Shown here piece by piece: positions 1-64,000 of a stretch of DNA of 64,000 nucleotides (position 1 is its first letter; every line of letters starts with the position of its first letter). The translations under genes were made by a program, and so were the position numbers. Below the pieces are notes generated by a model. It did not search any database. It saw only the letters and a list, made by a program, of their open reading frames with translations, and had not been told where the DNA came from. This DNA comes from an uncultured bacterium (lineage in GTDB: Bacteria > Krumholzibacteriota > Krumholzibacteriia > LZORAL124-64-63), in the NCBI GenBank assembly GCA_903912525.1, contig CAIWHK010000025.1:1-64000 (forward strand). Reading direction: 5' to 3'.

Positions 1-44
1 GGGCGGACTATCCGCAGGGCCGAAGGCCCGAGGACTGTCCGCCC
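1..44. terminator. Hairpin downstream of the TlpA-like gene
   Basis: An 8-base stem (GGGCGGAC at 1-8, GTCCGCCC at 37-44) encloses a second hairpin (GGGCC, loop GAA, GGCCC at 17-29). It lies 27 bases past the stop codon of the minus-strand gene that ends at 71. There is no clear T-run on either side, so it may be a stabilising or Rho-independent-like element, or part of an upstream gene's end. Confidence 0.45.
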
Positions 45-70
45 GGTGTCGTTCGTGCAGGCGCCTGTTA

Positions 71-1342
71 TCAGCCGCCAACCCCAGCGAGGGCGAGCGC
101 CTTCCGCAACTGCGCCTCATTCTGCGCCCCCACCATGTGCGCCCTGATGACCCCGTCCTTGTCGATCACGAACCCGGTCGGGATACTGGCGGCCTTGAAC
201 TTCGTCTGCGCATCCTCGGCGCTGATGCGGACGATCCGCATCGTGTAGGGGTTCTTCTTCAGGAATCCCTCGATGACCGGCTGCTCCTCGTTGCTGGCGC
301 AGAGGAAGACGACCTTGTCGGGGCCGAACTCCTTGTGCAGCGCCTCGAGGTGCGGCATCTCCATGCGGCAGGGGCCGCACCAGGTGGCCCACAGGTCCAG
401 GAACACGACCTTGCCGCGCAGGTCCGACAGCTTGAAGGTCTTGCCGTCGAGGCCGGTCAACACGGCGTCGGGCGCCGGCTGGCCCGTCATGGATTCGGGA
501 TTGGTCAGCTGCTCGAGCGACGCCGCCACGCGCACGCCCTCGGGCGCCGTAAAGGCGAACTTGTCCTCGGCCGGGGTACCGTTGAGCGTGACACTGGTGA
601 CCGTGTAGGTGATCTCCTGGATGAACTCGCCGCCGCGGCCCTTGATGTTCATCGTGGCCACGGCCTTCAGGCAGAACCCGCTGGCCGGGTCCAGCCACCA
701 GCGGCTCGGGCCGGGCACCGGCGCCGGGCTGGCGGGATCAGCCGGCAGGGCGGGCAGGCTGAACACGGTGCACTTGACCTCGCGGCCGGCGACCGTCAGC
801 GACTCGGTGACGGGTGATTCGACCGGCTCGCGGTCGGCCGGCAGGAGCAACTGCCCGAGGCCACCGTAGAAATTGAAGATGTGCTCCTCGTCCAGTTGCA
901 TGTCCGAGGCCGCTGCCAGGTCGCGCGACAGCTTGGCCGGCCCGCCCTGGAAAGCGGCGCGCATCGGCGCGTAGAAGAACCACGAACCGGAGGCCCCCGT
1001 ACCCAGGCTGAGGATGGGTTCACCCTCGGCCTGCGTCATCACGAGGCGGTCGGGCCAGCGGGCCGCCGCGTTGAACGTCAGGTCGGCGGTCTCGGCGGTG
1101 GTGGTGTCGGGCCCGACCGGACGGCTCGCCAGATGGACGGTCCCTCCCAGTTCATAGGCCTTCAGGCCCTCCAGCTGCTTCGCAGCCGCGGCGCGCGCCT
1201 CGGCATAGGCGGCCGCCGGCGTGGCGGCGGGTGTTTCCGCCGATTTGCCCGAGCCGCAGGCGACCAGGCAGGCCAGCGCGATGCAGGCCGGGACGAGGGC
1301 CGCGTTCCGGCGGCCGGACGGCGGAAGGTTCAGACGGAGCAT
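71..1342 (-). CDS. TlpA-like thioredoxin-fold lipoprotein
   Basis: Predicted periplasmic thiol-disulfide oxidoreductase of 423 residues. A lipoprotein signal ends in the lipobox LVAC with Cys29 as the acylated residue. Residues about 35-270 resemble the DUF2092/LolA-like beta-rich domains found in front of TlpA domains in other bacteria. Residues about 285-420 are a TlpA/ResA/AhpC-TSA domain with the redox motif WCGPC (Cys322, Cys325) and a later cis-proline segment (IPTGFVIDKDG). WCGPC is the classical thioredoxin active site and suggests a reductase rather than an oxidase role, for example in cytochrome maturation, but no ccm gene is nearby. It is the last gene of a minus-strand run after aroA and tyrS, 113 bases after the tyrS stop, so it may have its own promoter. 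Confidence 0.88.
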   Translation of the reverse strand: MLRLNLPPSGRRNAALVPACIALACLVACGSGKSAETPAATPAAAYAEARAAAAKQLEGLKAYELGGTVHLASRPVGPDTTTAETADLTFNAAARWPDRLVMTQAEGEPILSLGTGASGSWFFYAPMRAAFQGGPAKLSRDLAAASDMQLDEEHIFNFYGGLGQLLLPADREPVESPVTESLTVAGREVKCTVFSLPALPADPASPAPVPGPSRWWLDPASGFCLKAVATMNIKGRGGEFIQEITYTVTSVTLNGTPAEDKFAFTAPEGVRVAASLEQLTNPESMTGQPAPDAVLTGLDGKTFKLSDLRGKVVFLDLWATWCGPCRMEMPHLEALHKEFGPDKVVFLCASNEEQPVIEGFLKKNPYTMRIVRISAEDAQTKFKAASIPTGFVIDKDGVIRAHMVGAQNEAQLRKALALAGVGG

Positions 1343-1455
1343 GGCGGGGTCCTTTCGCCGGTGAACTGGCGCACACGTGATGGGAACAGTGCGGGTCGTC
1401 GAGTCATGATCGTCATCGCCCGGAAAGGCCGCAAGCGCGCCGCCGGGCGGGACGG

Positions 1456-2724
1456 TCAGCCCTCCACCCGCAGGTGATGGTGCCGCTTCTTGCCGAGTTG
1501 CAACACGACGCGGCCCTCGCGGACGTCGCCCAGCGCCAGGCGGCGCTGTTCGTCGGCCACGGCCTCGCCGTTGACCTTCACGCCACCCTGGCGAATGAGC
1601 CGCCGGGCCTCGCCTTTGCTGTCGACCAGGCCGACGGCGACCAGGGTGTCGATGAGCGCCAGGCCATCGCCGGCGAACTCGGCGACCGGATGCACACTCG
1701 AGGGAATGGCTGCCGCGTCGCCGCCACCGCCGAACGCGGACTGCGCCGCGGCGAGGGCGGCCTGGGCCGCGGGCTCACCGTGCACCAGCGCGGTGACCTC
1801 CAGGGCCAGTGTCTGCTTGGCCTGGCGGATGTCGGCGCCCTGCAGTTTCTCAAGATACTCGATGCGGGCCGGGGCCATCAGCGTGTACATGCGCAGGAAG
1901 CGGCTGACATCGCGGTCATCCACATTCACCCAGTACTGGAAGAAGTCATACGGGCTGGTGCGGCCGGCGTCGAGCCAGACGGCGCCGGCGGCGGTCTTGC
2001 CCATCTTCTCGCCGGTCGCCGTCGAAATCAGCGGGTAGGTCAGGCCGTAGACCTCGGCACGGTTGACGCGGCGGCACAGGTCGATGCCCGAGCAGATATT
2101 CCCCCACTGGTCCGAACCGCCGACCTGCAGCCGGCAGCCGTAGTCGCGGTTCAGCATCAGGAAGTCGTAGGCCTGCAGGATCATGTAGTTGAACTCGAGG
2201 AAGCTGAGGCCCGTCTCCATGCGGGTCTTCACCGAATCGCGGGTCAGCATCTGGTTGACGCTGAAGTGCCGGCCGATGTCGCGCAGGAACTCGATGTAGC
2301 CCTTGTCGCGCAGCCAGTCGCCGTTGTCGATCATCAGGCCGTCGAGCGGGCCGGCGCCCGGGCCGTCGGCCAGACGGATGAAACGCGCCAGCTGGGCGCG
2401 GATGCCCGCCAGGTTGCGGTCGATGTCGGCGACCGTCAGCAACTGGCGCAGCTCGGTCTTGCCGCTGGGATCGCCGACCATGGCCGTGCCGCCGCCGACG
2501 ATGGCGATGGGCCGGTGGCCGTGCCGCTGCAGGTGGACCAGGCCCATGATGGGCACCAGGCTGCCGATGTGCAGGCTCTCGGCCGTGGGATCGAAACCGG
2601 CGTAGCCGGTGATCGGGCCGGCCTCCATCAATTCGCCGAGCGCAGCCTCGTCGGTGCACTGCTCGAAGAAGCCGCGCCACTTCATCTCGGCGATGTAACC
2701 GGGGAAATCGGGACGCACGTTCAT
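1456..2724 (-). CDS. tyrS: Tyrosyl-tRNA synthetase
   Basis: Class I aminoacyl-tRNA synthetase charging tRNA-Tyr with tyrosine in the cytosol. The 422-residue product has the usual bacterial TyrRS length. The signature HIGH sequence is HIGS (residues 52-55), the KMSKS loop is KMGKT followed by AAGAVWLD, and residues about 350-422 form an S4 RNA-binding domain (SKGEARRLIRQGGVKVNGE). The reading frame is open 384 bases further upstream, but the extension has no family similarity; the ATG at 2724 gives the family N-terminus (MNVRPDFPG). The gene follows aroA by 193 bases on the same strand, and a 7-base hairpin at 2785-2801 sits in the leader. I looked for a T-box specifier and antiterminator in that leader and did not find one. 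Confidence 0.96.
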   Translation of the reverse strand: MNVRPDFPGYIAEMKWRGFFEQCTDEAALGELMEAGPITGYAGFDPTAESLHIGSLVPIMGLVHLQRHGHRPIAIVGGGTAMVGDPSGKTELRQLLTVADIDRNLAGIRAQLARFIRLADGPGAGPLDGLMIDNGDWLRDKGYIEFLRDIGRHFSVNQMLTRDSVKTRMETGLSFLEFNYMILQAYDFLMLNRDYGCRLQVGGSDQWGNICSGIDLCRRVNRAEVYGLTYPLISTATGEKMGKTAAGAVWLDAGRTSPYDFFQYWVNVDDRDVSRFLRMYTLMAPARIEYLEKLQGADIRQAKQTLALEVTALVHGEPAAQAALAAAQSAFGGGGDAAAIPSSVHPVAEFAGDGLALIDTLVAVGLVDSKGEARRLIRQGGVKVNGEAVADEQRRLALGDVREGRVVLQLGKKRHHHLRVEG

Positions 2725-2784
2725 CGGATCACCATCCGTCGGCGCAGGATCTTCCGTCGAGCGCGAACTTTTCGTCGGGCCAGG

Positions 2785-2801
2785 CGGTGGGGCGCCCACC
2801 G
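2785..2801 (-). other. Hairpin in the tyrS leader
   Basis: CGGTGGG and CCCACCG pair perfectly around a GCG loop, about 60 bases upstream of the tyrS start codon. It could influence tyrS expression or simply be a by-product of high GC. No T-run follows and no T-box sequence is present. Confidence 0.3.
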
Positions 2802-2910
2802 TACTCCGCATGAAGGGCACCCCGCGTGAAGACGGCCCCGGAGGCCGCCCGTCCCTCTGGTGGTCCTGACAAGACCGCGCCCGAGAGCGAAGTCTTCCAC
2901 CGTCGAACGG

Positions 2911-2927
2911 ACGGCCCTCAGGGCCGT
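2911..2927 (-). terminator. Short hairpin overlapping the aroA stop codon
   Basis: A perfect 7-base stem (ACGGCCC / GGGCCGT) with a three-base loop spans the aroA stop codon. It is terminator-like but lacks a T-run, so read-through into tyrS remains possible. Confidence 0.35.
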
Positions 2928-4264
2928 GCCGGATCGCCGCCCGCGAGCAGCCGATCCAAGACGTTGAAGAATCCGGGGAATGATACCCCCACGCACGCCT
3001 CGTCATCAAGCGCGGTTTCGCCATTTGTGCACAAAGTCGCGACTGCCATCGCCATGGCGATGCGATGGTCGCCCGCGGTCTCGAAGACCAGCGGCGTGCC
3101 GGTCGCACCGCCGCGCAGTGAACACGGGCCGTCGATCACCAGGCCGTCGGAGCGCTCCTCGACGGCCGCGCCGAGCCGCTTGAGATTGCGCGCGAGCAGC
3201 GCCAACCGGTCGGATTCCTTCACGCGCAACTCGGCAGCGCCGCTGATCACGCTGCGCCCCGGGCACTGTGTTGCGAGCACCGCGAGCACGGGGATTTCAT
3301 CGACGAGCGAGGGCATCTCGGCGCCGTCGACCATGAAGGGGCGCAGGCATCCGGCGCGAACCTCGACATCGCCGCGCGGTTCGCCCCCGGCATCCGTTAC
3401 AGCCTTCCCGGCGGGTTCGCCCACGACGAGGGCGCCGGCGCGTTCGAGCACGCGCAGCGCGCCGACGCGGGTGGGATTGAGCGACTGGCCGCGACTGAGG
3501 ACACGCGAGCCGGGCACGAGCGCGGCGGCGACCTGGAAGAATGCGGCCGAGGAAGGGTCACCCGGCACCGCCAGTGAGAACGCCGGGAGGCGGCACGGGC
3601 CGTCCACCGACGAGCCGATCGGGTCCCGGCCGACGGGCACACCCAGGTCGCGCAGCAGCCGTTCGGTGTGGTCGCGGGCGCCGGCGGCGCCGCGCACGAG
3701 CGTGCGCCCTTCGGCCCCGAGTCCTGCGAGAAGAAGCGCCGAAGCAACCTGGGCCGAGGCAACCGCCAGTTCGTGGTCGACGCCGCGCAGCGCGGCGCCG
3801 CGCACGACCACCGGCAGGCGTCCGTCCTGGACCGCGTAGCGCAGGTCGGCGCCCATGCGCCGCAGCGGGTCGACGACGCGGGCCATCGGTCGGCGGCGCA
3901 ACGACTCGTCGCCGGTGAGGGTGACGACCGCCCCCCCCGCGGGCAACAGGCCGGCGAGCACACCCATCAACAGGCGAGCCGTGGTGCCGCTGTTGCCGCA
4001 GTCGATGAGAAGGGGACCGGACGGCAGCGCAGCCGGCGGTGTGATGGCAACGACGTCACCATCCTGCGCCGTCGTCGCGCCAAGCGCGCGGGCGGCCGCC
4101 AGACTGCTCTGTGTGTCGGCACAGTCGAGCCAGCCCGTGGCCCGGCAGGGGCCGTCGGCCAGCAGGGCCAGCAGCACGACGCGGTGCGAGATCGACTTGT
4201 CGCCGGGCGCGGTGAACAATCCGCCGAGCGGACCAGTCACGTGCGGGAGGATGCGAGCGTTCAT
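2918..4264 (-). CDS. aroA: 3-phosphoshikimate 1-carboxyvinyltransferase (EPSP synthase)
   Basis: Sixth step of the shikimate pathway: transfers the enolpyruvyl group of PEP to shikimate-3-phosphate. The 448-residue protein has the family's two-domain length. Motifs visible are PGDKSISHR near residue 20 (substrate-binding lysine and serine), GNSGTTARLL near 95, ASAQVASAL near 168, and LRVKESDRL near 350. The ASAQVxSAL form is characteristic of class II-like enzymes. Start at the ATG at 4264, giving MNARILPHVTGPL, which leads directly into the first strand of the domain. It is divergent from the MATE gene across a 109-base gap that should hold both promoters, and is followed by tyrS on the same strand. 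Confidence 0.96.
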   Translation of the reverse strand: MNARILPHVTGPLGGLFTAPGDKSISHRVVLLALLADGPCRATGWLDCADTQSSLAAARALGATTAQDGDVVAITPPAALPSGPLLIDCGNSGTTARLLMGVLAGLLPAGGAVVTLTGDESLRRRPMARVVDPLRRMGADLRYAVQDGRLPVVVRGAALRGVDHELAVASAQVASALLLAGLGAEGRTLVRGAAGARDHTERLLRDLGVPVGRDPIGSSVDGPCRLPAFSLAVPGDPSSAAFFQVAAALVPGSRVLSRGQSLNPTRVGALRVLERAGALVVGEPAGKAVTDAGGEPRGDVEVRAGCLRPFMVDGAEMPSLVDEIPVLAVLATQCPGRSVISGAAELRVKESDRLALLARNLKRLGAAVEERSDGLVIDGPCSLRGGATGTPLVFETAGDHRIAMAMAVATLCTNGETALDDEACVGVSFPGFFNVLDRLLAGGDPARP

Positions 4265-4373
4265 CGTTCTCCAGGGGTCGGCGCTTGCCGGTGCGGTCGG
4301 CGCTTGCCTGTGCCTGCCGCCATCTTAGATTACGGTGGTCCTTTGGCAAGCCCTTCGCGGACGGAACTCCGGG

Positions 4374-5795
4374 ATGAACGACGACGGGAACACCACCGCC
4401 TCGACCAGGCGCCGCGCCGCGGCGTCCTTTTTCCGCGTCCATGAGCGCAGCGAGATCCTCGCCCTGGCCCTGCCCACCATCCTGACGATGCTCTCGCAGA
4501 CGATGATGTGGACCGTCGACACGGCCCTGCTCGGCCGGGTCAACAGCACCTCGCTGGCGGCAGCCGGGCTGGGCGGTATGATCACCTGGTGCGCCTACTC
4601 CGCGTTCAACAACCTGAGCCGCATCAGCGGCACCTTCGTGGCGCAGGCCCATGGGCGCAATGACGACGAATTGGTCGCCCACTACGCCTGGCAGGGGATG
4701 TACCTGGCCGTGCTGGCGGGGTTGCTGCTGACGTTCCTGGGCTGGCACTGCCGGGTCGCGATGCCCCTGACCCGCAACCCGGCCGACGTGCAGGACCTGA
4801 CCGCCGTCTACATCCGCTGGCGCAGCACGAGCGCCGTCGCCACCCAGGTCGCGTTCGCGGTGACGGGATTCTTTGCCGGACGGCGCGACGTCCGGGTGCC
4901 GATGTGGTGCGGCATCTGGGGCAATGTCGTCAACCTGGTGCTGGCGCTGTGGCTGATCTTCGGCTGGTCGGGCTTCGCGCTCGGCGGCCGCACCTGGCTG
5001 GCGGTGGCGCCGCTGGGCATCAAGGGAGCGGCGATCGCCACCGCAGCCGGCACCTGGGCCAACGCCCTGGCCCTGGTCGGCTTCGCGCTGGCGCCGTCGC
5101 TGCGCGCACGCTACCGCCTCCACCGCCCGCGCCGCCCGGATACGCGAGCCCTGGCCAACCTGGTGCGGGTGGGCGCCCCGGCGGCCGGCGAGAACTTCAT
5201 GGATATGGGCGGATTCGTGATGTTCTCGGTCTTCGTCGGGACCGCGGGCGCCGTGCAACTGGCGGCCAGCCAGATCACGATCCAGCTGCTCAGCTTCTCG
5301 TTCATGCCGCTCTGGGGCCTGACCACGGCCGCCGGCGTACTGGTGGGCAACTGCCTGGGCGCCGGCGAACCCGCTCGCGCCGCGCACTACGGACGACAGA
5401 CTTACAAGCTGGGCGCCTACTACTCGCTGTTCCTGGCCGTGCTGATGGTGTTGCTGCGCGACCGCATCTTCGGGGTCTTCACCAACGACCCGGCCGTGCT
5501 GGCCCTCGGGCCGGCGCTGGCGGTCGCAGCCGCAATCTTCCAGTACTTCGACGGCGTGCGCATGCTCAGCAGCGGCATCCTGCAGGGGGCCGGCGACACG
5601 CGCTATGCGATGGTCGTGACGTTGATCCTCATGTGGGGGATGTTCATCCCGCTGACCTGGTACCTGGTGGTCGCGCAGGACGGCAACGTCGTCGCCGCCT
5701 GGATGGGCGCCAGCGTCTGTTACCTGCTGCAGGGGTGGTTCCTGTGGCGGCGGTTCGCCTCGGGGAAGTGGCGCGCCGTGAAGATCTTCCGCTGA
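4374..5795 (+). CDS. MATE family multidrug/Na+ efflux protein
   Basis: Inner-membrane antiporter of the multidrug and toxic compound extrusion family, 473 residues with about 12 hydrophobic segments arranged as two six-helix halves. The N-terminal half starts ILALALPTILTMLSQTMMWTVDTALLG, a typical MatE opening, and the second half begins near residue 245 (LVRVGAPAAGENFMDMGGF). Substrate cannot be read from sequence. An in-frame GTG at 4335 would add 13 residues (MVLWQALRGRNSG) with no family match, so I prefer the ATG at 4374. It converges on the hybrid kinase gene with only 12 bases between stops. Confidence 0.9.
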   Translation: MNDDGNTTASTRRRAAASFFRVHERSEILALALPTILTMLSQTMMWTVDTALLGRVNSTSLAAAGLGGMITWCAYSAFNNLSRISGTFVAQAHGRNDDELVAHYAWQGMYLAVLAGLLLTFLGWHCRVAMPLTRNPADVQDLTAVYIRWRSTSAVATQVAFAVTGFFAGRRDVRVPMWCGIWGNVVNLVLALWLIFGWSGFALGGRTWLAVAPLGIKGAAIATAAGTWANALALVGFALAPSLRARYRLHRPRRPDTRALANLVRVGAPAAGENFMDMGGFVMFSVFVGTAGAVQLAASQITIQLLSFSFMPLWGLTTAAGVLVGNCLGAGEPARAAHYGRQTYKLGAYYSLFLAVLMVLLRDRIFGVFTNDPAVLALGPALAVAAAIFQYFDGVRMLSSGILQGAGDTRYAMVVTLILMWGMFIPLTWYLVVAQDGNVVAAWMGASVCYLLQGWFLWRRFASGKWRAVKIFR

Positions 5796-5807
5796 CCCGC
5801 GCCCCGG

Positions 5808-8105
5808 TCAGTCGCCGGGCGCCGCCGTCCGACCGGGTACACCCGCGGCAGCCGCGCTGAGTGCCGTCTTGAGCGCCCGCTCGAGGTCGGCGCGATGGAA
5901 CGGCTTGGGCACGAAGGCCAGCCCGGGCCCCAGCTTCACCGGGTCGACAACACCCTGCTCGGCATAACCCGACATGAACACCGCGCGCAGGCCCGGCCGG
6001 ACTTCGGCCAGGCATTCGTGAAGCTCGCGGCCGTTCATGCCCGGCATGACGATGTCGGTCACGAGCAGGCGGAACGCATCCGGGTTCTTCTGGAAGACCT
6101 GCAACGCGGCCAGCGGCGTGGCCGCCGCCAGCACCGTGAAGCCCAGCTTCGCCAGCATCGCGGCGGTGAGTTCCCGCAGTCGCTCGTCGTCCTCGACCAG
6201 GAGCACGGTGCCGCCGCCCGCGACAGCCACGGACGCCTCGCTGGACGGCGCCGGGACCGGCTCGACCAGCGTCCGCGGCAGAAGGATCCGGAAGACGGTG
6301 CCCTTGCCCTGCTCGCTGCTCAGGTCGATGTAGCCACCGTTCTGGTCGACGATGCCCTTGACCGTCGCCAGTCCCAGCCCAGTCCCCTTGCCCGCCGACT
6401 TTGTCGTGTAGAACGGCTCGAATGCGTGCCGGACCGAGGCCGTGTCCATGCCCATGCCGTCGTCGGAGACCGTCAGCATGACGTACTCGCCCGGCTCGAG
6501 GCCCAGGTGCTGCTCGCAGAAGGCGGCATCGGCCTCGCAGTTGGCGGTGCTGATGACCAGGTGCCCGCCGCGCGGCATGGCGTCCCGCGCGTTGGCTGCC
6601 AGGTTCGCCAGGATCTGATCCACCTGAGCAGGGTCGATCAGCGACCGCCACAGGTCCGGCTGCGGGTAGAACTCGAGGGCGATGTGCTCGCCGATCAGCC
6701 GGCCGAGCGTCTTGGCCACCTCGGCCACGCTGTCGTTGATGCAGACCGGGCGCGGCTCGATGACCTGCTTGCGCGAGAACGTCAGCAGCTGCCGCGTCAG
6801 GTCGGCCGAGCGCTGGGCGGCGCGCTCGATCTCGCGGATATCAGCCGCCACGGGGTGGTCCTCGGGCAGCGATTCGCCCGCCATCTCGGCGTAGCCGATG
6901 ATGACGTTGAGCATGTTGTTGAAGTCGTGCGCGATGCCGCCCGCCAGCCGGCCGATGGCCTCCATCTTCTGGCTCTGGCGCGAGCGCTCGTCCACTTCGC
7001 GCAGGCGCGTCACATCGCGCTTGGCGGCGACGAAGTTGGTGATGGTGCCGTCGGCCCCGAACACGGCGGTGATCGTCATGTTCTCGGTGTAGAGCACGCC
7101 ATCCTTGCGCCGGTTGACCAGGTCGCCGCGCCAGGTGCGCCCGGCCACGATCGTGCCCCACATCTCGGCGTAGAACGCATTGTCGTGCAGCCCGCTCTGC
7201 ATCAGGCGCGGATTGCGTCCGATCACGTCACGCAGGGCATAGCCTGTCATCGTCTCGAACGCCTGGTTGACGTAGAGGATGGTGCCGTCGCGGTCGGTCA
7301 TCACGAAAGCGTCGTCGGACTGGTCGATGGCGCGCGTCAGGATCTCGCGGTCCTGCTGCAGTTGCTGCTTCTCGGTCACGTCTTCGATGAGGGACATGAC
7401 GCCGGTCACGCGCCCCGCGTCGTCGAACAGGGGCACGTTGTACCACTCGCAGCGGATGCGGCGACCATCGTTGCGCAGGTTGTCGTTGGTGGAGCGGCGG
7501 CCGCCGGCCGTGCCCAGCAGCTCGGCCCAGACGGCGTCGACATGGTCGCGCGCCTCGGGCGGGACGATGAACCGCGCGTGGCGCCCGAGCGCCTCGTGCT
7601 TTTCCCAGCCGAAGATCCGCCGCGCGGCCTCGTTCCACTCGGTGACCCGGAAGCGGGTGTCCCAGCCGATCACGGCGGCCGGTGACTGCGCGACCACCGA
7701 CTGCAGCAACTGCTTCGACTCGCGCAGGTCCTCCTCGGCGCGCTTCTCGCGCGTGATGTCGCGCACCGCATGGATGACCGCGCGGCGGGCGCCGTGGCCG
7801 CACAGGCGGCCGGTGACAGCCACGCGTCGCGCACGTCCCTCGCGATCGATCAGGCTGGCTTCCCAGGCGGCCCAACCGTTGTCGAGCGCCTGGTGCAGGC
7901 AGGATGTGGGATCGGTGCCGGCGCCGGTGGCGAACAGTGACGGCAGCAGGCGCCCGACCAGGGACGGCGCCTCGGCGCCGCAGAGCGTGGCGAAGGCATG
8001 GTTGACGAAGAGGACGCGGCCGTCGGGATCGGTCACGCACATGCCGCCGGGGGCGCCGGCCATGGCGTCGAGAAGCTCATCGTGGGTGGGTTGCCAGCGA
8101 TCCAT
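5808..8105 (-). CDS. PAS-containing hybrid histidine kinase with C-terminal receiver
   Basis: Cytosolic sensor kinase of 765 residues with no membrane segments. In order: three PAS domains (about 8-120, 135-255 and 258-375; the last two begin [13 protein letters not shown] and [13 protein letters not shown]), a HisKA dimerisation domain with IAHDFNN (phospho-acceptor His393), an HATPase domain with N and G boxes ([34 protein letters not shown]), and a receiver domain (about 635-750) with acidic pair VEDDE and phospho-acceptor Asp684 in TDIVMPG. The HDFNN form is typical of kinases that hand off to a fused receiver. No response regulator with an output domain is adjacent, so the downstream target is unknown. 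Soluble PAS domains suggest cytoplasmic redox, ligand or energy sensing. Confidence 0.93.
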
Positions 8106-8162
8106 GGGTGCTCCCGCGCCGATCCGGAAACGGGCCGAATGCCCGCAGCGATCCTCATGGTA

Positions 8163-8194
8163 AGCCCGGGGTGGCGGAACCGCAGCCCCGGGCT
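8163..8194 (-). terminator. Strong hairpin between the hybrid kinase and TonB receptor genes
   Basis: A perfect 9-base stem (AGCCCGGGG / CCCCGGGCT) encloses an inner GCGG-AA-CCGC hairpin. It lies 58 bases upstream of the kinase start and 40 bases downstream (plus coordinates 8234) reversed from the receptor stop, so it fits as the terminator of the TonB receptor transcript. Confidence 0.55.
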
Positions 8195-8233
8195 CGCATC
8201 ATCCGGTACCGGAATGGGACAGATGGCTCGCGG

Positions 8234-10147
8234 TCAGAAATCGCGGCCGACCGTCAATGTCAGCAGGCGGCCGGGCAGGGACACGCCCGGCACCTCCTGG
8301 CGTTCGCGGTCGAGCGCGTTGGTCAGGAGACCCTCGGCGAACCAGCCGCCCGGGCCGCTCCAGTCGGCGCGCAGGTCCAGGCTCGCCTGGTGGCGGAAGC
8401 CGTCGGGACCGCCGTCGTGGGCCAGGTACCTGAGCGCGGCGCCGCAGGCCACGGCCGGCGTCAGCACGAAGCGACCCTGCGCCGTGGCCACGCCACGCGG
8501 CGCAAGCAGCGCGTACTTGCCCTGGTAGCCGGGAAGGAGCGCCGTACTCGTTTCCAGCCACGTCCATGCGACCGCGGCGGCGTGGCCGCGCGCATGGCGC
8601 CAGCCGGCCTGGGTCTCGGCGCCGCGGACGGTGGCCTCGGCGACGTTCAGCACACGCCAGATCGCCTCGCCCTCACTGCGCGCCCACTCGATGCGGTCCT
8701 TCTCACGCCGCTCGAACCAGGTGGCCGACGCGAACCACGGCCCGTGGTCGAGCGCGAGCCCGCCGTCCCAGGTCCAGCCGCGCTCGGGGGCCAGGCCCGG
8801 ATTGCCCTGGTTGGCCGGGTCGACGTAGTAGAGGTCGGTGAAGGTCGGGACACGGAAGGCGCTGCCGACGCCGGCGTGCAGGACCAGGCCCGTGCGCACG
8901 CGATACGAGAAGGCCGCGCTGCCCGAGCCGTTCGCCGCGTAGCCGTCGCGACCGTCCACGCGCAGGCCGGCCTGCCAGAAAATGCGATCGCCGTGCCCGT
9001 CCAGCTCGGCGCTGGCGGCCGCCTGCCGCCGTGTGTGCGAGCCGAGCGCCGTCGCCGCCGCGCCGCCGCGCAGGCCGTGGCTGTCGATGTCCTCGTACGC
9101 GCCCTCGATGCCGACGGCGAGCGTGTGGCGCGGGCCCAGGTCGACCAGCCCCCGCAGTTCGGCGCCGACCCGCCGTGTCAGGTGGTCGTTGGCGTAGGAC
9201 GACGGCTGCTCGCGCCGCAGCCAGAAGCGGTCGCGATGCGTGCGCACCGACACGCGCGGCTCGATCGCGATGCCGTGTCCGAGGCTCCCCCGCGCGCGCG
9301 CCCAGCCCAGGAAGGTGCGCGTCGCCTCGAAGGAGGGAAACGGCGCGTAGAAGTCGCGCGCTCCGAACGCGCGATCGGCCAGGCCGGCGAAGGCGTCGAC
9401 GTCCCAGCCGCCCCAGCGGTCGGTGGTGCGGCAGGTCGCCGTGGTGGCCCGCGCGTCGGCGCCGGCCCACGCCTCGCCGCCGTCGGCCGTCGACTCGAAA
9501 TGTCCATCGGTGCCGAAGCGGCCCAGCGACAGGCGCGTGCGCCCGCCGTCGGCGCCGTGTGCGGCCAGGTCCAGGCTCCCGCGCGCGGCCCAGGTGCCGT
9601 CGCCGCCGCCGGTGAACGCCAGGCGCCCGCCGTCGCGGTCAGCGGGCTCACGCGTCACGACATTCAGGGTGCCCCCGAAGGCACCGGAGCCGTAGAGCGT
9701 CGAGCCATAGCCCGGCAGCACCTCCAGTCGCTCCACATCGGCGAAATCCAGCGGCAGGTCCAGAAGGTGGTGGCCGGTCTGCGGGTCGCCCGCCGCAACG
9801 CCGTCGATGAGCACCAGCACCTGGTCGAACGTCGAACCGCGGATGGTGAGGTCGCCCTGCACGCCGTACTGCTGCCGCTGGCCGACAATGACGCCCGGCA
9901 CCGCCTGCAACGCCTCGTTCACCGAGCGCGCGGGTGCCGTTGCCAGTTCCGCCGCCTCGACCACGCGCACCGGCCGGACCAGCCCCGGCAGCGCCGCCGG
10001 CACCCGTGAACCGACCACCTCGACCAGCGGCGCGACCAGCACCGTGTCGGCAGTAGTCGCCGCCGTCTGCGCCTGGGCGACCGCGACGCCCCAGACGGCG
10101 AGGGCCGCAATGATCACGGCGCGATGCCGCCGTCCACACCAATTCAT
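8234..10147 (-). CDS. TonB-dependent outer-membrane receptor (BtuB-like)
   Basis: Outer-membrane 22-strand gated channel of 637 residues. A signal peptide (about 1-27, cleaving after AVAQAQ) is followed by a plug domain (about 50-165; SVNEALQAVPGVIVGQR, DLTIRGSTFDQVLVLIDGV, VERLEVLPGYGSTLYGSGAFGG) and a beta-barrel ending in an aromatic residue (LTLTVGRDF), as outer-membrane insertion requires. The plug and small size match the BtuB/vitamin B12-type subfamily, but substrate cannot be assigned: no transporter is adjacent, and the 42-base upstream gap is too short for a cobalamin riboswitch. The ATG at 10147 is preferred because AGGAAGGGA sits at the correct distance; the frame is open to 10171. 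It follows the SpoIIE phosphatase gene closely and may be co-transcribed with it. Confidence 0.9.
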   Translation of the reverse strand: MNWCGRRHRAVIIAALAVWGVAVAQAQTAATTADTVLVAPLVEVVGSRVPAALPGLVRPVRVVEAAELATAPARSVNEALQAVPGVIVGQRQQYGVQGDLTIRGSTFDQVLVLIDGVAAGDPQTGHHLLDLPLDFADVERLEVLPGYGSTLYGSGAFGGTLNVVTREPADRDGGRLAFTGGGDGTWAARGSLDLAAHGADGGRTRLSLGRFGTDGHFESTADGGEAWAGADARATTATCRTTDRWGGWDVDAFAGLADRAFGARDFYAPFPSFEATRTFLGWARARGSLGHGIAIEPRVSVRTHRDRFWLRREQPSSYANDHLTRRVGAELRGLVDLGPRHTLAVGIEGAYEDIDSHGLRGGAAATALGSHTRRQAAASAELDGHGDRIFWQAGLRVDGRDGYAANGSGSAAFSYRVRTGLVLHAGVGSAFRVPTFTDLYYVDPANQGNPGLAPERGWTWDGGLALDHGPWFASATWFERREKDRIEWARSEGEAIWRVLNVAEATVRGAETQAGWRHARGHAAAVAWTWLETSTALLPGYQGKYALLAPRGVATAQGRFVLTPAVACGAALRYLAHDGGPDGFRHQASLDLRADWSGPGGWFAEGLLTNALDRERQEVPGVSLPGRLLTLTVGRDF

Positions 10148-10189
10148 GCGTGATCCCTTCCTGTTCGTCACCCAGCGATTGCCTGGGCG

Positions 10190-12535
10190 TCAGTCCTGCC
10201 GTCGGAGCACGACCAGCGTGATGTCGTCGGACTGAGCCACGCCGCGCGTATGGTCAGCCACGGCCGCCAGGATCGCATCCTGGATGCCGCTGGCCGGCAG
10301 GTGGCGGCTGTTCAGGATGACATTGCAGAGACGGTCCTCGCCGAACATGGCGTCGGGATCATCCTCGTCGACACCGGGACCGACCGCTTCGGTGATCCCG
10401 TCGGTATACATCACGATGACCTCGCCCGGAGCCAGGTCGACGGTAGCCTGCTGGTAGACCATGTCGCCCATCATTCCCAGCAACAGGCCGCCGGTGGTCA
10501 GGCGCTCGAGCGAACCGTCCCGGCGCAGCACGAGAGGCGGGTTGTGGCCCGCGTTGGTGCAGACGAAACGGCCGGTGGCCGTTTCCAGCACGCCGTAGAA
10601 GAAGGTGGCGAACATGTGCGAGTCGGTGGAGCGCACGAGCAGGTCGTTCACGCGCTGCACGACGCTGGCCACGGTACCCGGGTGCAGCACCTGGCCATGC
10701 AGGCAGGCCTGCAGGTTGGACATCAGCAGCGCCGCAGGCATGCCCTTGCCCGACACGTCGCCGATGGCGATCCCGATGGCATCGTCGCGCCGGGTCAGGA
10801 AGTCGTAGTAGTCGCCGCCGATCTCACGACTGGGGATGCTGGCCCCGGTCACCTCGAAGCCCGGCACCAGCGGCTGCGTGCCGGGCAGCAGCCGGATCTG
10901 GATGGCGCGCGCGGTCGCCAGCTCCTGTTTGAGCCGGTCGTTGGCCAGCGCGATCTCGCGCCCGTGCTTCACCGCCAGGGTCATCTCGTTGAAGCTGCGG
11001 GCGAGGTCGCCGAACTCGTCCTCGTTCGGGATCGTGATCACCGTGTCGAGGTCGCCGCCGGCCAGCGCCTGCGTCCCGCGGTGCAGTTCGTGCACGCCGG
11101 TGACGATGCCCTCGCTGATGCGCACGCCGAAGAACAACGCGAAGCCCTCGATCACCAGGAAGAGGAACGCCACCAGGCACAGGGCGACGACGACCGCCAC
11201 GTTGACGTTCGACTCGCCCTGGATGAAATCCGCCTTGAGGTCCGCGGTCCCGACGCGGAGCCGCATGAAGATGCCCCGCGACTCGATGTGCTCGCCCTGC
11301 AGCTCGCCGAGGCCCAGGAACGTGCCGCCGAAGTACATCGCATCGCCGAAGTACCCGCCCGTCTTCGCCGGGTCACGGTAGCTGGCCTCGAGCCGGCCCA
11401 GGCTCAGGTTCCCTGTCGTATCCCGGCTGCCGAATGAGATGTTGCCGTTCGAGTCCTGCCGTCCGTTCCCGGCCAGCACGATTCCCACGCGCAGGACGCG
11501 GGAGAGTTCGGTCAGGGGCTTGCGATTCAATTGCCAGGCTTGCGCCCGGGGTGCATCGCCGTCCAGTCCCTGCCAGCGGATCAGCCACAGGCGGCGGTCC
11601 GCGAGGAACCAGCCGGTGGAATCGGCGGGCACGGCCGCGGCCGCCAATGCGCGCGTCATCGCCGGGGTCGCGGTCGAATCCGCTTCGTCGTCGCCCGCAT
11701 CCTGCGCGTCGTCGATGATCGACCGCCGCAGCGCCGCGGCCATCTTCGGTGTCCAGGCCGGCGCCGCGCCGGCGGGCTCGGGCCAGGAGAAGGTGGTGTC
11801 GAACAGCGCCGGCGACAGGTCCACGCCCTGCGCCGCCAGGCGTCGCCAGCTCTCGAGCATGGCGCCCGCGCGGGCGGCGCGCGCGCCGCCGAGGCCGGTG
11901 TAGAGGATGGCCAGCCCCAGCGCGACCACCAGCAGCAGCGGCACGACGCCGATCAGCACGGCGCTGACGGCCAGCTTCGGTCGCAGGCGCAGGAAGTGCA
12001 GGCGCATGTTCATCGCCAGGTGGAACATCGAGTGAACCCAGAACATGGCCAGCGAGACGAGCGACCAGCCGCCCAGCGCCCGCAGCGGCCCCACCTGGTT
12101 GCCAGGAGCCAGGCCCCAGTAGCTCCAACTGAGGATGATGATGACCAGCGACAGCGCGCCGAGCCCGAAGCCCACGGCCCGACGGCGATCCGAGACATGG
12201 CGCCAGCAGCGGTAGCGGCGCAGCGAGAGGAAGAAGCCCGACCAGACGATGCCGAGCACCAGCCCCGTCTTGCCGGCCACGACCACCAGGCCCAGCGCCA
12301 GCAGCAGCGAGCCCGACCAGAAGCGACGGCCACGCAGGTCCAACAGCACGAAGCGCGCGGCCGCCAGCCACGAGACGCCCAGAAGCGCGCCCATGGCGGC
12401 TTGCACCAGGCGGCCGTCACCGGCGCCGAGGAGCGTCCGGAGCGCCAGCAGCGCGGCGGCGGCGACAAGCAGGGCGGTGCCGGTGAGCAGGCCGCGCCAG
12501 GCCTCGGCCGGGGCCTTCCAGGTCAGCAGGTTCAC
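10190..12535 (-). CDS. Membrane-anchored HAMP-SpoIIE (PP2C-type) serine phosphatase
   Basis: 781-residue signalling phosphatase of the RsbU/SpoIIE type, predicted to dephosphorylate an anti-sigma-factor antagonist in a partner-switching pathway. The N-terminal third carries several hydrophobic helices (ALLVAAAALLALRTLLG, GSLLLALGLVVVAG, others to about 215). An extracytoplasmic sensory segment is followed by another helix, a HAMP linker (about 465-520; DLDTVITIPNEDEFGDLARS) and the phosphatase domain (about 560-781) with metal-binding GGDYYDF and GDVSGKGMPAALLM. The frame is open upstream to 13255, but that part is the antisense of the DUF4254 gene; GTG at 12535 has AAGGAG ten bases upstream. 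Precedes the TonB receptor gene by 42 bases. No anti-sigma or antagonist gene is visible nearby. Confidence 0.9.
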   Translation of the reverse strand: MNLLTWKAPAEAWRGLLTGTALLVAAAALLALRTLLGAGDGRLVQAAMGALLGVSWLAAARFVLLDLRGRRFWSGSLLLALGLVVVAGKTGLVLGIVWSGFFLSLRRYRCWRHVSDRRRAVGFGLGALSLVIIILSWSYWGLAPGNQVGPLRALGGWSLVSLAMFWVHSMFHLAMNMRLHFLRLRPKLAVSAVLIGVVPLLLVVALGLAILYTGLGGARAARAGAMLESWRRLAAQGVDLSPALFDTTFSWPEPAGAAPAWTPKMAAALRRSIIDDAQDAGDDEADSTATPAMTRALAAAAVPADSTGWFLADRRLWLIRWQGLDGDAPRAQAWQLNRKPLTELSRVLRVGIVLAGNGRQDSNGNISFGSRDTTGNLSLGRLEASYRDPAKTGGYFGDAMYFGGTFLGLGELQGEHIESRGIFMRLRVGTADLKADFIQGESNVNVAVVVALCLVAFLFLVIEGFALFFGVRISEGIVTGVHELHRGTQALAGGDLDTVITIPNEDEFGDLARSFNEMTLAVKHGREIALANDRLKQELATARAIQIRLLPGTQPLVPGFEVTGASIPSREIGGDYYDFLTRRDDAIGIAIGDVSGKGMPAALLMSNLQACLHGQVLHPGTVASVVQRVNDLLVRSTDSHMFATFFYGVLETATGRFVCTNAGHNPPLVLRRDGSLERLTTGGLLLGMMGDMVYQQATVDLAPGEVIVMYTDGITEAVGPGVDEDDPDAMFGEDRLCNVILNSRHLPASGIQDAILAAVADHTRGVAQSDDITLVVLRRQD

Positions 12536-12689
12536 GGCGGGCCGGCTCCTTGTTGGGGCTTCCGGGAAGGGGGCCGGGCCATGGTAACCGTGCGCCGGGT
12601 CGCCGCCAAGCGGCGGGTTGCCGCGCGGGCCGCCGGACGATACGTTGGCAGGGACTGCCCCCGATGCCACGAGCCGAAAGGACGCGACC

Positions 12690-13346
12690 GTGAAATCCGG
12701 CCTGCCCGATCCCGCCTCCCTGCTGCCCCCGTCCTTTGCCGCCGTCTCGCCCGTACTGGACGAGGTCATCGAGCGCTGGCACGGCGCCGACGATGGCCTG
12801 GGCGGCTGGACCGATGTCGTGGCAACCCTCCCCCCGCGCGAGCCCGAGGGCTGGGCGCGCCTGGTCGAGCACCTGCAGCTGATCAACACCTTCCAGTGGC
12901 ACGAGGAGGACCGCAGCCGCGCCCACGGCGCCGGCGACACGGTCCTGGCCGGGGTCAAGCGCTCCATCGACGACTCGAACCGACGCCGCGTGCAGGCCGT
13001 CGACCGGCTGGACGCCGTCATCCACGCCGGCTTCTCGGAACTGGGCGTGATCGACCCCGACGCTGCGTTGAACAGCGAATCGCCCGGCAGCATCATCGAC
13101 CGGCTGAGCGTGCTGGCGCTGAAGGCGTGGCATGCGGCCGAGGCCGTGGTGGAGGCGACACCGAACGAGCGGCGCGCGATGCAGGACCGCCTGGCGATGC
13201 TTCGCGAGCAGCAGCGGGACCTCGGGGGCTGCCTGGACACGCTGCTGGCGGGCATCCGCGAGGGGCGGGTGGGTCTGAAGCTCTACCGGCAGATCAAACT
13301 GTACCGCGACGCCGAGACCGGAAGACTGGTCGCGGACCTCGACTGA
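12690..13346 (+). CDS. DUF4254 family protein
   Basis: Soluble, alpha-helical 218-residue protein that matches my knowledge of DUF4254: an LVEHLQLINTFQWHEEDRSR segment near residue 60, then RRVQAVDRLDA and repeated charged helices. The family is of unknown function and is often found near lipopolysaccharide or glycosyltransferase genes; no such neighbour is adjacent here. GTG at 12690 is chosen because AAAGGA precedes it and the upstream in-frame residues look non-coding. Divergent from the SpoIIE phosphatase across 154 bases; convergent with ispD, separated by a strong hairpin. Confidence 0.82.
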   Translation: MKSGLPDPASLLPPSFAAVSPVLDEVIERWHGADDGLGGWTDVVATLPPREPEGWARLVEHLQLINTFQWHEEDRSRAHGAGDTVLAGVKRSIDDSNRRRVQAVDRLDAVIHAGFSELGVIDPDAALNSESPGSIIDRLSVLALKAWHAAEAVVEATPNERRAMQDRLAMLREQQRDLGGCLDTLLAGIREGRVGLKLYRQIKLYRDAETGRLVADLD

Positions 13347-13369
13347 GGCAACACGGCTCAATGAAGGTC

Positions 13370-13396
13370 GCGCGCGTCCTGCGATGGGGCGCGCGC
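13370..13396. terminator. Bidirectional terminator-like hairpin
   Basis: A 10-base stem (GCGCGCGTCC paired with GGGCGCGCGC, one G-T wobble) with a 7-base loop sits between the convergent DUF4254 and ispD genes, 24 bases after one stop and just past the other. The position fits a terminator serving both strands. Confidence 0.6.
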
Positions 13397-13399
13397 TTC

Positions 13400-14110
13400 C
13401 TATTCCGCAAGCACGTCGGCCGCGCGCTGCCAGTCGCCCTCGGTCGTGATCTTCCAGTTGGACATCTCCCCATCCACCACGGCCGGGTCGTGCCCGCGCG
13501 CGGCCAGCAGGCCACCGTCGTCGGTGAACACGGCGCCGCTGGCGGCAGCCCAGGCATGCGCCTCGCGCAGCTGTTCCCAGCGGAAGACCTGCGGTGTCTG
13601 CACGGCCAGCAGCTCTTCACGCGCCAGGTAGCGCGCGCGCCCCTGCTCGCTGTGGACGATGGTGTCGGGCACCGGCACGCCGGGCACCGCGCCGCCGCGC
13701 GCGCCCGCGGCTGCCACGAGCCGCGCCAGCAGCGTCGCGCTGGCGAACGGACGCGCCGCATCGTGGATGGCCACGAGGTCGGACACGGACGGGCCGACCT
13801 TCGCCTCGAGCGCCAGCAGCCCGTTCCAGGTGGATGCCGTGCGGGACTCGCCGGCGTCGGCGAGCGCCAGCGGCAGCTTCAGGTCGGCCAGCTCCTCGGC
13901 CAGCAGGTGGTGCCAGGCCGCGGGCGCCGTGATGGCCAGCGAGGAAGGACGCACCGCGGCATCGGCCGCGCAGAACGTGTCGATGGCCACCCGCAGCAGC
14001 ATGCCGCGACCGGTGGGACGGAACTGCTTGGGCACCTCGCCGCCCCCGGCGGCGCGCAGGCCGCGGCCGCCGGCGACCACCAGCAGGTGCAGCACGGGCT
14101 GGGCGCTCAC
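13400..14110 (-). CDS. ispD: 2-C-methyl-D-erythritol 4-phosphate cytidylyltransferase
   Basis: Third step of the MEP isoprenoid pathway: couples CTP with methylerythritol phosphate. 236 residues, normal length. Visible motifs: nucleotide-binding N-terminus LLVVAGGRGLRA followed by VPKQF, the conserved HDAARPF near residue 118, AVPGVPVPDTI near 143 and TPQVFRW near 170. The glycine-rich loop is a little unusual (VVAGGRG rather than the common PAAGxGxRM), but the remaining signatures are clear. The GTG start overlaps the radA stop by four bases (GTGA), so it is translationally coupled to radA. IspF is not in the window. Confidence 0.92.
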   Translation of the reverse strand: MSAQPVLHLLVVAGGRGLRAAGGGEVPKQFRPTGRGMLLRVAIDTFCAADAAVRPSSLAITAPAAWHHLLAEELADLKLPLALADAGESRTASTWNGLLALEAKVGPSVSDLVAIHDAARPFASATLLARLVAAAGARGGAVPGVPVPDTIVHSEQGRARYLAREELLAVQTPQVFRWEQLREAHAWAAASGAVFTDDGGLLAARGHDPAVVDGEMSNWKITTEGDWQRAADVLAE

Positions 14111-15609
14111 GGCGTGGCCTCCTTCGAACGGCGGGCCGACGGGCCCGGCTCCAGCACCAGCGCCACCGCCTCCTCCACACTCGTGACCGTCGCCAGTTCG
14201 ATGCCCTTGACGCCGCGCGGCTTGCGCCCGGCCACCGCGGCCAGCACCGCGCGCGTGAAGCCGTGGCCGGCCGCCTCGCGCAGCCGCGCCTCCAGTTCGC
14301 TGACACCGCGAACTTCCCCGGTCAGGCCCACTTCACCGAGCACCAGCGTGCCCTCGGGCACCGGCCGTTCGCGCAGCGACGACGCCAGCGCCGCCACCAC
14401 CGCGAGGTCCGCGCCCGGGTCGTCGACCCGCCCGCCCCCGGCCACCTTCACGAAGATGTCGCAGCCCGCCAGGTCGAGCCCGGCCCGTTTCTCGAGGATG
14501 GCAGCCAGCAGCGCCACGCGCTTGCTGTCGATGCCCTGCACCACGCGTTGCGGCGTGCCATACCGCGTCGGCGAGACCAGCGCCTGCACCTCGACCAGGA
14601 ACGTGCGCGAGCCGTTCTTCACGGCGCAGACAGCCGCGCCCGGTTCGATGCCGCGTCGCCCGCTCAGGAACATCAGCCCGGCCTGGTCGACCGGCGCCAG
14701 GCCGTCGCCGCGCATCTCCATCACGGCGAGTTCGCCCGTGGTGCCGAAACGGTTCTTCACCGCCCGCACCATGCGGATGGAACCACCGCCGCTGCCCTCG
14801 AAGTAGAGCACCGTGTCGACCATGTGCTCGAGCAGCTTGGGCCCGGCCAGGTCGCCCGTCTTGGTGACATGGCCGACCAGGAAGACGGGCCAGCCCGTGC
14901 GCCGCGCGAAATCGGCCAGCACCCCGCCGCAGTAGCGGATCTGCGTGGGGCTGCCCGGGTAGGCATCGACCACGTCGCTGTGCAGGGTCTGGATGGAGTC
15001 GGCGATGATGATGGTCGGTGGCAGGGGCGCGTTCGCGGGGCCCATTTCTTCACCGAGCGCAGCGAGAATCGTCTCGAGGTGCACCTCGGGCAGGATCAGG
15101 AAACCGTCTTCACGGTCCGGCTTGAATCCGAGGCGCTCGGCCCGCATGCGGATCTGCGACGGCGACTCCTCGCCCGCCACGTAGATGACGCGCAGACCCT
15201 GGCGCACCCACCACAGGCCCAGGCCGGTCAACAGGGTCGACTTGCCGACGCCGGGCTCGCCGCCCAGCAGCACGACCGAGCCCTCGACCAGGCCGCCGCC
15301 CAGCACGCGGGCAACCTCGGCCGGCTCGACCGGAATACGATTGGTTGCCGCCGAGGCGATCTGCGACAGCGGCACCGGCCGCGGCGCGGCACCGGCCGAT
15401 GCACCGTGGCCGCGAGAGGCTCCGCCAAACCCGGCCTGCCTGCGGTCGCCGGCGCTGAATCCGCGCGCGCCCTTCGAGGCTCCCGCCGCCGGCGCGACCT
15501 TCATCTCGGTGAACGTGTTCCAGGCCTGGCAGCCGGGGCACTGGCCCAGCCAGCGCAGTTCCTCGTGGCCGCAGTCGGTACAGAAGAAGCGTGTCGTGCT
15601 CTTGGCCAT
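14107..15609 (-). CDS. radA: DNA repair protein RadA
   Basis: RecA-related ATPase that assists branch migration of recombination intermediates. 500 residues. An N-terminal zinc ribbon (Cys10, Cys13, Cys24, Cys27: CTDCG...CPGCQ) precedes a RecA-like core with Walker A GGEPGVGKST (116-125), a Walker B segment (PTIIIADSIQ), the RadA-specific KNRFGTTGE motif, and a C-terminal Lon-protease-like domain without catalytic serine (GADLAVVAALASSL). The stretch from 40 to 85 is longer and glycine/alanine-rich compared with E. coli. ATG at 15609 is chosen over the longer frame because it begins at the zinc finger (MAKSTTRFFC). It overlaps ispD by four bases. Confidence 0.96.
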   Translation of the reverse strand: MAKSTTRFFCTDCGHEELRWLGQCPGCQAWNTFTEMKVAPAAGASKGARGFSAGDRRQAGFGGASRGHGASAGAAPRPVPLSQIASAATNRIPVEPAEVARVLGGGLVEGSVVLLGGEPGVGKSTLLTGLGLWWVRQGLRVIYVAGEESPSQIRMRAERLGFKPDREDGFLILPEVHLETILAALGEEMGPANAPLPPTIIIADSIQTLHSDVVDAYPGSPTQIRYCGGVLADFARRTGWPVFLVGHVTKTGDLAGPKLLEHMVDTVLYFEGSGGGSIRMVRAVKNRFGTTGELAVMEMRGDGLAPVDQAGLMFLSGRRGIEPGAAVCAVKNGSRTFLVEVQALVSPTRYGTPQRVVQGIDSKRVALLAAILEKRAGLDLAGCDIFVKVAGGGRVDDPGADLAVVAALASSLRERPVPEGTLVLGEVGLTGEVRGVSELEARLREAAGHGFTRAVLAAVAGRKPRGVKGIELATVTSVEEAVALVLEPGPSARRSKEATP

Positions 15610-15661
15610 GATCCTCCGTGAAGGGCCGGCGGGCTCCCGCATCGGTCGCGGGCAGTGCGGC

Positions 15662-17752
15662 TCAGCGGACCAACTGCATCGCCGTCCGGCGTTCGAGACC
15701 GGCCGCCGCCAGCCGACAGAAGTAGCTGCCGCTCGCGGCACCGCGGCCATGGTCGTCGCAGCCGTCCCAGGTCACGGCATGATCGCCCGCCGCGAGTTCC
15801 GCGTCCAGCAGGGTCCGCACCAGCCGACCGCGGACATCGAAGACGTCCAGGCGCGCGCGCCCGGGCGCCGCCAAACCGAATTTGACGGTCGTCCGCGGGT
15901 TGAACGGGTTGGGAGCATTCCCCGCGAGCCAGGCCGCGCCACGGCCCGGGGTGTCAGCGACGGGCGACGTTCCCGGCCAGACCGTGAACGTGATCGGCGC
16001 GGTCGCCCCGCCCTGCGGCCAGGTCGTCCGGTGGCCGTTGCCATCGACGGCGTCCAGCCAGTAGTCGACCACGGCGCCGCCCGCGACGTTCGGCAGCGAG
16101 AAACCGAACTGGTCGGCCGGGCCCTGCGGAGCCATTGCCAACACCTGCCAGGGTCCGCCGTTCACGCGGTGGTGCACCAGCGGCGCGGCGCCCACGCCCA
16201 GCCGTGCGGTGATCGTTGCGGACAGGTTGTACGGCCCCGCGTAGCCGACGATGCCGAACAGCGGCGCGTGCGTGAACACGGGCCCGAACCAGGTGGCCGC
16301 GGCATACGCGTTGACGATGCCCCAGCCGGTGTCGTTGTCGGGCGTGGTCGGGTGGCCGGCCGTCATGCGCAACGCCTCGATCACTTCCATGGGCGACAGG
16401 TCCGGCACGCGTTCGAACACGAGCGCCGCGACGCCGGCCACCAGCGGGCAGCTGAACGAGGTGCCCGACACACTGAAGTAGCCCGTGTCGTTGTTGGGAT
16501 CGGCGACGTAGTTGTCCCGGCCGCGCGCCGCAACGTCGGGCTTGGTGCGTCCGTCGAACGTGGGCCCGGGCGACGAGAAGTAGGTGACCACGCCCGCACC
16601 GTCGACCGCGCCCACGGTGACGATGCTGTCGGCGTCGGCCGGTGCGATGAGATGCCCCGAGGTCGCGCGATCGTTGCCCGCCGAGTTGACGACGAGCAGC
16701 CCGCGCCCGGCCGCGAGGTCGGCGGCCCGTGTCGTCACGCAAGTGTCGCCGTCGAGGTCGTCGAACGTGTACCAGTCGATGTAGCCCAGCGACGAGGAGA
16801 TGATGTCGGCGCCGAGGGCCTCGGCCCACTCCAGCCCGGCCACCCAGTTGTCCTCCTCGACCGGCACCTCGACCGCGACGTTCTCCGTCTTGGCCAGCGC
16901 CACCGACACGTTCCAGGCCGGCCCGACCAGCGAACCCGGCTGCCACCCGGCGACGGTCGACAGCGTCTCGGTGCCGTGCGATCGCGAGGAGAGGGGATCC
17001 CCCGCCTCGTTGTCGACGATCCCGTCGTTGTTGACGAAATCCCAGACGCCGAGCACCGGGATGTGTGCGAGCGCGACATGTTGCGTGCGGAAGCCGGTAT
17101 CGAGCATGCCGACCACGACACCCGTCCCCGACAGGCCCAACTGTTCATGGGCCGCCGCCACGTTTGCCTGCAACATCGCCGCGAGGTTGCCGCCGTAGTT
17201 GATGCCCGTGGCGACGCGCGATACGCTGCGCCACGCGCCGTCGTCGGAAGTCGCCGGCACGGGCGCAGGGACCGCGGCCCGCGCGCCGCGCGCGACCAGG
17301 TCGATACCGGCCACTTCCGGCAACCGCGCCAGGCGCCGCACCTGCGCATCGTCGGCCAGGAAGCTCGCCGCGTTCAACCAGCGGCTCTGCCTCTGCAGCG
17401 TCGCGCCGGTCGCCTCGCAACGCGCCAGGTAGGCCGGCGACAGGTCGAGGTCCAGGCCGTCGACGCGCGCCGTCCCCGGCGCCATGCGTCGCTCGCGCCG
17501 GGCCAGGGTGCGCGGCCCCAGCCGCCCTTCCGCCTGCGCCAGCGCCGTGGCCAGCCCGCCGTCGGGAATGCCCTTGTCCCGGAACCGCACCCAGACCTTC
17601 AGCCGGCCGTCGGCCGCGCGCAGCCCCGGGTCGTCCGTCGCCAGCGCCCGCGCCAGCCGGTCAGAAACGCGGTCGATCGGGCGGGCGCCGGGAGCGATGG
17701 GCGCCACCAGCAGCGTCAGGGCCAGCAGGAGGAAAAGGCGGCGTCGGACCAT
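15662..17752 (-). CDS. Exported subtilisin-like (S8) serine protease with FlgD-like sorting module
   Basis: 696-residue secreted protease. A signal peptide (about 1-23) is followed by a propeptide-like region, then the S8 catalytic domain with Asp218 (GMLDTGF), His259 (SRSHGTETL) and Ser432 (VSGTSFSCP), all three triad residues in their canonical motifs. A beta-sandwich segment follows, and residues about 610-696 form the FlgD-like C-terminal module (APNPFNPRTTVKFGL, ARLDVFDVRGRLVRTL, VTWDGCDDHG, ending MQLVR). This module is used as a type IX-like sorting signal in Bacteroidetes relatives; its role here is inferred. ATG at 17752 starts the signal peptide; the frame upstream to 17890 has no signal character. 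It follows the 700-residue unknown gene by 100 bases on the same strand. Confidence 0.92.
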   Translation of the reverse strand: MVRRRLFLLLALTLLVAPIAPGARPIDRVSDRLARALATDDPGLRAADGRLKVWVRFRDKGIPDGGLATALAQAEGRLGPRTLARRERRMAPGTARVDGLDLDLSPAYLARCEATGATLQRQSRWLNAASFLADDAQVRRLARLPEVAGIDLVARGARAAVPAPVPATSDDGAWRSVSRVATGINYGGNLAAMLQANVAAAHEQLGLSGTGVVVGMLDTGFRTQHVALAHIPVLGVWDFVNNDGIVDNEAGDPLSSRSHGTETLSTVAGWQPGSLVGPAWNVSVALAKTENVAVEVPVEEDNWVAGLEWAEALGADIISSSLGYIDWYTFDDLDGDTCVTTRAADLAAGRGLLVVNSAGNDRATSGHLIAPADADSIVTVGAVDGAGVVTYFSSPGPTFDGRTKPDVAARGRDNYVADPNNDTGYFSVSGTSFSCPLVAGVAALVFERVPDLSPMEVIEALRMTAGHPTTPDNDTGWGIVNAYAAATWFGPVFTHAPLFGIVGYAGPYNLSATITARLGVGAAPLVHHRVNGGPWQVLAMAPQGPADQFGFSLPNVAGGAVVDYWLDAVDGNGHRTTWPQGGATAPITFTVWPGTSPVADTPGRGAAWLAGNAPNPFNPRTTVKFGLAAPGRARLDVFDVRGRLVRTLLDAELAAGDHAVTWDGCDDHGRGAASGSYFCRLAAAGLERRTAMQLVR

Positions 17753-17852
17753 GGTTGGACAGGCTCCCTGAAAGATGATTGAGCGGCCGCCCGACGGCGA
17801 CCGCAGCCGTACTAATGATACCACAATTCGGGTTCGTCGGCAGGCGGGGTCG

Positions 17853-19955
17853 TCAGCGGGAAACGGCTGTTCCGCGGGCGCTGAAATCACGGAAGACGGT
17901 GCCGGTATCGTTGCCCCACTCCCAGTTGGCGACGAGGCCGACCTCGTTGATCACCAGGGGCTGCGCATCGGCATAGAAGTCGGTCAGCCGGCGGTAGAGC
18001 ACGGGCTGCCCGTCGAGTTCGGCAAGGAAGGCGTTGCCGTCGAAGGCCACCCTCAGGCGCACCTGTTCGCCGTACCAGGCGCGATGGCCGATGTTGCTCC
18101 AGACGGCGTCGTACGTGTCCTCGAAGCCCCGGAAGTGGAAGAACGACGAGAGCGAGGCGCCGGGATACTCGTCGCCGCGCCACAGGCTGACGATGAGGAA
18201 GTTGTCGTCGTCCTGCCGGAAGAGGAAACCGCCGCGCGGCTTGTGCCAGTCGCCGGGCCCGGTGCCGGGGATCGTCATCGTCACCGCCAGGTCGGCCAGC
18301 CCGTGCGATCGCCACGGCACGGTGAACGCGGTGCGGCCCGGGTTCGGCTCGCGCGCCGTCGCCACCACGCGCGCCGCGCCGTCGCCGGTCAGTTCGATGC
18401 GACCGCGGCCGATGCGACGCGACCAGACGAGGCCGCCGCCGGAGGTCGTCGTCCCCTCGAGGGGCCGCGCCGGGCCTGCGAAGGCATCGGCGACGAGTTC
18501 CTCACCGCCGGCCGGAACCGGGAGGCCGGCCGCGCACAGCTCGGGCGGCAGGAGCAGGCGCGTGGGCTGGGCCTCGAAGTCACGGAACGTCGCCTGCGCA
18601 TCGTCCGCATGCAGCCCGACGCCCTCGCCGTCGCACGGAGCGCGCGTCGTCATGGCCTCGAGCACCGGCTTGCCGTCGAGCGCGACGGCCAGGAGCCCGC
18701 CGTCCAGCCTCAGCTGAAGCGCGCGCTGGGCGCCGTCTGCCGGCGGCGGGACCGACGCCTCGGTCAGCAGGGTGGCCGCGCCGTGCGCCAGTTCGTGCAC
18801 GGCGCAACAGCTGCGCGCCAGCGTCACCCGCACGCAGTTGTTTGCATCGGCGGCGCGGGCCAGGATCCCGGCGCCGCCCTCGCACGTGTTCGCCACCAGC
18901 ACATGCACCAGACCGATGCCTTCGGCCGCGGTGGGACGCAGCAGCAGCGCGCCCGGGCCTTCGGCGACCAGGCCGTGCGAGCCGCGGCGGAAGCCGCCGC
19001 CGGACATTTCCCAGGCGCCGCCGCGCTCGGCTTGCCAGGCGGTGCCCGGCTCGCGGGCTTCGCCGGTCAGGCGGTCGGCAGCCACGGCAGGTCCGCACCA
19101 CGAGGCGAACGCGACCGGCGCCGCAACGTGGACCGCGTGCACGCGCGTGTCGATGCGGAACCCGATCTGCCCCCAGGCGCCGGGCGTGACCACGCCGGTG
19201 ACCAGCATGTTGTCCGATTGCGCGTCGATCGCCAGCGGCCTGACCCACGGGTACCCCGGGAGCCCGCAGCCCGGCGGCGTCGCCCCCGCGCAGTAGAGCG
19301 CGCCGCGCCCGCGCAGCACGACCACCAGCGCAAGGGGGACGTCCGGCACCGCGCGCAACACCGGCTGCGACGCGCCTCCCGCGCGCACCCACAACTCGCC
19401 GTTCTCGCCGCCGGTGGCGTGCATGACGAAGCCCGCGCCGGCGCCGACCGGGTCGGGCGGCGCGGGCTCGGAGTACCATCCCACCGCCAGGTTCTCGTCC
19501 AGGCGCGGCACCGCCCGTTGTTCCTTGCGCAGGCTCCACCACCAGCGGAAGGCGCGCAACGTCCGGCGCACGCGCCCGCTGCGCAGCCAGGCCCGCAGGC
19601 GCACCGAGCGGCCGTCCTGCTCGCTCGCGCGCAGCCAGCGATCGAACCGCGCCTTCAGGGAATCGGGCAGCGGTTCGACCTGGGCCGTGTTGTGGCCGTT
19701 CAGCAGGTAGGCCGCGAGTGTCAGGCCGTCGTGACGCTCCCACGGGCCGTAGGCCAGCGCCGCGCGGCCCCACCCCTGGCGAAGCGGCGGCGCGAAGCGC
19801 ACCGCCCCGTTGTCCAGGCCGGCGATGCTTTCCGCATCGACCAGTCGGCGACCGGCCTCGCCGGCGAGCGGCGGCAACGAAGCCGCGGGGTCGCTGAAAT
19901 CGTCACGGTAGGGCAAGGGCAGCAGGAAGGATCCGGGCAGGCGCGGGCTGCTCAT
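17853..19955 (-). CDS. Unrecognised 700-residue protein with LamG/concanavalin-like segments
   Basis: I do not recognise this protein as a named family. It has no signal peptide and no membrane helices. Two separate regions close with a similar phrase (AQATFRDFEAQPT near residue 455 and GTVFRDFSARG near the C-terminus), each preceded by segments such as FLFRQDDDNFLIVSLWRGDE and LDGQPVLYRR. That pattern is seen in concanavalin A-like lectin/glucanase folds (LamG, DUF1080), which bind or cleave carbohydrate. The start overlaps the preceding glycosyltransferase stop by four bases (ATGA), so the two are translationally coupled. A polysaccharide-related function is inferred only from the fold and this coupling. 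Confidence 0.7.
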   Translation of the reverse strand: MSSPRLPGSFLLPLPYRDDFSDPAASLPPLAGEAGRRLVDAESIAGLDNGAVRFAPPLRQGWGRAALAYGPWERHDGLTLAAYLLNGHNTAQVEPLPDSLKARFDRWLRASEQDGRSVRLRAWLRSGRVRRTLRAFRWWWSLRKEQRAVPRLDENLAVGWYSEPAPPDPVGAGAGFVMHATGGENGELWVRAGGASQPVLRAVPDVPLALVVVLRGRGALYCAGATPPGCGLPGYPWVRPLAIDAQSDNMLVTGVVTPGAWGQIGFRIDTRVHAVHVAAPVAFASWCGPAVAADRLTGEAREPGTAWQAERGGAWEMSGGGFRRGSHGLVAEGPGALLLRPTAAEGIGLVHVLVANTCEGGAGILARAADANNCVRVTLARSCCAVHELAHGAATLLTEASVPPPADGAQRALQLRLDGGLLAVALDGKPVLEAMTTRAPCDGEGVGLHADDAQATFRDFEAQPTRLLLPPELCAAGLPVPAGGEELVADAFAGPARPLEGTTTSGGGLVWSRRIGRGRIELTGDGAARVVATAREPNPGRTAFTVPWRSHGLADLAVTMTIPGTGPGDWHKPRGGFLFRQDDDNFLIVSLWRGDEYPGASLSSFFHFRGFEDTYDAVWSNIGHRAWYGEQVRLRVAFDGNAFLAELDGQPVLYRRLTDFYADAQPLVINEVGLVANWEWGNDTGTVFRDFSARGTAVSR

Positions 19956-20971
19956 GGCGCGAATCCGCGTCCCGTCATCCAGCGGATAGCCAGGCGCGCC
20001 GCCTCGACCGGCAGCACCAGCCAGGACGACGGATCGGCCTTCAGAAAGACGGCCACTTCGGGCCCCGGCCAGTGCATGCGCCGCCGGGCACGATGGAGTA
20101 GATGGTAAGCCAACGAACGCCGGTTGTGCGCGATCCGGGCCCGGACCGCCGCATGCTGGGCCGAGGTCAGCCGATGCGCGCGCCGCACGCCAGCGCCAAA
20201 CATGGTCGAGCCGACAAGCACACGCAGGGCGGCGTCGGAATTCGGCTCCACACCGCGGTACACATTGACACCCTCGCCGTATTGGGTGCCCACCACGGGG
20301 GAGAACACGATGCGCGAGGACGAGGCCGCGACATCGAACCAGTACATGAGGTCCTCGTACGCGTAGCGGAACTCGCGCCGGAAACGCAGGTACCCGAACG
20401 TAGCGCGGCGAAACACAACCGTCGAGGTCTCGACGGGGCTGGCGTCGAGGATGGCGTCACCCAGGTCGCCCGTGTAGTGGTACATGTCCGGCTGGCCGGG
20501 CACCGGGTTATGCTCTTCCAGATGCAGGTGCGCGCGCACCTCGAAGCCGCCCAGGACGCTGCCGATGTCGCGGTAGTTCGAGAAGTAGAAATCGTACCCG
20601 GACTCGAGCGCCGCCACGGCACGGGACAAGTGGTCGGGCAGCCATTCGTCGTCCGAATCGAGGTACGCCACATAGTCGATGTCGTCGCCCAGGGCCTCGA
20701 GCGCCCGGTTGCGCGCGGCACCCGGGCCCGCATTCGTCTGACGAATCACTGTCACGCGCGCAACCTGCGCCGGCGACAGCGCCGCGATCTCGCTCTCGGC
20801 CGTCACAGGCGAGGCGTCATCGACCACCAGCACGACCGGCGCCGGCAGGAAGTCCTGCGCAAAGACGGACGCCAGCGCCCGCGGCAGGATGCCCGCCGTT
20901 CGCTGATAGAACGGAATGATGACGACGACCCGGGGTCGCTGCGCCGTTGTTGCGTCGGTCACGCCGGGCAT
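19952..20971 (-). CDS. Family 2 glycosyltransferase
   Basis: GT-A fold glycosyltransferase, 339 residues, acting on nucleotide sugars in the cytosol or at the inner membrane. The N-terminus VVVIIPFYQRTAGILPRAL, the nucleotide-binding VVDDASP near residue 50 and the DxD-type metal site LDSDDEW near residue 105 define the family. The C-terminal 100 residues are variable and probably set acceptor choice. The frame is open 52 codons further upstream, but the longer N-terminus is arginine-rich and unlike the family; ATG at 20971 is preferred. It overlaps the following unknown gene by four bases, and is divergent from another GT2 gene 154 bases away, suggesting a small glycan locus. Confidence 0.9.
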   Translation of the reverse strand: MPGVTDATTAQRPRVVVIIPFYQRTAGILPRALASVFAQDFLPAPVVLVVDDASPVTAESEIAALSPAQVARVTVIRQTNAGPGAARNRALEALGDDIDYVAYLDSDDEWLPDHLSRAVAALESGYDFYFSNYRDIGSVLGGFEVRAHLHLEEHNPVPGQPDMYHYTGDLGDAILDASPVETSTVVFRRATFGYLRFRREFRYAYEDLMYWFDVAASSSRIVFSPVVGTQYGEGVNVYRGVEPNSDAALRVLVGSTMFGAGVRRAHRLTSAQHAAVRARIAHNRRSLAYHLLHRARRRMHWPGPEVAVFLKADPSSWLVLPVEAARLAIRWMTGRGFAP

Positions 20972-21125
20972 GCGCCAGGGCCTTCCGGTCCGAGGATGAC
21001 GTCGATGGGCCAACCCGCGGCCGCGAAGTGGCGGCTGGGGGTTCAGTTGCCGGGTCGAGCGGCCGACAGTATATTCGCGCCTTCGGCGCTCGACAACCAC
21101 GCGACCGCCCCGTGAAGGGAAACCC

Positions 21126-22043
21126 ATGGCCGCGCAGGCCCCACCGATGTCGGCCGAAAAGCCCCCCCGCCTGAGCCTTGGTCTTCCCGTCTACAACGGT
21201 GAGCGATTCCTGGCCGCCTGCCTGGAATCGATCCTCGGGCAGACCTGGGGCGATTTCGAGGTCATCGCCTGCGACAACGCCTCGACCGACGGGACGGCCG
21301 CCATGCTGGCGGCATACGCTGACCGCGACAGCCGCATCCGCATCCACCGGGCCGGGGAGAACCGCGGCGCCGCCGCCAACTTCAACTGGACCTTCGAGTT
21401 GGCCCGCGGCGAGTTGTTCAAGTGGTGCGCCGCCGACGATGTGCTGCAGCCGACGTTCCTGGCGAAATGCGTTGCTGCGCTGGACAGCCAGCCGGACGCG
21501 GTGCTCGCCTGGAGCGGCGCGCTGGACATCGATGATGACGGCCGGGTGCTCCGCGAAATCTACGACAACCGCCACCCGATGCGCTTCGACGCGGCCACCC
21601 CCGCCGCCCGCTTCCACGAGCTGGTCTGCTGGGACCACTCGTGCATCGCGGTCTTCGGCGTGGTGCGGACGCCCGCGATGCGACGCACCTCGCTGATCGG
21701 TCCGTATGTCGGCTCGGACCGCACCTTTCTGGCCGAGCTCGGCCTGCAGGGCCGCCTCGTCCGCATCGGGGACGACCTTCTGCTGCACCGCGAGCACGCC
21801 GGCCGCTCGGTGAACGAGATCGCCGACCTGCGCCGACGCACCGTCTGGTTCGACAGCAAGGCGCGCGGCCCGGCCTTCCCGCACTGGCGACTGCTGCGCG
21901 AGTATGTGCGCGCGGTGAACGCCAGCGGGCTGCCGCCTGCCGAGCGAAGCCGCTGCCTGATGGGCGTGGCGCGGTGGGTGAAGTGGAGGGCTTGGCGCCA
22001 GCTGCTGGGGGACGTGTCGTACAACGTCCGTTCGAAGTCCTGA
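21126..22043 (+). CDS. Family 2 glycosyltransferase
   Basis: 305-residue GT-A glycosyltransferase. N-terminal LSLGLPVYNGERFLAACLES is followed by IACDNASTDGT (nucleotide-binding Asp) and KWCAADD (metal-binding DxD-like site) near residue 100. No transmembrane helix is evident. It is divergently placed relative to the glycosyltransferase ending at 19952, and the two share little sequence beyond family motifs. Donor and acceptor are not deducible. The next gene is the copper operon leader, 223 bases away and separated by an AT-rich promoter region. Confidence 0.9.
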   Translation: MAAQAPPMSAEKPPRLSLGLPVYNGERFLAACLESILGQTWGDFEVIACDNASTDGTAAMLAAYADRDSRIRIHRAGENRGAAANFNWTFELARGELFKWCAADDVLQPTFLAKCVAALDSQPDAVLAWSGALDIDDDGRVLREIYDNRHPMRFDAATPAARFHELVCWDHSCIAVFGVVRTPAMRRTSLIGPYVGSDRTFLAELGLQGRLVRIGDDLLLHREHAGRSVNEIADLRRRTVWFDSKARGPAFPHWRLLREYVRAVNASGLPPAERSRCLMGVARWVKWRAWRQLLGDVSYNVRSKS

Positions 22044-22201
22044 CGACCCGCCGCGAGTGCGGACGGGCGCCGGGAGCCGGGACCCGATTGGCGAATAGAC
22101 CACACGGCGCCGCGATCCATCTGGAGAATAGTCCACAGTCTCGCGGCGGACATAGCGTCAGTTTATCCATAAGTTATTGTACTGCAACAGATTATATCCA
22201 A

Positions 22202-22217
22202 TGGCATGGGAAGTGCT
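22202..22217 (+). promoter_or_regulatory. Candidate sigma-54 promoter of the metal efflux operon
   Basis: TGGCATGGGAAGTGCT matches the -24/-12 pattern with GG (22203-22204), ten bases, then GC (22215-22216). It lies 50 bases upstream of the first operon gene in a strikingly AT-rich stretch (about 22160-22200). Two similar GAATAG-CCACA motifs lie upstream at about 22092 and 22121 and could be activator sites. One base of the -12 box differs from consensus, so this is a candidate only. Confidence 0.4.
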
Positions 22218-22266
22218 GGATTCAGGGGTCTGGAACTGCCCCCGATCCCAGTCCCCGGGAGCCATC

Positions 22267-22836
22267 GTGGATACCAACCTGATTCGCCGGATCCGTCGCA
22301 CCTGCGCCATCCCTGTATTGTCCGTGGTGGCGTTCGCGCTGGCCGCCGGGGCTTCCGGCGCCGCAATGCCGGTCGCCCCGCTGCACGGCGGCGCGGTCTC
22401 CGAGAGCAACGGCCACGTCTTCGAGAGCCTGCTCGCGGCCGACGGCCTGCACGTCTGGCTGTTCACCGACGAGAGCGCACCGGCGATGGCCGGCTCGGCC
22501 GCCGGCACGGCGTCGCTGAAACTGCCCGACGGCAAGGTGCGCGAGGTGACGCTGGCCCGGCGTGACGCGCCCGTCGCCGGACAGGGCGTCTTCTTCTGCC
22601 CGATGCACGCGGAAGTCGTGCGCACGGCCCCCGGCCAGTGCGAGCCGTGCGGCGGCATGAAGCTCTTCCACCAGGACGAGCTCTTCGGCGCCAGCGACCT
22701 CAAGGGCCTCGACCTGGCGGTGGTGGCCGCACAGGTGCGCGTGACGGGTCTTAAGGGCAAGCAGAAGGAAGCGTCTTTTTCACCGGCCTTCCCCCAGCCC
22801 GACGGGAAGGCCGCGCCGCACGCCCAGGGCCAGTAG
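22267..22836 (+). CDS. Exported heavy-metal-binding-domain protein
   Basis: 189-residue exported protein. A signal peptide (about 1-33) is followed by a short beta-rich domain and a treble-clef-like metal-binding motif: FFCPMHAEV then QCEPCGGMKL (Cys111, His114, Cys125, Cys128, Met131). This CPMHP...CxxCGM motif is the small domain found at the N-terminus of CusB-type adaptors and in periplasmic copper chaperones. GTG at 22267 is chosen because GGGAG lies five bases upstream and the signal peptide begins there; the upstream frame to 22177 adds nothing recognisable. First gene of the operon with CusC-, CusB- and CusA-like genes, it probably captures Cu(I)/Ag(I) for the pump. Confidence 0.78.
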   Translation: MDTNLIRRIRRTCAIPVLSVVAFALAAGASGAAMPVAPLHGGAVSESNGHVFESLLAADGLHVWLFTDESAPAMAGSAAGTASLKLPDGKVREVTLARRDAPVAGQGVFFCPMHAEVVRTAPGQCEPCGGMKLFHQDELFGASDLKGLDLAVVAAQVRVTGLKGKQKEASFSPAFPQPDGKAAPHAQGQ

Positions 22837-22901
22837 GCGACGCCACAAAGGCGCGCAGCGGCGGGTCGGCGACGACGGTCACCGACCCACTGGCCGCGCC
22901 G

Positions 22902-24137
22902 TTGCCGACGCTGGCGGGTGACGTTGCCGCCGCCTCCACGCCGGAAGCGGCCGGCGCCGCGCTCGACACGCTCGTCGCCCTCGCGCTGCGGCAGTCCCCG
23001 TCGCTTGCCGCGCAGGCGGCCGGCGTCGAGGCCGCTCGGCAGGAGATCAGCGTCGCCGGCGCGCTGCCGGACCCGATGGTCGGCCTCAGTGCGGTCGGCG
23101 AGGACTACCCCGGCGCCGGCATCGGCACCGACCCGATGGCCATGACCTCGCTCGAAGTGACCCAGACCCTTCCCTGGCCCGGAAAGCGCGCCCGACGCGA
23201 GGCCGCCGCCGCGGCGCGCGTGCCTGAGCTGGCCGCCGCGCGCGAGGAAGCCCGCCGCATGCTGGCCGCCGATGTGCGCGAAGCCTATGCGGACCTGCAT
23301 GCCAGCGAAGCCGCGTCGCGCGCCCTTGCCGAGGCGCTGGCGTTCCTCGACATCCTGGAGCCGCAGGCGCAGGCCCGCTATGAGACGGGAGCCGGGGAAC
23401 TGGCGCCGTGGCTCGCCGTGCGCCGCGAACAGGCGACGCTGGCCTCGGACCTCGACCGCGAACACGCTGCCGCGCTGGAAGCCCGGGCGCGACTGGGCGC
23501 CGCGCTGGCCGACACGACCATGGCCGCCACCGTCGACGCGACGACGCTGCCGCCGCGCCATGATCCATCCATGAGCGGGGAGGCCGGGGAGTTCGCGACG
23601 ATCACGATGGCCGACGCCGCCGCGCGGGCAGCCGGCCTGATGCGCGCCGCCGCCGACGTCGAGGGCCGTCCCGACCTGGTGCTGGGCGCGGAGTACGGCT
23701 GGCGCGATGCGATGGCCCCCATGGTCACCGCCCGCGTGGGCCTGGAAGTGCCGCTGTGGAAGGGCCGCAAGCAGGACGCGATGGCGCGCGCCGCCGCCCA
23801 CGGCGAACACGGCGCGCTGGCGACCGCCCGCGCGGCACGGCTGCAGGCCGACGCCGAGGCCCGCACGTTGCGCGCCCGGCGCGATGCCGCCGACCGCGCG
23901 GCGACGCGGCTTCGCGAACGCATCCTCCCCCTGCTGGACCTGGCGGTCGAGAGTGCCCGCGCGGGCTACCTCGCCGGCCGTTCCGGCGCCGACGAACTGG
24001 TGATGGCGCTGCGCGAGCGCGCCACCATGCGCGCCGAACTCGCGCGCGAGGATTCCATGGGCTACGCCGCCGACGCGCGCCTGCGGGCATTGGCCGGGCG
24101 CGACGCGGTGGCCGGTGACGGAAAGGACGCGCGATGA
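22902..24137 (+). CDS. TolC/CusC-like outer-membrane efflux channel
   Basis: 411 residues as read from the TTG at 22902. The body is a typical outer-membrane efflux protein: long alpha-helical coiled coils (ARREAAAAARVPELAAAREE, RALAEALAFLDILEPQAQARYETG) and a QTLPWPGKR-type strand near residue 90, arranged as two repeats. No signal peptide is visible and no convincing ribosome-binding site precedes the TTG. The same frame is open back to 22755 without any ATG, GTG or TTG, and its codons look coding from about 22850. The true N-terminus may start at a CTG (22890) or be displaced by a frameshift. The stop overlaps the CusB-like start by four bases, so the operon structure is intact. Confidence 0.8.
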   Translation: MPTLAGDVAAASTPEAAGAALDTLVALALRQSPSLAAQAAGVEAARQEISVAGALPDPMVGLSAVGEDYPGAGIGTDPMAMTSLEVTQTLPWPGKRARREAAAAARVPELAAAREEARRMLAADVREAYADLHASEAASRALAEALAFLDILEPQAQARYETGAGELAPWLAVRREQATLASDLDREHAAALEARARLGAALADTTMAATVDATTLPPRHDPSMSGEAGEFATITMADAAARAAGLMRAAADVEGRPDLVLGAEYGWRDAMAPMVTARVGLEVPLWKGRKQDAMARAAAHGEHGALATARAARLQADAEARTLRARRDAADRAATRLRERILPLLDLAVESARAGYLAGRSGADELVMALRERATMRAELAREDSMGYAADARLRALAGRDAVAGDGKDAR

Positions 24138-25465
24138 GGCGATGGACGAACGGACGCCGGGCCACCGTGCTGGCCGGATTGTCGCTGCTGGCCGCTTTCG
24201 CGCTGGCCGGCTGCCAGGGCGGCGGCCACGGCGCCGCGACGGCGGACAAGCCGGCGGCCACCGCGGCCGCGCGCTGGCTGTGCCCGATGCACCCCACCTA
24301 CACCTCCGACCACCAGGGCTCGTGCCCCATCTGCGGCATGGACCTGGTCGAGGCCTCGACGTTCGCCTCCGCGCAGGACGGGGCCGCGGGCGGCGTACCG
24401 GGCCTGGCCGCGCTGGAACTGGACGACCATGCGGTGCAGCTGGCCGGCGTCCGCACGCAGGCCGCCGCCATCATGCCGTTCACCCGCAGCATCCGCGCCG
24501 TGGGCATCGTCAACGTCGACCAGGGGAAGCTGCACAGCGTGCAATCGCGCGTCGGCGGCTGGATCGAGACGCTGGCCGTCGATGCCGTCGGCGCGCGCGT
24601 CAGCCGCGGCGCCCCGCTGTTGACCGTCTATTCCCCCGAGCTGGTCGCCACGCAGGAGGAACTGCTGCGCGCCCGCGCGCTGGCCGCCGCCACGACCGAC
24701 CCCGGCGCGCGCGAGGGCGCCCAGGCCCTGGCCGACGCCGCCCGTCGGCGCCTGAAGCTGCAGGGCGTGGGCGAGGAATTCATCGCGAAGCTGGAACAGT
24801 CCGGAAAGGTCGCGCGTGCCGTACCGCTGGCCTCGCCGGCCGGCGGCGTCGTCATGAGCCGCGTCGCGCGCGTCGGCCTGGCTGTGGAACCGGGCCTCGA
24901 ACTGATGGAAATCGCCGACCTGTCGGCCGTCTGGCTGGACGCGCGTTTCTACGAATACGAGGCGCGCCACGTGCGCGTCGGGCAGCCGGTCACCGTGCGC
25001 CTGCCGAACGATCCCGGCGCGTCGCTGGCCGGGACCATCGACTACGTCTATCCCACGCTGGACGAAGCGACGCGCACGCTGTCGGCGCGCGTGGTGCTGG
25101 CCAACGATTTCGGCCAGTTGCGCCCGGGCATGTACGCCGACGTGCTGCTCGATGTCGACCTGGGCCAGGCGCTGGTCATCCCCGACGACGCCATCCTGGA
25201 CACCGGCCGCCGCCAGGTCGTCTTCGTCGCCCTCGGCGGCGGCCGCTTCACGCCGCGCGAAGTCACCATCGGTGAGCGCAGCGACGGCCGCGCGCAAGTG
25301 TTGTCGGGCCTCGAGGCGGGCGAGCAGGTCGTCGTGAAGGCGGCGTTCCTGCTGGACAGCGAGTCGCGCATCCGTTCGGCGCTGCTGCCGCCCCCGGGCG
25401 AACCGGCGACCGGCGGTCATGACGCGGCCGGCAACGCCGCCGCCGATGCAGGTCAGCCGAAATGA
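24134..25465 (+). CDS. CusB-like RND periplasmic adaptor lipoprotein with N-terminal metal-binding domain
   Basis: 443-residue membrane-fusion protein linking the inner-membrane RND pump to the outer-membrane channel. A lipoprotein signal has lipobox LAGC (Cys27). A heavy-metal-binding domain follows (LCPMHPTY, CPICGMDL; Cys50, His53, Cys64, Cys67). Then come the HlyD-type barrel-sandwich (about 140-300, VQSRVGGWIETLAVDAVG and RAVPLASPAGGVV) and beta-barrel domains. The CPMHP domain is diagnostic of Cu/Ag or multi-metal adaptors rather than drug pumps. The gene overlaps both neighbours by four bases, implying tight co-translation with channel and pump. Confidence 0.93.
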   Translation: MRRWTNGRRATVLAGLSLLAAFALAGCQGGGHGAATADKPAATAAARWLCPMHPTYTSDHQGSCPICGMDLVEASTFASAQDGAAGGVPGLAALELDDHAVQLAGVRTQAAAIMPFTRSIRAVGIVNVDQGKLHSVQSRVGGWIETLAVDAVGARVSRGAPLLTVYSPELVATQEELLRARALAAATTDPGAREGAQALADAARRRLKLQGVGEEFIAKLEQSGKVARAVPLASPAGGVVMSRVARVGLAVEPGLELMEIADLSAVWLDARFYEYEARHVRVGQPVTVRLPNDPGASLAGTIDYVYPTLDEATRTLSARVVLANDFGQLRPGMYADVLLDVDLGQALVIPDDAILDTGRRQVVFVALGGGRFTPREVTIGERSDGRAQVLSGLEAGEQVVVKAAFLLDSESRIRSALLPPPGEPATGGHDAAGNAAADAGQPK

Positions 25466-28400
25466 TCAGCCGCCTGATCGCCTTCTCCGCGCGCAACCGC
25501 CTGCTGGTGCTGACCCTGACGGCGCTGGCCTGCGCCTACGCGGCGCAGTCGCTGCGGTCCATCCGGCTGGACGCGCTGCCCGACCTCTCGGACACGCAGG
25601 TCATCGTCTACTCGAAGTGGGATCGCTCGCCGGACCTGGTCGAGGACCAGGTCACCTACCCCATCGTCAGCGGGCTGCTCGGCACGCCCGGCGTCAAGGC
25701 GATCCGCGGCTACTCCGACTTCGGGTACTCGTTCGTCTACGTCGTGTTCAACGACGGCACCGACCTGTACTGGGCGCGCTCGCGCGTGCTCGAATACCTC
25801 AACGCGCTGCAGGGCCGCCTGCCCGAGGGCGTCACGCCTTCGCTGGGCCCGGACGCCACCGGCGTCGGCTGGGTGTTCCAGTACGCGCTGGTCGACCCCG
25901 AGCACAGGCACGACCCGGACGAACTGCGCTCGTACCAGGACTGGACGCTGCGCTACGCGCTGCAGTCGGTCGAGGGCGTCAGCGAGGTGGCCACCGTGGG
26001 CGGCTACGCGCGCCAGTACCAGGTGACGGTGGACCCCGTGCGCCTGGCCGCCCTGCAGGTGCCGCTGATGGACGTCGTGGCGGCCGTGCGCGGCGCCAAC
26101 AGCGAGGCCGGCGGCCGCCTGCTCGAGTTCAGCGGCGCCGAGTACATGATCCGCGCCCGCGGCTACGCGCGCACGGTCGACGACTTCGGCCGGACCGTCG
26201 TCATGGCGATGCCGGGCGGCGTGCCGATCCTGCTGCGCGACGTCGCCACCATCGGCCTGGGCCCCGAGATGCGGCGCGGCGTCTCGGACCTGGACGGAAA
26301 GGGTGACGTCGTCGGCGGCATCGTCGTCATGCGCCAGGGCGAGAACGCCCTGAACGTGATCAACCGCGTGAAGCAGCGACTGCACGAACTGGAACCGGGC
26401 CTGCCCGAGGGCGTGAAGGTGGTCACCACCTACGACCGCGGTGACCTGATCACCCGCGCCATCAACACGCTGACGCACGAACTGGTCGTGCAGATGATCA
26501 TCGTCTCGCTGGTCATCCTGCTCTTCCTGTGGCACCTGCCCTCGGCCATCGTGCCCATCATCACGATCCCCGTCTCGGTGCTGCTGGCCTTCATCCCGCT
26601 GCAACTGGCCGGGGTGACGATCAACATCATGTCGCTGGCTGGCATCGCGATCTCGATCGGCGTGCTCGTCGACGGCGCCATCGTCGAGGTGGAAAACGCC
26701 TACAATCGCATCCATCTCTGGCAAGTCGGCGGCTGCAAGGAGGACTTCCACGAGGTGCGCCTGAAGGCGCTGCAGGAAGTGGGCCCGGCGGTCTTCTTCT
26801 CGCTGCTGGTGATCGCCGTCGCCTTCATCCCGGTGTTCACGCTGGTCGACCAGGAAGGCCGCCTGTTCAAGCCGCTGGCCTACTCGAAGAACCTGGTGAT
26901 GGCGCTGGCCGCGGTGCTGGCCGTGACGCTGGACCCGGCGATGCGGATGATGTTCGCGCGCATTCAGCCCTACCAGTTCAAGCCGCGCTTCCTGGCGCGG
27001 CTGGCCACCACGACGCTGATCGGCACCTACCACGCCGAGGAGAAGCACCCCATCAGCCGCGCCATCTTCCGCATCTACGACCCGGCCTGCCGGTTCGTGC
27101 TGCGGCGGCCGCGCACGGTCATCGCTGTCGCCCTGCTCATGGTTGTGGCGACGGTGCCGGCCTACCTGCGCCTGGGCACGGAGTTCATGCCGCCGCTGAA
27201 CGAGGGCTCGATCCTCTACATGCCCACCACGCTGCCTGGCATCTCGACGGCGCAGGCGCTCGAACTGCTGCAGACGCAGGACCGCGTGCTGGCGGCCTTC
27301 CCCGAGGTGCAGAGCGTGTTCGGCAAGGCCGGCCGCGCCGAGACGTCGACCGACCCGGCGCCGCTGTCGATGATGGAGACCACCATCATCCTCAAGCCGC
27401 AGGACCAGTGGCGGCCGAAAGAGCGCTGGTACAGCGGCCGGTTGCCCGACTTCATGCTGCCCCTGGTCCGGCCGATCTGGCCCGACCACATCTCGTGGGA
27501 TGAACTGGTCGACGAGATGGATCGGGCGCTGCGCATCCCCGGGGTGACCAACGCCTGGACGATGCCGATCAAGGCGCGCATCGACATGCTGACCACGGGC
27601 GTGCGGACACCGGTCGGCGTCAAGGTGTTCGGGCCGGACCTGGCCGAACTGGAGCGGATCGGCACGCAGTTGGAGGCCCTGCTGCCGCAGGTCGAGGGCA
27701 CCCGAAGCGTGTTTGCCGAACGGGCCGGCGGCGGGTTCTTCGTCGACATCGAGCCCCGCCGCGACGAACTGGCGCGCCTGGGCCTGACGGTCGCCGACAT
27801 GCAGGACGTCGTGATGACGGCCATCGGCGGGGAGAACGTCACGACCGTCGTGGACGGGCGGGCCCGCTACGGCGTCAATGTGCGCTACCCGCGCGAGCTG
27901 CGCGAGGACCTGGCCACCCTCGGCCGCGTGCTCGTCGATACGCCGTCGGGCGCCACGGTGCCGCTGGCCCAGGTGGCCGACCTGTCGATCAGTTCGGGCC
28001 CGGCGATGCTGCGCGACGAGAACGGGTTCCTGGCCAGCTACGTGTACGTGGACGTGACCGGACGCGACATCGGCGGCTACGTGAAGGAGGCGCGACAGCT
28101 GGTGCGCGACTCGGTGCCGCTGCCGCCCGGCTACACGCTGCAGTGGAGCGGCCAGTACGAGAACATGATGCGCGTCGAGAGGCGCCTGAAGGTGGTCGTG
28201 CCGGCCACGCTGGTGCTGATCTTCATCCTGCTCCTGGCCAACACGCGGTCGGCCTTCAAGTCGCTGGTCATCCTGCTGTCGGTGCCGTTCTCGGCGATCG
28301 GCGCGGTCTGGCTGCTGCACATCCTGGACTACAACATCTCGATTGCGGTGTGGGTGGGCATGATCGCCCTGCTGGGGCTGGACGCCGAGACAGCCGTGTT

Positions 28401-28722
28401 CATGCTGCTGTTCCTGGACCTGTCCTGCGACGCGGCCAGGCGGGAAGGCAAGCTGACCACGCCGGCCGAACTGGACGAGGCCATCGTGCACGGCGCAGTC
28501 AAGCGGGCGCGGCCGAAGCTCATGACCGTGACGGCTTCGTTCCTCGGCCTCGTGCCGATCATGTGGGCCACGTCGGCGGGCGCCGACGTGATGAAGCACA
28601 TCGCGGCGCCGATGATCGGAGGCCTCGCGACGTCGTTCCTGCTGGAGCTGCTGGTCTACCCGGCGATCTACAAGCTGTGGCAGGGGCGGAAGCTGCCCGG
28701 GCGAGCGCGGGCGGTCAGTTGA
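25462..28722 (+). CDS. cusA: CusA-like heavy-metal RND efflux pump
   Basis: Inner-membrane proton-driven RND pump of 1086 residues with the usual 12 transmembrane helices and two large periplasmic loops. Metal specificity is indicated by methionines equivalent to the E. coli CusA relay triad: Met587 (LYMPTTLPGIS), Met637 (PAPLSMMETT) and Met709 (RIDMLTTGV); these bind Cu(I)/Ag(I). The charged segment VDGAIVEVENA in TM4 is typical of the proton pathway. Between Met637 and Met709 about 22 extra residues are present relative to the E. coli protein. Last gene of the operon; its stop overlaps the convergent TPR gene by eight bases. I assign Cu/Ag over Zn/Co (CzcA) from the methionines. Confidence 0.93.
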   Translation: MISRLIAFSARNRLLVLTLTALACAYAAQSLRSIRLDALPDLSDTQVIVYSKWDRSPDLVEDQVTYPIVSGLLGTPGVKAIRGYSDFGYSFVYVVFNDGTDLYWARSRVLEYLNALQGRLPEGVTPSLGPDATGVGWVFQYALVDPEHRHDPDELRSYQDWTLRYALQSVEGVSEVATVGGYARQYQVTVDPVRLAALQVPLMDVVAAVRGANSEAGGRLLEFSGAEYMIRARGYARTVDDFGRTVVMAMPGGVPILLRDVATIGLGPEMRRGVSDLDGKGDVVGGIVVMRQGENALNVINRVKQRLHELEPGLPEGVKVVTTYDRGDLITRAINTLTHELVVQMIIVSLVILLFLWHLPSAIVPIITIPVSVLLAFIPLQLAGVTINIMSLAGIAISIGVLVDGAIVEVENAYNRIHLWQVGGCKEDFHEVRLKALQEVGPAVFFSLLVIAVAFIPVFTLVDQEGRLFKPLAYSKNLVMALAAVLAVTLDPAMRMMFARIQPYQFKPRFLARLATTTLIGTYHAEEKHPISRAIFRIYDPACRFVLRRPRTVIAVALLMVVATVPAYLRLGTEFMPPLNEGSILYMPTTLPGISTAQALELLQTQDRVLAAFPEVQSVFGKAGRAETSTDPAPLSMMETTIILKPQDQWRPKERWYSGRLPDFMLPLVRPIWPDHISWDELVDEMDRALRIPGVTNAWTMPIKARIDMLTTGVRTPVGVKVFGPDLAELERIGTQLEALLPQVEGTRSVFAERAGGGFFVDIEPRRDELARLGLTVADMQDVVMTAIGGENVTTVVDGRARYGVNVRYPRELREDLATLGRVLVDTPSGATVPLAQVADLSISSGPAMLRDENGFLASYVYVDVTGRDIGGYVKEARQLVRDSVPLPPGYTLQWSGQYENMMRVERRLKVVVPATLVLIFILLLANTRSAFKSLVILLSVPFSAIGAVWLLHILDYNISIAVWVGMIALLGLDAETAVFMLLFLDLSCDAARREGKLTTPAELDEAIVHGAVKRARPKLMTVTASFLGLVPIMWATSAGADVMKHIAAPMIGGLATSFLLELLVYPAIYKLWQGRKLPGRARAVS

Positions 28723-29743
28723 CGATGCGCAGCGGCGGCGGCGGGGAGTTCCCGTCGCCGTCGTCGTCAGGGTCGCCGTCGAGCAGGCCGAGGGCCACCA
28801 TCACGTCCTCGAGCCAGTCCTGGGCGTAGGGCGCGCGATCCCAGGCCTCGCCCAGCACCTGGTCGCAGACGTTCGCCTCGGCCTGGCTGCCGGCCGCCAC
28901 GAAGGGCAGCGTCTCGCGCGGCGGCTCATCCCCCAGGCCCAGGATGCCGGTGGCGGCATACGGGTTGAGCGCCAGCGCACGGTCGAGCGCCGTGCGTGCC
29001 GAGTCTTCGTCATCGACCATCAGGTAGAGCAGCACCCAGGCCCAGGCCAGCAGCGCCGAGTCGCCCGGGTCGTACTGCTCGATCACGTCCCACGCCCGCT
29101 GCACCTCGCCCATCGCCAGGTAGTGGCCCACCAGCAGCGCGGCATTGCCCGAGTGGTCCTCAGGGTCCAGTTCCAGCAGGTACTCGTACCAGGCCACGGC
29201 GTCCATGCGGTAGCCGGAGTCCCACAGCAACTCGGCCAGCTGGCGCGCCGTGCGCAGGTACGGACGGGCCGGCACGAGCGACCAGTAGTCGCCGGCAGCA
29301 TCGGCGAAGAAGTCGGGCCCGTAGACCAGCTCGGCCGCCGCCATCATGTCCTCGATGGTGGCAATGAGCGCGGCCGTGTCGCCGCTGGTGACGTAGGCCT
29401 TGATCGCCTGCGCATCCAGGCAGGCGGGATCCAGCTTCAGGGCGCGCTTGGCGGCGGCCAGCGCGCGGGTGGCCGGCAGTTCGTAGGCCTCGAAGGCCAG
29501 GTCCTGGGCGCGTTCGCGCGGGTCGGCGGCGATGGTGGCCTCGCGGGCGGCCAGCAGGGCAGCCTCGTTGCCGCCGTCCAGCCAGTCGGTGAAGACGACG
29601 TCGTCGGTGAAGCGACGGCCGTCGGGGTCGAGCCACGCCTGCCGCAGCATCCGTTCGACGCGGAACGCCGACGGCCGCGGTGCGGAGCCACCGGGATGGC
29701 GGGGGCCCGAAGGCCCGCTGGTGCGGGGTGCGCGTGGTGTCAT
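28715..29743 (-). CDS. Tetratricopeptide-repeat protein
   Basis: 342-residue, acidic, cytosolic alpha-helical protein. Helical pairs resembling TPRs are visible at about 95-125 (ALAAAKRALKLDPACLDAQ), 165-200, 205-240 (DAVAWYEYLLELDPEDHSGNAALLVGHYLAMGEVQRAW) and 240-275. The layout resembles the ST7-type TPR domain, a family of unknown role in bacteria. The extreme C-terminus is aspartate-rich (DGDPDDDGDGN) followed by PPPP. No catalytic motif is visible; a scaffold role is inferred. Convergent and slightly overlapping with the cusA-like gene; divergent from the patatin gene with 129 bases between. Confidence 0.75.
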   Translation of the reverse strand: MTPRAPRTSGPSGPRHPGGSAPRPSAFRVERMLRQAWLDPDGRRFTDDVVFTDWLDGGNEAALLAAREATIAADPRERAQDLAFEAYELPATRALAAAKRALKLDPACLDAQAIKAYVTSGDTAALIATIEDMMAAAELVYGPDFFADAAGDYWSLVPARPYLRTARQLAELLWDSGYRMDAVAWYEYLLELDPEDHSGNAALLVGHYLAMGEVQRAWDVIEQYDPGDSALLAWAWVLLYLMVDDEDSARTALDRALALNPYAATGILGLGDEPPRETLPFVAAGSQAEANVCDQVLGEAWDRAPYAQDWLEDVMVALGLLDGDPDDDGDGNSPPPPLRIVN

Positions 29744-29872
29744 GCCTCCATGCTACCCTGCCCCGCCGCCGGCGTCAAAGCACCGTTGGTGGCGCCGCGA
29801 CCGGTCTGCTAGGTTGGGGTTGGTCGGCAGGGATGCCGACTGAAGAATCCCCCTACCCGCAGGTGATGCACG

Positions 29873-30772
29873 ATGGCGGATGCCCCGGTGATCGGACTGG
29901 CCCTCGGCAGCGGGGGGGCGCGCGGGCTGGCGCATGTCGGCGTGCTGGACGCGCTGGCCGAGGCGGGCCTGCGCGCAGACCTGGTCGTGGGCACCAGCAT
30001 GGGTTCGATTGTCGGCGGGCTCTACGCGCAGGAACCGGACCCGGCGTCGGTCTGGCGCCGCCTGGGCAGCTACGTCGGCAACGAGGACTTCGCCTCGTAC
30101 TGGGCGCCGTTCGTGCCGCGCAACGAACTGGAAGCGCGCGACCCGCAGAATCGTCTGGCGAGCATCCATGACTTCATGCAGCGCAAGCTGATCGCCGTCA
30201 AGACCGTGACGCGCCCCTGGATCCAGGAGGAAGGACGCCTGCGCGGCCCGCTCGAGGAGCTGTTCGGCGACGTCGCGTTCGCCGACCTCGAGATCCCGTT
30301 CGCCGCGGTGGCCCTGGACCTGATCTCGGGCGAGAGCGTCGTCTTCCGTGAGGGTCCGCTGGTCGACGGCATCTACGCCAGCAGTGCAATTCCTGCCGTC
30401 TTCCCGCCCCTTGAGCGCGACGGCATGGTCATCTGCGACGGCGGCGGCCCGTTCCGTGTGCCGGTCGAGGCCTGCCGCGACCTGGGCGCCACGTTCGTCG
30501 TCGCCGTCGACATCCCCGCCTTCGAGGACACCCATTTCGCCACCGGTCTGGACATGGTGCTGCGCAGCAACGTCATCGCGCGCCAGCGCCTGAACCGATT
30601 CGTGTGCGCGATGGCGGACATCGTCATCCGCCCCGACGTGACGCAGTTCCACTGGGCCGATTTCCAGGCCGGCGAGGCCTGCCGCGCCCGCGGCTACCTG
30701 GCCGCGCGCGCCGTACTGCCCGCGCTGGTCGAGGAACTGGACCGTCGTCGCGGCCGGCGCCCGAAGCGCTGA
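29873..30772 (+). CDS. Patatin-like phospholipase (RssA/NTE type)
   Basis: 299-residue serine acyl hydrolase with a Ser-Asp dyad. The oxyanion loop is LGSGGARGLAHVG, the nucleophile elbow is GTSMGS (Ser42) and the catalytic aspartate is Asp189 in CDGGG. Short length and lack of signal peptide match the bacterial RssA-like group, which act on membrane or lysophospholipids on the cytosolic side; substrate is not deducible. ATG at 29873 is preceded by AGGTGAT. Convergent with the SpoIIE phosphatase gene, 18 bases between stops. Confidence 0.9.
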   Translation: MADAPVIGLALGSGGARGLAHVGVLDALAEAGLRADLVVGTSMGSIVGGLYAQEPDPASVWRRLGSYVGNEDFASYWAPFVPRNELEARDPQNRLASIHDFMQRKLIAVKTVTRPWIQEEGRLRGPLEELFGDVAFADLEIPFAAVALDLISGESVVFREGPLVDGIYASSAIPAVFPPLERDGMVICDGGGPFRVPVEACRDLGATFVVAVDIPAFEDTHFATGLDMVLRSNVIARQRLNRFVCAMADIVIRPDVTQFHWADFQAGEACRARGYLAARAVLPALVEELDRRRGRRPKR

Positions 30773-30790
30773 CCGCCGGCGCGCGCCGTC

Positions 30791-31699
30791 TCAGCCCCGC
30801 TTGACCACGATCATGCTGATGTCGTCGGCGGCCGGGCCGTACGCGGCCACGTCGGCGGCGATGGCGTCGCAGATCCCCCGCGCCGGCAGGTCGTGCACCT
30901 TGCGCAGCAGGGCCTCGAGGTGGTCGGGGAAGTAGTCCTCGTCGCCGCGCGTGTGGTCCTGCAGGCCGTCCGAGAAGAGCAGCAGGATGTCGCCCGGGCT
31001 CAGCAGCGTCAGCCGGTTGGTCGTGAACGGCTTCTTGGTCATCGAGGCCGCGACGCGGCTGTGGTCGAGGTTCTGCTCGGAGGGGAACAGGCCGATCGGG
31101 TAGAACGTGGTCAGCCGGTCGGCGTTGATGTCGACGAGGCGGCCGAACTCGCGCGAGAAGATGACCGGCGGCGGGCTGCCCGCGTTCAGGAAGGTGAAGT
31201 CGCCGTTCTGCGCGATCTCGCCGTAGATGACCGAGATGAACTTCTGGAAATTCGCTGTCTGGTAAAAGCGGGTGTTCAGCTTCTCGAAGAGTCCCGTGGT
31301 CACCTCGCCGTGCATCTCGAGTTCGTAGGCGACGCCGGTCAGGAACGCGTGGTGCAGCCCGATGTGCACCGTGGCGTCGGTGATCTGGTGGCCCGCGACG
31401 TCGGCCAGCAGCAGGCCGGCGCGGGTACGCCCCTTGGCCAGACTCTCGCGCACCTGCGGGTCGGTCGCCTTCTCGAGGCGGCGGTCCAGGTCGAAACGGG
31501 CGTTGAAGTCGATGTAGACGATGTGGTCGCCCCCGACGACGCCGTTCAGCGGCAGCAGGCGGCCGTGGATGTCCAGGCCGGGCAGGCGCGGGATCTCGCC
31601 GGGAGGCGGCAGGACGCTGCTGGCGATCTGCTGGAAGTTCTCGAGTTCCTTCGCGAGATCAGCTTCGGGGCGCCCGCCGGGCGTGCTATGGTCGGTCAT
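30791..31699 (-). CDS. Soluble SpoIIE (PP2C-type) phosphatase
   Basis: 302-residue RsbU-like phosphatase without membrane segments or recognisable sensor domain. The catalytic domain begins near residue 30 and shows GGDHIVYIDF, LLADVAGHQITDATVHIGLHHAFL, LNAGSPPPV, LLLFSDGLQDHTR and a terminal DDISMIVVKRG. The metal-binding positions are GGD and ADVAGH, where the usual GDVSGKG has Ala and His replacements, so activity may differ from typical RsbU. Divergent from the small membrane protein gene, with a 15-base direct repeat in the shared upstream region. No antagonist or anti-sigma gene is next to it. Confidence 0.88.
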   Translation of the reverse strand: MTDHSTPGGRPEADLAKELENFQQIASSVLPPPGEIPRLPGLDIHGRLLPLNGVVGGDHIVYIDFNARFDLDRRLEKATDPQVRESLAKGRTRAGLLLADVAGHQITDATVHIGLHHAFLTGVAYELEMHGEVTTGLFEKLNTRFYQTANFQKFISVIYGEIAQNGDFTFLNAGSPPPVIFSREFGRLVDINADRLTTFYPIGLFPSEQNLDHSRVAASMTKKPFTTNRLTLLSPGDILLLFSDGLQDHTRGDEDYFPDHLEALLRKVHDLPARGICDAIAADVAAYGPAADDISMIVVKRG

Positions 31700-31876
31700 G
31701 GATTCCGCTCCGGAGGGGGACAGGCCGCGGGCGATCCTTCGCCCCGCGGGTCAGGCGGCCACGATAGGCGGAGCCGCATCGGCGGGCAAGACCTGAGACG
31801 GCACGGCCTGCCGGCCGGCCCGCCGCAACCCCCGCGGCCCCGCTGCGTAGGGACGCCGCGAAGTCCGCACGACAAC

Positions 31877-31908
31877 CGAGCCCCCAAGGCAATCGAGCCC
31901 CCAAGGCA
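31877..31908. repeat. Two 15-base direct repeats in an intergenic region
   Basis: CGAGCCCCCAAGGCA occurs perfectly at 31877-31891 and again at 31894-31908, period 17 bases. The repeats lie 31-62 bases upstream of the small membrane protein gene and in the region divergent from the SpoIIE phosphatase. A tandem operator or replication slippage are both possible. Confidence 0.7.
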
Positions 31909-31938
31909 CCATCGACGACTCGCCCCAGGAGGTCCCGC

Positions 31939-32193
31939 ATGTTCCGGACGCTGCGCGCGGTCCGCTTTCTGCTCACCGGCCCGTTCATCCTGTTGCTGGT
32001 GTACGTCATCAGCCGCCTGACGCCGTCCGGCGGCGAGTGGTTCAAGTGGGCCGCCCTGGGCATCGGCATCGCCTGGCTGGTGTCGCTGATCAGGGTCATC
32101 CAGGCGCTGATCCTGGTGGGCGGGCTGGCCGCGCTGGTGATGTGGCTGCGCAAGCGGGACAGCGGGAACGGCCCGACCTCGCCCCTGTCGTGA
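31939..32193 (+). CDS. Small two-helix membrane protein
   Basis: 84-residue basic protein with two or three hydrophobic segments (FLLTGPFILLLVYVIS, WAALGIGIAWLVSLIRVIQALILVGGLAALVMW). Not recognised as a named family. Support for coding: ATG preceded by CAGGAGGT, GC-rich third positions, and a four-base GTGA overlap with the following rlmM-like gene, which suggests translational coupling. Confidence 0.65.
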   Translation: MFRTLRAVRFLLTGPFILLLVYVISRLTPSGGEWFKWAALGIGIAWLVSLIRVIQALILVGGLAALVMWLRKRDSGNGPTSPLS

Positions 32194-33233
32194 GCGGCCC
32201 CGACGGCGCCCCGGCGCGCGCCTGGCTCTGCCGGCCGGGCTTCGAGGACATGTTGGCGCGCGAACTGGCGGGTGCCGGAGCACGCGTCGCGTCATCAGCC
32301 GTGGCAGGCCTGGTCGTTCCCGAGCCCGGCGCACCCGCTGTGGCCATGCCGGCGAGCGGCTGGGCGTTCGCGTCGGCCGAGCTCCATCCCGAGGCTGTGA
32401 TCACCGGCGATTCGGTCAACGCCCTCGGCGGCGCCGTCGCCGACTGGTTCGCCGACGCGCTGCGCGGCGAGCAGGTCGCCTTGCCGTGGCCGTGCGTGTT
32501 CAGCGCCGTCGACGGCGTGCCGGGACTGGGGCGACGCGCGGCCGCGGTCGAACGCGCCTTCCACGAGAAACTGTCCCGGCGCGTCGGGCGCGTGGCGCGC
32601 CTGGCGTTGCCCGACCTGCCGGCAGGGACGGGCCCCGCGCACGGGATGTTCGCGGTCTTCACGGCGTTCGACAGCGTGCTCGTGTCCCGCGACGCGTGGC
32701 TGGGCGGCCAGCGCCGCATGGCCGATGACCCGGCCGCGCCTTCGCGCTCGTACCTGAAGGTCGAGGAGGCGTACGGCGTGGCCGGCGCCGCGCCCGAGCC
32801 CGGCCAGCTCGTCTGTGACCTCGGCGCCGCACCCGGCGGCTGGACGTTCAGCGCGGCGAAGCGCGGCGCGCGCGTGACGGCCGTCGACAACGGACCGCTC
32901 AAGGGCGGCGCGCTGGACCACGCGCTGGTGGAACACCTGCAGCAGGACGCTTTCGTGTTCCGGCCGCGCGCCGGCCAGGTGTACGACTGGCTGTTCTGCG
33001 ACCTGGTCGAGGAGCCTCACCATGTGCTGCGCGGCGTGCTGGAGCCCTGGCTGGCGGAACGCTGGTGTCGACGCTTCGTGGTGAACCTGAAGTTCGGGCG
33101 AACCGATGCAAACGCCCTGCTGCGGGAGTTGCGCGCCGGCGATTCGGTCCTCGGCCGGCTGGCTACCGGCGCGTCCGTGCGGCACCTGCACCACGACCGC
33201 GACGAATTCACGATCATGGGCGCAAGCCGCTGA
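32190..33233 (+). CDS. rlmM: RlmM-like 23S rRNA 2'-O-ribose methyltransferase
   Basis: SAM-dependent FtsJ-fold methyltransferase, 347 residues (E. coli RlmM about 366). The C-terminal half matches RlmM closely: SAM loop CDLGAAPGGWTFSAAKRG, acidic AVDNGPLKGG, catalytic-tetrad-like CDLVEEP, WLAERWCRRFVVNLKF and HHDRDEFTIMG. E. coli RlmM methylates C2498 in the peptidyl-transferase region; the same target is inferred. The N-terminal region (1-120) is the THUMP-like part and is more diverged. GTG at 32190 overlaps the previous stop (GTGA); the longer open frame to 32037 is the shadow of that gene. Converges on the CMD-like gene with 23 bases between. Confidence 0.87.
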   Translation: MSGPDGAPARAWLCRPGFEDMLARELAGAGARVASSAVAGLVVPEPGAPAVAMPASGWAFASAELHPEAVITGDSVNALGGAVADWFADALRGEQVALPWPCVFSAVDGVPGLGRRAAAVERAFHEKLSRRVGRVARLALPDLPAGTGPAHGMFAVFTAFDSVLVSRDAWLGGQRRMADDPAAPSRSYLKVEEAYGVAGAAPEPGQLVCDLGAAPGGWTFSAAKRGARVTAVDNGPLKGGALDHALVEHLQQDAFVFRPRAGQVYDWLFCDLVEEPHHVLRGVLEPWLAERWCRRFVVNLKFGRTDANALLRELRAGDSVLGRLATGASVRHLHHDRDEFTIMGASR

Positions 33234-33256
33234 GTTCCACCGCCGTGGCGCGGAAG

Positions 33257-33871
33257 TCAGGCCTCGATCCCGGGCACATCCCACAACGCCGGCTCGACCT
33301 GCACCTGCATCGCATTGTTCATCAGCGCGAAGAACACGTACTGCGACACGAGGTGGACCAGGTCGACCAGGTCGCGTGCGGACAGCGCGTCGCGGTGGTC
33401 ACCCCAGGCCGCGGTGCGGATCGTGCGCGCCTCCACCAGTTCATCCGTCAGCGCCAGCAGAGCGTGCTCGCGCGCGCCGAAGACACCCTCATAGCCGGCA
33501 TCGCGCAGCGCCTGAAACTCCTGTTCGGTGACGCCGAACTCCCGTCCCAGGGGCACATGGTGCTTCCACACGTAGTCGCTGCGGTACAGGCACCCCATGC
33601 GCAGGATCACGAGTTCCTGCTCACGCACCGTCAGCCCCATCTCGAGTTTGCACGTGACCCAGTAGTCGAGGAACGGCCCGAACGTCTCGCCGTTGTGCAT
33701 GATGACGCCGAGCACGTTGCGCGGGAAGCCGTCGCCCTTCAGGCCGGCGCCCGGGATACGCGAGAGGGTCGCCAGCCACGCCGGGCACATGTCCTCGACC
33801 GGCAACGGCGCCACGCGCGGCGCCGGCTCGGTGGGATGGACGGGGTTGCGCGCGAAGAGCATTGCGGACAT
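33257..33871 (-). CDS. Carboxymuconolactone-decarboxylase/AhpD-like protein
   Basis: 204-residue all-alpha protein of the AhpD/CMD superfamily. The core is visible as LTVREQELVILRMGCLYRSDYVWKHHVPLGREFGVTEQE (shown in overlapping short parts: LTVREQELVILRMG; YVWKHHVPLGRE). The usual AhpD CxxC pair is replaced: only one Cys (MGCLYRSDY) is present, so peroxidase activity is doubtful; decarboxylase-type or unknown chemistry is more likely. ATG at 33871 lies one base after the stop of the ThDP enzyme gene, so the two form an operon and probably act in the same pathway. Confidence 0.8.
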   Translation of the reverse strand: MSAMLFARNPVHPTEPAPRVAPLPVEDMCPAWLATLSRIPGAGLKGDGFPRNVLGVIMHNGETFGPFLDYWVTCKLEMGLTVREQELVILRMGCLYRSDYVWKHHVPLGREFGVTEQEFQALRDAGYEGVFGAREHALLALTDELVEARTIRTAAWGDHRDALSARDLVDLVHLVSQYVFFALMNNAMQVQVEPALWDVPGIEA

Positions 33872-33872
33872 G

Positions 33873-35126
33873 TCAGGTACCTTCCCGTTCGGCGACCCAG
33901 GCGCGGAAACGGTGCGCCAGATCGACCAGTGTGAATGTCTCCCACGGCCGCTCCACGCCGGGGAAGTAGGCGCCGGCGGCGCGCACGCGGGGATGATTGA
34001 ATGAACCGGGCTCGTCGGGAATCGTGGCCACGATGCGGGCCAGGTCATTGTAGAACGGCGCGAGCGGCAGGCTCGGCGCGGTGCCGACCGAGGTGCCGGC
34101 GCCGTTCGCCAGGACGTACCAGTGGAGGTTGGCGGGATAGTCCGCCGCCAGATGGTCCTTCATCATGCTCATCTGCGCGTTCTGGTCGCCGTCGACCACG
34201 ACCACCTGCAGGTCGGGGCGGCTGGCCGCCAGCCCCCACCCGATCGCCAGCGTGCCACCCATGTAACCGGCGTTGTAGAAATTGCCCGGGCGGTCGGCCA
34301 CGTTCTGGGCGGCGCGCGCCGTGAAGCCGTTGCAGAAAAGGATGGCTGCGTCGGGGTGCTCGGCGACGATGGCCCGGATGGCGTCGTCGCGCGTGATCGC
34401 CCGGGTCGACCACAGGCAGGCCGGAACGGAGTCGCAGCCCTTGGCCAAGCGGTGATTGAGAAGCGAGGTCGCCGTGAGCGATGACAACGCCGGGCGCAAC
34501 CGGGGTTCGATTGTCCTTCGAAAAGCCCGCGGGGACAGGCGGACCGCCCCGACGTGTCCCTGATGGGCCCGGTGCGCCGCGGCGGCTATGGATTGCAGGA
34601 TCCCTTCACCGTCGCGGGCGCCGAACACGTTCTCATCGTCGAAGATCGCCTCGCACAGAGCCTCGACCCGACGGCCGATCTCCTGGTGCGGTTCGCTGTT
34701 GTCGTCCGCGTGGCTGCCGCGCCATGTGACGAGGACCGTCATCGGGATGCCGCAGACGCCCGGACTCGCCAGGCTGATGAACCCGTCGCCCGCATTGGGC
34801 AGGCCGGAGTTCTGCATGTGGACGAGCGCCGGACGCCCGGTGCCGAACCACATCCCCGCGCCGAGCCCCGGGAGGTTGCCTTCGTGCGTCGTCGTCACCA
34901 GGCGGGCACGGCCCTCCTGGTGGGCTTCGGCGGCCAACTGCAGCCACGTGTCGGTGATGGAGCACGGGACACAGGCCAGGTCCCGGATGCCGTGCGCGAA
35001 CCACGCCTCGAGCACCTGGCGGTCCGAGGGCAGGGCCGCGGGCGCCGGCGCGTCCCGGGTTGCGAGCAGGCACTCCGCGGCGCCCCCGATTTGGTTCGGA
35101 CTGCATTCGGGCAGCATCTGGGTCAC
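33873..35126 (-). CDS. Phosphonopyruvate/sulfopyruvate-decarboxylase-like ThDP enzyme
   Basis: 417-residue thiamine-diphosphate enzyme with fused PYR and PP domains. The PYR half shows HEGNLPGLGAGMWFG (ThDP-activating Glu), LVHMQNSGLPNAGD and GIPMTVLVTWRGS, the closest memory match being phosphonopyruvate decarboxylase (Ppd/AepY) and sulfopyruvate decarboxylase ComDE. The PP half shows NAGYMGGTLAIGWGLA and the GDx(n)N metal site VVVDGDQNAQMSM. No PEP mutase, phosphonate or coenzyme M gene is in the window, so the substrate is likely a different 2-oxo acid. First gene of a two-gene operon with the CMD-like gene, one base apart. An ATG three codons in (35117) is an equally acceptable start. Confidence 0.85.
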   Translation of the reverse strand: MTQMLPECSPNQIGGAAECLLATRDAPAPAALPSDRQVLEAWFAHGIRDLACVPCSITDTWLQLAAEAHQEGRARLVTTTHEGNLPGLGAGMWFGTGRPALVHMQNSGLPNAGDGFISLASPGVCGIPMTVLVTWRGSHADDNSEPHQEIGRRVEALCEAIFDDENVFGARDGEGILQSIAAAAHRAHQGHVGAVRLSPRAFRRTIEPRLRPALSSLTATSLLNHRLAKGCDSVPACLWSTRAITRDDAIRAIVAEHPDAAILFCNGFTARAAQNVADRPGNFYNAGYMGGTLAIGWGLAASRPDLQVVVVDGDQNAQMSMMKDHLAADYPANLHWYVLANGAGTSVGTAPSLPLAPFYNDLARIVATIPDEPGSFNHPRVRAAGAYFPGVERPWETFTLVDLAHRFRAWVAEREGT

Positions 35127-35378
35127 CTCCTCCGCGCGGGGCGGCAGCGTGCAAATGGGACTGAAAGACTACCGAATCCGGAGAGCGCAAAGTATGGGAA
35201 TCATTCCTCGGAATCCTGCGGATATCGGCGCGGCACGACGCGGCCATTGGACCAACGCGCCGCCAGGGGGCGAGTGAACGGGCCTATTTCAACTGGGATT
35301 TGTGCCTATCTATTTTTGCTGAAATGTCATAGAATTTATCGGCAACCGCTATTGTGATCGTGCCGCCCTGGAGCGGCG
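35127..35378. promoter_or_regulatory. AT-rich divergent promoter region
   Basis: The 252 bases between the ThDP enzyme (minus) and NHL-repeat (plus) genes include an AT-rich block at about 35285-35360 in an otherwise GC-rich window, as expected for promoters. TAGAAT at about 35332 could be a -10 box for the plus-strand gene, but I see no convincing -35. GGAATCATTCC near 35209 is a small dyad. Confidence 0.4.
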
Positions 35379-38138
35379 ATGTGCGCATCCGCTCCCGGGA
35401 GGACGGCCTTGTTCCGTAATCGATTGTGCTGCAATATCATAGCCCTTGGGCTGGCGATCGCGGGCCGCGCCGTGGCCACCCCCGCCCCGACGCTCCCCAC
35501 CTTCGACACCGCCTGGGGCGCCTACGGCACCGGCGCCGGCCTGTTCAACGGGCCGAACGGCGTCGCGGTCGACGGCGTCGGCAACGTCTACGTGGTCGAC
35601 CAGAACAACCGGCGCGTGCAGGTCTTCGACGCCCTCGGCCGGTTCATCCGGCAGTGGGGCTCGAGCGGGTCGGGCAACGGGATGTTCCTGACGCCGGTCG
35701 GCATCGCGCTCGACGCAAGCGGCAACGTGTACGTCGCGGACGCCGACAACAACCGCATCCAGAAGTTCACGAGCACGGGCACCTACCTGACCCAGTGGGG
35801 CACGCTCGGCTCGGGCGCGGGCCAGATGCACTGGCCGCTGAACGTGGCCGTCAGCCCGGGCGGCGTCGTCTACGTCGCGGATGCCTCCAACAACCGCATC
35901 CAGACCTTCACGACGAACGGCGCCTGGCTCTCGACCTGGGGCAGCGGCGGCACCGGCGCCGGCCAGTTCAACACGCCGAACGGATTGGCGCTCGACGCCG
36001 CCGGCAACGTGTACGTGACGGACTACGGCAACCACCGCATCCAGAAGTTCAGCGCCGCAGGAGCGTTCCTGAGGACGTGGGGCTCGCTGGGCAGCGGCCC
36101 CGGCCAGATGGCCTCCCCCGCCGGCGTGGCGGTCGATGCGCTCGGATTCGTCTATGTGTCCGACAATGCCAACTGCCGCATCGACAAGTTCACGGGCGAT
36201 GGGACCTTTGTCGGCATGTGGGGAGACTACGGGACCGAAGAAGGTTTCTTCGCCTTTCCCGGGAATGTCGCAGTCGACGCGTCGGGCAACGTGTTCGTGG
36301 CGGACGCCAACAACCATCGCATCGAGAAGTTCAGCGGGGCGGGGTTGGCGCGGGTGGACCAGGTGCCCGTGCACTTGCGCACGATCGGCACCATGGGCGT
36401 CGCCAATGGTGAGTTATACGCGCCCAGTCGGGCGCGGTCAGACATGCTCGGGCGGATCTACGTCCTCGAGACCTACGGCAATCGTGTCCAGATATTCCAA
36501 AGCACCGGCGCGTACGCCTGGCAATGGGGTAGCCAAGGCAACGGCAACGGGCAGTTCGTATCGCCCCGCGGCATGGCGTTGACCACCGGCGGCGACGTTT
36601 ACATCGCCGACACCGGCAACCATCGCATCCAGAAATTCACGACTGCGGGGACCTACATCACCCAGTGGGGATCGCGGGGCACGGGCGCCGGCCAGTTCGA
36701 ATCTCCCCGGGGCGTGTGCATTGATGCGTCCGGCAATGTCTACATCGCGGACACGGGCAACGGCCGCATCCAGAAGTTCACGGCGGCGGGAGCCTTCCTG
36801 GCCGCCTGGGGATCCAGGGGGGCCGCCGACGGGCAGATGGAAAACCCGGCCGGCCTGGCTTTCGATCCGGCCGGCAACCTGTTGGTCACCGAGGGCGGCA
36901 ACCACCGCGTCCAGAAGTTCACGAGCTCTGGCGGGTTCATCGAAAAATGGGGCGCCTACGGCTTCGGCAACGGGCAGTTCTACGGCCCGGAGGGAATCGT
37001 CGTGGATGCCGCCGGCGACATCTATGTGGCCGACACCGGCGGACATCGCATCCAGAAACTGGACGCTGCGGGACACTACCTGGCGCAGTGGAACACGTCC
37101 GGCGGGGACCTCGGCGGGTTTGGCAACGTCACCGATGTGTCCCTGGACCCGCGAGGCAATCTCATCGTCACCGACTTTGACCAGAGCCGCCTGCAGGTCT
37201 TCGCCATGCCTCCGGGCATCATGCTGGCCTCGGACGTGCTGAACGACCAGGGCCGTCAGGTCCGCCTGCGGTTCCTCCGCAGCGGCCTCGACGTGGCCGG
37301 CTCGCCGACGCCCGTCCTGCACTACGACATCTACCGCCGGATCGGCGCCCAACTCGCCGCCACCGTGGACAAGGACGCCGGCTGGGAACAGGTGGGCTCC
37401 GTCGGAGCGCGCGGCGTCACCGAGTACAACGCCGTGGTCCCGACGCTGGTGAACGCCACGGCCACGAGTGCTGAATATTCGCAGTTCTTCGTCAGCGCCG
37501 TCACGGCGGCGCCCACCGTGTACAGCGACTCGCGCGTCGTGGCCGGCTACTCGATCGACAACCTCTCACCCCCGGCGCCGTCCGTGTTCAAGGCGGCGTA
37601 CGTCAATGGCGTCACCCGCCTGCACTGGCACCCGGGCGTGGCCAGCGACTTCGCGTCGTTCCGCCTCTATCGCGGGAACACCGCCGGGTTCACGCCCGAC
37701 GCCGGCAATCTCGTGGCCTCACTGACGGACACGAGCTACGTTGACACTGGTGAGATGGGCAGCTGGTACCAGGTCTGCGCCGTCGACTTCGACGGCAACG
37801 TGAGCCCGTTCGCCGTCGTCGGGCCGGGCCAGACGTCCGGCTCAGACACGCCGCAGGTCAGCGTCGCGCGGCTCTACCCGAACCAGCCCAACCCGTTCAA
37901 CCCGCAGACGGTGATCCGCTTCGACCTGCCGCAGGCCGGGCGCGTGAAGCTGGATGTGTACGATGTGCGCGGCGCGCTGGTGCGGACGCTGGTGGATGCG
38001 GAACTTCCGGCGGGCAGCCGGCAGGTCACTTGGGACGGGCGCGACGATGGCGGCCGCAATGTCGCGTCGGGAAGCTATGTCGCGAGGTTCGCGGCCGGTG
38101 GCTTGGTTGCATCCGAGCGGATGACGCTGGTGCGGTGA
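35379..38138 (+). CDS. Exported 12-repeat NHL beta-propeller protein with FlgD-like sorting module
   Basis: 919-residue secreted protein. An N-terminal signal (to about residue 34) is followed by twelve NHL repeats (about 55-610) of the form GVAVDASGNVYVADxxNxRIQKF, enough for two six-bladed propellers; repeat 7 (ARSDMLGRIYVLETYGNRVQIF) is the most diverged and marks the join. Then an Fn3-like region (about 620-820) and the FlgD-like C-terminal module (QPNPFNPQTVIRFDL, VKLDVYDVRGALVRTL, VTWDGRDDGG, ending MTLVR). NHL propellers bind ligands or proteins; a cell-surface or secreted role is inferred. ATG at 35379 has GGAG five bases upstream. Confidence 0.9.
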   Translation: MCASAPGRTALFRNRLCCNIIALGLAIAGRAVATPAPTLPTFDTAWGAYGTGAGLFNGPNGVAVDGVGNVYVVDQNNRRVQVFDALGRFIRQWGSSGSGNGMFLTPVGIALDASGNVYVADADNNRIQKFTSTGTYLTQWGTLGSGAGQMHWPLNVAVSPGGVVYVADASNNRIQTFTTNGAWLSTWGSGGTGAGQFNTPNGLALDAAGNVYVTDYGNHRIQKFSAAGAFLRTWGSLGSGPGQMASPAGVAVDALGFVYVSDNANCRIDKFTGDGTFVGMWGDYGTEEGFFAFPGNVAVDASGNVFVADANNHRIEKFSGAGLARVDQVPVHLRTIGTMGVANGELYAPSRARSDMLGRIYVLETYGNRVQIFQSTGAYAWQWGSQGNGNGQFVSPRGMALTTGGDVYIADTGNHRIQKFTTAGTYITQWGSRGTGAGQFESPRGVCIDASGNVYIADTGNGRIQKFTAAGAFLAAWGSRGAADGQMENPAGLAFDPAGNLLVTEGGNHRVQKFTSSGGFIEKWGAYGFGNGQFYGPEGIVVDAAGDIYVADTGGHRIQKLDAAGHYLAQWNTSGGDLGGFGNVTDVSLDPRGNLIVTDFDQSRLQVFAMPPGIMLASDVLNDQGRQVRLRFLRSGLDVAGSPTPVLHYDIYRRIGAQLAATVDKDAGWEQVGSVGARGVTEYNAVVPTLVNATATSAEYSQFFVSAVTAAPTVYSDSRVVAGYSIDNLSPPAPSVFKAAYVNGVTRLHWHPGVASDFASFRLYRGNTAGFTPDAGNLVASLTDTSYVDTGEMGSWYQVCAVDFDGNVSPFAVVGPGQTSGSDTPQVSVARLYPNQPNPFNPQTVIRFDLPQAGRVKLDVYDVRGALVRTLVDAELPAGSRQVTWDGRDDGGRNVASGSYVARFAAGGLVASERMTLVR

Positions 38139-38199
38139 CGGATGCCGCCGGCGTGCGACTCGTCGATCCCGGAAAACTCCAGCCAGGGGTAATGGCCAC

Positions 38200-39288
38200 A
38201 TGACTGTCCGATCCTCCATCCTGATGGCCATCGCCATCGTCTTGCCCGCGATGGCCGGCTTCAGCGCGCAGAGCGGCGCAGCCGACGCGCCGAGTCCGCC
38301 CGCGAACGTCCAGGAAGACGTGCGTATCCTGGAGGCGCCCGCCGGCTGGGTTGTCGAGCAGATTCCGATCCCGTTCGGCTTTGCTCCCTCGCTCGCATTC
38401 CATGGCCTGGAAGACATACGATTCGCTCCGGGCTGGTCGATTCCCGGGAGCCCTGATTTCTGGACGTACAAGTTCGCCTGGGAAATCGCAGAGGATCCGC
38501 AGCTGAACGAAGAGCGGATCTCGATGATGCTCGAGACCTACTACGACGGCTTGTCGCGAGCCGTATCCCAGTTGGGCGACTCCCTGCAAGCGCCCGTCGC
38601 CGCCTTTGTGCGGGACGGTGAGGGCTACCGCGGCCGTATTCGGATCTTCGACGCCTTCGCCACGAACGCGTGGATCACCCTGAATGCGCGCGTGACCAGC
38701 CTGAAGCGCGGCGAGAAGCACCTGCTCGTCTGCGAACTGTCGCCGCAGGGATTCGAGCATGAGGTCTGGCAACAACTCGCAATGATTCGGGTCGGGGGAC
38801 TGGCGCCGGCCGCGGCGCCGGAAGCCAAGCCTGCCGCCGCACCCGCAGTAAGCGAAGCCGCATTCGCGCGCCTGCTGGGCCTGGCCGGTCAATGGGAGTC
38901 CGTGACGGCGAAGGGGACGGTCATCCGGCTCACCTTCGAAGAGATCTCCCGCGGCAGCGCGCTGGTCGAGCGGTACGAAGCGGGCACGACACTGACGCAA
39001 ACCGTCTATCATCCCGACGGGCAACGCCTCCTGCTCACGCACTATTGCGCCCAGGGCAACCAGCCGCGACTGGTGGCCGACCTGACGGGACCCGCGGGCC
39101 ACCTGCCCTTCACGTTCCTCGACGTGACCAACCTGGCCGGCGCCGGCGCCTCGCGCATGGTCGCCTGCGAGTTCATCTTCGAGGACGCCGACCACTTCAC
39201 GCGCTCGGAGACCTACCGCAACGAGAGCGGCGACGACGTCACCACGCGACGCTACACGCGCACCGCTGCGCCGCGCGTGACGCCGTGA
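38200..39288 (+). CDS. Exported hypothetical protein with DUF1579/DUF6265-like domain
   Basis: 362 residues with a signal peptide (about 1-28). Residues about 220-350 resemble the lipocalin-like DUF1579/DUF6265 family (LLGLAGQWESVTAKGTVIRL, SALVERYEAGTTLTQTVYHPDG, LLLTHYCAQGNQPRL). The N-terminal half is not recognised. A low-complexity Ala/Pro linker (about 200-215) separates the two. The stop overlaps the LON-domain gene start by four bases (GTGA), implying co-translation. Function unknown. Confidence 0.75.
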   Translation: MTVRSSILMAIAIVLPAMAGFSAQSGAADAPSPPANVQEDVRILEAPAGWVVEQIPIPFGFAPSLAFHGLEDIRFAPGWSIPGSPDFWTYKFAWEIAEDPQLNEERISMMLETYYDGLSRAVSQLGDSLQAPVAAFVRDGEGYRGRIRIFDAFATNAWITLNARVTSLKRGEKHLLVCELSPQGFEHEVWQQLAMIRVGGLAPAAAPEAKPAAAPAVSEAAFARLLGLAGQWESVTAKGTVIRLTFEEISRGSALVERYEAGTTLTQTVYHPDGQRLLLTHYCAQGNQPRLVADLTGPAGHLPFTFLDVTNLAGAGASRMVACEFIFEDADHFTRSETYRNESGDDVTTRRYTRTAAPRVTP

Positions 39289-39902
39289 ACCCGTCCCCGG
39301 TCCTGCGCGGCGTGCCCGTGTTCCCCCTGCCCGGGTACTATGTGTTCCCGGGCACGGTGACGCCGCTGCACATCTTCGAGACCCGCTACCGCCAGATGAT
39401 GAGCGACCTGATGGACAGCACCGGTCGGTTCGTGATGGCGCCCTGCGCACCGGTCGCTGACGCGGCCCCCCTGGGCCAGGCGGGGCCCGTGCTGCCGGAA
39501 CTGGGCGCGCTGGTCGAGATCGTCCAGACCGAGGAGCTGGAAGACGGCCGCTGGCTCATCCTCCTGCTCGCGCTGGCGCGCGTGACCCTGGCCGAAGTGC
39601 CGAGCGATCGCCTCTACCGCCGGGTCGATGCCCGCATCGTTCCCGACCGCGAACCGGACGTTGAGCAGTCCGGGCCGCAGCGCACCGACCTGGTCGCGGC
39701 GCTGCAGGCCCGTTCCAACGGCGACTGGGGAAGCGTGTCGGCCGAGGCGTCGGTGGGCCAGCTGGCCGACCTGCTGCTGCATGCGCTGCCCCTGCAGCCG
39801 GAGCAGAGGCATCTGGCCTTCACGGAGCTGGATGCGGGCGTGCGCGCCGGGATGGCGCTGGCCTGGCATGCGGCGGGCGAGGACGAATCGCCAGGCGAGT
39901 GA
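39285..39902 (+). CDS. Stand-alone LON substrate-binding domain protein
   Basis: 205-residue protein consisting of only the Lon N-terminal (PUA-like) domain: VPVFPLPGYYVFPGTVTPLHIFETRYRQMM at the N-terminus is the hallmark (read as PVFPLPGYYVFPGTV and HIFETRYRQMM). No ATPase or protease domain follows. Such stand-alone proteins are common and their function is unknown. GTG at 39285 overlaps the preceding stop; the open frame upstream to 38892 is the shadow of the previous gene. Confidence 0.88.
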   Translation: MNPSPVLRGVPVFPLPGYYVFPGTVTPLHIFETRYRQMMSDLMDSTGRFVMAPCAPVADAAPLGQAGPVLPELGALVEIVQTEELEDGRWLILLLALARVTLAEVPSDRLYRRVDARIVPDREPDVEQSGPQRTDLVAALQARSNGDWGSVSAEASVGQLADLLLHALPLQPEQRHLAFTELDAGVRAGMALAWHAAGEDESPGE

Positions 39903-39915
39903 GCAACACCCCGGT

Positions 39916-40233
39916 TCAGACCACCACGTACAGCGCCGCCAGCGTGATCGCGAAGGCCCTGGAGTACTGCCGGGCGCGGGCTGAATGCTGCGGGTCGGCC
40001 GCCGAACGCCAGGCCCCCACAGCGAAGACGACGTTGTAGGGCACCGGCAGGAAATGGATGACCAGGGCCACGGCGGCGACCGGCCCGGCGTCGTACCCCA
40101 GCCAGATCCACAGCGCGACCAGGGTACAGCCCATGTTGATCAGCAACCCGCGGAACAAGCCCCAGGTCCACAGGGCCTCGTGAAGGGGAAGGTTCCCCTG
40201 CCACAGGTCGCGCAGCTGTCGCACCAACTTCAT
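39916..40233 (-). CDS. Small hydrophobic protein
   Basis: 105-residue protein with three hydrophobic segments (GLLINMGCTLVALWIWLG, VAAVALVIHFLPVPYNVVFAV, AFAITLAALYVVV). Not recognised as a family. ATG at 40233 is preferred over the longer frame (to 40317), which overlaps the DinB gene and looks non-coding. It follows the DinB-like gene by 16 bases on the same strand. Confidence 0.65.
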   Translation of the reverse strand: MKLVRQLRDLWQGNLPLHEALWTWGLFRGLLINMGCTLVALWIWLGYDAGPVAAVALVIHFLPVPYNVVFAVGAWRSAADPQHSARARQYSRAFAITLAALYVVV

Positions 40234-40249
40234 TGCTACCGCCCGGCCC

Positions 40250-40744
40250 TCAGGCCCCGCAGAGCCACCGCTCGACCTGCCGCCGATGCCGCAGCAGGTG
40301 GACGATGCCGTGTTCAAGGATCATCTCAGGGTCGTAGGTCGGCCCCCAGCGAACCGGAAACGTCACGCGCGCGATCTCGGCCCCGGACGCTTCGTACAGG
40401 CCGTCGAGCGCGGCCTCGGTGTAGCGGAAGGCGACGCCCAGCCGCGGCCGCACGTCACCCGGTCCGGCCAGCTGCTGCGGGTCGAGCTGGTAGATCTCGA
40501 CGAAGGGCAGCCCGCGCGCCTTGCGGATATAGTCGGCGTAGCGGTGCGCGGCGCCCACCGTGTGGGCGCACAGGGCGCGCAGCGAGACCGTATCGGGGTC
40601 GGGGCCCGGACGGACCTCGTCGAACTGAGCGGGGCTCAGGCTCTCGACCACGCGGCAGAAGTCCTCCGCCGCGCGCGCGGCCTCGTCGAGGATGGCGCCC
40701 AGCGCGCCGGGGCGGCCGGGGTGGTCGAGGAAGCCGGCGGACAT
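40250..40744 (-). CDS. DinB/YfiT-like metal-binding four-helix protein
   Basis: 164-residue DinB-superfamily protein: AHTVGAAHRYADYIRK in helix 2 and EHGIVHLLRHRRQVERW in the final helix supply the histidines expected for the divalent metal site. Related proteins act in thiol (bacillithiol or mycothiol) transfer or are of unknown function; no thiol-biosynthesis gene is adjacent. Upstream of the small hydrophobic protein gene, likely co-transcribed. Confidence 0.8.
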   Translation of the reverse strand: MSAGFLDHPGRPGALGAILDEAARAAEDFCRVVESLSPAQFDEVRPGPDPDTVSLRALCAHTVGAAHRYADYIRKARGLPFVEIYQLDPQQLAGPGDVRPRLGVAFRYTEAALDGLYEASGAEIARVTFPVRWGPTYDPEMILEHGIVHLLRHRRQVERWLCGA

Positions 40745-40825
40745 GGCGCACTCCTGCGTGAAATGGGTGTTGCTGAAGCGGTGACGACCCGTGCCCCGCG
40801 ATCATCCTCGACCGCACGGCACAAT

Positions 40826-41254
40826 CTACGGATACATCCGCCTGACTTCGGCCGCCGACGCCCTGAGCAGTTCCTCCAGCACATCGAGATCGATGTCCGC
40901 CAGCCGCTTCACGTACAAACAGGCCTTGGACGCGCGGTGCTTACCCAGCCTGGCCAGGTGCGCCTTGACGCCCGGGAGTTCCGCCATGACGTAGACCGTC
41001 AGGTCACTCTTGCGGGAGGCGAACCCCAGCAGGCAGGCGTCGCCTTCATGCCCGCTGGCATACTTGTAGTGGTACGTGCCGAACCCCACGATGCCGGGGC
41101 CCCACATGACCGCCTTCTTGCCCGTGACCGCAGTCATCAGCTTGACCAGGGCGCGGCAATCCTCGCGGCGGAGCGGGTCCTCGATGGCGGCGATGTATTG
41201 GGCGACGCTGGCCTTGGTGGGCTTGGTCTTGGCTTCGTACTTGGCGGCGGGCAT
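40826..41254 (-). CDS. DUF1801 family protein
   Basis: 142-residue soluble protein matching DUF1801 (YdhG-like fold): SVAQYIAAIEDPLRREDCRALVKLM at the N-terminus (SVAQYIAAIEDPLRR; CRALVKLM), MWGPGIVGFG, and a C-terminal helix after SKACLYVKRLADIDL. Function is unknown across the family. Confidence 0.85.
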   Translation of the reverse strand: MPAAKYEAKTKPTKASVAQYIAAIEDPLRREDCRALVKLMTAVTGKKAVMWGPGIVGFGTYHYKYASGHEGDACLLGFASRKSDLTVYVMAELPGVKAHLARLGKHRASKACLYVKRLADIDLDVLEELLRASAAEVRRMYP

Positions 41255-41369
41255 GGGTGGCTCCCGTCGTGGGTGGCTGGGCTGGGTCAGCTGCGCGCCG
41301 ACGTAGCGTCGGGGCCGCGTTGGGGTACAGGACTAGCAAAAGAACAGGCAAGCGGCCATCCCCCGGCTG

Positions 41370-43988
41370 CTACCGAACCAGCGACATGGGCACGACCTGG
41401 GTCGTCCCTGCCGACTCGAACCGCGCATAGTAGCAGCCCGACGGTACGCTCAACCCCGCGGCATCGCGGCCGTCCCACGAGACCTCGTACGTGCCGGCAG
41501 CATGGGGGCCGGCACGCAGCGTGCGCACCTGCCGCCCCATGACGTCATAAACGGCCAACCGCACCGCCTGGGCTGTCGGGAGGTCGAACCGCAATGTCGT
41601 GCGCGGATTGAACGGGTTCGGCGCGTTCGGATACAGGCGCAGCGCCGCCGGCGGAGTCCCCGCCACGCCGGAGGGCGAGCCGACCACGAGGCTGCCCGCC
41701 TGGTCGGGAGAATAGCCGTTGTTCGAGCCATCGAAGTCGCCGTATACCCACGACCCGCTATTGAACGAGTAGCGCCAGGCGTAGTCGTACGAGCCGGCCG
41801 CGGCCACCGTCAGGCGCGCCATGTATTCGTCGTTGTTTCCATGGTCGAGATTGAAGACGGCTGGTTGCCACTGCCACCCGGACGAATCCACTGTCGGGTC
41901 GACACCGTCGGGACCGTAGCCCAGTTGGGCAACGACGCCCTCTGCGGCACCGGTCGGATTCGTCACGCCGTCGATCCAGATCTGCCCGAACACGAGCTCG
42001 CTGGGGACCCCTGCCATCGCATTCAGCGTCGGCGGCCACTGCAGGTTGCACCAGCCGACCGGAGGCACCACGTGCACCACCTGCTGCGTCTCGGCCACCG
42101 CGCCACGGTCATCGGTGACGCGCAACCGCAGCGGGAAGTCCAGCATGCCCTGCCCGAACACGTACGGCGGCATCAGTTCACAGCCAACTCCCGCGCCTGA
42201 CGCCGTCTCCGAATCGCCCCAGAACCACTCGTAGGCGACGATGGGGTGCCGTGGATCCGGGTGCGTCGAGCAGGCAGCGTCCACCGTCACGAACGAGCCG
42301 GGCGGCACCTGCGTCCTGTCCAGCGTGAAGCACGGCGACGGGTTGCGGTCATAGACCGTCAGGGAACTCTTCGCCCAGGCCGAGAGCTGAGTGGAGATGT
42401 CGATGGTCCGCACGTGGATTTCGGCCGCCTGGCCCCGCGGGAGCGGCGGGTCCAGGGCTGCGAGAGTGAGCCACGAAACCGTCGGCGTCAGCCCTTGGGC
42501 ATCTGCGGCACCATCGCCGTTCAGGTCCCACTCGGCGGTCACGGCACCCGCGCCCGGGCCGGCCCCGGCCCCCTCGAGCACCAGGTCATCACCGGTGTTG
42601 ATCACGTAGGGTCCTCCGGCGTCGGCGGACGGAGCCCGGCCTGTGCCGAGCGACCGCGCGAAGATATTGAAATTCGTGAACGCGACGATGGCGCCGCCCC
42701 CGCCGTCGGCGACGATGCTGCCGCCGATGCCGGGCGCGAAGTTGGTCGCCACGCGCACCCCCGGCACGCCCCACTGCCTGATTCCCACGCCGCTCACCCA
42801 CTGTGCGTAGAAGTCGTCGACCCCCATGAGCGAACTGTACCACGAGAAGATCGCCCCACCGGTGCCGTCCGAGGCCAACATCAGGTTGTTCCGGTTGGCG
42901 CCGTCGTCGTGCAACATCAGTCCGTTCGGCGCCCACAGGGTGTTGCCGGTAATGCCCAACCGCTGGCAGTAGACGTCCGTTGGCCCTCGCCGCAGGTCCC
43001 GCCACATGAGCACCGCGCCCCCCGCACCGTCGGGCACCACGGCGTCGACCCACTGGTCGGACGCGGCATCGCAGACAACCATCCCAGAGGGGGCCCACCG
43101 GCGGATCCCGTCCGCAGTGACGCTCTGCGCGTAGATATCGACCGTCCCGTTGCGCGTGTCGTGCCAGACGATGATGGCCCCGTCCGCCCCGTCGCTGGCG
43201 ATCATCGGATAGTCCTGGGCCGCAGAATCCATGCAAATGGGCAGGCCGCCGGCTCCCCACCGGCGCGCCCCGTTCCCGGCGATGGATTGGGCATAGATGT
43301 CGCGGGTGCCGGACCATGCGTCGTACCAGGTGATGATGGCACCACCGGTGCCGTCGGCAATGATCTGAGGCGCCGCCTGATCCCCTGGCGTCGCGCAGAC
43401 AGCCACGCCGTCGGCGGCCCACAAGACCGTCCCTGCCCCATCGATCCGCTGGGCATAGATGTCACGAGTGCCGTTGCGGTCGTCACTCCACATGGCGATG
43501 GCGCCGCCGAAACCGTCGGCTACGATCTTGACCGTCCACTGGTTGGCGGCCGCGGTGCACAGCGCGACTCCATTGTGGGCCCACTGGACCACGCCCGCGG
43601 CATTGACCCTCTGGACGTAGATATCGCGCTCGGGGAGACGCTGGTCGATCCAGGCCACGATGGCTCCACCCGCGCCGTCGGAGGCGATCGCTGGATACAA
43701 CTGCAAGCCCGGCGCCGTGCAGAGCGGGACGCCATCGGCTGTCCACGTCGTCACGCCCCAGTTGTCCACCTTCTGTGCGTAGATGTCGTGGCGCACGGGG
43801 TAGCTGCGGTCGTCGTCCCAGGCGACGATGGCGCCGCCGGCGCCGTCGGGCGCGGCGACGGGATACTCCTGGGCCTGGATGGCCGAGCAAATCGTCACGA
43901 TGTTGTCGCCCCACCACGCCTGGGTTGGCGACACGCCGGCCATGCAGAGGCCGAAGGCCAGCATCGTCGTCTTCAGCACGGACTTCAT
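41370..43988 (-). CDS. Exported repeat protein with PKD-like domains and FlgD-like sorting module
   Basis: 872 residues with signal peptide (about 1-24). Seven full and one partial repeat of about 53 residues follow (about 40-430), each with a GGAIVAWxDxR...DIYAQR...G...W...G..C pattern, compatible with a beta-propeller. Residues about 445-510 look like a PKD domain (ADAGGPYVINTGDDLVLEG), with a second one at about 545-620. A C-terminal FlgD-like module closes it (APNPFNPRTTLRFDL, VRLAVYDVMGRQVRTL, VSWDGRDAAG, ending MSLVR). ATG at 43988 is preceded by AAAGG; the open frame upstream to 44141 covers the untranslated leader. It shares a leader element and promoter layout with the gene at 44147-46411. 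Confidence 0.88.
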   Translation of the reverse strand: MKSVLKTTMLAFGLCMAGVSPTQAWWGDNIVTICSAIQAQEYPVAAPDGAGGAIVAWDDDRSYPVRHDIYAQKVDNWGVTTWTADGVPLCTAPGLQLYPAIASDGAGGAIVAWIDQRLPERDIYVQRVNAAGVVQWAHNGVALCTAAANQWTVKIVADGFGGAIAMWSDDRNGTRDIYAQRIDGAGTVLWAADGVAVCATPGDQAAPQIIADGTGGAIITWYDAWSGTRDIYAQSIAGNGARRWGAGGLPICMDSAAQDYPMIASDGADGAIIVWHDTRNGTVDIYAQSVTADGIRRWAPSGMVVCDAASDQWVDAVVPDGAGGAVLMWRDLRRGPTDVYCQRLGITGNTLWAPNGLMLHDDGANRNNLMLASDGTGGAIFSWYSSLMGVDDFYAQWVSGVGIRQWGVPGVRVATNFAPGIGGSIVADGGGGAIVAFTNFNIFARSLGTGRAPSADAGGPYVINTGDDLVLEGAGAGPGAGAVTAEWDLNGDGAADAQGLTPTVSWLTLAALDPPLPRGQAAEIHVRTIDISTQLSAWAKSSLTVYDRNPSPCFTLDRTQVPPGSFVTVDAACSTHPDPRHPIVAYEWFWGDSETASGAGVGCELMPPYVFGQGMLDFPLRLRVTDDRGAVAETQQVVHVVPPVGWCNLQWPPTLNAMAGVPSELVFGQIWIDGVTNPTGAAEGVVAQLGYGPDGVDPTVDSSGWQWQPAVFNLDHGNNDEYMARLTVAAAGSYDYAWRYSFNSGSWVYGDFDGSNNGYSPDQAGSLVVGSPSGVAGTPPAALRLYPNAPNPFNPRTTLRFDLPTAQAVRLAVYDVMGRQVRTLRAGPHAAGTYEVSWDGRDAAGLSVPSGCYYARFESAGTTQVVPMSLVR

Positions 43989-44077
43989 GGTCAGGCCTTT
44001 CTGCGAATCCCGCGAAAGTGCCGAACATGACGTGCGGCTACTTCCGCAAGGAACAGGACCGAGCAGGCGCCGCCCTC

Positions 44078-44137
44078 TGTCCCTCCGAGAAACCCCGTCG
44101 GCCTTGCGCCCGCTGCGTTTGCCGTGCGGCGAGAATA
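44078..44137 (-). promoter_or_regulatory. Promoter and conserved leader element, copy 1
   Basis: On the minus strand a -10-like TATTCT (44132-44137) is followed 20 bases later by a 34-base core (44078-44111) beginning GGGCGCAAGGCCGACGG. The same core with five mismatches and no gaps precedes the next secreted-protein gene at 46498-46531, with a matching TATGCT box. Distance from core to start codon is 89 bases here and 86 there. Upstream of the core, GGCAAACGCAG gives a faint resemblance to cyclic-di-GMP-I aptamers, but the second helix is missing, so I do not make that call. Confidence 0.55.
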
Positions 44138-44146
44138 GCACACCGC

Positions 44147-46411
44147 TCAGCGGAGCATCACGAGGCGAGAGGTGCGGACCTCAGCCCCTGTCGACAGCCG
44201 CAGCAGGTACAGGCCGGCGGCGACCCTCCGGCCGCTCTCGTCGCGACCGTCCCAGGGCAGCGTGCGCTCCCCGGCGGGCAACCGGCCGGCGACCAGGCGT
44301 CGCACGAGGCGGCCGGCCGGATCGTAGATCTCCAGACGGGCCTCCCCCTCGCGTGCCAGCGCGAAACGGATACTCGCCGATGATTGCGTGGGGTTCGGCC
44401 AGGCGCGGAGGCCGTGGCTCATCACCGCCCCGTCCGGATCATCGCCCACCCCGGTCATCGAACCGAGGCAGAACTCGTAGACGCGGTTCGCACCGGCGTC
44501 CGCGACCCACAGCCGGCGGTTGGCCGCGTCGATCTCGATGCCGCAATACGCCAGGCCGGTGAAGCCGGCGGCGACGAGTTCGACGTGTCCGGTCGTCGGA
44601 TGGATGCGATTGAGCGTCTGGCGGACCTGTTCGAGGACATAGATCCGGTCCGTCTGGTCGTCGTAGACGATCCCCACCATGCCCGTCAGCGGTGTGTCGA
44701 GCGTCAGCGTCGCCAGCGAGCCGTCCGGCGAGAGAACGGCCACGGAGGTCGAGTCGACGGTGCCGGCCAGGTAGACCGATCCGGGCCGCCCCGCGGCGAT
44801 GTCGCGATAGTCCCGGTCGCCGGGATCGGGCATGACCAGCCGCTCGTTCTCCGCCGCGCCGGCCTTGAAGGCCCAGACTTCGTCCGGTCCCAGGTAACCG
44901 AAGTCCGTGACCAGGATGTCACCCGGGTCCACGTTGGGGCCGTCGAAGCCGGCCGGAGCGAAGCACAGGCCGCCCGGATCGTCGTCCCCCGTGTGGAAGC
45001 CGGAGACCCAGAGCGTCGAGCTACCCGCCGCGGCGCGTCGATACACGTTGCCGCTGTTGTCCTCGGTGACGAACGCATTGCCCGCACTGTCGTAGATCAG
45101 GTGGGCAGGCAGATCGTAGGCCTGAAGACGCGTGCCCGCGGCGCCACCTTCGACGGCCCAGAGCCCGCCCCCCGAACCCGAGGCCAGGTCGACGGTACCG
45201 TAGAGCAGGCCATCCAGCGGGTTGCGCGCCACCGTGGAGATCCCCACGAAACCGAGGCGGCCGCACGGTGTCACGCCCGGCGCATGCACCGTGACCGGCA
45301 TGTCCATCGGCGCGCACCCGGCGGACAGGCGCCCGAAGTTGTCGAAGCCGATGACCTCCGTGCCGTTGATGAACTCCACCTGGATGCGGCATTCGGTCAC
45401 GTTCGCCAGCAAGGCCGCCCAGGTGCCCGCGGTCACGGTCCACGTCGCCGCCTGCAATGGGAAGTCGTAGGTCTTCCAGACCCGGCCGACGACCGGCAGG
45501 GCGGCCGCGGGCATGGCGACGACGGCCGTTCCGCCCGGGCCCGACAATCGGATGAACTCGGGGATGTCGACCGCGGTCCCGCCTTGGCTGGGGATGCGGA
45601 TGTCGATGGCGAGCGAGCCGGAGCCGTTCAGCGCAGACCAGTCGCCCAGGTAGCGCGGCGGAGCGAAGGCGTAGGACGTGCCCGTCCCATCGTTGACCTG
45701 GCAGAAGCCGCCGGCGTTTCCCCCGCTGCCCGGGTTCGAAACCCCGCCCGTGCTCATGAACGACCAGTCCGCGAGGCCCGCCGGTGTGAACGTCTCCGTG
45801 ACGCACGCCTCGAACACGTGGATCACGTTGCCGGTCAGGCGGATGTTGTCGAGACGGACGACTTCCCCGCCGTCGACGAACTCGCCCGCGATGGTGAGTG
45901 AATTGACGTGCGCCAGCAGCCCGTTCCAGGTGCCGCTTTCCATGATCCAGTCGGCGGCCGACAAGCTGATCCTCAGGGTCGTCCACGCCAACTGCGGCGG
46001 CACGTAACCCAAGACGGCGTGCGCGGCGCCGCCGGGGCCGGCGATGCGGAAGACGTGCGCCGGCGCAAGGACTGCGCCACCGCTCGTGTTCTGCAGGTAG
46101 TAGTCCAGGCTGATCGAGTCGGCGGCCGTCATGGCGCTCCAGTCACCGAGGTAGGCTGGCGGCGCGATGGCTCGGTTGTCCTCGCCGGTGGCGAGGTCGT
46201 TCACCGACAGGCAACCACCGGGGTGGCCTCCCGTGGCGTTCCAGGCGGCGGCGTTGTCGCCGGTGACGCGCCACCCCTCGAGTCCGGAATCGAAAGCGGT
46301 CACGACCGCCGAGGAGGCGCTGGGCGCCAGGCCGAGGCTGCCCAGGACGGCGACCAGGCCGCCGAACGCACCCGCCCAGCGGCGCCAGGGGAAGAGTTGA
46401 TAGCGCTGCAT
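44147..46411 (-). CDS. Exported protein with duplicated carbohydrate-binding-like domains, propeller and sorting module
   Basis: 754 residues with a signal peptide (about 1-34). Two related domains of about 165 residues follow (about 36-195 and 205-365), each with a D.GLEGW/PAGLADWSF opening, PPxYLGDWSAxx and a closing VRLDNIRL/IGFDNFGRL phrase; these resemble Laminin-B/CBM-type beta-sandwiches. Residues about 385-660 look like an SMP-30/NHL-type propeller (GNAFVTEDNSGNVYRR, NRRLWVADAGANRVYEF). The end is a diverged FlgD-like module (WPNPTQSSASIRFAL, LPWDGRDESG, ending VMLR) in which the usual Phe-Asn-Pro is lost. ATG at 46411 has GGAGG seven bases upstream. Shares its leader with the gene at 41370-43988. 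Confidence 0.88.
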   Translation of the reverse strand: MQRYQLFPWRRWAGAFGGLVAVLGSLGLAPSASSAVVTAFDSGLEGWRVTGDNAAAWNATGGHPGGCLSVNDLATGEDNRAIAPPAYLGDWSAMTAADSISLDYYLQNTSGGAVLAPAHVFRIAGPGGAAHAVLGYVPPQLAWTTLRISLSAADWIMESGTWNGLLAHVNSLTIAGEFVDGGEVVRLDNIRLTGNVIHVFEACVTETFTPAGLADWSFMSTGGVSNPGSGGNAGGFCQVNDGTGTSYAFAPPRYLGDWSALNGSGSLAIDIRIPSQGGTAVDIPEFIRLSGPGGTAVVAMPAAALPVVGRVWKTYDFPLQAATWTVTAGTWAALLANVTECRIQVEFINGTEVIGFDNFGRLSAGCAPMDMPVTVHAPGVTPCGRLGFVGISTVARNPLDGLLYGTVDLASGSGGGLWAVEGGAAGTRLQAYDLPAHLIYDSAGNAFVTEDNSGNVYRRAAAGSSTLWVSGFHTGDDDPGGLCFAPAGFDGPNVDPGDILVTDFGYLGPDEVWAFKAGAAENERLVMPDPGDRDYRDIAAGRPGSVYLAGTVDSTSVAVLSPDGSLATLTLDTPLTGMVGIVYDDQTDRIYVLEQVRQTLNRIHPTTGHVELVAAGFTGLAYCGIEIDAANRRLWVADAGANRVYEFCLGSMTGVGDDPDGAVMSHGLRAWPNPTQSSASIRFALAREGEARLEIYDPAGRLVRRLVAGRLPAGERTLPWDGRDESGRRVAAGLYLLRLSTGAEVRTSRLVMLR

Positions 46412-46497
46412 GGCGCACCTCCAAAGGGAGAGCTCCGGGTGGCCACGGGGGAGGAGGAGCGGAGCGCAGGGATAGTACCAACGCCCTTTACCCCGCT

Positions 46498-46559
46498 TGT
46501 CTCTCGCAGGAACTCCGTCGGCCTTGCGCCCCGTTGCTGTTAGCGGCGAGCGGAGCATA
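46498..46559 (-). promoter_or_regulatory. Promoter and conserved leader element, copy 2
   Basis: The -10-like TATGCT lies at 46554-46559 and the 34-base core at 46498-46531 on the minus strand. The core matches copy 1 at 29 of 34 positions, without gaps. Predicted transcripts of both genes would begin about 136-137 bases before the start codon. Either a protein-binding operator or an RNA regulatory element is possible. Confidence 0.55.
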
Positions 46560-46577
46560 GCATGCCCCGATGCTCGA

Positions 46578-46640
46578 ATTTCTCTTTTTTCACCCGCCCG
46601 GCGATCACGCCGCGGCCACCCGCCATTTGTGACACGCCCC
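46578..46640 (+). repeat. Dispersed 60-base repeat, copy 1
   Basis: Begins ATTTCTC and ends GTGACACGCCCC. The right 38 bases match copy 2 (49732-49791) at about 84% with no gaps; the left part aligns with a three-base length difference. Both copies face the same way. Confidence 0.7.
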
Positions 46641-46751
46641 CCCTCGCGAGCACGCCGCCCCTCCGTCTGGCCCTGTCCCCGGGGAACCTGCACGGCTCCC
46701 GCGGAGTTTCCCTGAGTTCGCCCGTGGAGCCCATGACAAAGGAGCCCGCAC

Positions 46752-47771
46752 TTGTTCAGCCGTACCATTGCCACCGTCGCCACGGTTCTCTTGCTGGCAG
46801 GCAACGCCATTGCCGCGCCAGCGCAGGTCGAAGCCCGTGATCCCGGCCCCGACGCCTATCCCGCGCCCAACGCCGTCAGCGATTTCGTCCGCAGGATCTT
46901 CCAGGACACGAAAGGCAACCTGTGGTTCGGCACGAACGGCGACGGGGTGTGCGTCTACAAGCACCCGTCGCTGACGTACTACTCGATCCGGCAGGGGTTC
47001 GGCGGCGACGCGGTCCGGGGCATCGTCGAGGACAAGGACGGCAACGTCTGGTTCGCGACATCCGGCGGCGTCACCCGGTACGATGGGGCGTCCTTCGTGA
47101 ATTTCACCGTCAAAGACGGTCTGAGCCATGACGACGCCTGGTGCATCCTGATCGACCGCAAAGGGACGATCTGGGCGGGCACCTTCGGCGGGGCGTGCCG
47201 CTTCGACGGCAAGCGCTTCGTCCCCTTCGCCTTGCCTCCGGCGGCGATCGACCCGGATCAGGGCGTATCGAGCCCGGAGATGGTCTGGAGCATCATGGAG
47301 GACCGCTCCGGGAACCTGTGGTTCGCCACCGGCGGCGGCGCGTACCGGTACGACGGCACATCGTTGCGCCAATTCTCGGAAAAGGACGGCCTGTGCGACG
47401 ATGCGATCACTGACATCCTGGAAGATCGCGAAGGGAACATCTGGTTCGCGACGTTCTATGACGGCGTCTGCCGTTTCGACGGCACGTCGTTCACCAACGT
47501 GACCGTGCAGGAAGGGCTGCAAGGGACGGAAGTCTGGGATCTCTACGAGGATCGTGCGGGCAATATCTGGTTCCCCGCCGAACACGCCGGCCTGTACCGC
47601 TACGATGGGAAGTCCTTCACGAATTTCACCAAGGAGCAGGGCCTGGACAGCGGCGCCATCCAGAGCGCCTTCGAGGACCGGGACGGCCGCCTCTGGGCCG
47701 GCGGCTACCTGGGGCTGTATCGGCTGGAGGGCCGTTCCTTCATCAAGGTCACCACCGACGGGCCATGGTGA
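46752..47771 (+). CDS. Exported seven-bladed regulator-propeller protein
   Basis: 339 residues: a signal peptide (about 1-22) and then exactly seven blades of about 40 residues, each with VxxIxEDRxGNxWFxTxGGxxRYDGxSFxxF. This is the ligand-sensing 'two-component regulator propeller' that normally forms the periplasmic half of hybrid sensors in gut and soil Bacteroidetes; here it stands alone with no kinase, membrane helix or sorting module. The TTG start at 46752 is supported by AAAGGAG eight bases upstream and by the signal peptide starting there. The stop codon abuts the transposase remnant. Confidence 0.88.
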   Translation: MFSRTIATVATVLLLAGNAIAAPAQVEARDPGPDAYPAPNAVSDFVRRIFQDTKGNLWFGTNGDGVCVYKHPSLTYYSIRQGFGGDAVRGIVEDKDGNVWFATSGGVTRYDGASFVNFTVKDGLSHDDAWCILIDRKGTIWAGTFGGACRFDGKRFVPFALPPAAIDPDQGVSSPEMVWSIMEDRSGNLWFATGGGAYRYDGTSLRQFSEKDGLCDDAITDILEDREGNIWFATFYDGVCRFDGTSFTNVTVQEGLQGTEVWDLYEDRAGNIWFPAEHAGLYRYDGKSFTNFTKEQGLDSGAIQSAFEDRDGRLWAGGYLGLYRLEGRSFIKVTTDGPW

Positions 47772-47906
47772 CCGCGCCGGCGGCACTGCGGGCGGTTGCG
47801 TGGGCTCGCCGATGTGATCGAGGATCCGCTCGATCGTCGGCGCATCGAGCACGAAGGCGATGGTGCGCATCGGCCCGCCGCGCTTCGGGCACTCGTGGAG
47901 AAGCTC
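47772..47906 (-). pseudogene. C-terminal remnant of an IS91-type (Y2) transposase
   Basis: About 45 codons on the minus strand read ELLHECPKRGGPMRTIAF then VLDAPTIERILDHIGEP. This matches my knowledge of the C-terminus of IS91-family transposases, where CPxCGGxMRxIAF is followed by a VIxRILxHLG helix. The second zinc-type Cys is replaced by Arg (CPKR). No upstream catalytic part exists: the frame runs into the end of fadD about 30 bases further on, and downstream it meets the propeller gene end. It is a truncated scrap marking a past transposition. Confidence 0.75.
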
Positions 47907-47935
47907 CGGCGGAACTTGCGGCGACCTGGTCCCTG

Positions 47936-49702
47936 CTAGCCCTCGCTGGCCGCCGCGGCGCGCAATTCCCGGCGCAGGGCCTTGCCCACGGCGTTCTTGG
48001 GGATCTCGGCCAGGAAACGGAAGCTGGTGGGCACCTTGTAGTTCACCAGCAGGGTCCGGCAGTGGTGGCGTAGTTCCTCGCTGGTGAGTTCCTTCCGCAA
48101 CACCACGAAGGCGCGCACGGCCTCGCCCGTGTCCTCGTGGGGGATTCCGATCACGGCTACTTCGGCCACATCCGGGTGCATGGCGATGCAGGCCTCCACC
48201 TCGTTGGGGAAGACGTTGAAGCCGCTCACGATGATCATGTCCTTCTTGCGGTCCGTGATGGTGAGGTAGCCATCGGCATCCAGGCAGCCGATGTCGCCGG
48301 TGTGGAACCAGCCGTCGCGCATGGTGCGGGCCGTCTCCTCGCTTTGGTTCCAGTAGCCCATCATGACCTGGGGACCACGCACCACGATCTCGCCATGGCC
48401 GCCGGTCTCCACGGTGTTGCCCTCGTCATCCACGATGCGCAGGTCCGTGCCGGGCAGGGGCAGGCCCACGCCCCCCACCTGTTTCATGGTGCGCCGGAGA
48501 CGGTCGCCGGCGCGGACCGCGGTGTTGTAGGTGACCAGGGGGCTGGTCTCGCTGAGGCCGAAGCCTTCGATGACGAGGCAGCCCGTGAAGGCCTCCCAGT
48601 CCTGGAGCACCGAAGGGTGCGTCTGCATGCCGCCCGCGAAGACACCCAGCATCTTCCGCGTGAGCTCCGGCTTGAACCAGTCCTCGTGCGGCAGGGCCTT
48701 CAGCAGGGTATTCACCGCCGTCATCCAGGTGATGTCGTGGTTCCGGAACGCCGGGCGGAGATTCTTCAGCGGCCTGGGATTGGGCACCAGGATGCTTTGG
48801 CTGCCGGTGTGGAGGCCAAAGAGCAGGTTGATGGTGAAGGCGATCACGTGGTACATGGGCAGCACCGTCAGCACGGTCTCTTCGCCATAGGTGAATTCGT
48901 AGACCTTCGTGATCTCGCCCAGCTGCTCCAGGTTCGCCAGCAGGTTGCCATGGCTCAGCATGGCCCCCTTGCTGACGCCCGTGGTGCCGCCCGTGTACTG
49001 CAGCAGGGCCAGGCTGTCGCGGGTGGGCTGCGGCTCTTGGGCCGCCTCGGGCAGGAGCTGCGCCTTGTCCAGGTGCTGCAGGCCCAGGTGGATGGCCTCG
49101 GGCAGGCGCGTGAAGGGCTGGCCCATGGGAGGAATGAGGCCCGAGAGCTTCAGCTTGGTGCGGATGAGGAACCGCGACAGCGGCGGGAAGAAATCGGCGA
49201 TGCAGGTCACCACGATGGTCTTGACCTGGGTGTGGGGCACCACCGTGAGCAGCTTGTCGCCGAAGTGGTCCAGCACCACCAGCACCTCGGCGCCACTGTC
49301 GTGGAGTTGCTCTTCCAGTTCCCGGGCCGTGTAGAGCGGATTGGTGTTCACCACCACGCAGCCGGCCTTGAGCACGCCAAAGGCGCAGACCGGATAGGCC
49401 AGGGCGTTGGGCAGCAGGATGGCCACGCGGGTTCCCGGCTGAAGCTGGAGTCCGTGCCGCAGGTAGGCGGCGAAGGCATCCGAGAGATGGTCGACGTCCT
49501 TGAAGCTGAGGGAGGCCTCCAGGCCATTGGGCAGGACCAGCGTCTCGGCCGGCTTGTCGCCGTAGCGCACCGCCGCGGCCTGCACCAGCTGGCCGAGGTT
49601 GTCGAAGGGGAAGGCCTGGGCTTCGCGGCCCACACTCTCCGGGAAATGCGCCCACCACACCCGTTCTGAATCCACTTGCCCACCCTTGTCGTTGGTTCGC
49701 AT
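47936..49702 (-). CDS. fadD: Long-chain fatty-acid-CoA ligase
   Basis: 588-residue acyl-CoA synthetase of the ANL superfamily, activating free fatty acids with ATP and CoA at the inner membrane. The AMP-binding P-loop is YTGGTTGVSKGAM near residue 240, the A5 motif is EGFGLSETSP, the FadD-specific hinge is WFHTGDIGCLDADGYLTITDRKKDMI (short parts: WFHTGDIG; DRKKDMIIVSG), and the C-terminal lysine lies in PKNAVGKALRRELR. Full length and apparently intact. Codon use is somewhat less GC-extreme than neighbours. Flanked at its 3' end by the transposase scrap and at its 5' end by the dispersed repeat, so recent acquisition is plausible. No beta-oxidation gene is adjacent. Confidence 0.93.
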   Translation of the reverse strand: MRTNDKGGQVDSERVWWAHFPESVGREAQAFPFDNLGQLVQAAAVRYGDKPAETLVLPNGLEASLSFKDVDHLSDAFAAYLRHGLQLQPGTRVAILLPNALAYPVCAFGVLKAGCVVVNTNPLYTARELEEQLHDSGAEVLVVLDHFGDKLLTVVPHTQVKTIVVTCIADFFPPLSRFLIRTKLKLSGLIPPMGQPFTRLPEAIHLGLQHLDKAQLLPEAAQEPQPTRDSLALLQYTGGTTGVSKGAMLSHGNLLANLEQLGEITKVYEFTYGEETVLTVLPMYHVIAFTINLLFGLHTGSQSILVPNPRPLKNLRPAFRNHDITWMTAVNTLLKALPHEDWFKPELTRKMLGVFAGGMQTHPSVLQDWEAFTGCLVIEGFGLSETSPLVTYNTAVRAGDRLRRTMKQVGGVGLPLPGTDLRIVDDEGNTVETGGHGEIVVRGPQVMMGYWNQSEETARTMRDGWFHTGDIGCLDADGYLTITDRKKDMIIVSGFNVFPNEVEACIAMHPDVAEVAVIGIPHEDTGEAVRAFVVLRKELTSEELRHHCRTLLVNYKVPTSFRFLAEIPKNAVGKALRRELRAAAASEG

Positions 49703-49731
49703 CAGGATTACGGACAGGAAGAATAACCGCT

Positions 49732-49791
49732 ATTTCTCCCCCGACCGCCCGCCGATCACGTCCCGGCCACCCGTCGATAGTGACACGCCCC
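49732..49791 (+). repeat. Dispersed 60-base repeat, copy 2
   Basis: Same orientation as copy 1 at 46578-46640. The shared right part includes CGGCCACCCG and GTGACACGCCCC. It lies in the 120-base gap between the starts/ends of fadD and the GAP-family gene. Confidence 0.7.
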
Positions 49792-49822
49792 GCTCCCGCG
49801 CGTCAAACAACGACAGCTTGCT

Positions 49823-50563
49823 TCAATACCAACCGAGCGCGTTCCAGCCTTCACCAACCAAATACAAGCCGACCAGAAACACTACCCAGGCCATCGCCTC
49901 GTTCGCATTGCGGGACAGTGTCGCCTCCAACCTTGTCAAGACAGGCGCCACATAGTCGTGCAGCCAAAGCCGAGCAGCCAGCAGCAACAACGCTGGTGCG
50001 ATCATCACCAGACAATACCCGAACAGCACCGCACCGCGTCCCGCCAGCGACAACTCCGATACGGTCAAGGCGCCGATCGCGGCCAGATACGGGATCATCG
50101 ATGCAGCCTCGATGACGGCTGCCGTCAACGCAAATACGATGACCGCACCGACAGGGGCCGATGAATCGTTCGCGCGTTCCCGCATCCGCATTTGCAGACT
50201 CGGCCCGGAACGGGCCAGTTTTTCCGCGCGGCGGACGGCGCGACGCTCCTTGCCTGCTTTCGTCCAGGGCTCCATTAGTGTGCCGAGCGCCATCAGCCCG
50301 ATACCGACGACCAGCTGAGCGACCCGTAGCGGTTGTGAGTTTCCGGTCTCATGCATCGCGTCGAGCAGCGTCGACGCTCCGAACAGGAGCGCAATCCCCA
50401 ACAGCAGATAGAACGCGGCCACCGTGCCGAGGAACAACAGGATCCTCCCCGGACGCGGCCGGCCGGGGCTCAACATCAACCACAAGGGGATGAGCAAGGT
50501 GCCGAAGCTGGTGCTATCGATCAGCGCCAGCACGACAAGTGTGGCCAGCAGTTCGATGTTCAC
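49823..50563 (-). CDS. GAP/Sap family membrane protein
   Basis: 246 residues with six hydrophobic segments and an intracellular basic loop (about 100-130, KERRAVRRAEKLARSG). The opening LATLVVLALIDSTSFGTLLIPLWLML and the internal PYLAAIGALTVSELSLAGRG match my memory of the GAP family (peptidoglycolipid/sulfolipid-addressing proteins), best known from actinobacteria, with a role in export of complex lipids. The gene is clearly lower in GC (about 57-60%) than its surroundings, indicating foreign origin. Starts with GTG at 50563, preceded by a GCAGACGCGTCTGC palindrome at 50576-50589. Confidence 0.8.
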   Translation of the reverse strand: MNIELLATLVVLALIDSTSFGTLLIPLWLMLSPGRPRPGRILLFLGTVAAFYLLLGIALLFGASTLLDAMHETGNSQPLRVAQLVVGIGLMALGTLMEPWTKAGKERRAVRRAEKLARSGPSLQMRMRERANDSSAPVGAVIVFALTAAVIEAASMIPYLAAIGALTVSELSLAGRGAVLFGYCLVMIAPALLLLAARLWLHDYVAPVLTRLEATLSRNANEAMAWVVFLVGLYLVGEGWNALGWY

Positions 50564-50575
50564 CGCTATTCGCCC

Positions 50576-50589
50576 GCAGACGCGTCTGC
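50576..50589. promoter_or_regulatory. 14-base palindrome upstream of the GAP-family gene
   Basis: GCAGACGCGTCTGC is a perfect dyad 13 bases upstream of the GTG start. It could be an operator or a short leader hairpin. Confidence 0.35.
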
Positions 50590-50738
50590 TGGCGTCTGAA
50601 CTCTACTGTCATCGTGCTCGGCGAGAGCAGCAAACACGCATCGATGGAATAGTCGAAGCAAACCACCAGTCCCCCTCGCTAAGCCCTCACGATAGCCCCC
50701 TGACACCCCGCGAATATCCCCCACCAGAGCCCAGGAAG

Positions 50739-52079
50739 TCAATCGACCCGCCCCGCCTCGGTCGCCTGCAGCCTGGACTCGAACTCGGCCAACCGGGCCG
50801 CATGTTCGGTGCGCATCGCGGCCAGTTCCCGTTCGAGCCGCTCGACATCGCTCTGGCGCGCGGCAGCCTGCTCGGAAGAGATCTCCGCCGGGGTCTGCGG
50901 GCCGCGCGCCGGGACATCCTCGCCGTCGCCGGCCGCCAGCAGGGTCGGCGAGGCGATCCCGTACGCTGTCGGCACATAGAGCAGCGTGAGCGAAACATCC
51001 TCGACCTCGATGACACCGCTCGACTCGCTGCCCATCAGGTGGACCGTCAGGGGTACGCCCGCGGTGGCCGCGAAGACGCCGTTCACATGCAAGGGGATGG
51101 AATAGGAACCGGACGCGGCGGCGGAGGCGATCTGCACGTTGACATCCTGGGCGGTGCCGAAGCCGACACCGTCGTCCGAAAGGCCGATGGCGCCACTGGT
51201 GCCGATGCCGCTGGTGTGGGTGACGCGGGCCACGCTCTGGCCCAGGGCAAGAACGTAGCCGCTCTGCGGCGGCGTGAGCGTGCGCGACAGCACAGAAGAG
51301 ACGGCGCTGGTCAGGGTCGTGAAGTTGGTGTTCGTGACGCTGGCCAGGCCGGGTTCAGCGACGGTCTCAAGCGCGTTGATACCGTCGAGGGGGAACCGCA
51401 CGGAAGTGTCGCCGATCTCTTTCAGGTCCAGGAAGGCCGACTGTCCCGTACCGTAGAGACCCAGGAACGGATTGCCGATGAGGCTGCTGTAGATCTCGGC
51501 AGCGGTGCCGCCGTTGGCACTGAGCATGACCAGCGAGCCGTCGCCGGAGGTACCCGCCCCGAGCTTGGCCACCATCTGGTTGAAGTCGCTGCAGCGCCAC
51601 TCCAGGTTCGTCTCACCCTGGCCGTTGACCTTCGTGGCCAGGGCCAGCACCGAGCCCTGGACGATGCCGATGGCCGTCCTGAGCGTGTCCGCGGCCTGCG
51701 CCCGCAGCGCGAACGGGGTGGAGCGCAGTTGGGTGCGCGGCAGTTCCGCTTCCCCGTTGACGCGGACGCCCAGGAAGCGCGGCGCACCGTTGGTCACCGC
51801 GCCGCCGAGCGGCGTGACCGAGCCGAGCGCCACGGCAAAGACGCCCTGGCTCACCGGCACGGCGCCGTGCGTCTCCGACCAGAGGGCCACGCCGCCGCTC
51901 GCGGCGGCGTAGACGGCAATGTCGAGGTTCACCGTTCCGGCGAGCGGTTGCCCGCCGTTGTCGGCGAGGTAGCCCTGGAAGGCGATGGTCTGGGGCACGG
52001 CGGCGTGCGCCGGCATCGCGACGCCGGCGAACAGGATGGCCGGCAGCAACGCGAGGATCAGGCGGCAGGGGCGAATCAT
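50739..52079 (-). CDS. Exported tail-fibre-like protein with C-terminal coiled coil
   Basis: 446 residues with a signal peptide (about 1-26). The N-terminal domain (about 28-130) has the pattern IAFQGYLADNGGQPLAGT ... LWSETHGAVPVSQGVFAVALG ... ELPRTQLRSTPFALRAQ, common in exported bacterial proteins resembling phage tail-fibre stems. The middle is beta-rich and not recognised. Residues about 405-440 form a heptad-like coiled coil (DVERLERELAAMRTEHAARL). No FlgD-like module. It follows the sorting-module gene ending at 52119 by 39 bases, probably one transcript. Confidence 0.78.
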   Translation of the reverse strand: MIRPCRLILALLPAILFAGVAMPAHAAVPQTIAFQGYLADNGGQPLAGTVNLDIAVYAAASGGVALWSETHGAVPVSQGVFAVALGSVTPLGGAVTNGAPRFLGVRVNGEAELPRTQLRSTPFALRAQAADTLRTAIGIVQGSVLALATKVNGQGETNLEWRCSDFNQMVAKLGAGTSGDGSLVMLSANGGTAAEIYSSLIGNPFLGLYGTGQSAFLDLKEIGDTSVRFPLDGINALETVAEPGLASVTNTNFTTLTSAVSSVLSRTLTPPQSGYVLALGQSVARVTHTSGIGTSGAIGLSDDGVGFGTAQDVNVQIASAAASGSYSIPLHVNGVFAATAGVPLTVHLMGSESSGVIEVEDVSLTLLYVPTAYGIASPTLLAAGDGEDVPARGPQTPAEISSEQAAARQSDVERLERELAAMRTEHAARLAEFESRLQATEAGRVD

Positions 52080-52118
52080 GGTGGCGTTCTCCTTGATGGC
52101 GTTCGTTTGCGGGCCTGT

Positions 52119-52688
52119 CTAGCGGACCATCAGCATGCGCTTGGTGGCCGTCCAGGAATCGATCGTCAGCCGTGCGTGGTACAGGCCGCTGGCCACCGGC
52201 GCGCCGCGGTCGTCGCGACCGTCCCAGTGCGCGTCGTGGCGGCCGGCCGGCATCGTCGTACCGACCAGGCGCCGGACATGGCGCCCGGCCAGGTCGAAGA
52301 TGTCCAGCGAGACGTCCGCCGGGCGGGCCACGCTGAACGCGAGCGTCGTGCCGCCGCTGAAGGGGTTGGGGTGGTTCCGGGCCAGCGCGTTGGCGAAGAC
52401 GGCGCCTTCGGCTGCCGGATCCTGCGGGTCTGGCGCGACGGCGCTGACGTAGCCGAGGCCGGGCCGCCAGAATCCCTCGACCACGACGAAGCTGCCGCCG
52501 GCGGTGCGGCCCACCACCCCGGCCTCGCCCAGCGTGCCGGCCAGGCGGTAGCTCCCGCCGGCGACGCCGACCGCGCCGCCGGAGAAGGTGGGCTTGCCCA
52601 GGGACGCGGCGCTGCCGGCAGTCGGCAGGGCGGCGGCCAGGGCCGCGAACAGGGCCAGACGGACGACGAGCGCAGGATGTGGCCTCAA
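52119..52688 (-). CDS. Small exported protein with FlgD-like sorting module
   Basis: 189 residues: signal peptide (about 1-29), a short exported domain with GGSYRLAGTLGEAGVV and SFVVVEGFWRPG, which recurs in secreted proteins of similar bacteria, and the FlgD-like C-terminal module from about 105 (HPNPFSGGTTLAFSV, VSLDIFDLAGRHVRRL, AHWDGRDDRG, ending MLMVR). I prefer the TTG at 52688 because GGAGG lies eight bases upstream and the signal peptide then starts MRPHPALVVRLALF; the ATG at 52709 would add MPVEDIA with no ribosome-binding site. First gene of a pair with the fibre-like gene. Confidence 0.85.
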   Translation of the reverse strand: MRPHPALVVRLALFAALAAALPTAGSAASLGKPTFSGGAVGVAGGSYRLAGTLGEAGVVGRTAGGSFVVVEGFWRPGLGYVSAVAPDPQDPAAEGAVFANALARNHPNPFSGGTTLAFSVARPADVSLDIFDLAGRHVRRLVGTTMPAGRHDAHWDGRDDRGAPVASGLYHARLTIDSWTATKRMLMVR

Positions 52689-52793
52689 GGCGATGTCCTC
52701 CACGGGCATGGGGCCGCGGCCGGCAGGACGGCGCCGCCGGGCGCGGATTCGAACATGGTGGCGCTATGGCCGATCCATGACTCTGGGCGCGTT

Positions 52794-52845
52794 CTGCCGT
52801 TGCGGCAGGTGACCCTGCGTTTCCCGGTCGCGCACGACCAGTATA
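52794..52845 (-). promoter_or_regulatory. Promoter and structured leader of the small sorting-module gene
   Basis: On the minus strand TATACT (52840-52845) is a near-consensus -10 box. Immediately inside lies a dyad (GGTCG, CGCA, CGACC at 52826-52839), a fitting operator position. Further in, two hairpins compete for the same bases: GCAGG-TGAC-CCTGC (52805-52818) and CTGCCG-TTG-CGGCAG (52794-52808). No good -35 was found. Confidence 0.5.
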
Positions 52846-52913
52846 CACCAAATCGGACGTTTTTTCTCCTAAATGATCGGTTAGGGCCCGCATTTCCTTC
52901 GAACCGCCGGCGC

Positions 52914-53035
52914 GGACTTGCGCCGGCGCAAGTCCGTTGGAAACGCACATGGGTCTGGCGAGGAACACCTTCGCGAAGGAGAGACTTGCGCCGGCGCATT
53001 TGGGGCGCCTGGGGGAAGGCGCGCCGGCGCAAGTC
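52914..53035. repeat. Cluster of GC-rich palindromes after argH
   Basis: A perfect 22-base dyad centred on GCGCCGGCGC lies at 52914-52935 (arms GGACTTGCGCC and its complement). The same sequence recurs with only its left arm at 52983-52998 (GACTTGCGCCGGCGCA) and only its right arm at 53021-53035 (GCGCCGGCGCAAGTC). The last two form a perfect 15-base-stem hairpin with a 23-base loop. It sits 50-170 bases beyond the argH stop and could terminate argGH, bind a protein or be a REP-like mobile unit. Confidence 0.75.
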
Positions 53036-53085
53036 GAGGATCGATCGGTCGTCGCAACAGACGACCATGTCGGCAGCGGCGTCGC

Positions 53086-54290
53086 TCAGCCCTTCGGCTG
53101 GTCGCGCCGCGCGGCCTCCTCGGCCGCAATCCGCCGGTAGGCGTCCCGGAAGGGCACGCCCTCGGCCACGAGCTTGAGCGCGCGCTCCGTCGCGCGCATT
53201 TCGTCGGTGACGGCGGCGGCGCAGCGGTCGGCGTCGACCTGCAGGCCGCCCAGCACCATCGTCATCGCCTTGAGGCTGTCGAGCGTCGCGGCCACGCCCG
53301 CGAACAGCGGTCCCTTGGTCAGCTGCACGTCGCGGTTGTAGCCGGACATCAGGCCGGCAGTCATCGCCCGCACCTTGCCCTCTTCCCCGGCCACGACATG
53401 GAAGCGCGCGCGCACCAGTTCCAGCACGTCGGGGTTGCGCTTCTGCGGCATCAGCGAGCTGCCGGTGCAAAGCGACGGCGGCAGCGCGACCAGGCCGAAC
53501 TCGCGCGTCGAGAACAGCAAGAGGTCGCTGGCCAGGCGGCTCAGGCCGAGCATCACCTGGCTGCAGGCGGCCAGCAGCAGCGCCTCGACGCGGCCGCGGC
53601 TCAGCTGCGCGTACATCGGGTTGGCCAGCACCTCGGCGAAACCCAGCTCGGCCGCCGTGCCCTCGCGGTCGATGGCCAGCACCGGCACGCCGAAGCCGGC
53701 CGCGGTGCCCAGCGGGCAGCGGTCGACCAGGCGGCGCACCAAAGACAGCAGTTCATGGTCGTCGCGCGCGGCGTCGGCGTAGCTGCCCAGCCAGACGTCG
53801 ACCGTGGTGGGCATCGCGGCCTGCATGTGCGTGTAGCCGGGCAGGGTCACGGCGCCCTGGGCCTGGCGGACCGCGTACAGCGCGTCGAGGTACGCCACCA
53901 GCGCGCCGAGCAGGTGGTCGACCGCGTCCTTCTCCCACAGCCGCAGCGCCGTCAGGACCTGGTCGTTGCGCGAGCGGCCGGTGTGGATCTTCCGGCCGGC
54001 CTCGCCGCAGGTCTTCGTCAGGAAGTTCTCGATGGCGGTGTGGCAGTCCTCGTCGGCCTCGGTGATCGCGAACCGGCCGTGCTCGGCCGACTCGGCGATC
54101 TGCGCGAGGCCCGTCTCGAGGCTCTGCAGCTCCGCATCGTCAAGCACGCCGATGCGCGCGAGCATGCGGGCGTGCGCCAGCGACGCCCGGCAGTCGTAGG
54201 GCAGCAGCTGGCGGTCCAGCACGTGGTCGTCGCCGGCCAGGAACGACTGCAGCCAGGGATCGGGCTCGTCGGCCCGGGTCCAGAGCGTGC

Positions 54291-54294
<4 letters not shown>
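53086..54294 (-). CDS. argH: Argininosuccinate lyase
   Basis: Last step of arginine synthesis: splits argininosuccinate into arginine and fumarate. Fumarase/aspartase superfamily signature is [12 protein letters not shown] near residue 270, with HTGRSRNDQ near residue 104 and TLPGYTHMQ near 150, the latter carrying the catalytic-region His. 402 residues, about 50 shorter than typical ArgH, with the shortening mostly at the C-terminus. ATG at 54294 overlaps the argG stop by four bases (ATGA). The far longer open frame to 55638 is the antisense-free shadow of argG. Confidence 0.96.
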
Positions 54295-55583
<1,289 letters not shown>

Positions 55584-55648
55584 CGGGCCATCCTCCTGCT
55601 GTGGTTCGGTTTCGAACGCCCAAGATAGATTTGGACAATTGATTTGCG

Positions 55649-55677
55649 TCATTGAATGATTTCAGTTATTGATCATT
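55649..55677. promoter_or_regulatory. LysR-type operator between argG and the regulator gene
   Basis: AATGAT (55655-55660), eleven bases, ATCATT (55672-55677): an interrupted dyad with the T-N11-A pattern that LysR-type regulators bind. An overlapping smaller dyad TCATTGAATGA lies at 55649-55659. The region is AT-rich and lies four bases from the regulator start and about 70 from argG, so it can serve autoregulation and argG control. Confidence 0.65.
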
Positions 55678-55681
55678 TATT

Positions 55682-56545
55682 ATGAGTTTACTCCATCCGG
55701 GACTCGAGGCCTTCATGGCCATCGTCCGCAACGGCACCGTCCACGGGGCCGCGCGCGAGATCGGGCTGAGCCAGACCGGCGTCACCCAGCGTATCCGTGT
55801 GCTGGAACGCGAGTTGGGCTGCACGCTGTTCGTCCGTTCGCGGCGCGGCATGCGGCCCACGGCCGAGGGCGAGGCCCTGGTCCGGTACGGCCAGCGGGCC
55901 GGCGACCTCGAAGGCGAGCTGCTGGCCGTGGTTCGCAGCGCGGACGCCGCCGCCGACGTCCGCGTGACCATCACCGGGCCGTCGAGCCTGATGCGCAGCC
56001 GCGTCATCCCCGCCACCACCGCCGCCCTGGCCGCGTACCCCGGCGTCTCGCTGGCCTTCGTCCTGGACGACCAGAACGCGGGCCTGGCCGCGCTCAAGAC
56101 CGGGCAGGCGCAGCTGGCGGTGCTGCCGCGCGGCGACGTCGTGGTCGAACTGGCCGCCAAGGCGCTGCACCCGAGTCGGCAGGTATTGGTGGGACCGGGA
56201 ACGTGGAAGAAGCGGAAGCTGCGCGATGTCGTCGCCGGCGAACGCATCATCGACTTCAACGAGGGCGACGACGCGACGCTGGCCTTCCTGCGCCGCCACG
56301 ACCTGCTGGCCGGCGCGCGCCGCCGGCGCCACCTGGTCAACAGTCCCGATGCGCTGGCCGGCCTGGTCGCCGCGGGGCTGGGCTATACGGTGCTGGACGA
56401 GGATTTCGCGGCGCCGTGGCTGGCCGACGGCCGGCTGGTCGACCTGTGCCCCGGCAAGCGGCTGGACCAGGACGTGGCCCTGGCGTGGTACCCGCGGCAC
56501 GAGATGCCGGCGTATTTCGGGGCGCTGATCGCGGCAGTGGTCTAA
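55682..56545 (+). CDS. LysR-type regulator, ArgP/LysG-like
   Basis: 287 residues: N-terminal winged helix-turn-helix (FMAIVRNGTVHGAAREIGLSQTGVTQRIRVLE; short parts GAAREIGLSQTGVTQRI and VLERELGCTLF) and a C-terminal periplasmic-binding-like effector domain from about 95. The wHTH with SQTGVTQRI is close to the ArgP/LysG type that controls arginine/lysine exporters and biosynthesis. Divergent position with argG and the T-N11-A operator makes control of argGH, with arginine or lysine as effector, the best inference. Followed by a hairpin terminator. Confidence 0.88.
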   Translation: MSLLHPGLEAFMAIVRNGTVHGAAREIGLSQTGVTQRIRVLERELGCTLFVRSRRGMRPTAEGEALVRYGQRAGDLEGELLAVVRSADAAADVRVTITGPSSLMRSRVIPATTAALAAYPGVSLAFVLDDQNAGLAALKTGQAQLAVLPRGDVVVELAAKALHPSRQVLVGPGTWKKRKLRDVVAGERIIDFNEGDDATLAFLRRHDLLAGARRRRHLVNSPDALAGLVAAGLGYTVLDEDFAAPWLADGRLVDLCPGKRLDQDVALAWYPRHEMPAYFGALIAAVV

Positions 56546-56548
56546 GAG

Positions 56549-56584
56549 ACCGGCCGGCGGACTGCCTCCAGTCCCCCGGCCGGT
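56549..56584. terminator. Bidirectional terminator-like hairpin
   Basis: A perfect 9-base stem (ACCGGCCGG / CCGGCCGGT) with an 18-base loop lies three bases past the LysR stop and about 20 bases from the convergent chemotaxis receptor stop, followed by TCTGTC. Confidence 0.6.
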
Positions 56585-56602
56585 TCTGTCCGCCTGGTTC
56601 GG

Positions 56603-58096
56603 CTAGCGCCCGCCCGCCGCCGCCCGTCCGTCCACCATCGCCACCAGTTCGACAACCATGCGCTGCATCTCGACCGCCTGGGCATTCAGTTCCTCGGCCG
56701 CGCTCGCCGATTCCTCCGAGCTGGCCGCGTTGGACTGCGTCACCTGGTCCATCTGAGCCACGGCCTTGTTCACCTGCTCGACGCCTTCGGCCTGCTGGAC
56801 GTTCGCCCGGGCCATCTCGCCCACGAGTTCATTGACCTTGGCCGCCGTGACGGCGATCTCGGCCAGCGACTCGCCGACCTTGCGCGAGATCAACACGCCG
56901 TTGCCGGCCCGCTTGACCGAGTCCTCGATCATGACCGAGGTGTTGCGCGCGGCGGCGGCGCTGCGCTGGGCCAGGTTGCGGACCTCCTCGGCCACCACGG
57001 CGAAGCCCTTGCCGGCGTCGCCGGCGCGCGCGGCCTCGACCGCGGCATTGAGAGCCAGGAGATTCGTCTGGAAGGCGATCTCGTCGATCGTCTTGACGAT
57101 CTTGGCGGTCTCGTCCGACGACTGCTTGATGCTCTCGATCGCCGCCATCATCTCGGTCATCGCCTGGGCGCCCTTGCCGGCGCTGACGTTGGCCGCCCCG
57201 GCCAGGGCCATCGCCTCATGCGCCTTGTCCGCATTCGACTTGGTCATCGCCGTGATCTCTTCGAGCGACGCCGACGTTTCCTCGAGGCTGGACGCCTGCG
57301 TGCTGGCGCCGGCGGCCATCATCTGGCTGGACTGCGACACCTGGCCGGCCGCACTGGCGGTCTGCTCGCTGCCGTCCCCCAGGGCCATGGCCACATCCCG
57401 CAGGCCCTTGTTGATGCCGCGACTGATGAAGATCCCCAGCAGTGTCGCGCCCAGGACGCCGATGATGGTCGCCATCAGGCTCAGGATCTTGAGGAAGGTG
57501 CTTTGCGCCAGGGCCGCCTTCGTCTCCTCGGTCGCTACCTGCTCGTTAATTGCGACCAGGCGGTTCAGTTGCGTTTCGGCGGCGCTGAACGTGGCACCGA
57601 TCGTGACCAGCGCGTAGTCGCTCACCTTGGTGTACGCCGCGGCGATGCGGCTCGAGTCGGCACTCGCGAGGGCAGCCTCGTAGTCGCGCGACAGCTTGAC
57701 CACTGTTTCATGGTCCGACCACCAGGCCCGCCAGGCCGGATCGAACTTCGCCCAGGTGTCGGCTTCCTCTACGGTCTGGGGCAGTGGCTCGTAGATTTTC
57801 CGCGCCGCGTCGGCCCGCGCCTTGGCATCGTCGAAGCGCTTGTAGGCCGCCAGTCGCCCGGCGGCATCCAGCCGCGTCGACAGCAGGGCGTTCTCGCCGG
57901 CGTCGACCGCCGTCTGGGCCTCGCTGATCACCAGCAGCGCCGTCACGCTGGGCAGCCGGACCACGCCGAGTTCGCGAACCGACTGGTCGCTCTTCACGGC
58001 GCCGTAGAAGGCCACGACACCGAGGCACAGCGTGATCAACGTAACGGCACCAAACGCCGCGCCGAGCTTCTTGCTGATGGTCCACTGGGATTGCAT
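56603..58096 (-). CDS. Methyl-accepting chemotaxis protein
   Basis: 497-residue transmembrane chemoreceptor. TM1 (about 10-32) and TM2 (about 203-225) flank a four-helix-bundle sensor (4HB_MCP; 33-200). The signalling hairpin tip, [23 protein letters not shown] (parts: [31 protein letters not shown]), is intact and contacts CheA/CheW. Methylation helices flank it, and the C-terminus lacks an NWETF-type CheR-docking peptide. HAMP is short or absent. No che genes are in the window; it would feed a chemosensory array encoded elsewhere. Confidence 0.93.
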
Positions 58097-58456
58097 CGGG
58101 CACCGACTTTCCTACATCAGGCTGGGTTCGGGCACTGCCACATCGATACTGGCGCTATCCGCAGCTCGATCCGGCGCACTCGTGGGTTCTCGGCCCGGAA
58201 GTCCCGAACCTTGACGTCGCAAATACGGATTTCGCGTATATCCCGAATAGGCCCGCAATCGGCGGTATCAAGCCCTTCCGACGAACCCCGCCACCTCGAT
58301 CGGGCCACGCCGCGCTTTGTTTCACGACACCCCGCCCGCCGGGCGGGCCCGCGCGGACGGCAAAGCGGCCCCGACTGTTGCCAGCCGGGGCCGCGTCTCT
58401 TGTCTCTTATCTCTTGTCGTCAGCGTCCTGAACGGGTCAATGCGACCCGGCCCAGG
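58097..58456. other. 360-base intergenic region
   Basis: Contains the upstream region of the chemotaxis receptor (58097-58320), a GC dyad (CCCGCCC, GCC, GGGCGGG at about 58331-58347), the metalloprotease terminator (58365-58394) and a short run of 7-base imperfect repeats (GTCTCTT, GTCTCTT, ATCTCTT) just before it. A GCCGATTG near 58255 on the minus strand resembles part of a FliA -10 box but lacks a -35, so I do not call it. Confidence 0.6.
58365..58394 (-). terminator. Terminator of the metalloprotease operon
   Basis: Perfect 9-base stem (GCGGCCCCG / CGGGGCCGC) with a 12-base loop, followed on the minus strand by TTTG. It lies about 60 bases past the stop at 58457. Confidence 0.65.
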
Positions 58457-61400
58457 TCACTTCAACAAGGTCATCTTCATCATCTGCGTCACGCCAGCGG
58501 CGGTCAGCTTGGCCACGTACATGCCGCTGGCCACCTTGCCGCCATTCTCGTCCGATCCGTCCCAGGTCTCGATATGCCGGCCCGTGGCGCGCGAGCCGTT
58601 GACCAGCGTGCGCACGAGATGGCCCTGGAGGTCGAAGATCGCCAGCTGCACCTGGCCGTCGCCGGCCAGCTCATAGGTGATCTTCGTCTGCGGGTTGAAC
58701 GGATTGGGAGTGATGTCCACCAATGCCGTCTTCGACGGCGCCGGCACGTCATCGCCCACGCCGCTCGTCCAGCCGGAGTAGAACCGCAGGTTGTAGGTCC
58801 CGGCCAGCGCGAGGTCGGCCGAGCCCTTCTTCCAGACCGAGACGCAGTACCAGCCGGTGGCCGGTACGTCGACGACCAGCAGTTCGTCCTGGCCCGAGCC
58901 GAATCCGTCCTGTGCGATGGCGATCGCATCGGACTTGCCCTGGTAGGCCGTGTCGCCGCGGTGCAGCGACATGCCGTAGTCGACGCCTCCGCCCAGGTCC
59001 ATCAGCTGGATGCCCATGGGCCCGGCCGGCAGGTAGACCTCGACCAGGTTCAGGATCCGGTCGGCCGGCAGGCTGTACGGACCGTAGACGCCGGCCGGAT
59101 TGCTGATCCAGCTGTTGGACGCCGTCGATTCCGTGACATAGCCGCCGGTCCCGCCGAAGTTCACGACACCGGCGTCGTAGGGCTGGAACCCGGCCATGTT
59201 GAAGTTCACCAGCACGTAGTCGGAATTGCCGGCCCACCAGTACGAGCCCGCGAGGTTGTTCGCGAATCCGTCCTTGGCGCCGGTGCTCGGCAGGTGCAGG
59301 CGCAGGTCGACGTCGGTGTCCGCGTCGGGCATCGCGGCAACCGCACGCCAGTAGCCACCGGCATTCGGCATCCGCACGCCATCGCAGTTCGGGTAGAAGG
59401 TCTCGCCCGAATTGACGTTGGTCCAGTCACCGTACGGAGCCGGAGGGCCATAACGGTAGACGGGAGTGTCGTTGACCAGGTCCAGCGGCGACCAGACATA
59501 CTGTTCGCCGTAGATGTTGTTGTTCTCGTGGATCTCCTCGATGGCCTGGTGGGCATCGAGCTGCAGCGCCAGCGTGTGACGCCCGCCCCGGACGGTCCAG
59601 GCCGCGTTCCAGTTGAACAGTCCGTCGGTGTACGCCGGGAACGCTCCCCATGCCACCCACCACGTGTACGAGCCGTCCAGGTACATCTCGCCCGGGAGTC
59701 CGCCCGGCGAAGCCGACGGGCTTTCGTTGCGGACCGACAGGTTCAGGTACGTGGACGCAACGTTGCCCGGCAGCGTTGCCGGCACCGGCACCGAGTTCCA
59801 GGCCCCGTCCGCCGCCGCGCGCGGCACGAAGGGAGCGTGCCAGCCCGCAGCGTACTTGGGCTGGAAGTCGGGCGGTGTCGTGTCGATCTCGATCGTCACA
59901 TTGATCGGCCCGGTCGTCTTGCTCCACGTCGGATCGCGGTACACGACCAGGGCGTGGTAGCCGGAAACCGCCAGGTTCATGTCCAGGCGGGCACGACCGT
60001 TCGCGTCGGTGACCGACGAGGCATAGTAATTGGACAGGCCGCCGCGCTGGAAGGTCGTGTCCAGCCACTGCGCCACCACCGGACCATCTGCCGGGTCCAC
60101 ATCCACTGTGACGCTCACGGGGCCCACCTGGCCAGGGGCCACGTAGACCTCCCAGATGCGGAGCATCTGGTCCTGCGCGAACGGCACGGTCGTCGAGTCG
60201 CCGAACGCCATGAAGCTGTTCGTCTGGTGGACGATCTCGTAGTTGGCGGAATTGCCGTTGTAATTCACCACGCCGACGTCGCAGTTGTCCCAGGCGACGA
60301 CGTTGTGGTTGACGATCACCGCGTCGAGCAGTCCGCTGAGACGTCCCGAGGCAGTCAGCGTCGAGGCGAAACCGTCAGCGGCGCCGGTACTGGCGGCGTG
60401 CAGGTACACGTCGTAGTCGGCGTCGGCGGCGAGCGGTCGCATCACCGCGACGTCCCACCACGCCGTGGCGTTCATCCGCAGGCCGTCGCTGTTGACGTAC
60501 AGCGACGAGCCGTCAGTGACGGCATCCCAGCCGGCGGACTTCAGCGGCGGCGCCGAACGCGTGGTCCAGGTGTTGGCGACCAGCGGCAGCGGGCTCCAGA
60601 CCCACTGGTGCGCCCAGCGGTTGTCGCCCTCGTTGGTCTCGGCCACTTCGTCCAGCGCATCCAACCGCGCCTCGAACGTGTGGCGGCCGCCCCTGGCCCA
60701 GATCGGGCCCAGGTTGTTCGCAAAAGCGCCGCCGTGCGAGCCGATGACGCCCCAGGACACCCAATACTGCCAGTCGCCGTCGACATAGGCGCGCGCCTGG
60801 AAGCCGCCCTCGGTGGCCGATTCGCCCGAATTCCACAGGCCCACGTTCCACCACGTGCCGGCGTCATTGCCGGGCAACGTCGCGGGCGCCGGCACGCTGC
60901 CGAAGCTGGCGTCGGCCGCCGGCCGCGGCACCAGCACGCTGTTCCAGCCCGCGAACTGGTAGAAGGCCAGATTGGCGGGCAACGCCGAGCGCACAATGTA
61001 CGGCCCGTTCCAGGCATACGTGGCGCTCCACTTGCCCGAGCGATCGAGCGTGCGGATGGCGAAATAGTACGTGCCCGGCGGCAGCGACGACGTCGAGTAA
61101 CTGGTCACGTCACCGATGTCCATCACGGCGGACGGCAACCCGATGCCGCCGGCGATCTCGATGCCGTAACCACGCACACCGGAAGCGTCGTCGTAGGCCC
61201 GCGTCCACGCCATGTCGATGGTCGGGTCGGGCGAGCCGACGCTGACCGAATGGCTGGACGAATACAACCCGGTGACGGCCGGCGGCGCCGAGACGTCGAT
61301 GTCGTAGTTGTCGTTCCGGGCCGTGGCCCACAAACCTTCCCGCCAGGCGGGGTAACGGTTCTTGAACGCGGTCAGGAATGCCGCCGCCGTCGTCGGATGG

Positions 61401-62836
61401 TCCAGGTCGACGGTGGTGATGGCCGGCCCCCACCCCAACGAAAGCTCGTCCGTCTCGGGATAGGCGGCCTCGTTGTCGTTGGTGCCGTCGCCGATGTCGC
61501 GCACTACGGCGGCCAGGTTGCCCTCGGTCATGTAGGGGTCGCGATAAGCGGCATTGCCGCACAGGAGGACGGATTCCATGTCATAGCTTGCGAGCGCGGC
61601 GCGCCCGTAGCTCGCCAGGAAGCTGCGCGGGATCACATCGCCCATCCAGTCGGGGAAGCCCTCGGTGAACGAGACATTGGCCGTCTCCGCGCACCAGAGG
61701 CAGTGCCCGCAGCCGTCGGTGTCGCAGACGCCGTTGCAGTACGCCGGGGCCGGGCTGAGCGCGAAGAGTTGCACCCAGTGGTGGCCGTACTCGTGCGAAG
61801 CCACGTTCTCGTTCCACTGCTCACCGGTGCTGAAGTAGATCTCGCCGTTGTAGAAGGCGCCGGTCGCGCCGTTGGGCCAGTTGGCGGCCACGTACGGCGT
61901 GTCGTAGCCGTAACCCGTCCACCAGCGCCAGGTGCGGGTCAGGTTGGTCTGGATGTGGACGGCCGGGTGCTGGTTGATGTCCGACGGCTGCAGCCAGCCG
62001 AAGTCCAGGTCGGACCCGCCGTAGTCGTTGATCGTGCCCGTGTCCCAGCTGTAGGGACCCGACAGCCAGGCGGGGCTCTCGGTCCTGACGCGGGTATTGG
62101 TCGTCTCGAAACGGACGTAGACGTCAGGCTGCGGATCGAAGAAGTCGTCTCCCCACCAGAACGTGACGTCGTACCAGCCCTGCGCGTCGGTCGCGACGAC
62201 GGCCAGTTCGGCCGAGCCGAACGGTGAGTCGTTGTCGTACACGCGCACGGTCATGCCGTCGGCGCCAATCGTGTTGCCGTCGCTGCGGACGTACACGAAG
62301 CGGCCGCGGACGCGGATATTGCGCCCTTTCTCGCCGACATGCGGAGACGGCTGCGTGCCGTCGACGGGCGGCGAGACGCGTGTCTCTTCCGTCAGCGGGG
62401 GCACGTCGTTCGTGGACGGGACCTTCATGACGGGATTGGGCCCGAGCACGAAGGCCACGGCTTCCGGGGACAGGTCGAATGTGCGGGTGAACCCGGTGCC
62501 GTCGATGTTGAAGCTCAGGACAAGAGGCCGTCCGGGGTCGTTGGTGACGACCTCGAAATCGACCACCTGCGGCCGCGCCTTGTCGAGCGTCACCTGCGGG
62601 CCGACATCGAGCAACAGCTGGTTCCAGCCGTCCTCCATGAACATCATGTCATCGAGCACCAGCGGCTCGCCGGTCTCGATCTGCAGTTGTCCCTTGAACG
62701 GGACTCCGGGCTGTGCGGCCCGCGGATCTCCCAGGATGCGAACGTTGACGGGCGGGCCGATATCGGCCCGCGCACCACCGGCAACAGCCAGGGCCGCGAC
62801 CACGAGCAGCAGGCTAAGCAGCTTGCGCATGATCAT
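58457..62836 (-). CDS. Exported zinc metalloprotease with duplicated CARDB-like unit and FlgD-like sorting module
   Basis: 1459 residues with a signal peptide (about 1-25). An N-terminal beta-rich region with a Big/CNA-like segment precedes a zincin domain: HEYGHH at 348-353 supplies the two zinc histidines and catalytic Glu, and TEGFPDW (Glu392) fits the third gluzincin ligand. A cysteine-rich insert between them (C367-C382, six Cys) is unusual. An Fn3-like domain follows, then a duplicated unit of about 300 residues (about 625-925 and 993-1275): each copy has an AGW...VPRxAAD opening, VPAPATLPGN, WARGGRHTFEARLDA and WSPL(P/D)L phrases and a similar close. The FlgD-like module ends it (TPNPFNPQTKITYEL, ETWDGSDENG, ending MTLLK). 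Co-transcribed with the preceding small exported gene, 12 bases away. Confidence 0.88.
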   Translation of the reverse strand: MIMRKLLSLLLVVAALAVAGGARADIGPPVNVRILGDPRAAQPGVPFKGQLQIETGEPLVLDDMMFMEDGWNQLLLDVGPQVTLDKARPQVVDFEVVTNDPGRPLVLSFNIDGTGFTRTFDLSPEAVAFVLGPNPVMKVPSTNDVPPLTEETRVSPPVDGTQPSPHVGEKGRNIRVRGRFVYVRSDGNTIGADGMTVRVYDNDSPFGSAELAVVATDAQGWYDVTFWWGDDFFDPQPDVYVRFETTNTRVRTESPAWLSGPYSWDTGTINDYGGSDLDFGWLQPSDINQHPAVHIQTNLTRTWRWWTGYGYDTPYVAANWPNGATGAFYNGEIYFSTGEQWNENVASHEYGHHWVQLFALSPAPAYCNGVCDTDGCGHCLWCAETANVSFTEGFPDWMGDVIPRSFLASYGRAALASYDMESVLLCGNAAYRDPYMTEGNLAAVVRDIGDGTNDNEAAYPETDELSLGWGPAITTVDLDHPTTAAAFLTAFKNRYPAWREGLWATARNDNYDIDVSAPPAVTGLYSSSHSVSVGSPDPTIDMAWTRAYDDASGVRGYGIEIAGGIGLPSAVMDIGDVTSYSTSSLPPGTYYFAIRTLDRSGKWSATYAWNGPYIVRSALPANLAFYQFAGWNSVLVPRPAADASFGSVPAPATLPGNDAGTWWNVGLWNSGESATEGGFQARAYVDGDWQYWVSWGVIGSHGGAFANNLGPIWARGGRHTFEARLDALDEVAETNEGDNRWAHQWVWSPLPLVANTWTTRSAPPLKSAGWDAVTDGSSLYVNSDGLRMNATAWWDVAVMRPLAADADYDVYLHAASTGAADGFASTLTASGRLSGLLDAVIVNHNVVAWDNCDVGVVNYNGNSANYEIVHQTNSFMAFGDSTTVPFAQDQMLRIWEVYVAPGQVGPVSVTVDVDPADGPVVAQWLDTTFQRGGLSNYYASSVTDANGRARLDMNLAVSGYHALVVYRDPTWSKTTGPINVTIEIDTTPPDFQPKYAAGWHAPFVPRAAADGAWNSVPVPATLPGNVASTYLNLSVRNESPSASPGGLPGEMYLDGSYTWWVAWGAFPAYTDGLFNWNAAWTVRGGRHTLALQLDAHQAIEEIHENNNIYGEQYVWSPLDLVNDTPVYRYGPPAPYGDWTNVNSGETFYPNCDGVRMPNAGGYWRAVAAMPDADTDVDLRLHLPSTGAKDGFANNLAGSYWWAGNSDYVLVNFNMAGFQPYDAGVVNFGGTGGYVTESTASNSWISNPAGVYGPYSLPADRILNLVEVYLPAGPMGIQLMDLGGGVDYGMSLHRGDTAYQGKSDAIAIAQDGFGSGQDELLVVDVPATGWYCVSVWKKGSADLALAGTYNLRFYSGWTSGVGDDVPAPSKTALVDITPNPFNPQTKITYELAGDGQVQLAIFDLQGHLVRTLVNGSRATGRHIETWDGSDENGGKVASGMYVAKLTAAGVTQMMKMTLLK

Positions 62837-62848
62837 GCCTCCTGGCGG

Positions 62849-63445
62849 TTAGCGCCCCAGGTTGGAGGGAACGGGACGGTCGACGGGCGTGCCGACGGGC
62901 GCCGGGGCATCCCATTCGGCCAGCGCCGCCTGCAGGCGCTCGATGCGCGGCTGGTCACCGTCACGCGTGGCGAATTCCAGCTGCAGTTCGAGCAGGCCCC
63001 GGCTGACGGCCAGCTTCTCGCGCTCGATCTCCTTCTGGATGGCCAGAACTTCGTCGCCCTTGGCGCTCGCCAACCGGTCCGCGAGCGACTGGACCTTCGC
63101 GTCCTGACCCGCGATGACCGCGTCAAAGGCGGCGCGGCGCTCGGCACGAGCCGGGTCGACGGCCGGCACCGGAGCCGCGCCCTCGGGCTGTACGAGCTTG
63201 AGCTGGCCGCTGCGGATGGCCTCGATCTCGGCCTGGTTCTCAGGCACGTCGACGATGCCGGCGGTCGGTGCCGGCGTGAAGGGTGTGGCCACCGCGCCTG
63301 ACTGGGCTGCGGGAGTTTCGGTCACGGGAGTCTGTGAAGCCGGAGCCGGTGTCACGGCGGCAGGCTGCGGATTGTCGGCAGCCGATGACACGGTTGCGAG
63401 CCCAACCGCGAGCGCGGCGACGACAAAATAGCGCGTGGATTTCAT
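62849..63445 (-). CDS. Small exported coiled-coil protein
   Basis: 198 residues: a signal peptide (about 1-22), a Pro/Ala/Thr-rich linker (about 25-65), and a helical region (about 95-180) with long charged coiled-coil character (KVQSLADRLASAKGDEVLAIQ, IEREKLAVSRGLLELQLEF). Not recognised as a family. ATG at 63445 has AGGGGGAA upstream; the longer frame to 63565 covers the leader. First gene of the operon with the metalloprotease gene, so it may be a periplasmic chaperone or substrate-handling partner; this is inference. Confidence 0.75.
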   Translation of the reverse strand: MKSTRYFVVAALAVGLATVSSAADNPQPAAVTPAPASQTPVTETPAAQSGAVATPFTPAPTAGIVDVPENQAEIEAIRSGQLKLVQPEGAAPVPAVDPARAERRAAFDAVIAGQDAKVQSLADRLASAKGDEVLAIQKEIEREKLAVSRGLLELQLEFATRDGDQPRIERLQAALAEWDAPAPVGTPVDRPVPSNLGR

Positions 63446-63494
63446 GATGTTCCCCCTCGTTTGACACAGCGGCGAGATGCCGGCGCACGCCCAT

Positions 63495-63537
63495 CCCGGC
63501 GAAGCCGGGCCAGACGGGCACCCTCGATGGAGTGCCC
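63495..63537 (-). other. Two hairpins in the metalloprotease operon leader
   Basis: CCCGGC-GAA-GCCGGG (63495-63509) and GGGCAC...GTGCCC (63516-63537, ten-base loop) lie within the 150-base leader upstream of the small coiled-coil gene. They would make a stable structured leader; regulation is unproven. Confidence 0.4.
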
Positions 63538-63602
63538 GCGCAGCTTTGAAGAGACGCGCGTCCAACTGCTGTCACACGCATTCTGTAGGAATTCCGTACC
63601 GA

Positions 63603-63631
63603 TGTCTATTGAAATTTCAACTCATTGTCAA
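63603..63631 (-). promoter_or_regulatory. Promoter of the coiled-coil/metalloprotease operon
   Basis: On the minus strand a perfect -35 TTGACA (63626-63631) is spaced 17 bases from a weak -10 TAGACA (63603-63608). The spacer holds a perfect 12-base palindrome TTGAAATTTCAA (63609-63620), a good operator position. It is AT-rich within a GC-rich genome. Confidence 0.5.
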
Positions 63632-63659
63632 TAAGGGAGTTGGGTGATCAGAAGCGGAT

Positions 63660-64000
63660 TCAGTCCGTCAGGCCGGCCTCGCGCAGGTAGCCGCGCACCC
63701 GCGCCACCAGGTCGTCCACCGCGTGCAGGTCCGTCTCGAGCACCAGTTCGGGCGAACCCGGCGCCTCGTACGGCGACGACACGCCGGTGAACTCGGCGAT
63801 CTCCCCCGCTTCGGCCTTGCGGTAGAGCCCCTTGGGGTCGCGGCGCCGGCAGACCTCCAGGTCGCACTTGACGTAGACCTCGTGGAAGGCGCCCTCGGGC
63901 ATGATGCCGCGCGCGAACTCGCGGTCGGCGCGGAACGGCGAGATGAACGTGCAGACGACGATGTTGCCCTGCTCGTAGAACAGCTTCGCGGTTTCGGCCA
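63660..64000 (-). CDS. cysC: Adenylylsulfate (APS) kinase, 5' end beyond the window
   Basis: Last about 113 residues of an APS kinase, which phosphorylates APS to PAPS in sulfate assimilation. The visible part has FISPFRADREFARG, FHEVYVKCDLEVCRRRDPKGLYRKA and TGVSSPYEAP, the CysC C-terminal signatures. The P-loop-containing N-terminus lies past base 64000, so fusion to CysN (sulfate adenylyltransferase) cannot be excluded. The stop is at 63660, with a non-coding gap to the coiled-coil gene promoter. Confidence 0.93.
   Translation of the reverse strand, partial: AETAKLFYEQGNIVVCTFISPFRADREFARGIMPEGAFHEVYVKCDLEVCRRRDPKGLYRKAEAGEIAEFTGVSSPYEAPGSPELVLETDLHAVDDLVARVRGYLREAGLTD

Follow-up and report, generated by a model that had tools for sequence, protein, structure and literature searches.

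Elements of the IS3 family usually have two reading frames. Outward promoters are known inside insertion sequences (ISs) and inside MITEs (PMC9330008; PMC6382973), and thus IS ends could drive neighboring genes. The locus considered here lies in a 64,000-nucleotide stretch of contig CAIWHK010000025.1 (the window) from an uncultured member of the Krumholzibacteriota, in which the genes of two exported proteins are preceded by a similar sequence. From the letters of the window, a sequence-only reading had proposed an undescribed regulatory element, perhaps an RNA, of a sorted-protein regulon. The analysis presented here leads to a different identity: the shared leader sequence is very probably the worn end of a widespread IS and not a new regulatory RNA.

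The similarity itself was readily reproduced. The 34-base ungapped match with 29 identities was found again (44111–44078 and 46531–46498, both on the minus strand), as were the distances of 89 and 86 bases to the start codons at 43988 and 46411 and the boxes TGC-TATTCT (44140–44132) and TGC-TATGCT (46562–46554). Both starts are backed by codon scoring. The match is not due to chance since none of 2,000 first-order shuffles of both leaders reached 29 matches (maximum 24). The conserved stretch exceeds the 34 bases, with approximately 45 more on the gene-distal side that the sequence-only reading had omitted. Copy 1 directs its terminus at the gene starting at 43988 and copy 2 at the gene starting at 46411 (Table 1). 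The stop of the latter gene (46411–44147) directly precedes copy 1, so that this gene fills the space between the copies, and the range first given for the shared element (44078–46559) encloses it entirely. The FlgD-like module said to be common to the two proteins was also recovered as a C-terminal FlgD_ig / type-IX-like sorting module in each. The DNA of these modules (C-terminal parts, window 41370–46411) has dozens of matching loci in the related genomes searched, which form a large paralogous set. A search of the sister species for orthologous copies found the region without conservation, the protein modules excepted.

Table 1. Coordinates of the two copies, their parts and the adjoining genes in the window.
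Feature	Position	Strand	Remark
Gene downstream of copy 1	41370..43988	-	872-aa exported protein, C-terminal FlgD_ig domain
Gene downstream of copy 2	44147..46411	-	754-aa exported protein, C-terminal FlgD_ig / type IX sorting-like domain
Copy 1	44076..44145	-	Decayed transposase-proximal IS end (terminal inverted repeat and transposase promoter)
Copy 2	46496..46578	-	IS end of the same kind with remnant of transposase start
Copy 1, terminal inverted repeat	44076..44106	-	Core CAAGGCCGACGGGGTTTCTCGGAGGGACAGA
Copy 2, terminal inverted repeat	46496..46526	-	Core CAAGGCCGACGGAGTTCCTGCGAGAGACAAG
Copy 1, candidate outward extended -10	44132..44140	-	TGCTATTCT
Copy 2, candidate outward extended -10	46554..46562	-	TGCTATGCT
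Copy 2, transposase-start remnant	46570..46581	+	ATG CTC GAA TTT, read from sequence

A strict pattern for the core returned two copies in the same genome, namely the window pair, and three in the sister species. This narrow pattern made the core look falsely rare, and models built from sequence without structure were needed. The first model (R1), built from five copies of the genus, identified further copies across the family. The second (R2), built from 21 copies, had hits in 30 of the 80 genomes searched from the phylum (5 in the genome of the window, 20 in G021 and 12 in G060), and the third (R3), comprising the core only, located up to 31 per genome on both strands with frequent outward-facing pairs. 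The similarity among copies reaches 420 or more bases in the gene-distal direction and mostly ends no more than about 2 bases from the limit of the core. Such an extent, outward from the gene and bounded by the core, shows that a repeated element occupies the far side and that the core is its terminus. Two other ideas, a two-ended gene cassette and long-range pairing between mRNA ends, were dropped because of this outward extension. Some outward-facing core pairs are short (76–550 bp) and MITE-like. These pairs, found at loci L061, L063, L172–L174 and L123, are sometimes tandem or nested and crowd accessory-gene arrays and contig ends. In contig C3 of the window's own genome (L071:5500-9220), a run of exported-protein genes has several core-bearing sites between them, including a 76-bp pair at 9142-9217.

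Intact copies of the element exist. They are approximately 1,283 bp long, and their outward-facing core pairs, 1,275–1,285 bases apart, flank a 338-codon DDE transposase of the rve_3 type. As the core is inverted at both ends with a transposase between, it is the terminal inverted repeat of the element, and the copies are homologous to one another. Intact or near-intact examples are found at L065, L091 and L136, and examples with internal breaks at L067, L174 and L187. Among the matches of the R1 model was an intact element, hit at its promoter end (G021:C81:1484-1549, E = 1.5e-7), whose transposase occupies positions 481-1494. The transposase scored 50.1 bits against Pfam rve_3, over the cut-off of 26.5. 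The best NCBIfam models were below their cut-offs (IS3, 94.6 versus 160; IS481, 83.3 versus 224), and the IS21 model gave 24.9 bits against a cut-off of 160. With curated family cut-offs not reached, the element was not filed under any named IS family; public records name relatives of the transposase only as "integrase core domain-containing protein".

An independent set of 80 loci was retrieved from a separate collection by the transposase protein alone, mostly from other phyla (Planctomycetota, Acidobacteria, Myxococcota and Proteobacteria). The core was present in an outward-facing orientation 5' of the transposase in 37 of the 80 loci (70–193 bases away) and 3' of the transposase, also in 37 (149–264 bases away). 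Both ends carried the core in 25 loci and none of the 80 had it in the wrong orientation. Most of these cores lie beyond the loci taken as Krumholzibacteriota (30 of the 37 at the 5' side and 32 of the 37 at the 3' side). When the window was scored with a matrix from which its own genus had been left out, copy 1 (20.0) and copy 2 (18.3) ranked first and second, against 9.9 for the best site that is not part of an element.

The anatomy of the intact end accounts for the appearance of a leader. Read on the transposase strand, the inverted repeat CCTGTGCCTACC-ATTTA-TTCCGTCCG is followed by the promoter TTGCGG, 17 bases and TAGCAT, and then by the start GGATGTTCAAAATC (spacing read from the sequence). 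In its general form, the transposase promoter has a -35 box TTGCRS, 17 bases and a -10 box TAGCAT. Read toward the neighboring gene, the same end presents boxes resembling TTTTGAACATCC, TATGCTATACTC, GTAACCGCAAC and CAAGGCGGACGG, and the upstream one, TTTTGAACATCC, corresponds in reverse complement to the transposase start (GG ATG TTC AAA A). The "-10" noticed earlier is likewise the transposase promoter seen from the other strand: judged by the intact elements, the reverse complement of TGCTATTCT contains its -10, and AGCATAGCA, the reverse complement of TGCTATGCT, contains TAGCAT. The spacing from "-10" to core is constant because both belong to one IS end read backwards, and the promoter-proximal look of the leader comes from its being the transposase promoter, which lies on the opposite strand. 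The amino terminal codons of the transposase persist in copies of the genus, as MLKIIL at L060 and L073 (both of the sister species) and as MLEF in copy 2, compared to MLNIIL in the intact one; intact relatives begin ATG CTC AAC ATC or ATG TTC AAA ATC. At L060 (positions 5278, 6873 and 7296), three transposase-proximal ends lie in one direction within 2.1 kb, each before a different gene, which is the layout of the two window copies. An array of about eight units of a 13-base direct repeat CCTGGCGCAAGAA immediately adjoins an IS end on its far side (L060:5154-5284).

From these observations, a history of the locus may be proposed. An IS of approximately 1.28 kb, now distributed across the phylum and well outside it, has the 31-base core as the terminal inverted repeat where its transposase would cut. 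The conserved stretch on the inner side of the core is the transposase promoter reading away from the exported genes, followed by the start codon. In the window the remainder of the element has disappeared, leaving two worn ends slightly less than 90 bases before the two genes. Each copy probably arose by insertion and decay at its own place and not by duplication of a leader that was already marked. A partner end is absent for each copy, with no second site above background; thus the insertion itself is not seen, and the copies are single-end relics and not MITEs in the strict sense. No target-site duplication was recognized at 59 element candidates (no repeat over 4 bases), although old copies could have lost such repeats. 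In the genome of the window, no element bearing exactly this inverted repeat was found intact. Taken together, these two results indicate that the copies in the window are old relics. The one intact relative of the transposase in this genome (L198, G000:C46:47137-48153) is 59% identical and is without the core at its ends, suggesting a transposase subgroup with other terminal repeats. Of the two options first offered for the shared sequence, separate selection or recent copying, it is the copying that holds, in the form of a mobile-element end.

A cis-acting RNA leader, either a riboswitch or a protein-binding RNA of a sorted exported-protein regulon, would fit a conserved sequence at a fixed distance past a -10-like box and the signal-peptide genes downstream of many copies. 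As the primary identity of the core, it is refuted by the way in which cores flank transposase genes as inverted repeats: the copies are the ends of intact ISs and occur on both strands. A search of the element against Rfam gave nothing up to E = 10 at gathering and lax thresholds, RNAalifold detected no common fold among the copies and single-sequence folds were no better than shuffles. Covariation did not exceed that of shuffles; the compensatory changes hoped for amounted to one cell for the best stem (CCGC/GCGG), a result equaled by 82 of 500 shuffles. Nor did the suggested flavor of a cyclic-di-GMP-I aptamer survive, as the RF01051 covariance model had no match and none over cut-off in 58 relatives. 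The expectation that a scan would reveal more copies was borne out; the link to exported genes was not. The neighbors are varied and include an ankyrin-repeat protein, an ABC-transporter operon, a cysteine synthase, a serpin, an AAA ATPase and a glycosylase-like protein, most of these names being read from translations. By a crude hydrophobicity test, exported genes were 25 of the 48 that transposase-proximal ends face, 28 of the 50 at opposite ends and 144 of all 348 called genes, which is not a specific enrichment. An RNA leader is therefore scarcely credible.

An equally improbable identity for the core is an attC-like site at which the gene cassettes of an integron-type system would recombine. 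This idea was prompted by palindromic spacers and GTTAGAT-like letters. In its favor, array genes have inward-facing cores on either side, the sites between genes form imperfect palindromes and many genomes of the phylum (39 of 78) encode integron integrases. The core was nevertheless present in none of 20 integron-integrase loci, where attC would be expected in integrase-linked arrays with RYYYAAC/GTTRRRY boxes, and this eliminated attC as a candidate; classical attC-looking repeats ending in GTTAGGC lie near one integrase locus (L153) and a transposase sits between the cores. Integron integrases over the curated cut-off include one in the genome of the window (G000:C26:18783-19721) and are often near contig ends.

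With the core understood as an IS end, its orientation toward genes deserves separate consideration. The transposase-proximal ends are biased 48:14 toward facing gene starts (binomial p = 1.7e-5), while opposite ends are split 50:50 (Fisher p = 5e-4 for the difference). It would seem that these ends have been kept pointing at gene starts more often than chance, a bias that mere decay of an IS relic does not account for and that makes a promoter role possible. An outward TGnTAnnnT is present in 43 of 53 transposase-proximal ends compared to 4% of 100-base windows, and IS ends may, judging from sequence, act as outward promoters. It is conceivable, though somewhat doubtful, that ends have been co-opted in addition to their IS origin, an outward extended -10 driving the neighboring gene with copies kept there as a result. 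The facing bias, the outward motif and the documented promoters of other ISs and MITEs (PMC9330008; PMC6382973) agree with co-option. On the other side, the -10 is inherited along with the transposase promoter of the opposite strand, so that finding it does not show that it is used, and a consensus scan identified no sigma-70 promoter in either leader of the window. The copies in the 48:14 count are not independent (many are from G021) and the gene calls are crude. Furthermore, the bias is alike with an adjacent transposase (14:5) and without one (34:9), and avoidance of read-through into the transposase would yield a similar bias. An unlikely extension is that, in the Krumholzibacteriota, the end serves as a portable promoter that points outward and brings along a fixed leader of about 50 bases, repeatedly retained before accessory and surface-protein genes after loss of the element. 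If so, a dispersed set of genes would share one IS-derived promoter.

Once the IS end is recognized, what looked like a new riboswitch or regulon proves to be a false lead, and a trap becomes visible. A mobile-element end beside a gene mimics a promoter followed by a conserved leader, since the transposase promoter is read back over that end. A transposase group of many phyla is also brought to notice, with the clear inverted-repeat signature CCTGTSCCTACC-N5-TTCCRTCCG, and whether IS ends act as promoters can be put to the test here in a phylum without cultivated members.

Compared to known systems, the resemblance of copy 1 to the c-di-GMP-I (GEMM) riboswitch (RF01051) is a loose one confined to GGCAAAC...GCAAGGCC; the covariance model does not match and the letters belong to the inverted repeat and transposase promoter. 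MITEs with outward promoters, such as MITEAba12 (PMC6382973), are likewise short, non-autonomous copies in spacers that share their inverted repeats with a resident IS, and candidate outward promoters are present here too. In contrast to MITEAba12, the lengths of the copies described here vary (76–550 bp), many are single worn ends and the promoters are candidates from sequence. With respect to the IS3 / IS481 superfamily, the element scores under the NCBIfam cut-offs, lacks a recognized target-site duplication at the 59 candidates and, unlike IS3, has one reading frame. It nonetheless shares with this superfamily a length of approximately 1.28 kb, a single transposase gene that fills most of the element, terminal inverted repeats and a DDE integrase core (rve_3 over the Pfam cut-off).

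Follow-up and report, generated by a model that had tools for sequence, protein, structure and literature searches.

A palindrome array behind argH belongs to a genus-specific repeat family and is a candidate binding array for ParB/Noc-like HNH proteins

Behind the arginine biosynthesis genes argG and argH of an uncultured member of the Krumholzibacteriota lies a cluster of GC-rich palindromes, which raises the question of whether they serve as a terminator, belong to a known class of dispersed repeats or are sites for a DNA-binding protein. The window analyzed here comprises the whole stretch of 64,000 nucleotides (contig CAIWHK010000025.1, positions 1 to 64,000). The earlier note's placement of the array after argGH is right, with both genes located on the minus strand and identified by Pfam: argG at 54291-55652 (Arginosuc_synth, Arginosuc_syn_C) is upstream of argH at 53086-54294 (Lyase_1, 2.2e-47; ASL_C2, 3.4e-4, below the cut-off), with a 4-bp overlap. 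The array sits in the tandem intergenic gap between argH and the next gene downstream, encoding a FlgD_ig domain protein (52119-52709, minus strand). Its complete palindromic site, CGGACTTGCGCC followed by GGCGCAAGTCCG with the core TTGCGCCGGCGCAA, spans 52913-52936, to which no strand is assigned. The earlier note had described a complete dyad of 22 bases; the dyad is present, and its actual size is a perfect 24 bp. Two one-armed copies follow. The first (52983-53002, plus strand) has an intact left arm, GACTTGCGCCGGCGCA at 52983-52998, and a degenerate right arm (3 mismatches to GACTTGCGCCGGCGCAAGTC), while the second (53016-53035, minus strand) has an intact right arm, GCGCCGGCGCAAGTC at 53021-53035, and a degenerate left arm (4 mismatches). 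Over 15 nt, the arms of these two copies are 100% complementary with 23 nt between them, which confirms the previously noticed pairing of a left-arm-only and a right-arm-only copy into a hairpin with a 15-base stem (52983-53035, minus strand, i.e., in the argH-sense transcript). The distance from the argH stop to this hairpin is 50 bp.

The argH-sense (minus) strand of 52890-53060 folds with −84.2 kcal/mol compared to a shuffle mean of −63.7 (z = −5.3), and none of 200 shuffles folds as well. No Rfam family is found at gathering scores anywhere in the window. Comparison with the three congeners (G001, G002 and G003; the own genome is G000) adds to this picture. In G002, 15 out of 15 hairpin pairs survive in the split pair behind argH even though four have changed: three are now G-U on the argH strand, and one G-C pair has become A-U through substitutions on both sides; the three G-U pairs would be broken on the opposite strand. 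The split pair behind argH probably functions as an RNA hairpin, too, once argH is transcribed. The graded decay of identical arms that had been read from the array is right only in part, given that the G002 split pair retains all 15 of its pairs. The 24-bp palindrome is missing behind argH in G002, and in G003 neither the 24-bp palindrome nor the split pair is present; the downstream DNA differs in both.

The palindrome is not confined to this locus. Within the window, all four exact matches of the 15-mer fall in the argH array, and at up to 3 mismatches there are 22 matches against a chance mean of 17.4, which is not above chance, so the signal resides in near-exact copies. A genome-wide count, proposed in the earlier note, yields 225 exact 15-mer matches in the 4.29-Mb genome and 0 for the reversed control (both strands are covered and a full palindrome is counted twice), which rules out a unique occurrence. 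The 15-mer is present in all three congeners (158, 117 and 123 matches) and in none of 34 other relatives. Across 58 genomes in all, the core TTGCGCCGGCGCAA occurs 296 times in the own genome and 224, 141 and 176 times in G001, G002 and G003. Both G015 and G045 have six copies, and none of the other 52 has more than one; the reversed control of the core occurs in none of 57 genomes, the four of the genus included, and twice in G030. A scan of one genome per species (84,980 species, among which the own genome may be absent) places the 20-mer in 69 stretches, 67 of them in the MAGs G001-G003. The remaining two, one in Paraburkholderia lacunae and one in a Flavobacteriaceae MAG, were read as chance or contamination, and these loci (L051, L067) were left out of later counts. 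At up to 3 mismatches, 82 copies are found in 460 kb versus 0 for the reversed control. The site consensus is A(C/G)TTGCGCCGGCGCAA(C/G)T, symmetric and with sharp edges; the 14-bp center is nearly invariant, the would-be loop included, and the flanks are without conservation. The half-site ACTTGCGCC has most of its copies inside palindromes and is hardly enriched apart from them. Some sites are paired at a spacing of 34 bp. A number of palindrome pairs enclose a CTC...GAG inverted repeat, like a compound element (L065:155-208 and 1258-1311, L035, L038; in L065 34 bp apart). The palindromes are a genus-specific dispersed family with about 300 near-identical sites in the own genome. A phage or viral origin was considered and dropped, as 52890-53060 had no match in phages and the 20-mer is absent from viral contigs.

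Other repeats also occur in the window. A 125-bp block at 47767-47891 recurs in the own genome (L122, L109, L124) and, at about 80-90% identity, in relatives; in our reading, its reverse strand resembles the C-terminus of an IS91-type transposase. The block at 49705-49810, upstream of a fadD-like gene, recurs in relatives and partly at 46594-46640 of the window.

The placement of the sites relative to genes was analyzed for 86 own sites at up to 4 mismatches. Twelve are coding (0.030/kb) and one is at an edge; the rest are intergenic, 46 between tandem genes (1.54/kb), 15 between convergent genes (2.05/kb) and 12 between divergent genes (0.66/kb). These calls are approximate, since at least one real gene (SfLAP, 49823-50563) escapes the gene finder, a home-made Markov model, and the densities are inflated so that only their ratios count, because loci were chosen for their palindromes (20 own stretches picked around listed palindromes, and 67 of 69 genus loci fetched for holding a perfect copy). 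The median distance from an own site is 50 bp to the 3' end of a flanking gene and 215 bp to a 5' end. PMC3733652 describes GTAG/CGTC REPs as intergenic elements that lie close to 3' ends where genes run in tandem or converge, and that also occur as dimers. The palindromes share this genomic habit, which favors the reading as classical REP elements, i.e., small palindromes mobilized by a RAYT (Y1) transposase and residing as neutral passengers behind genes. Against it stands a search of 16 genomes for Y1_Tnp (PF01797): G000, G001 and G003 contain no match and G002 a single 62-position match with an internal stop, an absence that rests on MAGs that are 93-100% complete, so that a missed gene is possible. 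The sole full match among the 16 genomes belongs to G014, in which the core count is 0. Moreover, no GTAG/CGTC tag was found at the palindrome end, nor a conserved head or flank, the palindrome is perfectly symmetric, and the site is conserved above its flanks. We therefore hold mobilization by a RAYT to be very improbable. The earlier note had likened the array to REP or protein-binding arrays and had suggested a look for a RAYT gene. Within the genus, only the broken fragment in G002 turned up; the comparison with REPs holds for genomic behavior and fails for membership, and the protein-binding half of the proposal stands best.

The conservation of the sites is that of a DNA sequence. At 13 sites that are outside HNH genes and well within an alignment, a relative has the identical base at 229 of 234 site positions compared to 709 of 988 flank positions; two of these comparisons (from own locus L114) align to one L078 stretch, a repeated unit, and are thus homologous without being orthologous in the strict sense. 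If the two sites called coding are left out, the numbers are 194 of 198 and 582 of 836, and for the five comparisons in which the relative had been picked irrespective of a palindrome they are 89 of 90 and 310 of 380. All 16 own sites spanned by an alignment, those in HNH genes among them, retain a copy at up to 3 mismatches; the loci they were aligned to had mostly been selected for their palindromes, and sites at alignment edges fall outside this count. The 1.5-kb unit just mentioned is repeated in own contig C7 (L114:1103-2639 and 5241-6778) and in G001 (L078) with about 80% likeness, and palindromes lie in or near it.

Alternatively, the sites may be terminators or 3' mRNA hairpins that share their stem sequence by chance, with the link to a protein being secondary. 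Their location behind genes fits this, as do the strong fold of the argH pair and its preservation in G002 despite four changed pairs. T-runs moreover accompany 9 of 22 stand-alone sites in G010 and G004, two genomes with a sister palindrome, and some of these may be ordinary terminators. In the own genome, however, a T-run follows none of 69 sites, and a terminator scan found no terminator-like site in 52400-53400. C to G changes in the arms are one-sided in 20 cases and two-sided in one (own genome). These uncompensated changes, together with the lack of T-runs, indicate that an RNA hairpin is not the general reason for conservation, and selection for a hairpin as a general cause was discarded on the former ground. 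The near invariance of the whole palindrome, would-be loop included, and its presence inside HNH reading frames also disagree with this explanation, which we consider quite unlikely for the family as a whole.

These reading frames belong to a family of HNH endonuclease genes. With fragments included, the four genus genomes contain 11, 8, 5 and 19 matches, several of which are interrupted by stops; none of the matches listed for the own genome lies on the contig of the window (C25). Six of the 12 coding own sites fall in two HNH genes. In 25 of 26 full-length genus copies, a palindrome of at least 14 bp occurs in frame just before the HNH domain; 22 of the same 26 have one after the HNH domain and 14 have one in the first linker. 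Coding copies are located at or near predicted domain boundaries and in the tail. In addition, the core is found within 300 bp upstream in nine of the 26. At the pre-HNH palindrome, Leu is encoded by CTT and Gln by CAA in 26 out of 26 copies, while in the sample these codons make up 3.6% of Leu and 9.5% of Gln codons, respectively. For comparison, the median share of the most frequent codon at conserved residues elsewhere is 0.80, 0.67 and 0.64 (two-, four- and sixfold degenerate). Rare codons being fixed at this position, it is the DNA sequence itself that is kept and not just the peptide LAPAQV. Seven G000 paralogs are 65-73% identical to the first in their alignment and hence are no recent copies. 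About 30-100 bp upstream of the HNH genes (L196-L225), a promoter-like stretch, CTTGCGGTT ... TTCGCTATATTTTCGCC ... CCTCCC, is present in nearly all 26 genus copies, and many other-genus copies have a similar one. The genus paralogs look co-regulated.

What, then, could such a protein do with a palindrome? In the AlphaFold model, a linker joins a helical N-terminal domain to a zinc-ribbon-like segment, which is followed by the HNH domain. The predicted DNA-binding domain covers residues 32-142 of 350 and is preceded by about 30 residues; the pLDDT of the N-terminal domain is 90. In a Foldseek search with this domain, rows 1-28 are all DNA-binding domains of ParB, Noc or Spo0J (best E 0.12). 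In VIA, rows 1-14 are all Noc, ParB, Spo0J or KorB with Z from 8.7 to 5.7, the next, unrelated row having 5.4, and the best match is the Noc DNA-binding domain bound to NBS (rmsd 2.8, 103 of 105 residues), bearing in mind that a Z of 8-9 alone can arise by chance for helical domains. The N-terminal domain is accordingly predicted to have a ParB/Noc/KorB fold. Sequence support for this relation is faint but in line: HTH_ParB matches six of 45 N-terminal domains (best E 0.0052), the own protein scoring 13.6 bits against a cut-off of 22.6, and DUF222 matches 20 of 45 at E up to 1 (best 5.5e-7), with no score for three genus proteins. A sequence search of the PDB with the N-terminal profile returned no ParB and one chance-level match (EnvZ, E 0.91), and the CTP-binding ParB N-domain is absent from the Pfam families of the 45 proteins at E up to 0.01. 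The HNH domain (PF01844) is present in 45 out of 45; C291, C296, H305 and N320 are invariant, C325, C328 and H329 are conserved in at least 90%, and this part matches the nucleases McrA, IscB and Cap5. Among plasmid and phage records, the protein has 21 plasmid and four phage matches, none over 80% of its length, and the best 80 of at least 184 viral relatives all start from residue 241 on, i.e., in the HNH part.

According to PMC7383237, solved ParB domains bind the parS palindrome with two-fold symmetry via alpha4, alpha6 and alpha8; in PMC8429893, the centers are given as CCCGGG for NBS and CACGTG for parS, and Noc sites as scattered around the chromosome. In our preferred reading, to which we assign a probability of roughly 70%, the full palindromes are binding sites of the multicopy chromosomal proteins that combine a ParB/Noc/KorB-type domain, a zinc-ribbon-like segment and an HNH domain; the binding is inferred. 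Binding would involve a symmetric dimer of the HNH protein, in the manner of ParB on parS and Noc on NBS. Its genes contain the putative site within their coding frame and in many cases upstream as well, and extra copies would be tolerated mainly just behind genes, as at argH. For HNH copies such as G000:C8:29772-30818, the putative target is ACTTGCGCCGGCGCAAGT, as against the CCCCCCGGGGGG-type of other genera.

The family extends beyond the genus, with matches in 53 of 58 genomes searched, many of the distant ones being weak. The other-genus loci were either the best match per genome (L226-L251) or hand-picked from the match list (L353-L412). In one inter-domain linker, a perfect palindrome of at least 14 bp is present in 16 of 26 genes versus 15 of 1132 control windows, and one of at least 12 bp in 46 of 60 further genes versus 79 of 1098 windows, the latter windows stemming from the same loci as the 60 genes, with the linker itself included. 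No 12-bp linker palindrome is found in 7 of 25 and 14 of 60 other-genus genes. The palindromes of these HNH genes differ by lineage, CACGTG or CCCGGG centers occur among them, and several recur across their own host genome. Copies of CCCCCCGGGGGG, counted irrespective of the palindrome in the HNH genes of the same genome, number 66 in G042, 60 in G006, 54 in G010, 40 in G017, 35 in G019 and 30 in G004, compared to 0-1 in G000-G003, the genus of the argH palindrome, and at most one for the control pattern; they are sparse in G020 (5) and G043 (7). GTCCACCCGGGTGGAC occurs 19 times in G033, at least six of these in or just before HNH matches, and GTCCAGACGTCTGGAC 11 times in G005. ACCCGCCGGCGGGT is found 11 times in G042, nine times in G019 and four times in G012, where two of the four copies lie at one HNH gene, and at most once in the other 55 genomes. 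In some genomes, the palindrome of the HNH gene thus recurs rarely or not at all. GTCCACACGTGTGGAC occurs once in G013, inside the HNH gene, and the G017 gene that was examined carries CGGGGGGCCCCCCG, the center of which, used as the control pattern for CCCCCCGGGGGG, occurs once in that genome despite its 40 copies of CCCCCCGGGGGG. Twenty stretches around listed copies in G010, G004 and G005 contain no HNH gene, so stand-alone copies exist outside the genus as well. A Rhodococcus erythropolis plasmid (NZ_CP050126.1) has a 16-bp palindrome, CGTCCCCGCGGGGACG, at L352:1435-1450, 93 bp upstream of a DUF222-HNH gene.

If reader and palindrome change together, protein residues near the DNA may be expected to vary with the palindrome. 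Covariation was analyzed on 26 proteins, left after removal of the own genus and of relatives with a like palindrome and after thinning to 60% identity. Five of the 20 top palindrome-associated columns (99, 74, 70, 73 and 98) lie in the alpha4 and alpha6 segments where 1.0 is expected (P = 0.002, hypergeometric), the contact segments having been set by our own mapping to ParB; columns outside these helices rank equally high (126, 229, 113 and 21). Asn70 and Gln74 accompany TTGCGCCGGCGCAA in most of the genus, residue 74 being Gln in 22 of 25 and Leu in three of 25. The same pair is found in the G045 and G015 copies that carry TTGCGCCGGCGCAA, both genomes also being relatives. Residue 103 is Leu or Val in the four ACCCGCCGGCGGGT genes and Arg in L397 (TCCCGCCGGCGGGA); the pattern of residue 103 with base 3 was noticed after the fact, and four other-genus and four genus genes depart from it by combining Arg with G. 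An advance prediction of Asn74 with ACCCGCCGGCGGGT failed in two out of two new genes, both of which have Asp74. Likely DNA-contact residues tend to vary with the palindrome in these alignments, which is supporting, not decisive, and confounded by descent.

It is also conceivable that the sites belong to another DNA-binding protein, with a role in the nucleoid, in repair or in uptake, and that HNH genes merely attract or tolerate palindromes at domain boundaries. Binding by the HNH protein is, after all, inferred, the coding copies do lie at or near predicted domain boundaries and in the tail, and the correspondence between gene palindrome and genome is weak in some genomes. DNA uptake sequences also show genus-specific dialects; among them, single half-sites are enriched, and many are in coding DNA. 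Here, in contrast, half-sites are mostly within palindromes and the coding density is as low as 0.030/kb. In several genera, moreover, the HNH gene carries the very palindrome that recurs in that genome, and the predicted palindrome-binding fold is part of the HNH protein itself. We thus deem another binding protein improbable, and return to the HNH proteins as the likely readers.

How the copies arose is a separate matter. One extension is a homing-type selfish system: the HNH protein would introduce cuts or nicks at palindromes or empty sites, and repair would then spread copies of the palindrome, and occasionally of the gene, to other locations. The 5-19 HNH matches per genus genome, several of them broken by stops, and the conserved HNH residues would suit such a cycle. 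So would the joint presence of gene and repeats, a situation known for rayt genes, which occur together with REPs according to PMC2817692. On the other hand, all 16 own sites with a spanning alignment keep the palindrome with no clean gain or loss, and the divergence of the seven G000 paralogs is not that of recent copies. Although the argH loci of G002 and G003 are without the 24-bp palindrome, their differing adjacent DNA prevents either from being a clean empty site. Sites are stable between the species compared, which speaks against rapid movement, and we would lean against homing as it is formulated here. A host role of the binding proteins (regulation, repair or chromosome maintenance) and a slow, domesticated selfish cycle both fit.

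More broadly, and only tentatively, a nuclease-repeat system may be envisaged in which DUF222-like HNH proteins are palindrome readers of the ParB/Noc type turned nucleases. Lineage by lineage, they would seed or maintain up to hundreds of recognition palindromes in the chromosome and in their own genes, and reader and palindrome would evolve in step. An unrelated nuclease family that is frequent in the lineage and related to DUF222 is tied here to lineage-specific palindromes by position, codon conservation, genome counts and predicted fold. This gives the HNH genes a testable function, offers a series of ParB-type readers that nature has matched to various palindromes, and would explain repeats that otherwise resemble odd terminators. 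Should the same be true for actinobacterial DUF222-HNH genes, a function would be obtained for a large family whose role is unknown. For argH, the binding reading, if true, means that a protein-binding array and a transcript hairpin lie directly behind the operon. To our knowledge, dispersed palindromic repeats of such kind have been tied mainly to RAYT transposases. Among the open-licence PMC papers listed by our searches, no title or abstract opening showed the combination of an HNH nuclease, a ParB/Noc-like reader and lineage-specific repeats.

Palindromic repeats accompanied by a nuclease gene (RAYT/REP) and palindrome-binding ParB/Noc domains are each already known. With the former (the REPtron, as presented in PMC3733652 and PMC2817692), the present system shares small, high-copy palindromes behind genes and a nuclease gene with the same palindrome. 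It differs in its enzyme, an unrelated HNH nuclease instead of a Y1 transposase, in the lack of a GTAG/CGTC head, in that no intact RAYT was found in the genus, and in that the palindromes lie not only next to the gene but also within it. With Noc/NBS and ParB/parS, it would have in common the predicted fold of the DNA-binding domain and palindromic chromosomal sites, and some sister palindromes have the CACGTG or CCCGGG center of parS and NBS. Unlike in Noc and ParB, an HNH nuclease follows and no ParB N-domain precedes the DNA-binding domain, the genus genomes have 5-19 matches each, and sites lie inside the gene itself. DUF222-HNH proteins, also named the '13E12 repeat family', likewise have a C-terminal HNH domain, and DUF222 is matched by 20 of the 45 N-terminal domains (E up to 1), whereas three genus proteins give no DUF222 score. 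Finally, Rickettsia palindromic elements (RPE) are palindromic repeats that also occur in frame within genes, but they are longer and spread over many genes, while the perfect coding copies described here concentrate in one nuclease family.
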